A program made the translations under genes and the position numbers. From the NCBI GenBank assembly GCA_945860685.1, contig CAMASJ010000003.1:1-46160 (forward strand): a DNA stretch of 46,160 nt, read 5' to 3'. The stretch comes from Akkermansia muciniphila. GTDB lineage: Bacteria > Verrucomicrobiota > Verrucomicrobiia > Limisphaerales > UBA9464. Positions 1 through 46,160 of the stretch are shown piece after piece. The notes beneath the pieces are model-generated. The model worked only from the letters and a program-made list of their open reading frames with translations, was not told the origin of the DNA and ran no database searches. Numbering within the stretch: position 1 is the first letter of the stretch; every line of letters starts with the position of its first letter.

Positions 1-1
1 C

Positions 2-1708
2 AGCCCAGCCCAACTCGCACAGATCGCTTCCGGGGAGGGCGACGGCCTGCCCTCCGCCATCGGCACGATCAAGAACGCCTCCGGCGTTGATATCACCGAG
101 AAGATCAAGGAACTGGTCCGGCAGTCCCAGGAGCAGGGCTACCTGACCCACAGCGACATCGGTGACGCGCTTGCCGACACCCCCATGTCCCCCGAGGAGA
201 TGGACGAGGTGTACATCAAGCTGCGCAACCTCGAGATCGAGATCGTCGACCAGGCCGAGGTGGACCGTCCCAAAAACGTCGAACAGGAAGAGGAGGAGGA
301 CAAGTCTCGGCTCGACATTCTCGACGATCCGGTCCGGATGTACCTCAAGCAGATGGGCCAGGTCCCGCTGCTGACCCGCGAGCAGGAAGTCGAGATCTCC
401 AAGCGGATCGAGGACAACGAGAACGAGGTGAAGCGGATCATCTACTCGTTCGGATTCTCGGCGAAGGAACACATCGCACTGGCCGAGAAGCTGATCTCGG
501 AACCTCCCAAGGAGCGTTTCGACCGGGTGATCGTCGACAAAAAGATCGAGGTCCGTGAGGAGCATCTCAAGGCGCTCCGAAAGCTGGTGAAGGATGTCCG
601 CGCCATCGACCAGCAGGTGGACGAGTACTGGCGCGGGCTTCAGGAACCGGCCTCCAAGACCAAGCACGAGAAGATGGGCGTGGAATTCAAGAAGCTGGAC
701 GAGAAGCTCCAGCGCTCCTTCCCCAAGTTCTACTACAAGCAGAAGGTCATCGAGGAAATGTCCCTCGTGGCCGAGAACATCCACGAGAAGTTCCAGATCT
801 CACGGCGTTCCATCCACGAGTTGGAGCCCCAGAAGCGGTCCGCCCAAGCGCAGGCGATCATCCATGCCGAAGAGCGGAAGATCAAAGCGCTGGAGGAGTT
901 CGTCCGCATGACAGTGGCGGGCTACATCGAGGCCTTCAGCCAGTTGAAGCATTTTGAACGCAAGGCGCTGCAGGCGAAGACCGAGATGGTCGAGGCCAAC
1001 CTGCGCCTGGTGATCTCGATCGCCAAGAAGTACACGAACCGCGGCCTCTCCTTCCTCGACCTCATCCAGGAGGGCAACATGGGCCTGATGAAGGCGGTGG
1101 AGAAGTTCGAGTACCGCCGCGGCTACAAGTTCTCCACCTACGCGACATGGTGGATCCGTCAGGCGATCACCCGCTCGATCGCCGACCAGGCGCGGACCAT
1201 CCGCATCCCGGTCCACATGATCGAGACGATCAACAAGCTGATGCGGGTGCAGAAGCAGCTGATCCAGGACTTCGGCCGCGAACCGACCCCGGAGGAGATC
1301 GCGGACGAGATGCAGATGCCGGTCGACCGTGTTCGTGCCGTCCTCAAGATGGCCCAGCAGCCGATCTCCCTGCAGAGCCCGGTGGGTGACTCCGACGACA
1401 CCAACTTCGGCGACTTCATCGAGGACAAGTCCGCGGAGAACCCGTCGGACATGACCAGCTACAGCCTGCTGAAGGCGAAGCTGGCGGACGTCCTGGACTC
1501 CCTGACAGAACGCGAGCGGAAGGTGCTGGAACTCCGGTTCGGCCTGCTCGACGGCTACAGCCGGACGCTTGAGGAGGTCGGCAAGCAGTTCAAGGTGACC
1601 CGCGAGCGCATCCGTCAGATCGAGGCCAAGGCCTTGAGGAAGATGCGTCATCCGACCCGACTGAGGCAGCTCCATGGCTTCCTCGAGGGCGAAGAGGCCG
1701 TCGCCTGA
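2..1708 (+). CDS. rpoD: RNA polymerase primary sigma factor RpoD (5' end outside window)
   Basis: Primary sigma-70 factor, which directs core RNA polymerase to housekeeping promoters. The reading frame is open to the left edge, so the ATG at 185 in the ORF track is internal. The codons before it read [20 protein letters not shown], typical of region 1.1. Counting from base 2 there are 568 visible residues. Region 1.2 ([18 protein letters not shown]) lies near 108-130. Regions 2.1-2.4 ([20 protein letters not shown] and [12 protein letters not shown]) lie near 333-390. The region 4 helix-turn-helix ([20 protein letters not shown]) is near the C-terminus. Region 2 and 4 motifs are complete, so the protein looks functional. 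The true start lies upstream of the window. A strong intrinsic terminator follows ten bases after the stop. Confidence 0.98.
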
Positions 1709-1717
1709 GATCGAAAG

Positions 1718-1750
1718 AGAGCCCCGGTGGAAGCCGGGGCTCTTTTGTTT
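1718..1750 (+). terminator. Intrinsic terminator of rpoD
   Basis: AGAGCCCCGG, a six-base loop, CCGGGGCTCT, then a T-rich run (TTTGTTT). The ten-pair stem is perfect. It sits just after the rpoD stop and ends that transcript. It also shows that the ORF-track start at 1674 for the next gene, inside rpoD, is not real. Confidence 0.93.
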
Positions 1751-1877
1751 CGAACCACCCCGTCCACGACGGCGTAATACCGTCCGCCTTCCGAAACCAA
1801 CCGCTGGCTCCCCGGGTGGTTTTCTGCAGATGACATCCCGACTTGAACATCCTCGGACGGTTCGCATCCATCCATGG

Positions 1878-3530
1878 ATGTCCCCCGCCGCTGCGACCGC
1901 CTTCCTGTCCCTTCGTTGGCTTTGGCTGGTGTTGGCGATGTCGATGTCGACGGCCTCGGCACTGCGGGCCGCTGGCATCCGGCGGGAGGAACTCTTCGAC
2001 GGCCCGATCCTGACCTGGGAGATCCAACTGTCCCGCGGCGAGATGGCCAAGCTGCGTGGGGCCGCAGGGCCGTTCACTTCGGAACGTCCCGAAGCGATCT
2101 GCACCGTTCGGGCCGGTGGGCACATTTGGACCAACGTCGCGATCCACCTCAAGGGAGCAGCCGGCAGCTTCCGGCATTTCGACCAGAATCCGGCCCTGAC
2201 GCTGAACTTCGGCAAGGTCCAGGACGGCCAGACCTGCTTCGGCCACCGGAAGCTCCACCTCAACAACTCGGTCCAGGATGCCGGCCGCATGGACGAGTTG
2301 CTCGCCTCCGAGATGTACCTGAACAGCGGTGTGCCAACCCCCCGCGCAACCCACGGATTCGTCCATGTCAACGGCAGGAGGCTGGGTCTCTACGTGGTCA
2401 AGGGCGGATGGGACAAGCCCTTCCTGAAGCAGCATTTCGGCAGCTCAAAGGGCAACTTCTACGATGGCGAATTCTCCCAGGACATCGACGGGAACCTGCG
2501 TCGCGCCTCCGGCGAAGGTGAACCGGACTGGGCCGACCTCGAGCAATTGAGGGACGCGCTCAGGGAGCCTGACAGGGACCGACGTCTGGATCGACTTGTC
2601 GGCATTGTCGACATCGACCGGTTCATCTCCTACACCGCGATCCAGGTGCTGATCGACGACTGGGACGGCTATGCCCGCCAGCGCAACAACTACCGGATCT
2701 ACAACGATCCAACCTCAGGCCGCCTGGTCTTCATGCCGCATGGAATGGATCAGCTCTGGCGAAATCCAAGGAGCGGCTTCTCGCCCCGCTTCAACGGCGT
2801 CGTGGCCTCGGGTCTTTTCGGACTGGAGGGCATGTCCGCACGGTTGGTGGCCCGCATGCGGGAATTGACCAACACCGTCTACAACGCCGGCTTCGTCGAC
2901 GAGGTGTTCGATCGTGCGCGGACGCGGTTGGTTCAGGCCTACGAGAAGGAACGGCGACACGAGGAACGTCAGCGCATCCTGTCCGCCATCGAGAACACGC
3001 GGGACCGCATCCGCTCGCGGATGGCCTCCTTCAACGGCGACGCCTACCAGACTCCCCATGCGATAGCGTTCAACGCGGATGGCCATAGCCCGGTGCGGTC
3101 CTGGACCACCAGCCAGGAAGGTGACGACGTCGAGTTCACAGACGGGAAGGTCGACGGCAGGCGGATCCTAAGGATCGAGGTTTCCGGCCCGGGATCCTAT
3201 GGATCCTGGAGGGCCCGATTGGCCCTGCCTCCAGGAAGATATCGTTTCGAGACCCGGGTCAAAACCACAGAAGTCCGAGGCACGGACCCCACCGGCAGGG
3301 GCCGCGGCGCCGGAATCCGGATCAGCGGCAACCGGCGTGGTGCGGGTCTGGAGGGTTCCAACGACTGGAGAATCCTACGGTATGATTTCGCGGTTCCCGG
3401 CGAGGAAGGGGGCCGCAGGGGAATGGGTGGTGAGCAGGATGCAGTGCTGATCGCCGAATTGCGGGCAGAGTCCGGTTTGGTGGAATTCGACGCCGACTCG
3501 ATGGTCCTCAGCCGGATCAATGATCCCTGA
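1878..3530 (+). CDS. Secreted CotH-family protein with C-terminal beta-sandwich-like domain
   Basis: CotH-like protein. This family descends from a spore-coat protein kinase but is common in non-sporing Planctomycetes and Verrucomicrobia, where its substrates are unknown. The start at 1878 (MSPAAATAF) gives 550 residues with a hydrophobic signal segment ending near ALRAAG; an ATG at 1830 is an alternative. CotH-type landmarks are visible: LHLNNSVQDAGRMDELL, SGVPTPRATHGFVHVNG, GLYVVKGGWDKPFL, and DDWDGYARQRNNYRIY followed by VFMPHGMDQLW. In the last motif the usual PWDxD reads PHGMD, so one of the two acidic residues is replaced by Gly and kinase activity is uncertain. The last 150 residues (GRYRFETRVKT region) look like a carbohydrate-binding-type fold, which is an inference. 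It may form a unit with the secreted sialidase-like gene downstream. Confidence 0.85.
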   Translation: MSPAAATAFLSLRWLWLVLAMSMSTASALRAAGIRREELFDGPILTWEIQLSRGEMAKLRGAAGPFTSERPEAICTVRAGGHIWTNVAIHLKGAAGSFRHFDQNPALTLNFGKVQDGQTCFGHRKLHLNNSVQDAGRMDELLASEMYLNSGVPTPRATHGFVHVNGRRLGLYVVKGGWDKPFLKQHFGSSKGNFYDGEFSQDIDGNLRRASGEGEPDWADLEQLRDALREPDRDRRLDRLVGIVDIDRFISYTAIQVLIDDWDGYARQRNNYRIYNDPTSGRLVFMPHGMDQLWRNPRSGFSPRFNGVVASGLFGLEGMSARLVARMRELTNTVYNAGFVDEVFDRARTRLVQAYEKERRHEERQRILSAIENTRDRIRSRMASFNGDAYQTPHAIAFNADGHSPVRSWTTSQEGDDVEFTDGKVDGRRILRIEVSGPGSYGSWRARLALPPGRYRFETRVKTTEVRGTDPTGRGRGAGIRISGNRRGAGLEGSNDWRILRYDFAVPGEEGGRRGMGGEQDAVLIAELRAESGLVEFDADSMVLSRINDP

Positions 3531-3772
3531 TCCGAAGCAATTCCAAGGAAGCGTGGGGCGCCCAACAGAAACGCAAAGCTGCCAAAGGCGAACAGGACCA
3601 GGGTTCTCAAGGAAAAGGGCTGTTGGAGTCCGTCATTTCCACCACGGCAACTGCGCCTCGCTTTCGCTCGTTTCCCGGCTTGGCGCCTAAGCGGGAGGGG
3701 CACTTCCGCATGGATTCAGCGGTGCGCCGGTTCTTGTTTGGGTTTTCCGACCAGAAGCCGTAGACCTCCCGC

Positions 3773-4816
3773 ATGCCTCATCCCCGTTCGCGATTCCTGG
3801 CCTGGCTGGGATTGATCCCGGCCATCGTGTCCGCAGATGCCATCGTCGGGAACTCGTTCGTCGCGGATTCCCCACCGACCCGATCCTCCCACGCATCGAC
3901 CATCGTGGAGACGTCGACGGGCATTGCAGCGGCCTGGTTCGGCGGAACGGCGGAGCGGGCGAAGGACGTGGTCATCTGGTACGCGTCCTTGGAGGGTGGA
4001 CGCTGGGAGACTCCGGTCGAGGTGGCCCGCGGAAACGAAGATTCGGGCGCTCCACAGTATGCCTGTTGGAACCCGGTCCTCGTCCAGGAACCGTCCGGTC
4101 CCCTCCACCTCTTCTACAAGGTCGGACCAAGCCCCGACGCCTGGTGGGGACGCCACAAGTTCTCCAAGGACGGCGGCAAGACCTGGAGTAAAAGCACCCG
4201 GCTTCCCTACGGCCTGGTCGGCCCGGTTCGCAACAAGCCCATCCGGCTTGCCGACGGCACCTGGCTCTTCGGTTCGAGCTCGGAGGACGCCGGTTGGCGG
4301 GTCCACATGGAATGGAGCCGTCCGCCCTTCACGGAATGGTCGCGGACCCCGGCCCTCAATGGCACCAACGACTGGGGCGCCATCCAACCGACCCTGCTTG
4401 CGTGGGCGCCGGACCGGATCCAGGCCCTGCTGCGCACCCGCCAGAAGGTCGTGGCCGAGACCTGGAGTCGCGACGGTGGCCGGACCTGGACACCGGTCGC
4501 GAAGACCTCCCTACCCAATCCGAACAGCGGCATCGACGCGGTGATGCTGCAGGACGGACGCGCCCTTCTGGTCTACAATCCGGATGCCGGCAACCGCGCC
4601 ACCATCGGCATCGCCGTTTCCAGGGACGGCAAAGACTGGAAGCACGTCCAGAACCTCGAGTCCACCTCCGCGGCCGGAAACGGGGCCCTGGACCGGAATC
4701 CGGGCGAACTCAGCTACCCGGCGGTGATCCAGTCGAAGGATGGCCGGATCCACATCACCTACACCTGGAAGCGGGAGAAGGTCCGCCACGTGGTCGTCGA
4801 TCCAGCCAGGCTTTGA
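3773..4816 (+). CDS. Secreted sialidase/BNR-repeat family protein
   Basis: Predicted six-bladed beta-propeller of the exo-alpha-sialidase/BNR superfamily, 347 residues. The N-terminus is a signal peptide (FLAWLGLIPAIVSA, likely cut before DAIVG). Asp-box motifs appear as SKDGGKTW, SRDGGRTW and a looser SRDGKDW. The N-terminal block SHASTIVETSTGIAAAWFGG is typical of the branch often labelled sialidase family protein in Verrucomicrobia and Bacteroidetes, which probably acts on plant or algal polysaccharide fragments as well as sialosides. The substrate cannot be told from sequence. The stop lies four bases before the next start, so it is probably cotranscribed with the ABC-2 permease. Confidence 0.85.
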   Translation: MPHPRSRFLAWLGLIPAIVSADAIVGNSFVADSPPTRSSHASTIVETSTGIAAAWFGGTAERAKDVVIWYASLEGGRWETPVEVARGNEDSGAPQYACWNPVLVQEPSGPLHLFYKVGPSPDAWWGRHKFSKDGGKTWSKSTRLPYGLVGPVRNKPIRLADGTWLFGSSSEDAGWRVHMEWSRPPFTEWSRTPALNGTNDWGAIQPTLLAWAPDRIQALLRTRQKVVAETWSRDGGRTWTPVAKTSLPNPNSGIDAVMLQDGRALLVYNPDAGNRATIGIAVSRDGKDWKHVQNLESTSAAGNGALDRNPGELSYPAVIQSKDGRIHITYTWKREKVRHVVVDPARL

Positions 4817-4820
4817 GCGC

Positions 4821-6494
4821 ATGGAACGCCTTCCGGTCGCCAACCGCGAACTCCGGCTCGCCTCCAGAAGAGGCCAGACGTTCTGGGGCCGATGTGCCGC
4901 CGCCGGCCTGGCCCTTGCCGTCGCGGCGTTCATCGTGAAGGTCGTCGGCCTCGTGGCTCCTCGTGAGCTCGGACTGGCACTCTTCGTTGGGCTTTTTTGG
5001 ACCGCTTTTGCGGTCGCACTGGGCGCCGGTACATTGCTGGTCTCGGACTCCATCAGCGGCGAGATCCGTGAAGGGACCCTAGGTCTGCTCTTCCTCACCG
5101 ATCTCCGCCCATCCGACGTCCTCGCGGGAAAGCTGGCCGCAGGTTCCCTTTCCTCCGTGTACAGCCTCCTCGCCATCCTTCCCGTCCTCGGCCTGCCGAT
5201 GCTGTGCGGCGGCATCAGCGGAATGGATTACCTGCGGGCCTCGTTGGCCCTGATGCTCACCTTGGCGTGGTCCTTGTCGCTGTCGCTTTTTCTTTCCACG
5301 TTCCGAGGCGGGTTCCAACAGGTGCAGACCCGGTCCGTGGCCTTCACGCTCCTCCTCGCCGGTGGGTGCCCCGCCATCGGAGGCATCCTGCAGGCGGTGC
5401 TTTTGGAAAAGGGATTCGACGGTCCGTCCGTGCGTCTGCTGGTCGCACCGCTTTTCCTGCTGAGTCCCGGAACCACCCTGGCCTTCTCCATGCCCCAGGT
5501 CTTCCAAGGTTGGAGCATGGGCTATCTCGCTGGAGTCGCTACACTCACGGCGACTTCCGTCGGACTCCTTTTCGCGACCCAACGCCGGCTTCGTCACGCG
5601 TGGAAGGACCGTCCGGAGGCCGCGGGAAAACCGGGTCTCATCAAACGCCTCCGGACCTTCATCCGCTCCCGGACAATGACCTCCGGCGACGCGCGCAGGG
5701 AAATCCTCGATACGATTCCCTTTACGTGGCCGCACCTGCGCTCGCGCTGGAAAGGCTGGAATCCTTGGATCGGCGGCGGCGTGATCCTCGTGGGTTGGGC
5801 GGGGATCGGACTCGCCTTTGGATCCGATTTCTTCGAGTTCCCGGCATGGGTGGCGATGTCGATCCTGCTCCACCTGCACCTGAAGGCGTGCCTTTCCAAC
5901 GACGCCCAGAGGTCCCTTTTCGATGCCCGACGTTCCGGCGCGATGGAACTCCTGCTGACGCTGCCCATCGATGATCGTCGCCATGTGCAGGAACACCTGC
6001 TCGCGCTGCGCCGGAATTACCTGAAGCCGATCCTGACTGTTCTCGTCCTCGACGCCGGAATCACGGTTTGGGTCCTATCCGGCGACGCCCTCCAGAATGC
6101 GGATTCGCTCGAATGGCTGCTCAGCATGACCGGCCGATGCGGATTCCTTGTCTTGGACTCGCTCGCACTGGCCCACTTCGGACTCTGGATCGGCGCATCG
6201 ACGCGAAGAACACAACTTCGTCAGGAACCGTTCCTCATCGTCATCGTTGGGCCGTGGCTGGTCCTGCTCCTCCTGTTCACCCTGGGAGGACTTCGAGGAG
6301 GCCTCGATTTCAAGGGCTTCCTGGTGATGACGTTGGTGGTTGGCGCCACCTTTTCCCTTCTGGCCTTGACCTATGCCAAGTCACGCCTGGCGGGGGATTT
6401 CCGTACGGCGGCCTCGCTGGCGCCCGGAATGGGGGCCACGACGTTGACCGACACGGCGACCGTCGCAGATCAGTCCACCGGGCGGACGATGTAG
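4821..6494 (+). CDS. ABC-2 type transporter permease (large membrane protein)
   Basis: Integral membrane protein of 557 residues with about ten or more hydrophobic segments, preceded by the ABC-2 type N-terminus NRELRLASRRGQTFWGR. The motif SDSISGEIREGTLGLLFLTD followed by VLAGKLAAGSL is characteristic of ABC-2 permeases of the Planctomycetes/Verrucomicrobia kind. The start at 4821 is chosen because it lies four bases after the preceding stop; the ORF-track start at 4740 is inside the sialidase gene. No ATPase gene is adjacent, and the ABC ATPase at 40.4 kb is too far away to assign as partner. The substrate is unknown. The last 25 bases overlap tail-to-tail with the convergent NYN gene. Confidence 0.82.
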   Translation: MERLPVANRELRLASRRGQTFWGRCAAAGLALAVAAFIVKVVGLVAPRELGLALFVGLFWTAFAVALGAGTLLVSDSISGEIREGTLGLLFLTDLRPSDVLAGKLAAGSLSSVYSLLAILPVLGLPMLCGGISGMDYLRASLALMLTLAWSLSLSLFLSTFRGGFQQVQTRSVAFTLLLAGGCPAIGGILQAVLLEKGFDGPSVRLLVAPLFLLSPGTTLAFSMPQVFQGWSMGYLAGVATLTATSVGLLFATQRRLRHAWKDRPEAAGKPGLIKRLRTFIRSRTMTSGDARREILDTIPFTWPHLRSRWKGWNPWIGGGVILVGWAGIGLAFGSDFFEFPAWVAMSILLHLHLKACLSNDAQRSLFDARRSGAMELLLTLPIDDRRHVQEHLLALRRNYLKPILTVLVLDAGITVWVLSGDALQNADSLEWLLSMTGRCGFLVLDSLALAHFGLWIGASTRRTQLRQEPFLIVIVGPWLVLLLLFTLGGLRGGLDFKGFLVMTLVVGATFSLLALTYAKSRLAGDFRTAASLAPGMGATTLTDTATVADQSTGRTM

Positions 6495-7327
6495 CCGCCG
6501 GACTTGGCGTCGGCCTCAAGGTCGATCAAGCCCCGCTTCTCCGCCTCCTTCAACAGGTCGTTGAATGAACGGAATCCATGCGGCCGTTCGCTGAACCCGG
6601 GTTTCCGACGCTGGATCGCCTGCTTGACCATCGAGCCCCAGATCAACTCGTCCTCGTCGCGTTCATCCGCCATGTCCTCGATGGTCTCGACCACCAGGTC
6701 GAGGGTCTTGTCCAACGACAGGGCCTTGGCATCGCCGGCGGCGGCAACCGAGGAACCGGCACCGCTTGCGGGGGCCTTGGAAGCCGAGGAAGAGGAAGAA
6801 GGTGAAGCCGTCGCCGTGGTCTTCGCGCGCGCCCGAACCCGGGTCGGTGCCGTACGCACGAGGTCGTCGTAGTAGATGAAGGTGTCGCAGTTGTTGATGA
6901 ACAGGTCCGAGGTGGAGTTCTTGACCCCGACACCAATGACCGTCTTGTCGTTCTCGCGAAGTTTGCTGACCAGCGGGGAGAAGTCCGAGTCGCCGCTCAG
7001 GATGACGAAGGTGTCCACATGCCCCTTGGTGTAGCAGAGGTCGAGGGCGTCCACGACCATGCGGATGTCCGCCGAATTCTTGCCGGACTGGCGGACGTGC
7101 GGAATCTCGATGAGCTCGAACGCCGCCTCATGGAGGTCCCGCTTGAACTCCTTGTAGCGGTCGAAGTCGCAGTAGGCCTTCTTCACCACGATGTGACCCT
7201 TGAGCAGCAGGCGCTCCAAGACCTTCTGGATGTCGAATCGCGGGAAGTGCGCGTCGCGCGCACCGAGTGCGATGTTCTCGAGGTCGAGGAAGACCGCCAT
7301 CGTGGATTCGGCGTCACGTGTGCTCAT
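6470..7327 (-). CDS. NYN-domain putative RNase with C-terminal LOTUS/OST-HTH-like domain
   Basis: Putative PIN-like ribonuclease, 285 residues from the ATG at 7327 (MSTRDAESTM); a second ATG at 7300 is possible. The N-terminal NYN domain shows the acidic metal-binding motifs FLDLENIA, DIRMVVDAL and ILSGDSDFSPLV, as in LabA/MARF1-type proteins. A low-complexity Ser/Ala/Pro linker follows (about residues 170-205). The last 75 residues (WGSMVKQAIQRRKPGFSERP, then FNDLLKEAEKRG) fit a LOTUS/OST-HTH RNA-binding domain. The two-domain layout suggests RNA cleavage or turnover, but the target is unknown. The ORF-track extension to 7831 runs over the divergent GreA-like gene and is rejected. Confidence 0.85.
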   Translation of the reverse strand: MSTRDAESTMAVFLDLENIALGARDAHFPRFDIQKVLERLLLKGHIVVKKAYCDFDRYKEFKRDLHEAAFELIEIPHVRQSGKNSADIRMVVDALDLCYTKGHVDTFVILSGDSDFSPLVSKLRENDKTVIGVGVKNSTSDLFINNCDTFIYYDDLVRTAPTRVRARAKTTATASPSSSSSASKAPASGAGSSVAAAGDAKALSLDKTLDLVVETIEDMADERDEDELIWGSMVKQAIQRRKPGFSERPHGFRSFNDLLKEAEKRGLIDLEADAKSGGYIVRPVD

Positions 7328-7435
7328 TTGAGGAAGGATGTCGATATGGCACCGGCAGGACGAGAAAGATTCCGTGGACGGATTTGAGGTTCCCAGTGGT
7401 TGCCAATCCCCGTTCAATCCGCGCCCGTCATTACC

Positions 7436-7915
7436 GTGAACAAGAAGGCCCTGCTCCAAGCGATCGTCGAGAAGCTCTCCGCCGACCTCGCCCTGTATTT
7501 CAAGGCGGCAACGGTCGCCCGCTTCGAAGCCACCCACGAACAGAGCAAGGCGGAGAACAAGTATGACACACGCGGCCTCGAGGCTTCCTACCTCGCACGC
7601 GGCCAATCCCGCCAAGCCGCGGAGATCGAGTTCTCGATTCATACGATCGGCGCGATGGAACCCCGCGACTTCTCCAGTGGACTGCCCATCGATGTCGGAG
7701 CCTTCGTCGAGGTGTCCCATCGCAAGGAGACCTCCTGCTACTTCATCTGCTCCAGGGCGGGCGGCACCGAGGTGGTCTTCGAAGGCGCCGAGGTCATGGT
7801 GATCACGCCCCAGTCCCCTTTGGGAAGCCAACTGGTCTGTCGGAAAGAGGGGGATTCCGTGAAGATCGAGATCGGTGGGCGAGCCACCATCCAGAAACTC
7901 GTACGGGTTCTCTAG
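7436..7915 (+). CDS. GreA/GreB-family transcription elongation factor-like protein
   Basis: About 159 residues. The N-terminal helical half carries the motif ENKYDTRGLEASYLARGQ, seen in a distinct GreA/GreB-related family. The C-terminal half (VITPQSPLGSQLVCRKEGD, then KIEIGGRATIQKLVRVL) is the FKBP-like Gre C-domain pattern with SPLG. Such proteins bind RNA polymerase; whether this one stimulates transcript cleavage is not clear. The GTG at 7436 (MNKKALLQAIVEKL) is preferred because family members start this way. A TTG at 7400 with GAGG ten bases upstream is the alternative. It is divergent from the NYN gene, so the roughly 100-base spacer must hold promoters for both. Confidence 0.75.
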   Translation: MNKKALLQAIVEKLSADLALYFKAATVARFEATHEQSKAENKYDTRGLEASYLARGQSRQAAEIEFSIHTIGAMEPRDFSSGLPIDVGAFVEVSHRKETSCYFICSRAGGTEVVFEGAEVMVITPQSPLGSQLVCRKEGDSVKIEIGGRATIQKLVRVL

Positions 7916-8066
7916 CCATCGCCGTCGGTCGGCGGAGCGATGATTGGCCCTGTTTCACTTACAGGAAGCCAGACCGCCCTTTTCCACAGGCGCGGCCCGC
8001 TTCCGACTGCTATCCATGCGTCCGGGCGGGAATCCCTCCCCCTCCCATCCTCCAACCCGACTGAAA

Positions 8067-8465
8067 ATGAAGTTCCTCACCTTCCTGGCCCGAATCGGAC
8101 TCGGCGGCGCCCTCCTCGTCTTCGGCGTCAACGGATTCCACAACTTTCTCCACCTCCCCACACCAGGCGGCAAGGGTGGCGAATTCCTGCGCCTTCTCGA
8201 ATCCACACACGTGCTCTGGGTGGTGCATGGACTGGAAGTGGCCGCCGGTCTCCTGCTGCTCCTGCGGCGGGTTCCGCTGGCCCTGACGCTCTGCGGTCCG
8301 GTGGTGGTCAACATCGTGCTCTTCCACACGCTGGTGCATCAGGCGAATTGGATCCCCGCCGCCGTGGTCGCCGGGCTCACCGGATTCCTGCTCTGGCGCC
8401 ATGCGGAATCCTTCCCGGCGCTGTTTCCCAAGCCGGAACCTGCGAAGAAACCCGCAAAGAAATAG
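8067..8465 (+). CDS. DoxX-like small membrane protein
   Basis: A 132-residue protein with four predicted transmembrane segments (FLARIGLGGALLVFGVNGF; HVLWVVHGLEVAAGLLLLL; ALTLCGPVVVNIVLFHTLVH; WIPAAVVAGLTGFLLW) and a Lys/Pro-rich tail. Length and topology fit the DoxX/SURF4-like superfamily, whose members have been linked to redox or membrane stress, but no catalytic motif is known. The start is the ATG at 8067; the ORF-track start at 7944 adds a proline-rich leader unlike the family. Confidence 0.75.
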   Translation: MKFLTFLARIGLGGALLVFGVNGFHNFLHLPTPGGKGGEFLRLLESTHVLWVVHGLEVAAGLLLLLRRVPLALTLCGPVVVNIVLFHTLVHQANWIPAAVVAGLTGFLLWRHAESFPALFPKPEPAKKPAKK

Positions 8466-8590
8466 CACCCCGACAAAACAAGATCCGGGCATTCGAAGCC
8501 AACTTCCGGGAAGCCGCGCCGAGGACGCCGCTTTAGTAAGGCTAAACCCTCGTCGGGTCGGCATGGTGCCGCAACGCCGGGGTCCGACAC

Positions 8591-8740
8591 ATGACCGCTT
8601 CCATCCTCATCTTCGCCGCCGCCGTCGTCATCGTTTCCTTCTGGGTTCTCGGCATCCATTCATGGATCGGCGACGAATGCGCCGAGACCGAGCACCTGGA
8701 CGCCCTCACCAAGTCGGCCAGGTCGGGAAGCGCCCGCTGA
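8591..8740 (+). CDS. Possible 49-residue single-pass membrane protein
   Basis: A short frame not in the ORF track: ATG at 8591, TGA at 8738-8740. The product begins MTASILIFAAAVVIVSFWVL, one clear transmembrane helix, followed by a hydrophilic tail with acidic (DECAETEHLD) and basic parts. No good ribosome binding site is seen, and chance cannot be excluded in GC-rich DNA. It is the only plausible content of the 347-base gap between the DoxX-like gene and the phosphohexomutase. The rest of that gap (8466-8590 and 8741-8812) shows nothing I recognise. Confidence 0.38.
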   Translation: MTASILIFAAAVVIVSFWVLGIHSWIGDECAETEHLDALTKSARSGSAR

Positions 8741-8812
8741 AGGACAGGGGCGGCCGCCGCGCCCGATCCAGGTTGCTTGCGCTTCCTCGGGGTATTCCGG
8801 AAGACTCCCTGC

Positions 8813-10249
8813 ATGACGTCGATCAAGTTTGGCACCTCCGGTTGGCGCGGCCTCATCGCGCGCGACTTCACCTTCGAGAACGTCCGGTTCGCGGCACAGG
8901 GCATTGCCGACTACCTCAAGGCGGAGTTGGCCGATCCGGCGTCCGCGATCCATGGGCGCAAGCCCGAGGTCGTCATCGGGCATGACACCCGATTTCTCGG
9001 CCGCGAATTCTCCCTCGCCGTGGCCGAGGTGCTGGCCGCCAACGGCTTGATTCCCCTGCTCTGCCAGCGGGACGCTCCGACCCCGGTCATCGCCCACACC
9101 ATCCGCGCCCGGAAGGCCATCGGCGGCATCAACATGACCGCCAGCCACAATCCGGCGGAATACCAGGGATTGAAGTTCAGCGTGTCCAACGGCGCCGCCG
9201 CGCCGCCTGAGGTCACCAAGAAGATCGAGGCGGCCATCCGCGGACATCAGGAAGGGGGGTGGACCTTCAAGTCGGCGGTGGTCGGCACCTTCGAATGCAG
9301 GACCTTCGATCCGATGCCGTCCTACCTGAAGCAGGTGCGACGTCTCATCGACTTCGACGTGATCCGCAAGGCCCGCATGAAGATCGCGGTGGAACTGATG
9401 TACGGAACCGGCCGTGGCTACCTCGACACCCTGCTCGAGGAAGACGGCGGAGCGAAGGTGCTCCGGTTCCATGACGAACTGAATCCCAGCTTCGGCGGTC
9501 ACCATCCGGAGCCCAATGCCGAGGGCATGGAAGAGGCGCGCAAGGCCATCCTAGGCGGGAAAGCGACCCTGGGATTGGGCCTCGACGGCGATGCGGACCG
9601 ATTCGGCATCGTGGACCGGGACGGAACCTGGCTCACCCCGAACCAGATCCTCGCCCTGGCTCTGTACCACCTAAAGAAAAACCGTGGTTGGACCGGCGGC
9701 GTGGTCCGCACCGTGCCGACCAGCCATCAGGTCGACGCCGTCGCCGAGTTGTTGGGTGTCGAGCTCCACGAAACTCCGGTCGGCTTCAAGTACATCGGTG
9801 CCTTGATGGAATCCGGCCCGATCATCGTGGGTGGCGAGGAGTCGGGAGGGCTCAGCGTGAAGGGGCATGTGCCGGAGAAGGACGGCATCCTCGCGTGCCT
9901 GCTCATGGCGGAACTGGTGGCCACCGAGCGGAAGCCGCTCATGAAGATCCTCGCGGAGTTGGAGAAGAAGACCGGCGAGTTCCACACCACCCGGATCAAC
10001 GTGGCGATTCCGGCAGACAAGAAGGAGGCGTTGTTGACCCGTCTCGCTGGAGGCCTGGAGAAGGTCGGCAACCTCAAGGTGGAGAAATTCATCACCACCG
10101 ATGGCTTCAAGTTCCTGCTGCCGAACCGCGAATGGGTGGCCTTCCGCGCCAGCGGTACAGAGCCCCTTATCCGCTGCTACATTGAGGCGAAGTCGGCAGC
10201 CCAGATGAAGAAGCTGGAGAAGGCCTGCAAGGCCATCCTGTTGGCCTGA
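8813..10249 (+). CDS. Phosphoglucomutase/phosphomannomutase (alpha-D-phosphohexomutase)
   Basis: Cytoplasmic enzyme moving phosphate between C1 and C6 of hexoses, feeding cell-surface sugar synthesis or glycogen. The protein has 478 residues from the ATG at 8813 (MTSIKFGTSGWRG). All four active-site elements are present. The phosphoserine loop is TASHNPAEYQG with Ser near 111. The Mg-binding loop is GLDGDADRFG near 256-265. The sugar-binding loop is GGEESGG, and the C-terminal phosphate-binding loop is RASGTEPLIRCY. The FGTSGWRG start resembles the archaeal/cyanobacterial-type PGM/PMM branch, so substrate preference (glucose, mannose or glucosamine) is open. It is convergent with the heme-binding gene; a short CGGGC/GCCCG hairpin lies between them. 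Confidence 0.93.
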   Translation: MTSIKFGTSGWRGLIARDFTFENVRFAAQGIADYLKAELADPASAIHGRKPEVVIGHDTRFLGREFSLAVAEVLAANGLIPLLCQRDAPTPVIAHTIRARKAIGGINMTASHNPAEYQGLKFSVSNGAAAPPEVTKKIEAAIRGHQEGGWTFKSAVVGTFECRTFDPMPSYLKQVRRLIDFDVIRKARMKIAVELMYGTGRGYLDTLLEEDGGAKVLRFHDELNPSFGGHHPEPNAEGMEEARKAILGGKATLGLGLDGDADRFGIVDRDGTWLTPNQILALALYHLKKNRGWTGGVVRTVPTSHQVDAVAELLGVELHETPVGFKYIGALMESGPIIVGGEESGGLSVKGHVPEKDGILACLLMAELVATERKPLMKILAELEKKTGEFHTTRINVAIPADKKEALLTRLAGGLEKVGNLKVEKFITTDGFKFLLPNREWVAFRASGTEPLIRCYIEAKSAAQMKKLEKACKAILLA

Positions 10250-10284
10250 TCCGACTGCTCGGGCGAAGGCCCGGTCCTATTCGG

Positions 10285-11505
10285 CTACTTGGCGTTGCCG
10301 GGAAGCGGCACCTGTCCGGGACGGCCGAGATAGTAGAGCAGGTCCCGGATTTGGGTTTCGCTCAATCCGGCGACCAGGCCTTCCGGCATCATGGAGATCT
10401 CCGAGCCGGTGATCTTCACCACCTCAGCCCTCGGCAGCGTCAGCACCTCGGTCGCGGTCTGCACCACCACGGAATTGGCATCCTGCGACCGGACCAGTCC
10501 GGTGAGAACCCGCTCATCCTTCAACTCCACGGTGGAGGCCCGGTACTCGTTTGGGATCACCGCATTCGGGAAGAGGATGTTCTGCAGGAGGTAGTCCAGG
10601 TCGCCGCGGTTGGCGCCCGTGATGTCAGGTCCGATCTGGCCCCCGAAATCGAACAGATGATGGCATTGGGCGCAAACCTGGTTGAAGACCACACGTCCCC
10701 GGGAGGCGTCGCCGGGCGTCGAACCACCGGCCCAATAGACCCGCTTCACCCGCTCGATCTCCGCGGTCATGTCGGGGCTGGTCTCCTTCACCACTCCCCA
10801 GATCTCCGTGAGATTCGCCGCCAACTTGTCGTCCTTCAGCGATCGCAGCTGACGGACGAGGTCCGCGGTCAGAGCCGTTCTGGGGACGATTCCGGAACGC
10901 ACGGCCTCCAGCAGGGGGCGGGCGTAGCTGGGTCGGGAGGCCAGCGCGTTCAGCACTTCCCGCTGCTCCACCGGGGGAATCCCAGAAAAGAGCTTCAGGA
11001 GTGTCTCCGGGGTTCCTGGGGCGTCGAATCCGGCCAAGCCGCGCACCGCCGCCACCCGGGTCGCGGAATCCGAGGCCAACTTCAAGAGAAGCCCCGCCAA
11101 AGAGGCGTCCCGGGTGCGGAGCAAGGCGGCCAAGGCGGCATTGCGGTCCGCCGGGGACGCGGCGGAGTCGGCGGCGGTGGCCCGCAAGGAATCGAGCGCG
11201 CGCCGGCTGCCAAACGCCACCCCCAGACTACGAACCAAGGCCAGCGACTCGGCATCTCCTCCTTGGCCAACCGCTTCCTCCAAAGCCTCCCATCCCTCCG
11301 GCGTCGCCAATCCAGTCCGGCCACGCACCGCCGCCTCCAAACCACGAAGCACATCGCACCGCACCTCTTTATCGTTTGCGGACAATGCCAACGAAACAAC
11401 CCGAGCGAGGCTGGTTTCCGCCGCCGAAACCTGGAGCGTCAGGGGCGAGGACAAGAGTCCGACAGAGAGCAGGAGTGCGAACGGTGCACGCAGCGTGGAA
11501 ATCAC
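10285..11505 (-). CDS. Secreted c-type cytochrome/HEAT-repeat protein of the Pirellula/Verrucomicrobium heme-binding type
   Basis: A 406-residue exported protein with a signal peptide (FALLLSVGLLSSPLTLQVSA). The middle is alpha-helical and HEAT-like, with repeated patterns such as AALLRTRDASLAGLLLKLAS. The C-terminal domain has one heme c site, CAQCH, at about residues 278-282. It is followed by IGPDITGANRGDLDYLLQNI and PNAVIPNEY, typical of the putative heme-binding domain of these phyla. That domain is usually fused to membrane-bound dehydrogenase propellers; here the propeller is missing, so this is a short version. It probably acts as a periplasmic electron carrier. The start codon is GTG at 11505. 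No dehydrogenase gene is adjacent. Confidence 0.85.
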   Translation of the reverse strand: MISTLRAPFALLLSVGLLSSPLTLQVSAAETSLARVVSLALSANDKEVRCDVLRGLEAAVRGRTGLATPEGWEALEEAVGQGGDAESLALVRSLGVAFGSRRALDSLRATAADSAASPADRNAALAALLRTRDASLAGLLLKLASDSATRVAAVRGLAGFDAPGTPETLLKLFSGIPPVEQREVLNALASRPSYARPLLEAVRSGIVPRTALTADLVRQLRSLKDDKLAANLTEIWGVVKETSPDMTAEIERVKRVYWAGGSTPGDASRGRVVFNQVCAQCHHLFDFGGQIGPDITGANRGDLDYLLQNILFPNAVIPNEYRASTVELKDERVLTGLVRSQDANSVVVQTATEVLTLPRAEVVKITGSEISMMPEGLVAGLSETQIRDLLYYLGRPGQVPLPGNAK

Positions 11506-11700
11506 GCCTCAGCCTGACGCGGACCGCGCAGAGCATCAAGAGGCAGCGAGCCGGAATGCGGTCCGGGCGATCCGCTACCGGCTCCTGCCGAGGTAAAGTC
11601 ACTGGAAATAACTGTTTGCGCCCCCTCCGGAGGGTGTGGATAAGCTTTTGCCTTTGCTGAGCCGGAGAAATCCGGTCCGGCCGTAGTTGCGGCGTTGACG

Positions 11701-11982
11701 ATGATGAACCGCTTCCGAATGCACATCTGGTACTTCGGACGTGTCCAAGGGGTGGGTTTCCGGTACCAGACCCGAAATCTGGCAACCGGCTTCGAAGTCG
11801 CTGGAACGGTTCGGAACCTGCTGGATGGCAGGGTCGAACTCATCGCGGAAGGCAGTCGGGACGAACTGGAAGCGTTCAGAATTGCGATCCGGGAAAGCGG
11901 TCTGGGACCGATGATCCGCGACGAACAAGTTAACTGGTCTGCCGGCTCCGGAGGGTTCCGGGGATTCGAGATCGTGCAGTAG
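11701..11982 (+). CDS. Acylphosphatase
   Basis: A small enzyme of about 93 residues that hydrolyses acylphosphates. The signature GRVQGVGFRYQT contains the catalytic Arg. The second motif, VRNLLDGRVELIAEG, carries the catalytic Asn. The length is standard. The ORF track starts at a TTG (11695), but two ATGs follow at 11701 and 11704 and either is more likely. It is followed five bases later by the metallophosphoesterase, so the two are probably cotranscribed. Confidence 0.92.
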   Translation: MMNRFRMHIWYFGRVQGVGFRYQTRNLATGFEVAGTVRNLLDGRVELIAEGSRDELEAFRIAIRESGLGPMIRDEQVNWSAGSGGFRGFEIVQ

Positions 11983-11987
11983 ACAGA

Positions 11988-12710
11988 ATGAGGTACGCCA
12001 TCATAGCCGACATCCACGCGAATCTGGAAGGATTCCAACGGGTGCTTGCCGACATCAAGGAACAGAACTGCACCCATGTCGTGTGTCTGGGGGATGTCGT
12101 CGGCTACGGTGCCAACCCGAAGGAGTGCCTCGACATCGTCCGCGGGATGAACATCCCGACGGTCAAGGGCAACCACGACGAGTACATCGGCTTGGATGAG
12201 GATCCGGAAGGATTCAACGATGCCGCCGCCGAGGCCGTGGCTTGGAGCCGCTCGCAGTTGACTCCGGATGACCGCAAGTGGCTGCGCGACCTGAAGTATT
12301 TCCGCCTGGTGGCCAACTTCTCGATCGTCCATGCGACCCTCGATGGTCCCCAGCGCTGGGGTTACGTCTTCGAGAAGCTGGAGGCCGCGGCCAGCTTCAC
12401 CTATCAGAACACCCAGCTCTGCTTCTTCGGCCACACGCACGTCCCGGTTGCCTTCATTCGGGATACCGCAGTCCGTGGCGGCCAGTATTCCAAGCTCAAG
12501 ATCGAGCCGGGTCGTAAGTACTTCATCAACGTGGGCAGCGTCGGCCAACCTCGGGACAACGACCCCCGTGCGGCCTACGTCGTGTACGACATGCCGACCC
12601 AGACCGTCGAACTGCGGCGCCTGGACTATGACATCGCGACCGCCCAGAAGAAGATCATGCAGGCCGGTCTCCCCCAGCGCCTCGCCGATCGCCTCGCCAC
12701 GGGCAAGTAA
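11988..12710 (+). CDS. Calcineurin-like metallophosphoesterase
   Basis: A 240-residue two-metal phosphoesterase of the YfcE/MJ0936-like family. The metal-binding motifs occur in order: DIHAN (residues 8-12), GDVVGYG (about 35-41), GNHDE (about 63-67) and GHTH (about 148-151), followed by NVGSVGQPRD. All metal ligands are present. Substrates of this family are poorly known (phosphodiesters; some members act on cyclic nucleotides). The ATG lies five bases after the acylphosphatase stop, which suggests one operon. Confidence 0.9.
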   Translation: MRYAIIADIHANLEGFQRVLADIKEQNCTHVVCLGDVVGYGANPKECLDIVRGMNIPTVKGNHDEYIGLDEDPEGFNDAAAEAVAWSRSQLTPDDRKWLRDLKYFRLVANFSIVHATLDGPQRWGYVFEKLEAAASFTYQNTQLCFFGHTHVPVAFIRDTAVRGGQYSKLKIEPGRKYFINVGSVGQPRDNDPRAAYVVYDMPTQTVELRRLDYDIATAQKKIMQAGLPQRLADRLATGK

Positions 12711-12761
12711 AGCCCCAGCCCGCCCCCCCACGCTGGGTCCCAAACAAGCGGCTCGACGCCT

Positions 12762-13787
12762 GTGAAGGTCCTGGTCCTCAAGCCAAGCTCGCTCGGCGAC
12801 GTGATCCACGCCTTGCCGGTCCTACGGCACCTGCGGCGACATCATCCGGATGCCCGCGTCGACTGGTGGCTTCACAAGAATCTGGTACCCCTGCTGCAAG
12901 AGGATCCGGACATCCATCGGATCATCCCCTTCGACCGCAAAGCCTGGGGTCGCCCTCTCGGTTTCGCCCAAATCCTCCGCGAGGTGTCCGGACTCCGGTC
13001 CGAACGGTATGACCTCGTCCTCGACCTCCAGGGACTCGCCCGATCGGCCCTGGTGGGTCGCGCCTGCGGTGCACGTCGGTTTGTCGGCGTCGGGGACTGG
13101 CGGGAATTCGCCCCCTTGTTCCATGGTGAGTCGGTTTCCCGCCCCTCGTCGTCCACCCACGCCGTGGACTGGTATCTCACGGTGGCCCAGCATCTCAGGT
13201 GGGACATCCACCAACCGTTCGAATGGCTGCCACCTCGCCCTGCCGGCGTCGCCGAGATCCAGCGGCTATTCCCGCAACTTTCTGAAGGAGACTGGATCAG
13301 CCTCCAGCCGGGCGCCCGTTGGGAAAACAAGCGTTGGCCCATCGAGAGTTGGAGCCGATTGGCCAAAGACCTCCAGGAACGGCTGCCTTCGGTGCGGATT
13401 GCCATCTTTGGAGGCCCGGATGAAACGGCGCTGGGAGAGGCGATCGTGCGCGCCGATGGAACGGGTCGGATCCTCGACCTCACCGGACGCCTGAGCTTGC
13501 CCGGGATGATCGAAGGACTTCGGCGCGTCCGACTGTTGGTCACCAATGACACCGGCCCGATGCATGTGGCAGTCGCCTTGGGCCGACCTGTGGTTGCCCT
13601 CTTCGGGCCAACAGCCCCGGAACGCACCGGCCCTTACGGCCAGTCATCCAACGTCCTCCGCGTCCGCGCCCTTCCCTGCGCTCCCTGCATGAGCGATCGC
13701 TGCCGGATCTCCGAGAAGCTCGCCTGCCTGAAAAGAATCGGCCCGTCAGACGTTCTGGAAGCAGTGGTGGCCAGGATGGAAGCCTAG
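12762..13787 (+). CDS. Glycosyltransferase family 9, lipopolysaccharide heptosyltransferase-like
   Basis: A 341-residue GT9-family enzyme that transfers ADP-heptose to the LPS inner core at the cytoplasmic face of the inner membrane. The N-terminus VLVLKPSSLGDVIHALPVLR is diagnostic. The C-terminal donor-binding region LVTNDTGPMHVAVALGRPVV followed by ALFGPTAPERTGPYG is intact. The start is GTG at 12762. Heptosyltransferase I versus II cannot be settled from sequence alone. The heptose-1-phosphate adenylyltransferase at 28 kb supplies the donor pathway, which supports a heptose-containing LPS core. Confidence 0.9.
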   Translation: MKVLVLKPSSLGDVIHALPVLRHLRRHHPDARVDWWLHKNLVPLLQEDPDIHRIIPFDRKAWGRPLGFAQILREVSGLRSERYDLVLDLQGLARSALVGRACGARRFVGVGDWREFAPLFHGESVSRPSSSTHAVDWYLTVAQHLRWDIHQPFEWLPPRPAGVAEIQRLFPQLSEGDWISLQPGARWENKRWPIESWSRLAKDLQERLPSVRIAIFGGPDETALGEAIVRADGTGRILDLTGRLSLPGMIEGLRRVRLLVTNDTGPMHVAVALGRPVVALFGPTAPERTGPYGQSSNVLRVRALPCAPCMSDRCRISEKLACLKRIGPSDVLEAVVARMEA

Positions 13788-13835
13788 GAATCGGCAAGTT
13801 GCACCAACTTGGCCACGGCTATATCTGGACACCGG

Positions 13836-15095
13836 TCAGCGATCCTCCTTCATGGCCTTCCTGGCGGCCTTGGCCCTGGACTTCAGCAGGTCCACGACCG
13901 GATCCGCGAGCTTGAGGCCGAGCTCGGTCGCGGCCGCCCGAGCCGCGTCCGGTCCGTACTCGCGGAAGCGCTTCATGGAATGCGCGGCCACCCTCCATTC
14001 ACGGGCGCCCTCCCGGGACCTGGCCAACCAGACGAACCCGCCTTCTTCATCGGGCCAACCGTCCCCAATGGAACTCCAGAGCCGAACCTGAGCGCCCTCC
14101 CCAATCTGTTGCGCCAGCGGACTGAGCTGTCCCGCGTTCAGAGGCAGTTGGACCAACTCGCACGGCAACGGTCCGTCCCGGAGTCCGGATACACCTGCGG
14201 AGATGAAATCCGGGACCACTTCCAACAACAGCGCGATGGCGTTGCCTTTCCCGGCCAGCGTCCCGTCGAAACGCACGGCGTCCAGGTAGTTGGTCTCGAA
14301 CCCGGATCCTGTCCCCGGAAGGGTGACCAACAGGGGCCGACCCGGCCACGGAACCGCTGCCCAACCCGACTTACCGGGCGTTCTAGCCGTGATCTGGGGA
14401 AAAACCGCGGGATCACTGCGAATCTTCCGACGAACCAGCTTCTCCGCATCCTCCAGCGACACCACATGATGGACCTCGCCGGTAATCGGCGAGGTCGGCA
14501 CAGCCCGGCTTTGGCTCGGAGCGCCGAAGAAGCGGTCCACCGATGGCCGCGCCTTCCCGCCGGCCAGCGCGATGCAGTGGTTCACCGCCCGGACCACGGA
14601 TTGGGCCAACTCCTCCGAATCCACGGCAAACCAACCGTAGGGACGGTTCGCGGCGCCGAGATCCTCATTGCCGGCGCGCCACTCGCGGACACCGGCCCCC
14701 TTGCCGACGTCGGCCAGCCAAACCGCGTAGGCCATGCGGTCGCCGATGAAGGTGATCCGTACATGGGTGGCTTCAGGGTCGAGCTCGGCGAGCGAAAACT
14801 CGGTGGCACCACGGATCTCCGGCCCGCCCGGCGTGCCGTCGGAGAGGATCCTGCGGACACGGAACCGGCGCCCCAAAACCTCGGTCAGCTTCTGCTGAAC
14901 GCGGCCGCCACCGGCGAGGTTCCGGAAGTCGCCATGCTCGTCGAGGGAACGTCGGATGAAGTCCAGGGTGTCGACGAAGGTCGGCGACTCCTGTGCGGAC
15001 AGGGACATCGATCCGGCGAGCAACAGCGCCGCAATCAGGGAGAAGAAACGGAACACCCCCGGCGACGGGAGGCACCGGGGGTGGCGGGCTGTCAT
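13836..15095 (-). CDS. Secreted protein of unknown function
   Basis: A 419-residue protein with a signal peptide (FRFFSLIAALLLAGSMSLSA, cut before QES). I do not recognise a family. The first half is mixed alpha/beta (FVDTLDFIRRSLDEHGDF; HVRITFIGDRMAYAVWLADV). The middle has SGWAAVPWPGRPLLVTLPGT, and the C-terminus is helical and basic (KSRAKAARKAMKEDR). It has few cysteines and no lipobox. The ATG at 15095 lies 27 bases after the glutaredoxin stop on the same strand, so the two may be cotranscribed. The large plus-strand frame opposite it (13809-15791) is a shadow. Confidence 0.7.
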   Translation of the reverse strand: MTARHPRCLPSPGVFRFFSLIAALLLAGSMSLSAQESPTFVDTLDFIRRSLDEHGDFRNLAGGGRVQQKLTEVLGRRFRVRRILSDGTPGGPEIRGATEFSLAELDPEATHVRITFIGDRMAYAVWLADVGKGAGVREWRAGNEDLGAANRPYGWFAVDSEELAQSVVRAVNHCIALAGGKARPSVDRFFGAPSQSRAVPTSPITGEVHHVVSLEDAEKLVRRKIRSDPAVFPQITARTPGKSGWAAVPWPGRPLLVTLPGTGSGFETNYLDAVRFDGTLAGKGNAIALLLEVVPDFISAGVSGLRDGPLPCELVQLPLNAGQLSPLAQQIGEGAQVRLWSSIGDGWPDEEGGFVWLARSREGAREWRVAAHSMKRFREYGPDAARAAATELGLKLADPVVDLLKSRAKAARKAMKEDR

Positions 15096-15122
15096 GGATG
15101 GTGGAAACCGATGGTACCGGCC

Positions 15123-15467
15123 TCAGCGCTTGAAGGTCATCGGAGCCGCCTGCGCCTGGGGCATCTCATGGGCACACGGCTGATTGATGGGAACCTCGGG
15201 GACAACTCCGTTCTCCGAGACCACCCCGTTCTGGAGCATCCACGCCTCGACTTCCTCGCCGCTGACATCCGCCAACAAACGGCCGTTGATCTCGACCGTG
15301 GGCTGCTTCGTCTGGCCGGTCTTGCGGACCATCTCATCGAAGTTCTCGGGGACGTTGATGATGTCCTTCTCCTCGAAGGCGAGATCGTACTTCTTGAAAA
15401 CGGCGCGGACGCCCGCGCTCCAGCCACACCAGGGCTTCAGGTAGGCAGTGATGGTCGGTTTGGACAT
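15123..15467 (-). CDS. Glutaredoxin-family protein, monothiol-type active site CGWS
   Basis: A 114-residue thioredoxin-fold protein. The active site is KPWCGWS with a single Cys at residue 14 in place of CPYC, as in monothiol glutaredoxins (CGFS) that handle glutathione or Fe-S clusters. The cis-Pro motif TKQPTVEINGR and the GEEVEAWM helix fit the fold. The last 35 residues are an extension containing one further Cys and His (NQPCAHEMP). The start is the ATG at 15467 (MSKPTITAY); the upstream ORF-track start adds unrelated residues. It lies between CobA-HemD and the secreted unknown protein on the same strand. Confidence 0.85.
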   Translation of the reverse strand: MSKPTITAYLKPWCGWSAGVRAVFKKYDLAFEEKDIINVPENFDEMVRKTGQTKQPTVEINGRLLADVSGEEVEAWMLQNGVVSENGVVPEVPINQPCAHEMPQAQAAPMTFKR

Positions 15468-15582
15468 AGGATGAAAAAGTTCGATGGATTCTGGCAGTGG
15501 CCAGCCTCGGCGCAACCGGTGAAATGCCGGCCGAAGGCGATGGTTGCAAGGAAACCGCTCAAGACCTCAAGAACCGCCGGCT

Positions 15583-17112
15583 TCAGCGGACTCCTGCCGC
15601 CTTGCGGACTGCGGAGACGAGTCCGGGGATGTTGTGCTCCCGGGCTTCCACGTCGGGCGCGATCCCAAGGGCCTTCAATGCCTTGCTGGTCTCGGGCCCG
15701 ATGCTCGCCGTTTTCAGTCCCGGAAACCGACGCCGCAGCTCCGTCAGGTCGAACCGGCCGTGGAAGTTCTCGACCGTCGAGGCGCTGGTGAACGTGACCC
15801 AGTCGGCACCGGATTCGGCGAGGGACGCCGCGGAACCGTTGAGGTCTTCGGTCTCGGGAATGGTCCGGTAACAGGCGATGGCGTCCACGATGCCGCCCTT
15901 CTCCTCCAGCATCCGGGGCAACTCCGGCGTCGCCACTTCGGCCCGCACGATCAGGAATCGGAGATTCTCGATCGTCTCCACGGCGCCGATGGCCGCAGCC
16001 ACCTTGGACGCCACGTATTCCGACGGCATCGCATCCACGTTCAGGTGGAATTCCGCGACCTTCGCCGCGGTTGCCGGCCCGACGGCCGCGATCCGGACGT
16101 TGCCGATGTCCCGCACGTCCTTGAAGGCCTTGAAGAAGTAGTCGAAGAAAGTCACCACGCCGTTTGGACTCGTGAAGACCAGCCAGTCGTACTCGCCGAT
16201 ACCGGAGATGCACTCGACCAAGGGATCCATGTCCACCGGCGGAGCAATGCGGATGGTCGGGATCTCGAGCACCTCGGCTCCGAGTTCACGGAATTGGACG
16301 GAGACCTGCGACGCCTGCTCACGGGTCCGGGTCACCACCACCCGACGCCCATGTAGGGTTCGCGTCTCGAACCAGTTGAGACGCTTCCGCTCCGACACCA
16401 CGTCGCCGATCACGGTGATCGCCGGAGTGGTGATCCCGGCCTTGCGGGCGGCCTCGCCGATCGTTCCGAGCGTGGCGGAGACCGACTTCTGTCGGCCGGT
16501 CGTGCCCCATTGGATCATGGCGGCCGGGGTCTTCGCCGACGCGCCGCCTTCGACCAGGCGCCGGGCGATTTCGTCGATACGTTCGACGCCCATGAGGACC
16601 ACCTTGGTCCCGGGCATGCGCGCCAACAGCCCGAGGTCCACCGCGGAATCCGGCTTGGTCGGATCCTCGTGTCCGGTCAGCACGGTGAAGCTGGAACAGT
16701 GGTCGCGGTGGGTGAGCGGGATGCCCGCGTAGTTCAACGCCGCGGTCACCGACGAGACTCCTGGCACGACCTCGAAGGCCACTCCGGCGTCCGCCAGCTC
16801 GAGCGCCTCCTCCCCTCCCCGGCCGAAGACGTACGGATCGCCGCCCTTGAGTCGGACCACCGTGGCCCCGGCCTTCGCCTTCTCGACCAGCAGCTTGTTC
16901 AGTTCCTCCTGGGGAATGGCGTGTGCGGCGGCACGCTTGCCGCCGAAGATCCGTTCCGCCGTGGACGGCGCCAGCGCCAGCAGCGCTGGATTGACCAAGG
17001 CGTCATAGACCACCACGTCGGCGGTGCCGAGCACCTCGGCACCCCGAACCGTGATCAGTCCGGCATCACCGGGTCCGGCACCCACCAGAAACACTTTCCC
17101 CTGTCGCTTCAT
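15583..17112 (-). CDS. cobA-hemD: Fused uroporphyrinogen-III C-methyltransferase / uroporphyrinogen-III synthase
   Basis: A two-domain tetrapyrrole enzyme of 509 residues. Residues 1 to about 245 are a SUMT/CobA methyltransferase that uses SAM to make precorrin-2: VFLVGAGPGDAGLITVRGAE, VVRLKGGDPYVFGRGGEE and VSSVTAALNYAGIPLTHRD. The rest (from about TLHGRRVVVTRTREQ to the end) is HemD, which cyclises hydroxymethylbilane; it has VFTSPNGVVTFF and VTFTSASTVENF. The fusion places ring closure and the first siroheme/cobalamin step on one chain. The start is the ATG at 17112 (MKRQGKVFLVGAG); the ORF-track extension to 17343 crosses the divergent chemoreceptor gene. No other heme or cobalamin gene, and no cobalamin-riboswitch pattern, is seen nearby. 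Confidence 0.95.
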   Translation of the reverse strand: MKRQGKVFLVGAGPGDAGLITVRGAEVLGTADVVVYDALVNPALLALAPSTAERIFGGKRAAAHAIPQEELNKLLVEKAKAGATVVRLKGGDPYVFGRGGEEALELADAGVAFEVVPGVSSVTAALNYAGIPLTHRDHCSSFTVLTGHEDPTKPDSAVDLGLLARMPGTKVVLMGVERIDEIARRLVEGGASAKTPAAMIQWGTTGRQKSVSATLGTIGEAARKAGITTPAITVIGDVVSERKRLNWFETRTLHGRRVVVTRTREQASQVSVQFRELGAEVLEIPTIRIAPPVDMDPLVECISGIGEYDWLVFTSPNGVVTFFDYFFKAFKDVRDIGNVRIAAVGPATAAKVAEFHLNVDAMPSEYVASKVAAAIGAVETIENLRFLIVRAEVATPELPRMLEEKGGIVDAIACYRTIPETEDLNGSAASLAESGADWVTFTSASTVENFHGRFDLTELRRRFPGLKTASIGPETSKALKALGIAPDVEAREHNIPGLVSAVRKAAGVR

Positions 17113-17245
17113 GAGGCGCGGAAGGTAGGCGGCGACGGCGGCCACACCAAGCCCCTTTGAACAGGCCGGCCAACGGCGGTTCCCGCCGTCCTGCATCAGG
17201 GATCCACCCGATGTGGAACACCCTATCCCGGGCTCAAGGACAACC

Positions 17246-19402
17246 GTGTCTGGACCGATAGGGCGTTGGATGAATCGACTCGGACTCGGTCTGCGGATGA
17301 ATCTCGCCATCGGCGGGATATTGCTTGTCGCCATCACCGCCATCGTCGGTGTCGAGGCCCGGAAGGCATCCCACTCGGCAACCGAGAACGCCTATCGGGA
17401 TGCCGGTCAATTCGCGCAGCGGCATGCGCTCGAAGCCGGGCGCCATCTCAATGAGGCCCTGCTCGCCGCCCGCACCGTTTCGCAAGCCTTGGAGGGGATG
17501 AAGACGGCCTGGGTGGACGATCGATCCCTCTACAGCTCCATCTTGAAGCAGGTCTTGACCGCCAACACAAATTTCCTGGCCGTGTGGTCCGGTTGGCAGC
17601 CGGACGCGCTGGACGGAAAGGACAAGGATTTCGCGGACAAGCCGGGACACGATTCGACGGGCCGTTTCGTTCCGCTCTGGTTCCGTGTCGGGGCCGAAGC
17701 CACGAACTCGGTCCTTCCGGACCATCAGGTCGCCGGCAAAGGTGACTACCTGCTGAACGCTCTGAAGCACGGTCGCGAGCACGTCTCGGAGCCCTTCCGG
17801 ATCCGCCTTGGCCACCGCGATCACGACGTGGTTTCGCTGGCGGTTCCGATCCGTACAGGTGGAGAGGTGGTCGGTGCCGCTGGCATCCTTCTTCCGCTGT
17901 CGACCTTCCAAACACTGGCGCTCGACGAGGAAACCAGTTCCGAAGGCCAACTCGGCATCGCGACCTTCTCCGGGACCCTGGTGGCCGACTCCGCGTCCAC
18001 AGAATTCGGAAAGCGGATTCCTGCCGAATCGCTGTCCAGGCTCCTTGACGACATCCCCGCAGGACGCCTGCACCCGGAGACCGGAGTCGACCCGGCCACT
18101 GGAGCCGACCTCCACCGGGTCTACGCCCCGATCCGGATCGGTGAGACGGGCACGCCGTGGATCGCCGAGGCGCGCTTTCCGTTGGACCGGATCCGGCAGT
18201 CCGGAACCGACGCCCTCCTGCGGGGACTCCTGATCGGCTTGGCGGCCCTCGTCGCCACCCTGGGCGTGGTGTACGCGTTGGCCCGTTCGATCGCGCGTCC
18301 ACTAGACCGGGTGACCCTCGAGCTCGGTTCGACGGTGGAGACCCTCGACACCGCGACGGCGGAGCTCAAGGAGGCCAGCCGGGCTATCGCCGACGGCGCT
18401 TCAAGCCAAGCTGCGTCGTTCGAGGAAACGGCGGCCGCCTTGGAGGAGATGGCCAGCATGACCCGTCGCAACTCGGAACATGCGGGCAGCGCAAAGGCTC
18501 TCGCCGGGCAGGCCCGTGCGGCGGTTGACTCGGGGGCGGGCGACATGGCCCAGATGTCCCAGGCCATGCAGGAGATCAAGGCCGCGGGCGACAGCATCAC
18601 ACGGATCATCCGGACCATCGACGAGATCGCCTTCCAGACCAACATCCTCGCCCTCAATGCGGCCGTCGAGGCCGCCCGGGCCGGGGAACAGGGACTCGGC
18701 TTCGCCGTGGTCGCCGAGGAGGTTCGCAGCCTGGCGCAACGCAGCGCCGCGGCGGCCAAGGAGACGTCGGCCAAGATCGGCGACGCCATCGCGAAGTCGG
18801 AACGGGGCGTGTCCCTGAGCAACCGGGTCGCCGCAGGACTCCAAGACATTCTGGAGAAGGTCCGCCAAGTCGACGAACTGGTGGCCCAGATCGCCGCGGC
18901 TTCGAAGGAGCAAAGCGAAGGCATCTCCCAGATCAACCAGTCGGTGGGACGGATGGAGCGGATCACCCAGGACAACGCCGCCACCACCGAGGAGACGACC
19001 CAATCCATCGGCCACCTCACCGAACAGACGCAGGCTCTGAAGGACGCCGTCCGGAGCCTCGGGCAACTCGTCCAGGGAGCCGGCAGGATGTCACCTGCAA
19101 GGCAACCCGAACCTTCCACGGTAAAATCGCAGCCGGCACAGCCCCAATCGATGGGAGCTACCGCCGACTTTTCGGCGGCAACCGGGAAGGAACACGTGAT
19201 CCTCCGGAACCCGAGCGCGACGTGGGGCGCGGGAACCGGCAACAGGAGTCCGATCGTCGCCAACACACGGACCGCCGCGGTCGATCCCGATGTCGCGTTC
19301 CCGATGCCGCCACCGGATAGCGTTCCCGCGAAATTCAACCGAAAGGAGGACACGAAGGGATCGGTTGGCACATCGAACGTGGAACTGTTCCACGACTTCT
19401 GA
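17246..19402 (+). CDS. Methyl-accepting chemotaxis protein with periplasmic Cache-like sensor
   Basis: A transmembrane chemoreceptor of about 718 residues. The first transmembrane helix ([18 protein letters not shown]) is followed by a roughly 280-residue periplasmic region resembling dCache sensors ([38 protein letters not shown]). Next come a second helix ([19 protein letters not shown]), a HAMP-like stretch and a full signalling hairpin with the tip [20 protein letters not shown] and [19 protein letters not shown]. The GTG at 17246 has AAGGA five bases upstream and is preferred; GTG 17213 and ATG 17270 are alternatives. The C-terminal tail is low complexity without a NWETF-type CheR/CheB tether. 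No che genes are adjacent, so it is an orphan receptor. Confidence 0.93.
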
Positions 19403-19513
19403 CACTCCCCCTGAACGGGGGGTCCGGCCCGCCACCCGGGACCGGCAGGCAAAGGCCCAAAACTCCCTACTTCACGCAATCAGAAGCCTCTTCCGCACGA
19501 CCATGGCGGAATC

Positions 19514-20404
19514 TCAAACCTCCCCGACCAGCTTCACCAACCGACGGCCGTATTCGACGTAGTTTGTCCGCAGGGCTTCGTCTTGCGCGCCGGCGTTGGC
19601 CTGGACGTCGTGGAACACCGCGACCATGTGGGGTTCGATGCTCAACGCACCCGTGTATCCCCTCGCCTTCGCGTCCGCGAGGATCCGACGGACCGCACCG
19701 TCGCCGTCGCCCGGCCAGTGGTAGTCGGCATCGTCCCGCGCCGTATTCCAGCGGGCGTCCTTGATGTGGATGTGCACGCTCCGGTCGCGGACTTGGGTCC
19801 AGAACTCCCAGGGATCCTGACGGGGCATCGGTTCCGGGCGGGTACGGTCCAGGTTGAAGACGGGATTGGCGGTGTCGAAGACCCAAGCGAGGCCGGGCAC
19901 CTCGTCGAGTAGGCGTTGGGCGTGCCTCCAACTCATCCCGCCGTAGTTCATGCAGTTCTCGTGGACCGGTTGGAGTCCGGCGTCGAGGAAGCGGCGGGTC
20001 ACCTCACGCAGACGGCGGAAACGTTCTGCCTCCATCTGATCCTCATCGTCCCGCACCTTGTAGCTCATGATGCGGACGAAACGGGTTCCAAGCCGCTGCA
20101 TGCGCGGGATGCACCGATCCACCTCGGCCAGGGTGATCTCGAACGGGTCCTCGATCCGTTTCGCCCAGTTGCCGATCGTCGAGGCGAAGCAGTAAACGGA
20201 GAGGCCGGCTTCCTCCAGCATCCCGACCGCGGTGTCGAAGGCCGCGTCCGTCAGGTCGTGGAGATTCGCCTTGGGATGCCCGGGGACCGTCACGTTCCGG
20301 GCCTCGATGTGGCGCCAACCCAGTTCGCGGGTGGCTTCGATCTGGGAGGCCAGCGACTGGCCGGCCTCGTCGCCGATGCCGCAATAGAGGGTGGGAAAGG
20401 ACAT
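19514..20404 (-). CDS. Sugar phosphate isomerase/epimerase-like TIM-barrel protein
   Basis: A 296-residue protein of the xylose-isomerase-like TIM-barrel superfamily (AP endonuclease 2 fold). Likely metal ligands are in QPVHENCMNYGG (Glu), VFDTANPVFN (Asp), VHIHIKDARWN (His) and GALSIEPHM (Glu). It has no signal peptide, so it is probably cytoplasmic. Members isomerise or epimerise sugars and inositols, and the substrate cannot be assigned. It stands alone between the chemoreceptor (convergent) and the 34-residue basic protein upstream on the same strand. Confidence 0.85.
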   Translation of the reverse strand: MSFPTLYCGIGDEAGQSLASQIEATRELGWRHIEARNVTVPGHPKANLHDLTDAAFDTAVGMLEEAGLSVYCFASTIGNWAKRIEDPFEITLAEVDRCIPRMQRLGTRFVRIMSYKVRDDEDQMEAERFRRLREVTRRFLDAGLQPVHENCMNYGGMSWRHAQRLLDEVPGLAWVFDTANPVFNLDRTRPEPMPRQDPWEFWTQVRDRSVHIHIKDARWNTARDDADYHWPGDGDGAVRRILADAKARGYTGALSIEPHMVAVFHDVQANAGAQDEALRTNYVEYGRRLVKLVGEV

Positions 20405-20456
20405 GGGGCAAACTGTTGGGAAAGGAGGTTTTCGAACCGTCGCCGCAAATGACGAA

Positions 20457-20476
20457 GGCCACCCTCGCGGGTGGCC
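20457..20476 (-). terminator. Hairpin after the 34-residue basic protein gene
   Basis: GGCCACCC, a four-base loop, GGGTGGCC: a perfect eight-pair stem 20 bases after the small gene's stop. On the minus strand it is followed only by TTCGTCATTT, a weak U-run, so termination may be partial and leave some read-through into the isomerase gene. Confidence 0.6.
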
Positions 20477-20496
20477 CTTGGACGGAACCGCCGGGC

Positions 20497-20601
20497 CTAC
20501 TTGGCCTTGGCGGTCTTCGCGACGCGCGCGGTTTCCTTCTTACGCTTGTTGTAGGCGTAACGGCGGCGGCGCTTCTGGATTTTGTTGGATTGTTGTCCCA
20601 T
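20497..20601 (-). CDS. 34-residue very basic protein (ribosomal-protein-like)
   Basis: Missed by the ORF track because it is too short. ATG at 20601, TAG at 20497. The product starts MGQQSNKIQKRRRRYAYNKR and ends in Lys/Ala/Thr-rich KTAKAK; about 15 of 34 residues are Lys or Arg. Composition and size resemble small ribosomal or RNA-binding proteins, and I believe similar short MGQQ-type proteins occur in related genomes, but I cannot verify this here. Its own terminator-like hairpin 20 bases downstream supports a real gene. It starts 21 bases from the divergent lipoprotein gene, so the promoters must overlap coding or leader sequence. Function unknown. Confidence 0.65.
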   Translation of the reverse strand: MGQQSNKIQKRRRRYAYNKRKKETARVAKTAKAK

Positions 20602-20622
20602 GGCTAAGATTTACTTTCGCAA

Positions 20623-21345
20623 ATGTTGCAAGTCTTGAGTCGGAAGATGCGTCGTGCCAGCGGCTGCATCAACCACTTTCTCCTCGGGTGGGCCGCAGTG
20701 GGGCTGCTCGCGACGGGATGCTCTTCGACGCCCGCGGAGAAGCAAAGCAAGGCGGAAAAGAAGGACCTGGCCCAGGTGCGGGTGTATCGGGAAGCCAAGG
20801 ACTTCTCCGGCCGCGCTGCGGAAGCCGGCAGCCTCGGCACCAGCAAGGCGACGGTCGGGCGATCCGACCCGGCCGAATTGACGGTCCTCCGTGAGTCCTT
20901 CCTCGACGAACGGGACATCAAGCGCGCCCAACTCGTCGAACAGGGCGACAACGGCTTCATGATCGGCCTGGAGTTCACCGCCCACGGCAGCCTGGTGCTC
21001 CAGATGAACTCTCTCGCCGTCCAAGGCCAGCACCTGGTGGTCGCTGCGCGTTGGTCGGACGGCACCAATGTGATGGGACGGTTCATCGCCGCCCCGATCA
21101 TCCGACGCCAACTGGACAAGGGATTCCTGGTCTTCACCCCCGACATGAACCGGGAAGAGGCCACACGGTTCGTGCGGGGTCTCAACAACGTGGCCGTCAA
21201 GCTGGAGAACCAGCCCAAGCCGGTGGATGAGATGAAGGCGAAGAAGGCCGCGGAAAAGGCGGCGAAGAAGCAGAAGAAGCAGGAGTCCGAGAGGCCTTCC
21301 AGCACCTTCAAGAGGGACTTCGACCCGTTCCTGCCCCAGCCCTAG
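20623..21345 (+). CDS. Lipoprotein with SecD-P1-head-like domain
   Basis: A 240-residue predicted lipoprotein; the lipobox LLATGC places the lipidated Cys near residue 33. After a charged linker, residues of about 100-210 (FMIGLEFTAHGSLVLQMNSL, then FIAAPIIRRQLDKGFLVFTP, EEATRFVRGLNNVA) follow the pattern of the head of the SecD periplasmic P1 domain (FTxxGxxxF, saPxI, G.xxI.g.FtxeeA). No transmembrane bundle is present, so it is not SecD itself. The C-terminus is a Lys/Ala coiled stretch (KAAEKAAKKQKKQE). The TAG overlaps the GTG of the M23 peptidase by one base, so the two are translationally coupled. The SecD resemblance is my inference. Confidence 0.7.
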   Translation: MLQVLSRKMRRASGCINHFLLGWAAVGLLATGCSSTPAEKQSKAEKKDLAQVRVYREAKDFSGRAAEAGSLGTSKATVGRSDPAELTVLRESFLDERDIKRAQLVEQGDNGFMIGLEFTAHGSLVLQMNSLAVQGQHLVVAARWSDGTNVMGRFIAAPIIRRQLDKGFLVFTPDMNREEATRFVRGLNNVAVKLENQPKPVDEMKAKKAAEKAAKKQKKQESERPSSTFKRDFDPFLPQP

Positions 21346-22361
21346 TGAACCTCAGACGCATCGCCCTCCTGGCGCTGCTCCTGGTCCCGGGAGTCGGTCG
21401 CCTTTTCGCCCAACCGTTCCAGCTGCCTACCGCCAACCGTGCGGTCCTCGACCCGGATGGCGGACAGGAACGCTATTTCGTCGGCACCGTGGGGAAGCCT
21501 TGGACCAGCGGACGGTTTGGATGCGTCCGGACCGACGGGTTCCAGCTCCATGAAGGCGTCGACATCCGGCCCTTGGACCGGGATCGGCGTGGCGAACCGA
21601 CCGATCCGGCCCGCTGCGCCGCCGAAGGTGTGGTGGCCTATGTGAACACCAAGCCGTCCCTCTCGAACTACGGCAACTACGTGGTGGTGCGGCACAAGGT
21701 CGACCAGTTGGAGGTCTTCACCCTCTATGCCCACCTCGCCTCGGTGAAGGCGGGGATCAAGGCCGGGACCCCGATGCAGCCCGGCGACGTCCTGGGTGTC
21801 ATGGGCCGGACTTCCAACACCCGCCAACGCATCACCACCGACCGGGCCCATCTCCATTTCGAGATCCTCTTGATGGCCAATTCCCGCTATGCCGAATGGC
21901 ACCGCGCGGCCCTGAAGGGAACTCGGAACGATCACGGTGACTTCAACGGCCGCAACCTGATGGGAATCGATCCCGTGGAGGTCTACCGCATTCAGGCCAA
22001 GGTCGGTGCCGACTACGATCTCGTGCGGCATCTGGGCGGGATACCCGAGCTGTGCCGGGTGTTGCTGCGCCAACCGAATCCCGACTGGGTCCGGCGCAAC
22101 CGCGGCGCGGTTCGTCCCAACCCCAAGGCCGAACGCGACGGCATCGCCGGATGGGAATTGGCCCTCGGTTTCAACGGAGTCCCGCTCCACGCGACTCCGA
22201 GGAGCCGAAAAGAACTCGAGGGCTCGCGTCGAAACGCCCTCTTGACCGTCAATCCCGCGGTGGCCGCCGCCCATCCCTGCGGCAAGATCGTGGTCCGCCG
22301 CGAAGAATCCTGGGAACTCACCAACAAGGGTTCCCAACTCCTCGAACTGCTGTCGTACTGA
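21345..22361 (+). CDS. Secreted M23-family (LytM-like) metallopeptidase
   Basis: A 338-residue exported protein. The signal peptide (LALLLVPGVGRLFA, cut before QPFQ) follows the GTG at 21345. The M23 domain shows both zinc motifs: HEGVDIRP (HxxxD) near residues 68-72 and AHLHFEIL (HxH) near 168-170, plus VVVRHKVDQLEVFTLYAHL between them. The His and Asp ligands are all present, so it could be an active endopeptidase cutting peptidoglycan cross-bridges. The C-terminal 130 residues (PNPDWVRRNRGAVRPNP region) are an extension of unknown fold. It overlaps the SecD-head-like lipoprotein by one base, so both probably act in the same envelope process. Confidence 0.9.
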   Translation: MNLRRIALLALLLVPGVGRLFAQPFQLPTANRAVLDPDGGQERYFVGTVGKPWTSGRFGCVRTDGFQLHEGVDIRPLDRDRRGEPTDPARCAAEGVVAYVNTKPSLSNYGNYVVVRHKVDQLEVFTLYAHLASVKAGIKAGTPMQPGDVLGVMGRTSNTRQRITTDRAHLHFEILLMANSRYAEWHRAALKGTRNDHGDFNGRNLMGIDPVEVYRIQAKVGADYDLVRHLGGIPELCRVLLRQPNPDWVRRNRGAVRPNPKAERDGIAGWELALGFNGVPLHATPRSRKELEGSRRNALLTVNPAVAAAHPCGKIVVRREESWELTNKGSQLLELLSY

Positions 22362-22433
22362 CGCCGTCCGGTCGACCGACTTCCTGCGGCTACCGCCGCG
22401 GATCACGGTTGGACCTCGATTCCTCCAAGCCGA

Positions 22434-23522
22434 TCAGCCGCACGTCTCTTCCAACGTTTCCGCGGACGTTTCCGAAGCGACGTTCGGGACGGGCACGAGG
22501 TCCATCGGCCGCTCGTGGTCCAGGTGGTCGTTGCAGGCGGTGAAGAACTCGTCCCGGGTCGTGGCCCGCCGGATCCGATGGAGGAAGTCGGGGCCGATGC
22601 CGTCCCCGACGAAGTTCATGTACTTCTTCATCTTCTCCACCTGCAACCGCTCTCGGAAACCCGCCGTCGGCTGGGTCGCTTCGTAGAGTCTCCGGACGTA
22701 GTCCAAGACCTCCTGTCCGGTGGGGCGACGGAACCCGCGGCCGGCCCGATGTTCCCGGATCTGCCCGAAGATCCATGGGTTCCGAATGCAGCCGCGGCCG
22801 ATCATCAGTCCCCGCGCGCCGGTTTCGGCAAGCACCTGTTCGGCTCGGCCAGGCGAATAGACGTTTCCGTTGGCGAGCACGGGACAACCCAAGGCCTCCA
22901 CCGCACGACGGATGAACCCATAGCGGACCTCCGAACGGTACATCTCGCGGACGGTGCGACCATGAACGGTCAGGAGGTCGACCCGATGGCGGGCGACGAT
23001 CTCCAGCAACGTCTCGAACACCTCTGTGTCGTCGAACCCGATGCGCGTCTTCACGGTGAAGGCCACGTCGGTGACGGCCTGCCTCATGGCACCGAGGATG
23101 CGGTCGATGCGTTCCGGTTCGCGGAGGAGTCCTCCGCCGGCGCACTTGCGATAGACCACCGGCGCCGGGCATCCGAGGTTGAGGTCCACCGCCACCACCG
23201 GATGTCCCTGGAGTTCCGAAGCCGCCTTGGCGAGCGCTTCGGCGTCGTTGCCGATCAGTTGTGCAATCGCCGGCCTGCCGGTGGGGTTCTCCTGGATCGC
23301 CTTGAGGACCGCCCGGTCGATGTTGCTGGTGGAATGCACCCGGCTGTACTCGGTCCAATAGATGTCCGGACCGCCATACTGCGAAAGCAACCGCCAGAAC
23401 GGGAGGTCGGTGACGTCCTGCATGGGGGCCAATGCGAGGACCGGTTCCCCGCTGTTCAAGGCCTGTTCCAAGGCCCGGGAACGGGCAGGCAACCGCCATA
23501 TGGAGGGCGGTTCTGCGCCCAT
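22434..23522 (-). CDS. tRNA-dihydrouridine synthase (Dus family)
   Basis: An FMN-dependent enzyme that reduces uridines in tRNA D-loops, 362 residues. N-terminal FMN-binding APMQDVTDLPFW, catalytic loop VDLNLGCPAPVVYRKCAGGG (Cys in GCP), VKTRIG, LTVHGRT and LMIGRGCIRNPWIF are all present. The C-terminal helical domain includes KKYMNFVGDGIG. The ATG at 23522 (MGAEPPSIW), preceded by AGGGGG four bases upstream, is preferred. The ATG at 23585 would leave only 24 bases to the divergent ilvC start. The 1206-residue ORF-track frame results from an open antisense frame across ilvC and larC. Whether it is of the DusA, B or C type is not settled. Confidence 0.92.
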   Translation of the reverse strand: MGAEPPSIWRLPARSRALEQALNSGEPVLALAPMQDVTDLPFWRLLSQYGGPDIYWTEYSRVHSTSNIDRAVLKAIQENPTGRPAIAQLIGNDAEALAKAASELQGHPVVAVDLNLGCPAPVVYRKCAGGGLLREPERIDRILGAMRQAVTDVAFTVKTRIGFDDTEVFETLLEIVARHRVDLLTVHGRTVREMYRSEVRYGFIRRAVEALGCPVLANGNVYSPGRAEQVLAETGARGLMIGRGCIRNPWIFGQIREHRAGRGFRRPTGQEVLDYVRRLYEATQPTAGFRERLQVEKMKKYMNFVGDGIGPDFLHRIRRATTRDEFFTACNDHLDHERPMDLVPVPNVASETSAETLEETCG

Positions 23523-23609
23523 CGCGCCCCCTGCCCCGACGTTCTGAACCGCTCCGGGGCTTGTGTCGGATGAAAATATGGCCATGCTCGCGCTTTCGTT
23601 TCCGTACCT

Positions 23610-24632
23610 ATGGCTAAAGTCTACACCGACAAGGACGCCGACCTGAGCGTCTTCAAAGACAAAACCCTCGCCGTCCTCGGCTTCGGCTCCCAGGGCCACG
23701 CCCATGCGCTGAACCTCAAGGAATCGGGGCTCAACGTCATCATCGGACTCTACGAGGGGTCCAAGTCGATCAAGGTCGCCCGTGAAAAGGGCTTCGAGGT
23801 CGTCTCGAGCGCCGACGCCGTCAAGCGCGCCGACGTGATCATGATCGCCCTTCCGGACACCAAGCAGGCGTCCGCCTACGAGAAGGACATCGCGCCCAAC
23901 CTGACCAAGGGCAAGACCCTGCTGTTCAGCCACGGCTTCTCGATCCACTACAAGACGATCGTCCCGCCGGCCGACGTGAACGTGATCCTGGTCGCCCCGA
24001 AGGGCCCCGGACACATCGTCCGCCGCCAGTACACCGAGGGCAAGGGCGTCCCCAGCCTGATCGCCGTCCACCAGAACCCGACCCGCACCGCGAAGAAGAT
24101 CGCGCTCGCCTGGGCCAAGGGCATCGGCGGCACCCGCGCCGGCGTCATCGAGACCTCCTTCAAGGAGGAGACCGAGACGGATCTCTTCGGCGAACAGACC
24201 GTCCTCTGCGGCGGCACCAGCGCGCTGGTGCAGGCTGGATTCGAGGTGCTCGTCGAGGCCGGCTACTCCCCGGAGATGGCCTACTTCGAGTGTCTGCATG
24301 AGCTGAAGCTGATCGTCGACCTCATGAACGAGGCCGGCATCGCCGGCATGCGGTTCTCGATCTCGGAGACCGCGAAGTGGGGCGACGTCACCGTCGGCCC
24401 CAAGATCATCGACGCTTCGGTCAAGAAGCGCATGAAGGCCGCGCTCAAGGACATCCAGTCCGGCAAGTTCGCCAAGGATTGGGTCGCCGAGTACAAGGGC
24501 GGCTACAAGAAGTACAACGCCCTGCTCGCCGCCGGTGAGAAGCACCCCATCGAGAAGACGGGCGCCAAGCTCCGCTCGATGATGCCTTGGATGCAGAAGC
24601 GCTCCATCAAGGGCGCCCAGGCCGCCTACTGA
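23610..24632 (+). CDS. ilvC: Ketol-acid reductoisomerase (class I)
   Basis: The second enzyme of valine/isoleucine synthesis; it converts acetolactate or acetohydroxybutyrate with NADPH and Mg2+. At 340 residues it is the standard class I length. The Rossmann motif is [20 protein letters not shown]. The catalytic and metal-binding residues are in [28 protein letters not shown] (Asp/Glu) and [13 protein letters not shown] (Glu), followed by [10 protein letters not shown]. No typical SD precedes the ATG. No ilvB/ilvN or leu genes are adjacent, so it is a stand-alone unit ending in a strong terminator. Confidence 0.98.
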
Positions 24633-24652
24633 GCCGTCTGCAATCCGATCCA

Positions 24653-24690
24653 AACCGCCGGTGGACCCCAGGTCCCCGGCGGTTTTGCTT
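24653..24690 (+). terminator. Intrinsic terminator of ilvC
   Basis: AACCGCCGG, a 14-base loop, CCGGCGGTT, then TTGCTTTT. The nine-pair stem is perfect and lies 20 bases after the ilvC stop, separating it from larC. Confidence 0.9.
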
Positions 24691-24725
24691 TTCCCCGCGG
24701 ACGCCGACGATGCGAATGTCCCCCC

Positions 24726-26015
24726 ATGCGGACGCTCCACCTCGACATCTTCAGCGGCATCAGCGGCGACATGTTCCTCGGAGCCCTGCTCGACCTCGGG
24801 ATTCCCTTCCCCGAACTCCGTCGGCAACTGGATCTCCTCGGCCTCGGCGGCTTCCATCTCCACGCCCAACGTCGGCACAAGTCGTCCATCGAAGGGGTCA
24901 AATTCGACGTCCACCTCGAATCCGACGGACACACCTGCGCCGAACCCGGCCATGATCATGCCCACGATCAGGATCACGCCCACGCCCACGCCGATGCCCA
25001 CGGCCATGGACACGATCACGGGGATTCGCGCGACTTCGCCGGAATCCGGGAACTGATCTCCCGCAGCCCGCTCTCGGACTGGGTGAAGGAGCGATCGATC
25101 TCGATGTTCCACCGAGTGGCCGTGGCCGAAGGCAAGATCCACGGTTTGCCCCCGGAAAAGGTCCACTTCCATGAGGTCGGTGCCGTGGACTCCATCGTGG
25201 ACATCGTCGGCGCCGCGATCGCGCTCGAGCTGCTCGGACGTCCGCGCGTGCGCAGCGGCCCCGTGGTGGAAGGCACCGGCTTCGTCCGTTGCGCCCACGG
25301 TCGCTTCCCGATCCCGACTGCGGCGACCCTGGAAATCCTCGGCGCCCGCGGTGTCGGCTTGAGCCAGTGCGAGGAACCGCACGAACTGGTCACGCCCACC
25401 GGGGCGGCGATCCTGGCGGAGTTCGCGGAATCCTTCGGTCCGATGGACGGCTTGGTCGCGAGCCGCGTCGGCTACGGCCTCGGCACGCGGGACAACAAGA
25501 CCCGGCCGAACGTGCTCCGGGCGGTCCTGAGCGAAGGTGACGCCGTGGAACACGACTGGGAGACCGACACCGTGACGGTACTCGAGACCAACCTCGACGA
25601 CGTCTCGGCGGAGATCCTGGGACACGTCCTGGAGAAGTCGCTGCGGATGGGGGCGTTGGATGCCTTCCACACGCCGGTCCAGATGAAGAAGCAACGGCCG
25701 GGAGTCCTGCTCACCCTGCTGTGCGAACCCGCCGACGCCGACCGCTTCACCGAACTTCTCCTGACCGAGACCACCGCGTTCGGAGTCCGGAGGACCCGTG
25801 CCGAGCGCCGCAAGCTCCGCCGGGACTTCGTCGACGTGAAGACGCCGTTCGGCACGGTAAAGGTGAAGCTGGGACACCTGGACGGCCGGGTGGTTCAGGC
25901 GGCACCGGAGTTCGAATCGTGTCGCAGCGTGGCGGCCATGGCGGGAGTCCCGGTGAAGGAAGTCTTCGACGCCGCACGCCGCGCCCCGATTCCGGGAGCC
26001 TCTCCTACCCCATGA
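24726..26015 (+). CDS. larC: LarC: nickel-pincer cofactor (Ni-SCS) biosynthesis protein
   Basis: CTP-dependent cyclometallase that inserts nickel into the pyridinium pincer cofactor of lactate racemase and related LarA enzymes. It has 429 residues. The N-terminal MRTLHLDIFSGISGDMFLGA, the central EKVHFHEVGAVDSIVDIVGA and VTPTGAAILAE, and the C-terminal ETNLDDVSAEILGHVLEKSL with TTAFGVRRTRAERRKL are all in one frame, unlike species that split LarC1/LarC2 by programmed frameshift. Residues 69-98 form a His-rich insert with 11 His, probably a nickel-binding or storage segment. No larA, larB or larE is in the window. The last 11 bases overlap the convergent TIM-barrel gene. Confidence 0.93.
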   Translation: MRTLHLDIFSGISGDMFLGALLDLGIPFPELRRQLDLLGLGGFHLHAQRRHKSSIEGVKFDVHLESDGHTCAEPGHDHAHDQDHAHAHADAHGHGHDHGDSRDFAGIRELISRSPLSDWVKERSISMFHRVAVAEGKIHGLPPEKVHFHEVGAVDSIVDIVGAAIALELLGRPRVRSGPVVEGTGFVRCAHGRFPIPTAATLEILGARGVGLSQCEEPHELVTPTGAAILAEFAESFGPMDGLVASRVGYGLGTRDNKTRPNVLRAVLSEGDAVEHDWETDTVTVLETNLDDVSAEILGHVLEKSLRMGALDAFHTPVQMKKQRPGVLLTLLCEPADADRFTELLLTETTAFGVRRTRAERRKLRRDFVDVKTPFGTVKVKLGHLDGRVVQAAPEFESCRSVAAMAGVPVKEVFDAARRAPIPGASPTP

Positions 26016-26916
26016 ACGGCCGCATCTCGTCGAGCACCTTGGGAATCGTCGCAAACGGATCCTCCGGGAACTCGTACTCGAGGGTGACGAAGCCCTGGTA
26101 GCCGGCTTCCCTCAGGATCTTGAACGTCCGGGCGTAGTCCGCCTTGTGGGCGGTCTTCCGGGAGGCAGGGCGGACCTTGCCCTTGAACTGCACGTTGACC
26201 GCCCACGGGGCACACAGGGCGAGTTCGGCATAGGGGTCTTCGGAGTAGAAATTCCCGGTGTCGAGGTTGATGCCGACCCACGGGCTCTTCACCGCCTGGA
26301 CGATCCGGAGCAGGTTGGCGGAGTCCTTCACGATCCCGCCGTGGTTCTCGATGCCGAGGAAGATCCCCGCCTTCCCGGCCGCTTCACCGCACTCCTCCAG
26401 GGCTGCGATGGTGAGCCGAATGGCTTCCTCCTCCGAGGTTCCATGGACGTTGCCCGCGAAGACGCGGATGTGCGGGACCCCAAGCAGCGCCGCCCGGCGG
26501 ATCCATTCCTTCACCGAGGCAATCGTTTCCGCGCGCTTCGGTCCCGGCGGATGGCAGAAGTCGTTGCCCACCGCGGTGCCGCAGATGGTGACTCCACGCA
26601 GATGGGCATGACGGCGGATATTCAGCAGCTCGGCGTCATCAACGGCCTGCGGAAAGTAATAGCTCGTCAGCTCCGCCCCCTCGCAGCGGTGTTCCACGCA
26701 GTAGTCGAGGAAACGGTACATCGTCATCCGAGCAGGCTCGCCATTTTTCTCCGGCTTGAACTGGTCCCGGAATCCGTAGGCGGCCAAGCCCAACCGCAGC
26801 CTCGGGGTGGAAGACCGAGCAAACGGCTCCGCCGCCAGCAGCGGCCTGGCCGCCAAAGTCCCCAAGGCGAACGTACCGGTCCCAAGGAACCCGCGACGGG
26901 AATAGGAGGGAATCAC
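26005..26916 (-). CDS. Tat-exported sugar phosphate isomerase/epimerase-like TIM-barrel protein
   Basis: A 303-residue protein with a twin-arginine signal (SRRGFLGTGTFALGTLAARP), pointing to export in folded form. The rest is a xylose-isomerase-like TIM barrel; likely metal ligands are in FLGIENHGG (Glu), GINLDTGNF (Asp), NVQFKGKV and VTLEYEFPED (Glu). This secreted branch is common in Planctomycetes/Verrucomicrobia and is probably involved in sugar or inositol catabolism; the substrate is unknown. The start is GTG at 26916 with GGAGG-like context; the ORF-track start at 27099 lies in the GDSL gene. The stop of the GDSL gene is 10 bases upstream, so the two are cotranscribed. Confidence 0.87.
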   Translation of the reverse strand: MIPSYSRRGFLGTGTFALGTLAARPLLAAEPFARSSTPRLRLGLAAYGFRDQFKPEKNGEPARMTMYRFLDYCVEHRCEGAELTSYYFPQAVDDAELLNIRRHAHLRGVTICGTAVGNDFCHPPGPKRAETIASVKEWIRRAALLGVPHIRVFAGNVHGTSEEEAIRLTIAALEECGEAAGKAGIFLGIENHGGIVKDSANLLRIVQAVKSPWVGINLDTGNFYSEDPYAELALCAPWAVNVQFKGKVRPASRKTAHKADYARTFKILREAGYQGFVTLEYEFPEDPFATIPKVLDEMRPFMG

Positions 26917-26926
26917 AGACCGGAAT

Positions 26927-27619
26927 CTACGGGGCGGCCGTCTTCGCGGGCAAGACAGGCTTCTCGGACGCACCGGAGACGGACGCTTCCTTGAGGATCG
27001 GTCCGACCACCGACCAGACATTCGTCGCAACCCGGCGGTGTCCCTCGGCGTTCGGATGGATCTGGTCGGCTTGGTTGTACTCGGGCCGCCCCCCAACACC
27101 TTCGAGCAGGAACGGGATCAACACCGCACCATTGGTGGCCGCGAGGGACGGGAAAAGGCCCTCGAACCGCTCCAGGTAGTCCGCGCCCATGTTCGCCGGC
27201 AGACGCATCCCGGCGACCACGATCCGAACACCCGGCCAACGCGCCCGGGTCCTGTCGATCACCGCCTGCAGATTCGTCCGCGTTGCTTCAACCGAAAGCC
27301 CGCGAAGGCCGTCGTTCGCTCCCAGTTCAAGCACCAGCGCACCCACCGGCCGACGCAGAAGCCATTCCAGCCGACGCAGACCACCCGCGCTGGTGTCCCC
27401 GCTGACCCCCGCATTCACCACCGCCCAGTCGAGGCCTTCCGCGCGGATCCTCTCCTGCAGGACCGAGGGCCACGCCTCCGGCAGATCGACGCCGTAGCCG
27501 GCCGAAAGGCTGTCTCCGAGGACGACCAGAGTCCTCGACGCCGGCGGCACGGGCGCGGCGGCCTGTAGGAGGCCCACCCAGAGGATGGCGGCGAAGAATG
27601 CCCGGAGATGTCGGCTCAT
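26927..27619 (-). CDS. SGNH/GDSL esterase (TesA-like arylesterase)
   Basis: An exported lipolytic enzyme of 230 residues, related to E. coli TesA/arylesterase. Signal peptide FFAAILWVGLLQAAA. Block I is VVLGDSLSAGYG (nucleophile Ser), block III is LELGANDGLRG (Asn) and block V is DQIHPNAEGH (Asp and His), so the SGNH set is complete. It probably hydrolyses acyl esters or thioesters in the periplasm. The start is the ATG at 27619; it follows yhbY by 44 bases on the same strand. Confidence 0.93.
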   Translation of the reverse strand: MSRHLRAFFAAILWVGLLQAAAPVPPASRTLVVLGDSLSAGYGVDLPEAWPSVLQERIRAEGLDWAVVNAGVSGDTSAGGLRRLEWLLRRPVGALVLELGANDGLRGLSVEATRTNLQAVIDRTRARWPGVRIVVAGMRLPANMGADYLERFEGLFPSLAATNGAVLIPFLLEGVGGRPEYNQADQIHPNAEGHRRVATNVWSVVGPILKEASVSGASEKPVLPAKTAAP

Positions 27620-27663
27620 GTTGGAACGATCGGCCCGAACGGTCGGACAAAGCGAATCCAAGG

Positions 27664-27978
27664 TCAGGCCGCGGTCTCGGCCGCAGCGGCCGGTTTGGGC
27701 CGGTACAACACCACCACGTGGCCGATCACCGTCACCAGATGGCTGCCGGTCTTCTGGGCCAACTGCTCGGCGACTTCATGGCGTTGGTCCTTCAGCTCGT
27801 AGAGCCGCACCTTGACGAGCTCGTGCAGGGCGAGCTCCCGGTCCAAGCCGGCGAGGAACTCAGGGGAAACCCCGCCTTTTCCCAGACGGGTGACGGCTTC
27901 AAGGCGCTGGGCGCGTCCACGGAGCTTGCGGAGTTCGGCGCCGCCAATGCGGCCCGGTGTGGTTGTTGGATCACTCAT
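27664..27978 (-). CDS. yhbY: YhbY-type CRM-domain RNA-binding protein
   Basis: A 104-residue single CRM-domain protein; the family binds the pre-50S ribosomal subunit. Recognised by ELRKLRGRAQRL, the GxxG-type loop RLGKGGVSPEFL, ALHELVKVRL and the C-terminal VTVIGHVVVLYRPKP. Length is standard with a short Ala-rich tail. It lies nine bases after the heptose adenylyltransferase, within the same minus-strand run. Confidence 0.93.
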   Translation of the reverse strand: MSDPTTTPGRIGGAELRKLRGRAQRLEAVTRLGKGGVSPEFLAGLDRELALHELVKVRLYELKDQRHEVAEQLAQKTGSHLVTVIGHVVVLYRPKPAAAAETAA

Positions 27979-27987
27979 GTCTCTGAT

Positions 27988-28473
27988 TCAAAGCGTTCGG
28001 ATCTTCGCGACGATTCCGGTGGTGGAACGGCCCTGCAGGAATGGAATGAAGACGATGCGTCCTCCGCCTGATTCCACCGCGCGTCGCTCTTCCTGGTCGA
28101 GGGTCTCCAGGGTGTAGTCGCCGCCCTTCACGTAGATGTCCGGCGTGCTGGCCGAAAGGAAACGCACGGCACGCTTCTCCGGGAACACCACCACCGCTCC
28201 GACACATTCCAGCGCGGCTAGTACCCGCGCGCGATCTTCCTCCGGATTCAGGGGACGGCTCGGTCCCTTCAATTGCCGCACCGAATCGTCTCCGTTCAGC
28301 CCCACCAGTAGGACATCCCCTTCCGACCTTGCGGATTCAAGGTAGGCGACGTGCCCGGCATGCAGCAGATCAAAGCAGCCGTTGGTCACCACGACCCTTC
28401 GCCCCTCGACGCGCATCCTCTGCCTCCATGCCGAAAGGGTGTCGGCCGACAGGATCTTGGAACTCGTCTCCAT
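27988..28473 (-). CDS. rfaE2: D-glycero-beta-D-manno-heptose 1-phosphate adenylyltransferase (RfaE2/HldE C-terminal type)
   Basis: Makes ADP-heptose from heptose-1-phosphate and ATP for the LPS core. A nucleotidyltransferase of 161 residues with NGCFDLLHAGHVAYLESA (the HxGH motif) and the C-terminal PFLQGRSTTGIVAKI (the ISTT-like motif reads RSTT). Only the C-terminal half of bifunctional HldE is present; the kinase half is not in the window and must be encoded elsewhere. It fits with the heptosyltransferase at 12.8 kb. Confidence 0.94.
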   Translation of the reverse strand: METSSKILSADTLSAWRQRMRVEGRRVVVTNGCFDLLHAGHVAYLESARSEGDVLLVGLNGDDSVRQLKGPSRPLNPEEDRARVLAALECVGAVVVFPEKRAVRFLSASTPDIYVKGGDYTLETLDQEERRAVESGGGRIVFIPFLQGRSTTGIVAKIRTL

Positions 28474-28522
28474 CTCGTGGGAACAGCGTGGAGGGCGAAC
28501 CGACGCCCGTCCACGGCGGAAC

Positions 28523-29311
28523 TCACCGGCCGGTCGACGAGTCCGGCGGGTTCAGTGTCTCTCCCGGCGCGGGTGGAATGGACTGGGTACCCTTGGAGGG
28601 CTCCTGCGGCCGTTCCACCGGGGCCACCTCCTCGGGCAGGACCACCACGGCGATCCGGCGGTTCCTCGCCCGCCCGTCGGGGGTGGCGTTCTCCGCCACC
28701 GGACGGAACTCCCCGAATCCGACTGCGGCAATCCGCTTGGGATCCACGCCTCCCTTCTCGACGAGACAACGCACCGCGGCCGTCGCCCGGCCCGCGGAGA
28801 GCGCCCAGTTGTCGGTGAAGCCGTCCGCGGTCCGGTTGCGGATCGGGACGTCATCGGTGTGGCCGGCCACCTGAACCTGACGGGACGGGTACTTTCCCAG
28901 CAACACGGCCACCTTCGCCAAGACCGCTTCGCCGTCGGGCTTGAGCCGGGCCTCGCCGGAATCGAAGAGCACCCGGTCGAGGATGTTCACGGTGAGTCGC
29001 CCCTGGAGTTCCGAGATGGTGACATCCTTGGATTCGAGGTCGGACCGGAACTGCTGTTCCATGGTGAGCCGGGCCTGAATCGAGGCCTCGACCTCCTCCT
29101 GAAGTGCGGCGGCCTCCGAGCGGATCCGCTCCAGCTCAGACGCCAGGTGCCGGTTGGTTTCGGACAAAGCGCTCGACTGCTCGGCCAGAGTCCGGAGACG
29201 GCCCAACGCCTCCTCCCGGGAAGCCACGGCGCCGCGGGCCTGGAGCCAGAAGAGCGCCAAGGCCAAGGCTCCGGAGAGGAAGGCGGCGATGATCCAGGTT
29301 TGCTTGGTCAC
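28523..29311 (-). CDS. OmpA/MotB-family peptidoglycan-binding protein with coiled coil
   Basis: A 262-residue protein: N-terminal membrane anchor (IIAAFLSGALALALFWL), a coiled-coil stretch of about 80 residues (SSALSETNRHLASELERIRS; ALQEEVEASIQARLT), then an OmpA-like C-terminal domain with FDSGEARLKPDG, QVQVAGHTDDVPI, NWALSAGRATAAVRCLV and GFGEFRPVAENATPDGRARN. The conserved Asp and Arg that bind diaminopimelate are present. A Pro-rich tail follows. The architecture matches YiaD/MotB-like anchoring proteins; no motA is adjacent. The start is GTG at 29311 (MTKQTWIIA). Confidence 0.88.
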   Translation of the reverse strand: MTKQTWIIAAFLSGALALALFWLQARGAVASREEALGRLRTLAEQSSALSETNRHLASELERIRSEAAALQEEVEASIQARLTMEQQFRSDLESKDVTISELQGRLTVNILDRVLFDSGEARLKPDGEAVLAKVAVLLGKYPSRQVQVAGHTDDVPIRNRTADGFTDNWALSAGRATAAVRCLVEKGGVDPKRIAAVGFGEFRPVAENATPDGRARNRRIAVVVLPEEVAPVERPQEPSKGTQSIPPAPGETLNPPDSSTGR

Positions 29312-29357
29312 GGAGGATGGCCTTGGAGACCGGAAGCGTTTCCGCACCGCAGGGAAT

Positions 29358-30122
29358 TCAGCGGACGCCGAGACGGGGCAACTGGTCCCGATGGCTGCGG
29401 CTGAGGGTGACCTTGACCCCGTTCTTGAGGTTGATCGAGTACTCCCCGTGGAAAAGCGGCTGCAGCTCCTGTACCCGGTTCACCGCCACGATCGCGGTCC
29501 GGCTCACGCGGACGAACTGCTCGGGCGGAAGACGCTGCGAGATCGAGTTCATGGTCTCCCGCAAGAGGTAGGAATGGGTGCCGACGCGCAGTTCGACGTA
29601 GTTGTCGGCACTCGAGATCCAATCGATCTCGGAAAGGCTGATGAAGAGGATCTTCCCGTTGTTCTTGATCGGGATCCGCTCGGGCTGTTTGGCGCCGGCC
29701 TTCATATCCGCAAGCATCGCGCCCAGCTTGGCCTGGATGTCGTCGGGTTTGTGGCTCTTCAGCCGTTTGGCGACACGTTCCATGGCCGTTTGGAAGCGTT
29801 CGCGGTCGACCGGCTTCAACAGATAGTCGACCGCATGAAATTCGAAGGCACGAACCGCGTACTGGTCGAATGCGGTAACGAACACCACCGCCGGCGGCGC
29901 CTCCGATCCCAGCCGTTCCAACACCTGGATTCCGGTGAGCCCCGGCATCTGGACATCAAGGAAGACCAACTCCGGGCGCTCCCTTCGTATCGCGATGAGG
30001 GCCTCCTCGCCGTTGGCGCATTCCAAAACCACCTCGAAACCGGTCGCCCGGGTCAGGAGGGTCCGGATCTTCTCACGGGCCAAGGGTTCATCATCCACGA
30101 TCAGGACGCGGATTAGTGACAT
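29358..30122 (-). CDS. LytTR-family response regulator
   Basis: A transcriptional regulator of 254 residues. The receiver domain starts IRVLIVDDEPLAREKI; the phospho-acceptor is D56 in VFLDVQMPG, with VFVTAFDQYAVRAF and DYLLKPVD supplying the switch Thr and Lys. The LytTR DNA-binding domain follows (ISLSEIDWISSADNYVELRV; FVRVSRTAIVAVNRVQELQP). The ATG at 30122 gives standard length; an ATG at 30182, five bases after the kinase gene, would add 20 residues. It pairs with the kinase just upstream; targets are unknown. Confidence 0.94.
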   Translation of the reverse strand: MSLIRVLIVDDEPLAREKIRTLLTRATGFEVVLECANGEEALIAIRRERPELVFLDVQMPGLTGIQVLERLGSEAPPAVVFVTAFDQYAVRAFEFHAVDYLLKPVDRERFQTAMERVAKRLKSHKPDDIQAKLGAMLADMKAGAKQPERIPIKNNGKILFISLSEIDWISSADNYVELRVGTHSYLLRETMNSISQRLPPEQFVRVSRTAIVAVNRVQELQPLFHGEYSINLKNGVKVTLSRSHRDQLPRLGVR

Positions 30123-30186
30123 GGGCGAAAGCTGCACCCGGTTCTCGGACTGTCCAGACTCGGTTTTGGAGGAGTTGGGCATGGGT

Positions 30187-31305
30187 TCAGTCGTGGCTTC
30201 TGGATCCGGACTCCACTCGGAATGGCATCTGGACGACGGCCAAAACGCCGCCGCCAACGGCATTCCCCAAACGGAACTCCCCTTCCGGACCGTAAAGCTG
30301 GCGAAGACGCGCCTGACAGTTGGAGGTGCCGACTCCGGATCCCAATCCCCGGTCCCCAGCCAATCCGCGCCCGTTGTCCTCGATCTCGATCCTCAGGTAC
30401 CCCGACGGAGTCCGACGGCTTCGGATGATGATCCGACCCGGGTCCATTTTCGGTTCGATCCCGTGTTTGATCGCGTTCTCGACGATCGGTTGCAGCAGAA
30501 GATTCGGAACAAGAGCGAATTCCGTGGATGGATCGATCTCCCGGACCACCTGCAACCGATCGCCAAAACGCATCTGTTCGAGGTCCAGGTAGCGGTCGAG
30601 GAACGCCATCTCGTTCTTCAGGGAAGCCAGATGTTGACCGGACTGGTCGAGGGCGTGCCGCAACAGTCCCGCCAGCTTGACCAACATCCGGTCCGCCGCG
30701 TCCACATCCCGGTACATCAGCGTGCCGATGCCATTGAGCGCATTGAAGAGGAAATGCGGATTCAATTGCATCTGAAGAGCTTGCAGCCGTGCCGAGGTGA
30801 GCCGGTTCTCCATTTCCAACAACCGACGCTCGCGATCCTGGAGACTCTGAAAGTAGGCCATCGCATGCGCCACGGTCACCACCACCCAATACACCAGGGT
30901 GTTGAAGAAAAAGGTCGCCACGACGACATATCGCAGCAGGTCGTTGAGTGGCTTACCCCCATTCCGTGAGGGCAACAACGGCTCGACCAGAAGCGTCCGC
31001 AGGAGGATCCAGAGCAACGAGAAGACCGCTCCTCCGACGAGGTGGAGAGCAATCCGCAAACGCCAATCCGGTCCGCCAAGATGGAAACGTCGAGCCAGCC
31101 AGAATGAAGGCAGAGCGAGGACACCGAAAAGGTACCAGTCCGCCAACGCTCCCTCGATGGCCCACCGCCACGGGATCATGTCGCCGAGCTTGGCCGACTT
31201 CAGGAAATGCTGACCCGCGAACGCGAGTCCGAGGAGTGTCCAAAGCAACAGGTACAAGGCCGCGAATCGGCAGGCCTTCATCCGGTCTTGGAACGTCACC
31301 GACAT
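30187..31305 (-). CDS. LytS-type (His_kinase family) sensor histidine kinase
   Basis: A membrane sensor kinase of 372 residues that phosphorylates the adjacent LytTR regulator. Four predicted membrane helices span residues of about 12-150 with little extracytoplasmic sequence. Then comes a short coiled coil and the His_kinase motif ALQMQLNPHFLFNALNGIGT with His184. The ATPase has PNLLLQPIVENAIKHGIEP (N box), IEIEDNGRGLAGDRGLGSG and GVGTSNCQARLRQLYG. The start is the ATG at 31305; the ORF track uses a TTG at 31341. No separate sensor domain is present, so the signal is probably sensed in the membrane. Confidence 0.93.
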   Translation of the reverse strand: MSVTFQDRMKACRFAALYLLLWTLLGLAFAGQHFLKSAKLGDMIPWRWAIEGALADWYLFGVLALPSFWLARRFHLGGPDWRLRIALHLVGGAVFSLLWILLRTLLVEPLLPSRNGGKPLNDLLRYVVVATFFFNTLVYWVVVTVAHAMAYFQSLQDRERRLLEMENRLTSARLQALQMQLNPHFLFNALNGIGTLMYRDVDAADRMLVKLAGLLRHALDQSGQHLASLKNEMAFLDRYLDLEQMRFGDRLQVVREIDPSTEFALVPNLLLQPIVENAIKHGIEPKMDPGRIIIRSRRTPSGYLRIEIEDNGRGLAGDRGLGSGVGTSNCQARLRQLYGPEGEFRLGNAVGGGVLAVVQMPFRVESGSRSHD

Positions 31306-31424
31306 CGAACCAACGGGAACAGGCGAGGGCTCCGGTGGCAACGCGGGAGTCCCAACAAAGGACGCGTTCTGAGTGGCTTGAACGGTTCAGCGGCCCCATT
31401 CGGCAAACGGAAGAGTGGCAACTC

Positions 31425-31456
31425 AACAAAAAGCCCCCGACCCGAAGATCGGAGGC
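31425..31456 (-). terminator. Terminator of the tRNA-Pro/tRNA-Leu unit
   Basis: On the minus strand: GCCTCCGA, an eight-base loop, TCGGGGGC with one T-G pair, then TTTTTGTT. It begins seven bases after the CCA end of tRNA-Leu. Confidence 0.85.
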
Positions 31457-31462
31457 CAAGAT

Positions 31463-31547
31463 TGGTGCGCACGGCAGGACTTGAACCTGCACGCCTTACG
31501 GCACTACCACCTCAAAGTAGCGCGTCTGCCAATTCCGCCACGTGCGC
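31463..31547 (-). tRNA. tRNA-Leu (anticodon GAG)
   Basis: Minus-strand sequence starts GCGCACGTGGCGGAATTGGC and ends GTTCAAGTCCTGCCGTGCGC plus ACCA. The acceptor arms GCGCACG/CGTGCGC pair fully. The anticodon stem CTACT/GGTAG encloses loop TTGAGGT, giving GAG, which reads CUC/CUU. A long variable arm (TGCCGTAAGGCG) fits a class II leucine tRNA. CCA is encoded. Confidence 0.96.
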
Positions 31548-31605
31548 GTTTTTTTCCTAGGTATCGCTACCCGGAGGTCACAACCCCTTCGGATTGTCGC
31601 AGAGA

Positions 31606-31682
31606 TGGTCGGGGCGGTGAGATTCGAACTCACGACCTCTTGTACCCGAAACAAGCGCGCTACCAGGCTACGCTACGCCCCG
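31606..31682 (-). tRNA. tRNA-Pro (anticodon CGG)
   Basis: Minus-strand sequence starts CGGGGCGTAGCGTAGCCTGG and ends with acceptor CGCCCCG plus ACCA. The acceptor arms pair fully. The anticodon stem CTTGT/ACAAG encloses TTCGGGT, giving CGG, which reads CCG. CCA is encoded. It lies 58 bases upstream of tRNA-Leu on the same strand, so the two are probably one transcript. Confidence 0.96.
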
Positions 31683-31984
31683 TACCAAATGCGGCGCGGA
31701 AGTTGCGTAATGAGCGTCCACGTTGCAACGGATTTTTGTCAGAAAATCATCCCACCGATGGATTTGGGCCGATTTCAGGTCATTTCGAAGACTTGCAGAA
31801 CGGTAACCAGGAACCTCGGAGCGAACCCCTCCCGGTTTCCGGCCTTCAACTTGAGGATCCATCCAAGGGTTCCCAGTGGGCGGTGCTTACCCACGGTTCC
31901 CGGTTCAGGATGGAAACCTCCGTCCCGAAACCATCGGGCGGTTGACTGTATGGTCTCGCTGAGACAGTTTCGCATCGTTCTTCC
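31683..31984. other. Intergenic region between tRNA-Pro and the prepilin-like gene
   Basis: 302 bases holding divergent promoters by position. A TTGACT at 31942-31947 could be a -35 box for the prepilin-like gene, but no good -10 hexamer follows at the right spacing. No gene, repeat or hairpin with a T-run was recognised in the rest. Confidence 0.4.
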
Positions 31985-32821
31985 ATGAAAATCACTGCTC
32001 TCTCATCGAATCGTCGCTCCGGCGGCTTCACCCTGATCGAGTTGCTCGTGGTCATCGCCATCATCGCGATCCTCGCGGGCATGCTTCTCCCGGCTTTGGC
32101 CAAGGCCAAGACCAAGGCGATGCTGACCAAGTCGATCAGCAACGGCAAACAGCTCGCCCTCGGCTGGACCCTGTACTCCACCGACAACAACGACACCCTC
32201 GTCGCCGCCCAAGGCGGTCTCGCCGGCCGCCCGAACTGGATGGAAGGTGGATTGGACTACTCCGCGGAGTCGGCCAACCCGCGCTACATCACCAACAGCC
32301 CGATGTTCAAGCACGTCGGCCAGAGCTTCGAGATCTTCCGTTCGCCGTTCGACCTCTCCAAGGTCACCTACCAAGGCCGGCTGACGCCGCGCATCCGCTC
32401 GATCTCCATGAGCCAGGTCTTCGGCTTCGGCGAATGGCTGGACAAGACCTACAACCAGAGCCAGCGCGTTTGGCGCACCTACCAGAAGGAGAGCCAGATC
32501 GATCGCCCTTCCAACACCTGGGTGACCATCGACGAGCATCCGGACAGCATCAACGACGGCGCCTTCGCCAACGCCTGCACCGGCGCCCAGGCGATGAACA
32601 CGGCCCAGATCATCGACTTCCCCGCCTCCTACGCCGCCGGCGGCGCCGCGCTGACCTTCGCCGACAACCACGCCGAGGTCCGCCGCTGGGTTGGCAGCAA
32701 GATCGGCAAGGCCAAGGTCACCTACGGTCGCGGCACGCTCGTCCAGCTCAATGCCCCGGCCGGCGACTCCTGGGTCGACGTCCGCTGGATGGCCGACAAC
32801 ACCACCGTCCGCCTTCAGTGA
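31985..32821 (+). CDS. Type II secretion/pilin-like protein with prepilin N-terminus
   Basis: A 278-residue protein with a class III signal: SGG before [16 protein letters not shown] (cleavage after Gly14; Glu at +5), then [16 protein letters not shown]. Such prepilin-like proteins, with the LLPALAKAK extension and a large beta-rich C-terminus, are very numerous in Verrucomicrobia and Lentisphaerae. The C-terminal region ([15 protein letters not shown], preceded by [13 protein letters not shown]) resembles the H-X9-DG-like group. The function is probably structural or surface-exposed; it need not be a true pilin. Expressed as a single gene with its own terminator; no gsp/pil assembly genes are near. 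Confidence 0.92.
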
Positions 32822-32863
32822 TTCGAGGGAACGGCCCAACCGCTCCCGAATTCTCTCTTCCCA

Positions 32864-32898
32864 AAACCCGCCGCCCTCGGACGGCGGGTTTTTCCTTT
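32864..32898 (+). terminator. Intrinsic terminator of the prepilin-like gene
   Basis: AAACCCGCCG, an eight-base loop, CGGCGGGTTT, then TTCCTTTT. It ends two bases before the ATG of the EamA transporter gene, so that gene must be transcribed by read-through or from a promoter inside this region. Confidence 0.9.
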
Positions 32899-32900
32899 TC

Positions 32901-33968
32901 ATGAATCCGGCCCGCATCGCCAGTTTCGTCCTCGTCGGCACCTGTGCCCTCTGGGCCTTCAGCTTCCCCTTGCTCAAGGCGCTGCAAGCACTGGGGCAGC
33001 GCTCCGCCCCCGGCGCGGACAGCTTCTTCATCTCCACCCTGCTGGTCGCGGTCCGGTTCTCCATCGCCGCGGTGTTCTTCCTCGCCGCTATCGGCTTCCG
33101 CCAATGGCTCGCTCGACACCGGGCGAATTCCAACCCCACGCAGGCCGTCGCCCACGGGAAGGGACCGTCTCCATGGTTCACCCGGGAGGAACTGCTCCAA
33201 GGTGGCGGCATCGGCCTTTTCGGCGGCCTTGGCCTGGTGCTTCAGATGGACGGCCTCGCCTACACTTCCGGATCGGTGTCGGCGTTCCTCACTCAAGGCT
33301 ATGCGATCCTCATCCCGCTTTGGACCGCTGTGGTCCAGCGACGCTTGCCCCGATTCAGCGTGGTGTCGGCCTGCGTTCTGGTGGTGATCGGGGCCGCCGT
33401 GCTTTCCGGACTGTCCTGGTCCCAAAGACAGCTCGGACGCGGCGAATGGGAGACCCTCGGTGGATCGGTGCTCTTCGCGGCGCAGATCCTCTGGTTGGAA
33501 AGGCCTCGATTCCGGGAAAATCGGACGTGGCAATCCACGACTCTGATGTTCACCACCATGTCCCTCGTCTGTTGGGTCCTCGCGCTCCAGTTGAAGCCGG
33601 CCGGGGTCGGACTGTTTGCCGCATTCGCCACGCGCGAAGCCGCGGCCCTGCTCGCCTTACTGACGGTGCTGTGCACGCTGCTGACCTTTCCGCTCGCCAA
33701 CCACTGGCAACCCAAGGTCAGCGCAACCCAAGCCGGACTTCTCTACTGCACGGAACCCGTTTTCACCAGTTTGGTCTGCCTGATCGTTCCTTCGTGGATT
33801 TCCGCGGCCACGGGGATCGATTATCCCAACGAAGTGCTGAGCAGCAACCTGGTCGTGGGCGGCACGCTGATCCTGCTGGCTAACCTATTCCTGCAAATCC
33901 CCGGCGCTCAAAAGGAAACCAAGGAAATCGCGAAGAGCCTGCCGACATCTACTCAGGAAGGCACCTAG
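32901..33968 (+). CDS. EamA/DMT-superfamily transporter
   Basis: An inner-membrane protein of 355 residues with ten hydrophobic helices in two EamA halves. The first starts VLVGTCALWAFSFPLLKALQ; the conserved turn SVSAFLTQGYAILIPLWTAV ends the first half. The second half has TQAGLLYCTEPVFTSLVCLI. Typical drug/metabolite transporter layout; the substrate (amino acids, metabolites) is unknown. The start is the ATG at 32901, immediately after the prepilin terminator; the ORF-track start lies inside the prepilin gene. A hydrophilic insert (about residues 75-90) sits between the second and third helices. Confidence 0.88.
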   Translation: MNPARIASFVLVGTCALWAFSFPLLKALQALGQRSAPGADSFFISTLLVAVRFSIAAVFFLAAIGFRQWLARHRANSNPTQAVAHGKGPSPWFTREELLQGGGIGLFGGLGLVLQMDGLAYTSGSVSAFLTQGYAILIPLWTAVVQRRLPRFSVVSACVLVVIGAAVLSGLSWSQRQLGRGEWETLGGSVLFAAQILWLERPRFRENRTWQSTTLMFTTMSLVCWVLALQLKPAGVGLFAAFATREAAALLALLTVLCTLLTFPLANHWQPKVSATQAGLLYCTEPVFTSLVCLIVPSWISAATGIDYPNEVLSSNLVVGGTLILLANLFLQIPGAQKETKEIAKSLPTSTQEGT

Positions 33969-34088
33969 GGTGAATCCCGAGCCGCCATCCGGTGCTCGCG
34001 TAGATTTTTTACAAAGTTCCTTGCAAGAACTCCACCACCACGCTTTCCTCAGGACGAACGTTCCAAGGGGGAACGACCCAAAATTAGA

Positions 34089-34820
34089 ATGAAGAACATC
34101 ACCAAATTGGCAGTTGCAGCCGCCATCGCGTCTGTCTCCGCCTATGCCCAGTCGGTTTCGTACACCAACTCCATTCCGCTTGCCTACGCTGGTACGGCCA
34201 GCGGCGGTATTGGTCTCAACTTCTCCGGTCAGGCGCTGACTCTTCCCCAGTGGGATTCAGCTTCCTTCCCCGGTCAGACCTTGACGGGTGTCTCCTACAC
34301 CCTGACGGGCTACATGTACGGCACCTACACGATTTCGAACGGCGCTCAGGCGGCCAACTTCTCCATCAGCTTGGCCAACCCGAGTTTCTCGCTGGCTGGC
34401 CCGTTCGGCGGCTCTCCTGCTCTGAGCCGTACCTCCACCCACTTCGGTGGTGGAATCTTCGAAGACCTGCTCAACGTTGCTCCCAGTGCCGTTGTTAACG
34501 GATCGACTGCCCTCGGAACCTCCACGACGGCTACGGGCACTGACTTGTCGAATGTTGGCAGCTACATCGGCAGCGGCACCGTGACCTTCACCTTGGGTGG
34601 TTCTGCCAACCTTGGCATCTCCGGTGAAGCTACCTCGGGTAACCAGTCCGTCCTCTTCACCCAGGCGGCTTCGAAGTTCGGAGCCAGCGTGGTGTCCGTT
34701 ACCTACACCTACGCTCCGACCGGAGTTCCCGAGCCGAGCACCTACGCGGCCATGGGCTTCGTCGGTCTGGTTGCCGGTGCCACGATCTGGCGCCGCCGTC
34801 AGATGGCCAAGAAGGCCTGA
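34089..34820 (+). CDS. PEP-CTERM protein, choice-of-anchor E-like
   Basis: A 243-residue exported protein with a short signal peptide (KLAVAAAIASVSAYA). The body is Gly/Ser/Thr-rich beta structure; ALTLPQWDSASFPGQTLTGV fits the choice-of-anchor E domain. The C-terminus is a full PEP-CTERM signal: VPEPSTY, a hydrophobic helix (AAMGFVGLVAGATIW) and RRRQ, for exosortase processing. No exosortase gene is in the window. Codon use is richer in T-ending codons than the neighbours, which may reflect high expression or different origin. A 6-bp hairpin (CGTTCC/GGAACG at 34059-34075) lies just upstream of the ATG. Confidence 0.92.
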   Translation: MKNITKLAVAAAIASVSAYAQSVSYTNSIPLAYAGTASGGIGLNFSGQALTLPQWDSASFPGQTLTGVSYTLTGYMYGTYTISNGAQAANFSISLANPSFSLAGPFGGSPALSRTSTHFGGGIFEDLLNVAPSAVVNGSTALGTSTTATGTDLSNVGSYIGSGTVTFTLGGSANLGISGEATSGNQSVLFTQAASKFGASVVSVTYTYAPTGVPEPSTYAAMGFVGLVAGATIWRRRQMAKKA

Positions 34821-34844
34821 TCTGATTTAGTTTCAATTTTGGGG

Positions 34845-34878
34845 AAACGGACCGGAGGCGACTCCGGTCCGTTTTTTT
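34845..34878 (+). terminator. Intrinsic terminator of the PEP-CTERM gene
   Basis: AAACGGACCGGAG, loop GCGA, CTCCGGTCCGTTT, then TTTTCCGTTT. The 13-pair perfect stem is one of the strongest in the window. Confidence 0.95.
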
Positions 34879-34934
34879 CCGTTTCTGCCCGCTGCGGCTT
34901 GCCCTTCCAACGGTCTGGAGACATTGATGGAGTG

Positions 34935-35135
34935 ATGAAATTGACGTGGAAGGATTCGGAAGAGGTTGCTTGGGCGCTCTTGGACAAGTTCCCGGACCAA
35001 GACCCGCTCAAACTCAGTTTTCCCAAGCTGCACAAGATGGTGTGTGAGCTGGAGGGATTTGACGATCGGCCGGAGGCCTCCAACGAGAAGATCCTCGAGA
35101 ACATCCAGATGGCTTGGTTCGAGGAACGGCAGTGA
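34935..35135 (+). CDS. iscX: IscX-family Fe-S assembly accessory protein
   Basis: A 66-residue acidic protein matching IscX (YfhJ): MKLTWKDSEEVAWALLDKFP, then HKMVCELEGFDDRP and NEKILENIQMAWFEE. IscX binds IscS and iron and modulates Fe-S cluster assembly. Length and conserved acidic and Trp residues are standard. The start is the ATG at 34935; the longer ORF-track start crosses the upstream terminator. No isc or suf genes are adjacent, so it stands alone between the PEP-CTERM gene and thrS. Confidence 0.92.
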   Translation: MKLTWKDSEEVAWALLDKFPDQDPLKLSFPKLHKMVCELEGFDDRPEASNEKILENIQMAWFEERQ

Positions 35136-35321
35136 TCCGGTCGATGGTGGGTGTTTCCTGCGTCCGACATTTCCGTTCCCCGGCCCCCCCTTTCCCCAAC
35201 GGTTGACTGGGTAGTGATCACAAGTCCGGCAAACTCTGCGCATCGACTCGTCTCCCGCCGAGCTCCATCCTCCGGGAGTTTCGCGTTGCCTCAGGTATCC
35301 CTCTGAAGGCCTAATGGCGTC

Positions 35322-35357
35322 GTGAGCAACGGCTCCAACGATTCGACAACCCGATAG
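35322..35357 (+). other. Possible leader peptide upstream of thrS (Thr-Thr codons)
   Basis: GTG-initiated mini-ORF reading MSNGSNDSTTR then TAG. Two consecutive Thr codons (ACA ACC) lie just before the stop, and the stop touches the first leader hairpin. The ribosome binding site is weak (AAGG 12 bases upstream), so translation is uncertain. It is proposed as an attenuator leader peptide only because of its position. Confidence 0.3.
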
Positions 35358-35387
35358 CGTCTGGCCGGTGTTTTCCCTGCCGGACGC
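35357..35387 (+). promoter_or_regulatory. Leader hairpin upstream of thrS
   Basis: GCGTCTGG, a 15-base loop, CCGGACGC with one T-G pair. Its 3' arm CCGGAC can instead pair with GTCCGG (35409-35414), inside the following terminator hairpin. That gives a possible antiterminator. Confidence 0.5.
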
Positions 35388-35390
35388 CAG

Positions 35391-35429
35391 AACGCCTCGC
35401 ACCTTCAGGTCCGGGGCGTTTTCGTTTTA
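35391..35429 (+). terminator. Intrinsic terminator in the thrS leader
   Basis: AACGCCTCG, a 12-base loop, CGGGGCGTT with one T-G pair, then TTCGTTTTAT. It lies about 110 bases before the thrS start and 255 bases after iscX. It may end the iscX transcript or act as a thrS attenuator. The rest of the 401-base gap (35136-35536) has no gene; a TTGACT at 35203 lacks a good -10. Confidence 0.7.
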
Positions 35430-35536
35430 TGGCTCCGCTTCCGAACCGTCTTCAATCGAACCGAAATCCGATCACGACCCTCAGTTCTGCCACACACAGA
35501 CCGGAAAGAGGGCCGAGAACCTAGAGCTTCCATTCC

Positions 35537-37537
35537 ATGCAAGAACCAACCCCTTCCCCTTCCCTCCAGGCCGCCAAGTCGGAGGTCGAACGCAAGACGC
35601 TGGAACAGCGCGATCAGATGGGTGAACTGGAACGCATCCGCCATTCCTGCGCTCACATCTTGGCCACCGCGGTTCTGAGGATCTGGCCGGATGCCCTTCT
35701 CGACATCGGCCCGCCCACCGCAGAGGGCTTCTACTACGATTTCGACCTGCACCACCGCTTCACGCCCGAGGACTTCCCGCGCATCGAGGAGGAGATGCGC
35801 AAGGTCATCAAGGAGAACCAGGTCTTCCAGAAATCCATCCAGACCCGTGACGAAGCCAAGGCCTACTTCGAGTCCAAGGGACAGAAGTTCAAGGTGGAGC
35901 GTCTCGGAGACATCCCCGAGGGCGAGGCGATCAGCTTCTACCAGAACGGCGAGTTCGTGGACCTCTGTGCCGGCCCGCACGTGATGCGGACGGGCAACGT
36001 GAAGCCCGGCGCGATCAAGATCCTCAAGGTCGCCAGCGCCTACTTCCGCGGAAACGAGAAGAACCCCCAGCTCCAACGCCTCTACGGCACCGCATTCAAG
36101 AACAAGGAGGAGCTGGAAGCCTGGCTGAAGATGCAGGAGGAGGCCCGGAAACGGGATCACCGCCGCATCGGCGCCGAGATGGGACTTTTCGCCATGGACG
36201 CCGAGTATGTCGGGCCCGGACTTCCCCTTTGGCTGCCCAAGGGAACCGTCCTGGTGGAAGAATTGGAGCGCTTGGCCAAGGAGACCGAGTTCCAGGCCGG
36301 GTATGTCCGGGTCAAGACGCCCCACTTGGCGAAGGAGAAGATGTACCGCACCTCCGGCCATCTTCCCTACTACGCCGAGTCGATGTTCCCGCCCATGGAG
36401 ATGTTGGAGGAGGACGAGCGGGCGAGACGCGATGATCTGATGGAGAAGCGGGCGGATCTCCTTCGGCTCGACGAAGGCCTTTCGAACGCCATCGGAGCCA
36501 ACACCAGCGGATTGACCCGGGAACAGATCCGCCAAGACGTCCACCGGTTGGAAGCCGAGATCTCGCTCCTCGGTGGCCGCTACTACCTCAAGGCGATGAA
36601 CTGCCCGCACCACCATCGCATCTTCGCAGCCGAGCCCCGCAGCTATCGGGACCTGCCGCTGCGATTGGCGGAGTATGGCACCTGTTACCGTTACGAGCAG
36701 TCCGGCGAACTCTTCGGTCTCATGCGGGTGCGTTCGATGAACATGAACGACGCCCATCTGTACTGCACCGCGGAGCAGTTCGCCGACGAGTTCCGGGCGG
36801 TGAACGAGATGTACCTGAAGTACTTCAAGATTTTCGGGCTCGACCGCTACCAGATGCGTTTCAGCACCCACGATCCGGCCCGGCTCGGACAGAAGTTCGT
36901 CAACGAACCTGAGCTTTGGAAGAAGACCGAGGACATGGTCCGTCAGGTGTTGGTGGAATCCGGGATCAATTTCGTCGAGGTGGCCAACGAGGCCGCGTTC
37001 TACGGACCCAAGATCGACGTGCAGGTATGGAGCGCCATTGGACGGGAGTTCACCATCGCGACCAACCAGGTCGATTTCGCGGTGCCTGCGCGCTTCGGAT
37101 TGACCTACCGCGACCGCGACAACACGGAGAAGACCCCTCTCTGCATCCACCGCGCGCCCCTCGGAACCCATGAGCGATTCATCGGTTTCCTGATCGAGCA
37201 CTACGCCGGCAACTTCCCGCTCTGGCTCGCCCCGGAACAGGTCCGTGTCCTCACCCTCAACGACGAACCCGCGCTCGTGGACTACGCCCGTTCGATCGTT
37301 TCTGAGCTCCGGAATCAGTTCGTCCGCGTGGAAGGCGACCTCGGGCCGAACCCGGTGAAGGCCAAGATCGCCGACGCCGAGAACGCCAAGGTCCACACCA
37401 TGCTCGTGGTCGGCCAACGCGACCTCGAATCCGGCGCCGTCAGCGTACGCCTGCACGGCAAGGGCAACATCGGAGCCAAGCCGCGGCAGGAGGTGGTTGC
37501 CGACATCCTCGCCTCGATCCGGGAACGCCGTTCCTGA
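35537..37537 (+). CDS. thrS: Threonyl-tRNA synthetase, lacking TGS domain and with a 60-residue insert
   Basis: Charges tRNA-Thr; class II synthetase of 666 residues. The N-terminal TGS domain of the E. coli enzyme is absent; after about 33 residues the N2 editing domain begins with RIRHSCAHILATA (H36, H40) and VDLCAGPHV (C144), so editing looks intact. The catalytic core has zinc ligands C356 (MNCPHHHRIF), His in MNDAHLYC and His in CIHRAPLGTHERF, plus motif 2 YRYEQSGELFGLMRVR. Residues of about 290-350 are a charged helical insert (EEDERARRDDLMEKRADLLR) between motif 1 and NCP. The anticodon-binding domain closes the protein. infC is not adjacent, unlike the usual thrS-infC order. Confidence 0.97.
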   Translation: MQEPTPSPSLQAAKSEVERKTLEQRDQMGELERIRHSCAHILATAVLRIWPDALLDIGPPTAEGFYYDFDLHHRFTPEDFPRIEEEMRKVIKENQVFQKSIQTRDEAKAYFESKGQKFKVERLGDIPEGEAISFYQNGEFVDLCAGPHVMRTGNVKPGAIKILKVASAYFRGNEKNPQLQRLYGTAFKNKEELEAWLKMQEEARKRDHRRIGAEMGLFAMDAEYVGPGLPLWLPKGTVLVEELERLAKETEFQAGYVRVKTPHLAKEKMYRTSGHLPYYAESMFPPMEMLEEDERARRDDLMEKRADLLRLDEGLSNAIGANTSGLTREQIRQDVHRLEAEISLLGGRYYLKAMNCPHHHRIFAAEPRSYRDLPLRLAEYGTCYRYEQSGELFGLMRVRSMNMNDAHLYCTAEQFADEFRAVNEMYLKYFKIFGLDRYQMRFSTHDPARLGQKFVNEPELWKKTEDMVRQVLVESGINFVEVANEAAFYGPKIDVQVWSAIGREFTIATNQVDFAVPARFGLTYRDRDNTEKTPLCIHRAPLGTHERFIGFLIEHYAGNFPLWLAPEQVRVLTLNDEPALVDYARSIVSELRNQFVRVEGDLGPNPVKAKIADAENAKVHTMLVVGQRDLESGAVSVRLHGKGNIGAKPRQEVVADILASIRERRS

Positions 37538-37560
37538 ACACGGGAGCCAATCCTACCTCC

Positions 37561-39597
37561 TTGATCGCCGACCCACATCGCCACCGCTCACGGGCCACGA
37601 CCGTTGGATGGTTGTTTCTGTTGGTGCTGCTGGCCGGCTGCCTGCCTCAGCAGAAGGGATACCTGAGGCGGTTCGACGGGACGGTGATCGATCGGCCGGA
37701 ATCGGATCCCCTTGTCCGAGGCGCCTCGCCGGCGGTTCTGACCGTCGAGGCACTGGATGGACGCCGTCGCCTCCTGGGTTTCGGAACCGGCTTCGTCGTC
37801 GGTCCTGGCACGGTGGCGACCTGCCTCCACGTCATCGAATCCGCATCGCTCATCCAGGTCCGCCTGCCTTCGGGTGAGATTCGCAACGTATCCGGCGTCC
37901 GGGGTTCGGATCCGCTCAACGACCTGGTCGTCCTCGAGTTCGATGACGGCCCTTCCTCGATCCTCCCCTTGGCACTCCGGACGTCCACGGCGTCCATCGG
38001 CGAGTCGGTGACGGCTTTGGCGGGCCACAAGCACCTGCGGGTTCATGCGACCCGGGGAAAGGTCCTGGCGGTGCCCGAGATCGGCGGCGGATTGCTCTCC
38101 AAGTCGATCGTCCTTTCCGTTCCAGTGAGCCCGGGATTCAGCGGCGGACCCGTGCTAGACGTCCAGGGAAACGTCCTCGGAATCACCTCCGAGATCCTCA
38201 CCCAGGGTTCGGAAAGCGTCCTTCGGGCGGTACCGGCGTCGGAACTGGAGCCATTGCTCCGGGGCCCCTCGACACCCGTGATCCGCTGGCTCGAGGTACA
38301 CCCGCAACCGACTCCGGCGGCCTCGATCCTCGTCAGCCAGGCCGAAGCGCTCGGATTTTCCAACCTTCCGCGTTCCCTGTCGCTGATCTCCGAAGCGCTC
38401 CGCCAAAGCCCGACCTTCACCCGAGCCTGGACGCGTCGCGCAGCCCTGTTGATGGCCCTTCAGCGTCCGCTCGAAGCCGAAGCCTGCCTGCGGAAGGTGG
38501 AGGAACTCCGGCCGGGCCTCACCGGAATCCGCCTCGAACGCTCCGCCTGCCTCGTCCTTGCTGGAAGGCACGCCGAAGGCCGCCTCCTGGCCGAGGAGTT
38601 GGCCCGGGAAAGTCCCGGGAAGCCGATCCTCCAAAGTTGGCTTGCCGTCGCCCGCCTTGGCGACCGGAAACGCGAGGAGGCGATCGAGGCCGGTACCCGG
38701 GCCTGCAAACTCGGACCGGACCAGGCGGCATGCCACATCACCTACGGGGTGCTGCTCGCCAACGTCGGTTGCCTGCCGCAGGCACAAAGGCACCTGGAGC
38801 GGGCCACCCAGATCCAAGGGGAACTCGGGCCGGCCTGGATGCAGTTGGGTCTCGTCCAATGGCGCCAAGGCGACACCAACAGCAGCCGGGCCAGCCTCCG
38901 GCGCGCTTTGGAATGTCCGAACCTCAGGAACCCGACCCCAGCGCTGTACGTGCTTTTCCTCTACGACTGGGGATCCGGCGATTCGAAGGCGGCGATGAAG
39001 GCCTTTGGACGGTTTCTGGAGGCCGCACGTCATCCGGAGAATGCTCCGGGTCTCGACGCAGACACACGATTCCGCGCCGTACTGGACCGGATGCGGCCCA
39101 AGGACTGGAATTCGCCGCAAGCCCACGAAGTGCTGGCGAAGATCCTGGTGCACCACAAGGCCGGAGAGGTGATTTGGCCGATCCTCGAGGCCTGCGTCTG
39201 GACCACCCCTGACAATGTCGAGTGCTGGACGCGTCTCGCCGTCGCCGCCAACGCCCACGGGGACCATGAGCGGGCGATAGCGGCCGCCCGGCGTGCCTTG
39301 GAACTACAGGCGGGCCATTCCTTCGCCCACTGGGCGCTCGGCGTCGGCCAATACGCCCTCGGCGACGCCAAGGCCGGGAGGACGTCCATCATGAACGCCA
39401 CCGTGCTCAACAACGCGAACCGGCTGGCCTGGGAAGCATTGGTGGCCATCGAGCTGAAGGAAGGGCGCCACGACGAAGCCAAGAGGATCTGGGAGGGCAC
39501 ACCGTCGATTTCGAAGACGGACTCCGAATTGAAGGATCTCGGGGACCTCATCCCCGACACCCGCCGGCTTCGGTCCCTTGCGGAATCGCTGGAGTGA
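37561..39597 (+). CDS. Lipoprotein with trypsin-like protease domain and TPR repeats
   Basis: A 678-residue predicted lipoprotein (lipobox LLAGC, Cys27). The protease domain shows a complete S1/DegP-like triad: H90 in VATCLHVIE, D121 in NDLVVLEFDD and S194 in SPGFSGGPVLD. No PDZ domain follows. Instead residues of about 260-670 are tetratricopeptide-like repeats (ALRQSPTFTRAWTRRAALLM; ACKLGPDQAACHITYGVLLA; ALELQAGHSFAHWALGVGQY). It probably acts as a membrane-anchored protease or scaffold in the periplasm. The start is TTG at 37561, 23 bases after thrS; no better start was found. It is followed 21 bases later by the flavodoxin gene. Confidence 0.87.
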   Translation: MIADPHRHRSRATTVGWLFLLVLLAGCLPQQKGYLRRFDGTVIDRPESDPLVRGASPAVLTVEALDGRRRLLGFGTGFVVGPGTVATCLHVIESASLIQVRLPSGEIRNVSGVRGSDPLNDLVVLEFDDGPSSILPLALRTSTASIGESVTALAGHKHLRVHATRGKVLAVPEIGGGLLSKSIVLSVPVSPGFSGGPVLDVQGNVLGITSEILTQGSESVLRAVPASELEPLLRGPSTPVIRWLEVHPQPTPAASILVSQAEALGFSNLPRSLSLISEALRQSPTFTRAWTRRAALLMALQRPLEAEACLRKVEELRPGLTGIRLERSACLVLAGRHAEGRLLAEELARESPGKPILQSWLAVARLGDRKREEAIEAGTRACKLGPDQAACHITYGVLLANVGCLPQAQRHLERATQIQGELGPAWMQLGLVQWRQGDTNSSRASLRRALECPNLRNPTPALYVLFLYDWGSGDSKAAMKAFGRFLEAARHPENAPGLDADTRFRAVLDRMRPKDWNSPQAHEVLAKILVHHKAGEVIWPILEACVWTTPDNVECWTRLAVAANAHGDHERAIAAARRALELQAGHSFAHWALGVGQYALGDAKAGRTSIMNATVLNNANRLAWEALVAIELKEGRHDEAKRIWEGTPSISKTDSELKDLGDLIPDTRRLRSLAESLE

Positions 39598-39618
39598 AGG
39601 TGTCATCGCGGCACCCCG

Positions 39619-40173
39619 ATGAAGATCCTCGTCCTGTTCGATTCGAAAACCGGCAACGTCGGTGAAATGGCCCGCCTCGTGGCCGAAGGTGCCGCCAGCC
39701 TTGAAGGCGCGGAAGTCCGCCTGAAATCGGTCGAAGAAGCGACCGCCGACGACGTGGTCTGGTGCGAGGGGATCGCGGTGGGAAGCCCCACCAACATGGG
39801 TATCCTGTCGTGGAGGATGAAGCGCTTCTGGGACGAGACGGTCGGTCCCCATTGGATGCAGCTGGACGGCCGGATCGGCTGCGCCTTCAGCAGCGCCGGG
39901 GGCTGGGGCGGAGGCATGGAGCTCGCCTGCCAATCGATCCTCACAGTCCTGATGAACTTCGGCTTCCTTACCTTCGGCGTCACCGACTACGCCGCCCGCT
40001 CCCTCACTCCCCATTACGGGGCCGTCGTGGCGAAGGCGCCCCGAGACGAGGCCGCCCAGGCCGCGTGCCGCCTGCTGGGACGCCGTCTCGCGGAATGGAC
40101 CGCGATCCACTTCCACGGACGACGCGACCTCCACCCGTCCCTCCGGGTTGAAAGCCGGATGCGTCCTTCCTGA
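39619..40173 (+). CDS. Flavodoxin/WrbA-like flavoprotein
   Basis: An FMN-binding protein of 184 residues with a flavodoxin fold: phosphate-binding loop LFDSKTGNVGEMARLV, AVGSPTNMGILSW, and the isoalloxazine-binding loop FSSAGGWGGGMELACQSI resembling NAD(P)H:quinone oxidoreductases of the WrbA type. The C-terminus is basic. It probably reduces quinones or acts as an electron carrier; the donor is unknown. Last gene of the likely thrS-protease-flavodoxin run. Confidence 0.88.
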   Translation: MKILVLFDSKTGNVGEMARLVAEGAASLEGAEVRLKSVEEATADDVVWCEGIAVGSPTNMGILSWRMKRFWDETVGPHWMQLDGRIGCAFSSAGGWGGGMELACQSILTVLMNFGFLTFGVTDYAARSLTPHYGAVVAKAPRDEAAQAACRLLGRRLAEWTAIHFHGRRDLHPSLRVESRMRPS

Positions 40174-40198
40174 TCCTCGGAATGGGAACGAAGTCGGA

Positions 40199-40345
40199 CC
40201 TCACGCAAATCCGCCAAGACGCCAAAGGGGATCCTGCAACGGAGCCGCAACGGATTTGGTAGCCACCCACCGATGTCAGGTTCTTCCGCCATGAAACCGG
40301 CGTTCCCTTTATGTCAACTTCGCGGCTCTGCGCCTTCGCGTGAGG
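40199..40345. repeat. Intergenic element with imperfect 28-29 bp inverted-repeat ends
   Basis: The left end (40199-40227) begins CCTCACGCAAATCCGCCAAG; the reverse complement of the right end (40318-40345) begins CCTCACGCGAAGGCGCAGAG. About 20 of 28 positions match, and the unit ACGC(A/G)AA recurs. Such CACGCAAAGACGCAAAG-type ends mark short dispersed elements in many bacterial genomes, as far as I recall. No ORF or transposase is inside. It occupies most of the 263-base gap between the flavodoxin and ABC ATPase genes. Confidence 0.55.
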
Positions 40346-40436
40346 GTCCCTTCTGCTGGAATCGGCCCTTCCTCTGGGACTTCGCATCCGATTGCCCTTC
40401 GCTCCGGAATCCGTCGCGCCCTAGGCTCTTCCGAGA

Positions 40437-41252
40437 ATGAGTTCTGAATCGATCCTCCGCGTCGAAGGCCTGCGGATCCAGCGCGACGGGGTGACCATCC
40501 TCGACGGCATCGACTGGACGATCGCCCAAGGCGAACACTGGGCGCTGCTCGGCGGAAACGGTTCGGGGAAGACCAGCCTGCTCTCGGCGCTCACCGGCTA
40601 CCTGATGCCCACCGCCGGCGGCATCCACCTGCTGGGCCACGAGTATGGACACGCCGACTGGCGGGAAGTCCGCCTCAAGATCGGCATCGTCAGTTCCTCG
40701 GTGCGGCAGATGATGAACGACACCGAGCCTGCGCTCGATTCCGTCGTGAGCGGCCGCTACGCGATCATCGACTACTGGGGACGTCCCATGCGTACCGATT
40801 CCGTGAAGGCGCGGCAGCTCCTGGCAGATGTCGAGGCCTTGCACCTCGAGCGCCGGCCTTGGGCGGTGCTCTCGCAGGGCGAACGCCAACGGGTGCTCAT
40901 CGCCCGGGCCCTCATGGCGGAACCCCGGATCCTGATCCTCGACGAGCCCTGCGCCGGCCTCGATCCGGTCGCACGGGAACATTTCCTCGGCTTCCTGGAC
41001 CGGTTGGCCCGACGTCCCGACGCCCCGACGCTGGTGCTCGTCACCCACCATGTGGAGGAGATCACCCCGGTCTTCTCCCACGCCCTGTTGCTCCGCGCCG
41101 GCCGCGCCGTGGCCTCAGGGCCGCTTCGGACCGCGCTCACCTCGGGGACGTTGAGCCGGATGTTCGGAAGCCCGGTTCGGCTGGGCCGGTCGGGAGGACG
41201 ATTCCGGCTTCGGGTTCCGGACACCGCGGTTCGGGACGGTGGCATCCTTTGA
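40437..41252 (+). CDS. ABC transporter ATP-binding protein (ModF/YlmA-like)
   Basis: A 271-residue ABC ATPase. Walker A GGNGSGKTS (39-47), signature LSQGERQRV (145-153; Gln replaces the usual second Gly), Walker B RILILDEPCAGLD (164-176) and H-loop VTHHVEEI (about 202). The N-terminal ILRVEGLRIQRDGVTILDGI and the GHEYGHADWREVRLKIGIVS region resemble stand-alone molybdate/iron-type ATPases such as ModF/YlmA. No permease gene is adjacent. The last 138 bases overlap the 3' end of the convergent pseudouridine synthase gene. Confidence 0.9.
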   Translation: MSSESILRVEGLRIQRDGVTILDGIDWTIAQGEHWALLGGNGSGKTSLLSALTGYLMPTAGGIHLLGHEYGHADWREVRLKIGIVSSSVRQMMNDTEPALDSVVSGRYAIIDYWGRPMRTDSVKARQLLADVEALHLERRPWAVLSQGERQRVLIARALMAEPRILILDEPCAGLDPVAREHFLGFLDRLARRPDAPTLVLVTHHVEEITPVFSHALLLRAGRAVASGPLRTALTSGTLSRMFGSPVRLGRSGGRFRLRVPDTAVRDGGIL

Positions 41253-42098
41253 AGGCGCAGCCGGGCCACCTGCAGATGCGGCTGGGGCGTCGCCGGGCGC
41301 GGGTTCCCCGGGTTTGGCCGGCTTCGCCCCGGGGTTCTTTCCGGGCCGGCTCAGGACCTCGGGGGGAACCGACTTCGGATCGAATCCGAACTTCCGGCAG
41401 AACTCGGCGACCGGTGCCACGATCACCGTTGTCCGCTTCAGGAACGGATCCGGGTACTCAAGCCGCACGGCGCGGAGGGCAAGGCCATGGGCGTCGCGAC
41501 GTCCGTAGAGGATGTCGCCGACCACCGGGCAACCCGCTTGACGCAGGTGGATGCGGATCTGGTGGGTCCGGCCGGTGATAGGCCGGGCGAGCACCAGCGC
41601 ACGTTGGCCCACGACCTGAAGCAGTTCGAAGTGGGTCTCCGCCTCCTTGCCATCCCGGCGGTCCACCCGGTGACGGCCATGGAGCTCGGGATCAGGCCCG
41701 AGGGGTTCCGTGCAGACCCAACTCGGCCTTTGCGGAATGGCGTCGGTGACCGCGAGGTAGGCCTTCTTGACGGTGCGTTCCGCGAAGACCCGGGAGAAGG
41801 CGGACATGGCTCCCTGGCTCTTCGAGAAGAGGAGGACGCCGGTGGTCGGGGCGTCGAGGCGGTGCACGAAGCGCAGGAACTTGAGGTTGCGAGACGCCGC
41901 CCACCAGGCCGCGTGCTCGATGTCGTCGACCAGCGCGCGGTGGAGGTTCCGCTCGTGGTGCTCGGCGTCGTCGGGCCCGAGCATCCAACCCGGAGGCTTG
42001 TCGATGGCCAGCACGCCGCGGTCCTCGTAGAGGATCGCGACGGGGGTCCCATCGGGAAGTTCGAAGGAGTCGGGCTTGGCCACGCCGGATTGAACCAC
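41115..42098 (-). CDS. RluA-family pseudouridine synthase with long C-terminal extension
   Basis: An RNA-modifying enzyme that converts uridine to pseudouridine in rRNA or tRNA; 327 residues. Core motifs: YEDRGVLAIDKPPGWML, catalytic HRLDAPTTGVLLFSK (Asp82), KKAYLAV, and PITGRTHQIRIHLRQAGCPV with GDILYG. No S4 domain. The last 80 residues are a Pro/Ala/Lys-rich disordered tail (PGKNPGAKPAKPGEPAPGD), of which the last 45 are encoded opposite the ABC ATPase gene. The start is GTG at 42098; GTG 42083 is an alternative. The target site is unknown. Confidence 0.92.
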   Translation of the reverse strand: MVQSGVAKPDSFELPDGTPVAILYEDRGVLAIDKPPGWMLGPDDAEHHERNLHRALVDDIEHAAWWAASRNLKFLRFVHRLDAPTTGVLLFSKSQGAMSAFSRVFAERTVKKAYLAVTDAIPQRPSWVCTEPLGPDPELHGRHRVDRRDGKEAETHFELLQVVGQRALVLARPITGRTHQIRIHLRQAGCPVVGDILYGRRDAHGLALRAVRLEYPDPFLKRTTVIVAPVAEFCRKFGFDPKSVPPEVLSRPGKNPGAKPAKPGEPAPGDAPAASAGGPAAPSKDATVPNRGVRNPKPESSSRPAQPNRASEHPAQRPRGERGPKRP

Positions 42099-42180
42099 AG
42101 CGGTCGAAACGGCTCACGCCCTTCCTTCGACGATGCAGAAATCGTTCTGCACTTCCGCGCTCCGGGACTAGACTCCGGCC

Positions 42181-43065
42181 GTGCAAATCCAGTCGTTCAA
42201 GGTGTTCTGCGACCTGGCCGAGACCGAGTCCTTCACCAAGGCGGCCCAGATCAACGGCATCACCCAAAGTGCGGTGAGCCAGCAGATCACCTCGCTGGAA
42301 CGCCAGCTCAAGGCGCTCCTGATCGAACGCAGCAAGAAGAAGTTCAGGCTCACCCGCGAAGGCGAGCTGCTCTACGAACACGGCAAGCAGATCATCCTCT
42401 CCTACGAGGGCCTCATCCACCGCCTTCAGGAGTCGAGGAACGTCATCTCGGGCACCATCCGCGTCGCCACCATCTACAGCATCGGCCTGCACGACCTGCA
42501 GCCCTACGTGAAGCGCTTCCTCAAGAAGCACCCGACGGTCAAGGTCCACATCGAGTACCACCGCGCCAACCAGGTCTACGACGACGTCCTGGGCAATGTC
42601 GTGGACCTCGGCCTGGTCGCCTATCCGATCCGCGATCCGAAGCTCGAGTTGGTTTCTCTGCGTGAGGAGAAGCTGGTGCTCATCTGCCACCCGGGGCATC
42701 CGTTCGCCAAGGTCAAGGGACTCCGCCTCCAGCAGTTGGAAGGACAGAAGTTCATCGGATTCGAACCCGACATCCCCACCCGCAAGGCCATCGACCGCGA
42801 ACTGCGCGAGCGATCCATCTCCGTCCGCCACGTCATGGAGTTCGACAACATCGAGACCGTGAAGCGGGCGGTCGAGATCGAGGCCGGCGTGAGCATCGTC
42901 CCAGCGGGCACCGTGGCGCAGGAAGTCTCGAAACACACGTTGGCCGCCGTCCCGTTTGCCGACGTCGAACTCACCCGCCCAATCGGCCTGATCCACAAGA
43001 AGACCAAGGTGCTTTCCCCGGCGATGAAGCAGTTCGTGGCATCGCTCCTCGAATTCCATCCCTGA
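42181..43065 (+). CDS. LysR-family transcriptional regulator
   Basis: A DNA-binding regulator of 294 residues. The N-terminal winged helix-turn-helix is typical (FCDLAETESFTKAAQINGIT, QSAVSQQITSLERQLKALLI). The effector-binding domain follows (GTIRVATIYSIGLHDLQPYV; VSLREEKLVLICHPGHPFAK; VKRAVEIEAGVSIVPAGTVA), of the CysB/CbbR-like periplasmic-binding fold. The start is GTG at 42181. LysR regulators often control a divergent gene; here the divergent neighbour is the pseudouridine synthase, an unlikely metabolic target, so its regulon is probably elsewhere. Confidence 0.93.
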   Translation: MQIQSFKVFCDLAETESFTKAAQINGITQSAVSQQITSLERQLKALLIERSKKKFRLTREGELLYEHGKQIILSYEGLIHRLQESRNVISGTIRVATIYSIGLHDLQPYVKRFLKKHPTVKVHIEYHRANQVYDDVLGNVVDLGLVAYPIRDPKLELVSLREEKLVLICHPGHPFAKVKGLRLQQLEGQKFIGFEPDIPTRKAIDRELRERSISVRHVMEFDNIETVKRAVEIEAGVSIVPAGTVAQEVSKHTLAAVPFADVELTRPIGLIHKKTKVLSPAMKQFVASLLEFHP

Positions 43066-43083
43066 ACAAGGTCCCCGGAGCCC

Positions 43084-43104
43084 GGAACCCCCGCTCGGGG
43101 TTCC
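43084..43104. terminator. Weak bidirectional hairpin between lysR and folA
   Basis: GGAACCCC, a short loop, GGGGTTCC: eight pairs between two convergent genes. Neither strand has a clear T-run after it, so termination strength is doubtful. Confidence 0.4.
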
Positions 43105-43143
43105 CTTCTCGATCGAGGGATCAGGACCCGCGGATCGACAGGA

Positions 43144-43626
43144 TCAAGCGATCAGGGTCGAGCGATGCACCCAGTGCTCGACGTGGAAGTCTGAATGGCG
43201 CAGCACTTCCGCCATCCAGACGAAGTCCTTCTCGAACCCCGGGAAGACGGCGTCGCCGTCGACGTTCCGGTGGACCCGGCTGAGGAACAGGTCCGTGCAG
43301 GATGGCAACAGCTGGGAATACAAGTCCGCGCCCCCGCAAAGCCATAGTGGTCTGGGATCGCCCTGAATCGCGAGACGGAGCGACTCCAGGTCGTTGAAAA
43401 CCCTCACGCCCGGATGGAGGAACTCACCGCGGCTGACAACCCAGGTCTCTCGACCTGGAAGCGGGCGCCCGATGGACTCGAACGTCTTACGCCCCTGGAT
43501 CAGCACCCCACGCAGTGTGACCTCGCGGAACCATTTGAAGTCCGCAGGCACATGCCAAGGAATGCGACCGTGGTCGCCGATCACGCCGTTCTCGGAGACG
43601 GCCGCGATCGCGCGGAGTCGACCCAT
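43144..43626 (-). CDS. folA: Dihydrofolate reductase
   Basis: Reduces dihydrofolate to tetrahydrofolate with NADPH. It has 160 residues, standard length. IAAVSENGVIGDHGRIPWHV, followed by PADFKWFREVT with the substrate-binding acidic residue, then LIQGRKTFESIGRPLPGR and WLCGGADLYSQLLPSCTDLF are all typical. It lies 13 bases after infC, which suggests an infC-folA operon. thyA is not in the window. Confidence 0.96.
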   Translation of the reverse strand: MGRLRAIAAVSENGVIGDHGRIPWHVPADFKWFREVTLRGVLIQGRKTFESIGRPLPGRETWVVSRGEFLHPGVRVFNDLESLRLAIQGDPRPLWLCGGADLYSQLLPSCTDLFLSRVHRNVDGDAVFPGFEKDFVWMAEVLRHSDFHVEHWVHRSTLIA

Positions 43627-43639
43627 CGTGGACTCCGGA

Positions 43640-44398
43640 TCAGGCCTCGCCAGGAGGCGTGGACGCAGGTGCCGGCGCGGATTCGGGGGCGGGTTCGGCC
43701 GTGGGCACGGAGAGACCCTCGAAGGGGCTGGGACCCAGCGACCCCTTGGATTCCGCCGCGTTGGTGGAAACCTTGGACGAGGCGGGTGCAGCCGCAGCGG
43801 CCTTGGGGGCCTCCGCCGGGGTGGGGACAGCCTCCTTCGGGTTCTTGGCCCGCTTGTTCTTCGCCAAGGGACTGACCATCACGTTGATCGCGCGGCCGAT
43901 CAGCTTCGGCGGGAAGTCCGGGTGACCCCACGGCGAAAGCTTCTCGAGGAACTTCTCCATAACCTCCTTGCCGATCTCCGTGTGCGCCATCTCGCGTCCG
44001 CGGAAACGGAGCGTGGCCTTCACCTTCATGTCCTCGCAGAGGAACCCGATCGCATGCTCCAGCTTGATACCCAAGTCGTGCGGATCGATTCGGGGGGACA
44101 GCTGCACCTCCTTCACCGTGTTGGTATGCTGGTGCTTCTTGCTGTCACGCTCCTTCTTCGACAGCTCGTACTTGAACTTGCCGTAGTCGATGATGCGACA
44201 GACCGGAGGAACGGCGTTCGGAGCGATCTCGACGAGATCCACGCCGGCCTGGCGGGCGAGATTGATGGCCGCCGCCAGATCGATGACCCCGACCTGCTGC
44301 CCGTCATGGCCAATGACACGGACGTCGCGGGCCCGGATCTTGCCATTGATGCGATGCAGGGGCTGTGCCTGCTGGTGACGCGAAAACGGGCGGTTCAA
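43640..44398 (-). CDS. infC: Translation initiation factor IF-3 with C-terminal extension
   Basis: IF-3 keeps 30S subunits apart from 50S and checks start codons. Residues of about 15-85 are the N-domain (HRINGKIRARDVRVIG; VDLVEIAPNAVPPVCRIIDY; GKFKYELSKKERD). Residues of about 95-175 are the C-domain (KEVQLSPRIDPHDLGIKLEH; KATLRFRGREMAHTEIG). A Pro/Ala/Ser-rich tail of about 70 residues follows, making 252 residues against the usual 180. The start is TTG at 44398 with GGAGG seven bases upstream; rare starts in infC are known to allow self-regulation. A 10-codon uORF stops on top of this start. rpmI/rplT do not follow; folA does. Confidence 0.96.
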   Translation of the reverse strand: MNRPFSRHQQAQPLHRINGKIRARDVRVIGHDGQQVGVIDLAAAINLARQAGVDLVEIAPNAVPPVCRIIDYGKFKYELSKKERDSKKHQHTNTVKEVQLSPRIDPHDLGIKLEHAIGFLCEDMKVKATLRFRGREMAHTEIGKEVMEKFLEKLSPWGHPDFPPKLIGRAINVMVSPLAKNKRAKNPKEAVPTPAEAPKAAAAAPASSKVSTNAAESKGSLGPSPFEGLSVPTAEPAPESAPAPASTPPGEA

Positions 44399-44427
44399 AG
44401 TACCGCCTCCGGTTTGTGGTGAATCAT
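44395..44427 (-). other. Upstream mini-ORF overlapping the infC start
   Basis: ATG at 44427 reads MIHHKPEAVL and stops at TGA 44397-44395, two bases of which lie within the infC TTG codon (CTTTGA). The infC SD GGAGG lies within it. It could couple translation of infC, but its own SD is not visible. Confidence 0.35.
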
Positions 44428-44587
44428 GCGTGCAAACGAACCGACAGACTACCCTTCAGGGTCTCGGTCGCTATAGGGGGCCACCGCTTTTCGGGCAAGC
44501 CAAAAGACCCGAAATGCCCGCTTCGCGGATGGGATTCCGGCACTCCCATTCGGCTCTTGGATCCGGCTGGACATGCGGGACGCCAGA
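44399..44587 (-). promoter_or_regulatory. infC leader region with hairpins
   Basis: On the minus strand: ATGGGA/TCCCAT (44529-44549, nine-base loop) and TTTCGGG/CCCGAAA (44489-44514). Neither has a strong terminator U-run, so both may be leader structures of infC or the 3' end of the upstream membrane-protein operon. Confidence 0.4.
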
Positions 44588-45331
44588 TCAGGGTCCCACG
44601 AGGGAGATCCGAGCAACCTCCAGCCTCGGCACTTCCCCGAGGAAGACGAGTCTTCCCGCGACACGCAGACTCCGCGCTGCGAGCCGCGCGTCGAGGACCA
44701 GCGGACGCCCTTCACGGCCGGTCAGCAGCACGACCACCCCGCTTCCGGTCGCGTCCCGGACCAACAGGCCCGGCGGGACCCCGCCTCGGAGGCAGACGAC
44801 GGCGCAGGAGCGATGGACCTTGGCGGTTGCCGGTCGCATGACGCCCGCCCAGCACTTCGTGTCGACGAGCTCTCCTTCGAGCAGGACCTCGCCCAGATCG
44901 ACATCGCGGACCTCCGGTCGGGTCTCCTGTACCCCTCCGAGCACTTGGAAGGATTCCGGGGAGTTCAATTCGATCATAGCCAGCCGACCGGCCTGGATGC
45001 GTGAGCCCTCGAACCGCACCAACTCGCCATGATGTCCCCGCGCGAAATCCGGCAGACCGTGCTTGCCGGCACCCACCAGGAGATGGTGCCGCACCACGCC
45101 TTCGTCCGAAACGGTCCGGAGCAACGGCAGCGGAGTTTCCAGGATGCGGCCTTCGAAGGCCTTGCGGACCCCGAACTCGAACGTGCCGGGCTCGGCCGGT
45201 GAGAGACCCATCGACAAGAGCGAAGCCGCTACCACACCGAAGCCGAAGAGGAAAACCACAACCCAACCACGAAACCGATTCAGGCCCGGCGGTGCATCCT
45301 TGGCGTATCCAACATAGAACTCGTCGTTCAT
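44588..45331 (-). CDS. Membrane-anchored protein with conserved-looking Cys motif
   Basis: A 247-residue protein with one N-terminal membrane helix (GWVVVFLFGFGVVAASLLSM) and a periplasmic beta-rich region. The notable element is GELVDTKCWAGVMRP, then KVHRSCAVVCLRGGVPPGLL: three cysteines and a His in a pattern I recall from uncharacterised redox-associated proteins of Acidobacteria and Bacteroidetes. Metal or heme binding is possible but not shown. SD GGGGAGGG precedes the ATG at 45331, which overlaps the Rieske gene stop by four bases (ATGA), so the two are translationally coupled. Probably a partner of that electron-transfer protein. Confidence 0.72.
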   Translation of the reverse strand: MNDEFYVGYAKDAPPGLNRFRGWVVVFLFGFGVVAASLLSMGLSPAEPGTFEFGVRKAFEGRILETPLPLLRTVSDEGVVRHHLLVGAGKHGLPDFARGHHGELVRFEGSRIQAGRLAMIELNSPESFQVLGGVQETRPEVRDVDLGEVLLEGELVDTKCWAGVMRPATAKVHRSCAVVCLRGGVPPGLLVRDATGSGVVVLLTGREGRPLVLDARLAARSLRVAGRLVFLGEVPRLEVARISLVGP

Positions 45332-46160
45332 TCCTCCCTCCCCTTCGTGGATTCGCTTCCCGGACATACGGTCCGCAACGGATTCGCCTCCGCTCGAACC
45401 CAAAGCCGTCCTCCGATGATCCGAGTCGCGTGGGTCTCCACCATCTCCTCGAAGGGCGGAGGACTGCAGCCATCCTCGGGACGGTAGTTCCATCCGTGCC
45501 ATGGACACGTGATGCAGCCGTCGAGGATCCGCCCCTCACCCAGGGGCCCACCCTGATGCCGGCAGACGTTGGAGGTGGCGAAGATCCGGTTGCGGTGCCG
45601 GAACACCGCGATCCGCCCTTCTCCGACAGTCACAACCCGGCCCCGTCCTTCCAGAAACGCCTCCACCTCGCCCACGTCCACGAAGCCTTCGGCAACCGCG
45701 GTCCCCGCCGTGGGCGTCCGGACGGACCCCTTTCGCGCCGCGGTTGCATGGAGTCCGAGCAACAGGAGGAAGCCGACAGCCAGGAGCGTGGGCAGGATCA
45801 CGCTGCGCTCGGTCTGAACCACCCCGGCGGCCACGTGGATGAACAACAGCAGGTAGGCGAGGTAGACGCCGAGGTGCAGCGACTTCCAAAGAGGCGGTCC
45901 GAGCCGCTTGAGCCAGAAGTCGTGGCTGGTGGCAGCCAACAGGAAGAGCACGGCCAATCCCGCGACGCCGAACGGCTCGAAGGGAAAATGCCCCACGACC
46001 AGACGCCCATCGGACAACATCCGTGCATCCTGCGAGTAGGACGTCAGCACGCTCACGAAGGGATTCACGTCCCCGAGCGCGTGGAACTGGAACAGCGACA
46101 AAACGCCGTGGACCAGGCCGATCCCGAAGAGGGTCACACCGAGGTGCCGGCGGTTGTACA
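45328..46160 (-). CDS. Ferric-reductase-like membrane domain fused to Rieske [2Fe-2S] domain (5' end outside window)
   Basis: The frame is open to the right edge; codons before the ORF-track GTG (46137) read YNRRHLG, a usual loop of ferric-reductase-like (YedZ/MsrQ-type) domains, so the true start lies outside. Membrane helices with candidate heme-b His include LVHGVLSLFQFHALGD and SLHLGVYLAYLLLFIHVAAG. The C-terminal Rieske domain has both cluster motifs, CRHQGGPLGEGRI (CxH) and CITCPWHGWNY (CPWH). The fusion predicts electron flow from a [2Fe-2S] centre to membrane hemes or the reverse. It is coupled to the Cys-motif protein downstream. Confidence 0.88.
   Translation of the reverse strand, partial: YNRRHLGVTLFGIGLVHGVLSLFQFHALGDVNPFVSVLTSYSQDARMLSDGRLVVGHFPFEPFGVAGLAVLFLLAATSHDFWLKRLGPPLWKSLHLGVYLAYLLLFIHVAAGVVQTERSVILPTLLAVGFLLLLGLHATAARKGSVRTPTAGTAVAEGFVDVGEVEAFLEGRGRVVTVGEGRIAVFRHRNRIFATSNVCRHQGGPLGEGRILDGCITCPWHGWNYRPEDGCSPPPFEEMVETHATRIIGGRLWVRAEANPLRTVCPGSESTKGREE

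Follow-up and report, generated by a model that had tools for sequence, protein, structure and literature searches.

The classical leader-peptide attenuators are those of E. coli trp, thr and his. The gene for threonyl-tRNA synthetase, thrS, is controlled in Firmicutes by T-box leaders that read uncharged tRNA and in E. coli by an operator that is bound by ThrS, neither of which works with a leader peptide. Attenuators have been described for trpS and leuS in Streptomyces (PMC1262725) and for hisS/hisZ in bacilli (PMC2965389), and as far as Naville and Gautheret knew in 2010, only Proteobacteria and Actinobacteria had provided demonstrated cases of leader-peptide attenuation before their own bacillus case (PMC2965389). 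Leaderless forms have been described as well: mycobacterial poly-cysteine sORFs are presented as leaderless attenuators in the account of Canestrari et al. 2020 given in PMC9031893, and the RNA 5' end of the Sinorhizobium meliloti trpL attenuator is the ATG of the leader ORF, making it a leaderless mRNA (PMC7298713). Here we analyzed the region upstream of thrS in a 46,160-nucleotide stretch of DNA from an uncultured member of the Verrucomicrobiota (the whole of which is referred to here as the window). Our comparison of sequences indicates that this region is very probably a ribosome-mediated transcription attenuator of thrS.

The leader upstream of thrS

The proposed regulated gene, thrS, lies at 35537-37537 of the window on the forward strand, as do all features described here, and relatives of it were located in 58 of the 59 genomes searched. 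Upstream of thrS, we read directly from the sequence an 11-codon ORF at 35322-35357 (GTG AGC AAC GGC TCC AAC GAT TCG ACA ACC CGA TAG, i.e., MSNGSNDSTTR and a stop codon), which is predicted to be leaderless. Its two Thr codons, ACA ACC (35346-35351), are the candidate sensor codons. The ORF is followed by a first hairpin (hairpin 1, 35357-35387), formed by GCGUCUGG at 35357-35364 and CCGGACGC at 35380-35387, the first base of which falls within the leader-ORF stop codon. An intrinsic terminator (35391-35428) comes next, with AACGCCUCG at 35391-35399 pairing with CGGGGCGUU at 35412-35420, then TTTTCGTTTT, the U tract spanning 35419-35428. A first-pass annotation of this DNA had described a mini-ORF ending in S-T-T-R-stop, a hairpin at that stop codon and a terminator approximately 110 nt before thrS, all with correct coordinates. 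The leader (35322-35431) folds at -46.7 kcal/mol compared to a shuffled mean of -33.0 kcal/mol (z -3.9), and 0 of 200 shuffles folded as well.

The absence of a T-box motif, also reported by the first-pass annotation, was borne out by covariance-model search, in which no Rfam family, the T-box model included, reached the gathering threshold in the window. At E values up to 5, the region 35200-35540 matched just two sub-threshold Burkholderia sRNA models, and no Rfam leader family (the enterobacterial threonine operon leader, for example) matched the window. A scan of the window for consensus promoters and terminators called neither here, its pattern being too strict for this locus: the terminator scan requires a loop of 8 or less and a denser T run, and the window stem has neither. 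Elsewhere in the window, at 34848-34882, there is a strong hairpin resembling a terminator (CGGACCGGAG...CTCCGGTCCG, followed by a T run) that is unlike the thrS terminator in sequence. It follows an ORF at 34089-34820 whose C-terminus (PEPSTYAAMGFVGLVAGATIWRRRQ) has the look of a PEP-CTERM signal.

Distribution, threonine codons and linkage to thrS

BLASTN of the leader returned a short conserved hairpin/terminator block in ten genomes beyond the closest relatives of the window. Our first search of oriented thrS upstream regions used a terminator-only pattern with no codon content and identified 29 genomes. All 29 contained in-frame Thr codon(s) near a stop codon at the foot of hairpin 1, with the Thr codon(s) followed by one further codon (two in G050) and the stop; only G008 had a single Thr codon. 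Examples of leader peptides in relatives, each ending at a stop codon, are MLYVGNTTTP, MFVRRNTTTI, MKWLNRTTTTI and MALGRNTTTTF. A covariance model built from these 29 elements matched approximately 115 of 293 genomes of the same order (38-83 bits) and added 88 elements within Limisphaerales, giving a total of 117. Since the model includes the Thr run, the 88 elements it added are not wholly independent of the Thr codons, while the first 29 are. Beyond the order we found nothing convincing among 388 phylum genomes, where the best match, the window's own excepted, reached 35.5 bits; matches of 27-35 bits elsewhere in the genomes or the phylum were treated as hairpin-terminator look-alikes. We also inspected the sequence upstream of thrS in 37 named records, which for the most part lay outside the order or had no model match; the only Thr leader in the expected place was that of L237, already a covariance-model match.

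The first-pass annotation had called its own case tentative and proposed an alignment of thrS leaders from relatives. Across Limisphaerales all four parts are kept (mini-ORF, Thr codons, hairpin and terminator), and these comparative data make the case for an attenuator a strong one. Because it is conserved in 117 genomes, the arrangement is not a product of chance. Two further thrS upstream regions carry a terminator of the same type: one (L218:1876-1940, AACGCCTCG...CGAGGCGTTTTTG) has no Thr run and is a possible relic, and the other (L063, in G049) is accompanied by a GTG frame encoding MRTITTRFRPVGRTG and a stop, possibly a divergent form missed by the pattern.

Selection on the leader peptide is evident from its Thr codons. 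Across the 117 elements, Thr occupies codon -2 in 112, codon -3 in 109, codon -4 in 102 and codon -5 in 66, such that ACN accounts for 389 of the 468 codons in this stretch, compared to 6 and 0 in the other two frames. All four synonyms (ACA, ACC, ACG and ACT) are in use within the Thr runs, and it is this third-base freedom that indicates selection on the amino acid. The codon directly before the stop is almost never Thr and is mostly Ile, Phe, Leu or Arg. The stop codon itself (TAG in 102 elements, TAA in 11 and TGA in 4) has a constant place at the foot of hairpin 1 (offset 15 in 116 of 117 elements).

The element is also tightly linked to thrS, which lies downstream on the same strand, within approximately 740 nt, in 113 of 117 elements. 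No thrS was seen with the remaining four, for which the downstream sequence was approximately 110 nt each (G110 and G060), 592 nt (G109) and 1000 nt (G096). In approximately 30 genomes thrS starts within approximately 30 nt of the terminator, directly abutting it in some, which leaves no room for another promoter. In those genomes the terminator therefore lies inside the thrS transcript, and termination of iscX, the gene upstream of the element in the window, is ruled out as a general explanation. Judged by this gene order, the element belongs to thrS and not to iscX.

Hairpins, promoter and proposed switch

Hairpin 1 shows covariation. In an alignment of 89 sequences, seven of its nine consensus pairs have changed in both partners. 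Counted over hairpin 1 plus terminator, there are 128 double-change cells; shuffles gave 36, and slid controls far fewer. The terminator is paired in 95% of cells, and every aligned element has a stem with a U tract. Two parts are near-frozen in sequence: GCGU:ACGC at the base of hairpin 1 and GCCUC:GRGGC in the terminator. Such freezing is what one would expect of words engaged in more than one interaction, without being proof of it.

The first-pass annotation had also proposed a specific switch, in which CCGGAC (35380-35385) pairs with GTCCGG (35409-35414) as an antiterminator. This complementarity is present in the window as a bare observation, but as a switch it is not kept by many relatives: of the 89 sequences, 20 have A-C and 6 have A-G at the central pair, and the outer pair is mostly unpaired. 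Thus, of the pairings put forward for a covariation check, hairpin 1 covaries and the alternative pairing is not conserved; the attenuation reading stands as a Thr leader-peptide attenuator of thrS, on the strength of its order-wide conservation, and loses the switch first proposed for it. A second candidate is the basal 2:4 register, RACGCC:GGCGUU, which in the window would bring GACGCC (35383-35388) together with GGCGTT (35415-35420). Across the 89 sequences this register pairs in 95.8% of cells and never covaries. The terminator is the more stable of the two, by a median of 6 kcal/mol and by 12 kcal/mol in the window. Lacking covariation and weaker than the terminator, the register is no more than a candidate antiterminator. 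When arm 1 was masked, the predicted probability of the terminator was still near 1 in almost all of 29 sequences. We found no strong partner for the terminator 5' arm, with a ribosome masking the base of arm 1, that would form before the terminator 3' arm is made, and no classical 2:3-type antiterminator in the elements.

Most elements have a promoter ahead of the mini-ORF, consisting of TTGCC(A/T), 17-18 nt and TANNNT. In the window it reads TTGCCT (-35-like, 35286-35291), an 18-nt spacer and CCTAAT (-10-like, 35310-35315, a weak match to the TANNNT of most relatives), then 6 nt and the GTG. In 94 of 114 elements, the distance from the -10 to an in-frame ATG or GTG is 6-9 nt, and in 60 it is exactly 6 nt. 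Frame-blind start offsets for 78 strict promoters gave 40 at 6 nt, 16 at 7 nt and no more than 6 at any other distance. Transcripts usually start approximately seven nt after the -10. Because the spacing of the start codon matches this distance, the leader ORF is probably leaderless, with its start codon at or a few nt from the transcript 5' end. A probably leaderless ORF would account for the weak Shine-Dalgarno sequence that the first-pass annotation had taken as grounds for doubt.

From these features we infer a leaderless start, ribosome stalling and antitermination as follows. Transcription from the promoter at 35286-35315 would begin at approximately 35322, placing the start codon of the 11-codon leader at the RNA 5' end, and the leader peptide would be translated as a leaderless mRNA, as the spacing suggests. 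When Thr-tRNA is ample, the ribosome would complete the peptide, hairpin 1 and the terminator would fold and most transcripts would end at approximately 35428. When charged Thr-tRNA is scarce, the ribosome would stall on the ACN run. By its usual footprint, a ribosome halted at the final Thr codons would extend over just the frozen hairpin 1 base. Its leading edge would thereby occlude GCGU and free the 3' arm, ACGCC, upon which termination might fail more often and thrS would be made. The sole order-wide candidate for this last step is that the ACGCC of arm 2 may rival the identical ACGCC of the terminator 5' arm for GGCGU.

We also inspected leaders of other genes. Upstream of ilvB there are Val-rich leader ORFs in seven of eight relatives examined and in the window's own genome (MSTAIVLVPVVVGGIAAAGSCRA and a stop, contig C4, L307). 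The ilvB leaders (L295, L296, L297, L298, L299, L302, L303 and L307) are Val/Leu-rich, e.g., MIKNVQQVLVVVVVGGVAGACRG followed by a stop, and lie close behind a TTGAC promoter; a hairpin of the CUUGUCGA:UCGACAAG type follows, with a terminator directly abutting it. The regions upstream of hom and pheS (8 and 10 genomes, respectively) contained no convincing conserved leader peptide. The ilvB leaders suggest a second leader-peptide attenuator with a layout similar to that of thrS, and that attenuation may be general in the order. A bolder and quite tentative possibility is that Limisphaerales have a distinct two-hairpin, leaderless form of attenuation, similarly laid out at thrS (Thr run) and ilvB (Val/Leu run), in which the stalled ribosome strips the base of a stop-codon hairpin that directly abuts the terminator, with no classical antiterminator; Verrucomicrobiota would thereby gain their first described case of leader-peptide attenuation.

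Alternative explanations and known systems

The alternative that survives best concerns only the copy in the window, which might be a decaying relic with little regulation left, a reading compatible with an attenuator in the family as a whole. Its two Thr codons are at the low end (11 of 117 elements have two), its -10 is weak, there is a single Thr codon in the sister lineage G008, and the element is missing from most species of the genus. The element is absent upstream of thrS in G001, G002, G003, G005, G007, G010, G011 and G012, and also in G014, G015, G016, G017 and G018 of the same genus; in genus members without it, thrS lies close behind another gene, which may be read, as a side point, as loss or relocation of the element within the genus. 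Against decay, G000, G004 and G013, three species whose whole leader region differs by 6-9%, have the same leader ORF to the letter, and both hairpins of the window copy are intact. We consider a relic unlikely on balance.

Less probable still is that stalling at the Thr codons acts by another route, such as translational coupling, Rho or RNA stability, with the hairpins serving mainly as pause or stability elements. Such a route would fit the lack of a thermodynamically convincing antiterminator, and mycobacterial cysteine leaders have been reported to be attenuators with no obvious terminator (PMC1262725) and to affect how downstream genes are translated (PMC9031893). However, every element has a canonical intrinsic terminator with its U tract, and the distance to thrS in some, up to approximately 740 nt, argues against direct translational coupling. 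There is very little room for a third reading, that a structured RNA sensor (a T-box, a riboswitch or a ThrS-binding operator) controls the terminator and that the mini-ORF is incidental. The order-wide freezing of the terminator and the hairpin 1 base would suit it, but neither an RNA nor a protein ligand needs in-frame Thr codons with free third bases and a stop, the element is just approximately 105 nt and nothing in Rfam, T-boxes included, matches it. Least probable of all is the suggestion of the first-pass annotation that the terminator simply ends the iscX transcript, thrS having its own downstream promoter: iscX is indeed upstream on the same strand (stop at 35135) and the terminator is strong, but relatives conserve a promoter directly before the mini-ORF, the Thr run is under selection and thrS is the partner, at the distances given above.

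A transcription attenuator read by a ribosome at Thr codons thus remains the preferred explanation. With more than 115 members delimited by Thr codons, a covarying hairpin and a promoter, the family is ready for use as a regulatory RNA family. For uncultured bacteria of soils and lakes it offers a threonine sensor that is easy to find, and for Verrucomicrobiota a case on which leaderless translation can be tested. It also raises the question of by what means attenuation works without an evident antiterminator. Our literature search, which covered mainly open-access papers, returned no leader-peptide attenuator of thrS and none from Verrucomicrobiota, which is no proof of absence. The element has the appearance of a threonine gauge that a ribosome reads, a device whose general kind is known but which is unreported for thrS or Verrucomicrobiota in the literature searched.

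Similar to classical attenuators, including those of aminoacyl-tRNA synthetase genes, it has a short ORF with a run of cognate codons, followed upstream of the gene by hairpins and an intrinsic terminator. It differs from them in its gene (thrS), its phylum (Verrucomicrobiota), its probably leaderless ORF, a hairpin 1 that starts from the stop codon and the lack of a 2:3 antiterminator among the elements. With the thrS T-box and the E. coli thrS operator it would share control of thrS by threonine supply or ThrS level, but it has a leader peptide and no T-box match. The mycobacterial poly-Cys sORFs, as far as PMC9031893 describes them, likewise have an operon preceded by a leaderless mini-ORF in which sensor codons form a run, the leaderless start being a prediction in our case; they use Cys, belong to Actinobacteria and have no obvious terminator (PMC1262725), whereas here the codons are Thr and an intrinsic terminator is conserved. 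The S. meliloti trpL attenuator differs in its Trp codons, 14-amino-acid peptide, target (trpE(G)) and class (Alphaproteobacteria), yet it has the start codon of its leader at the RNA 5' end, just as is predicted for the thrS leader.
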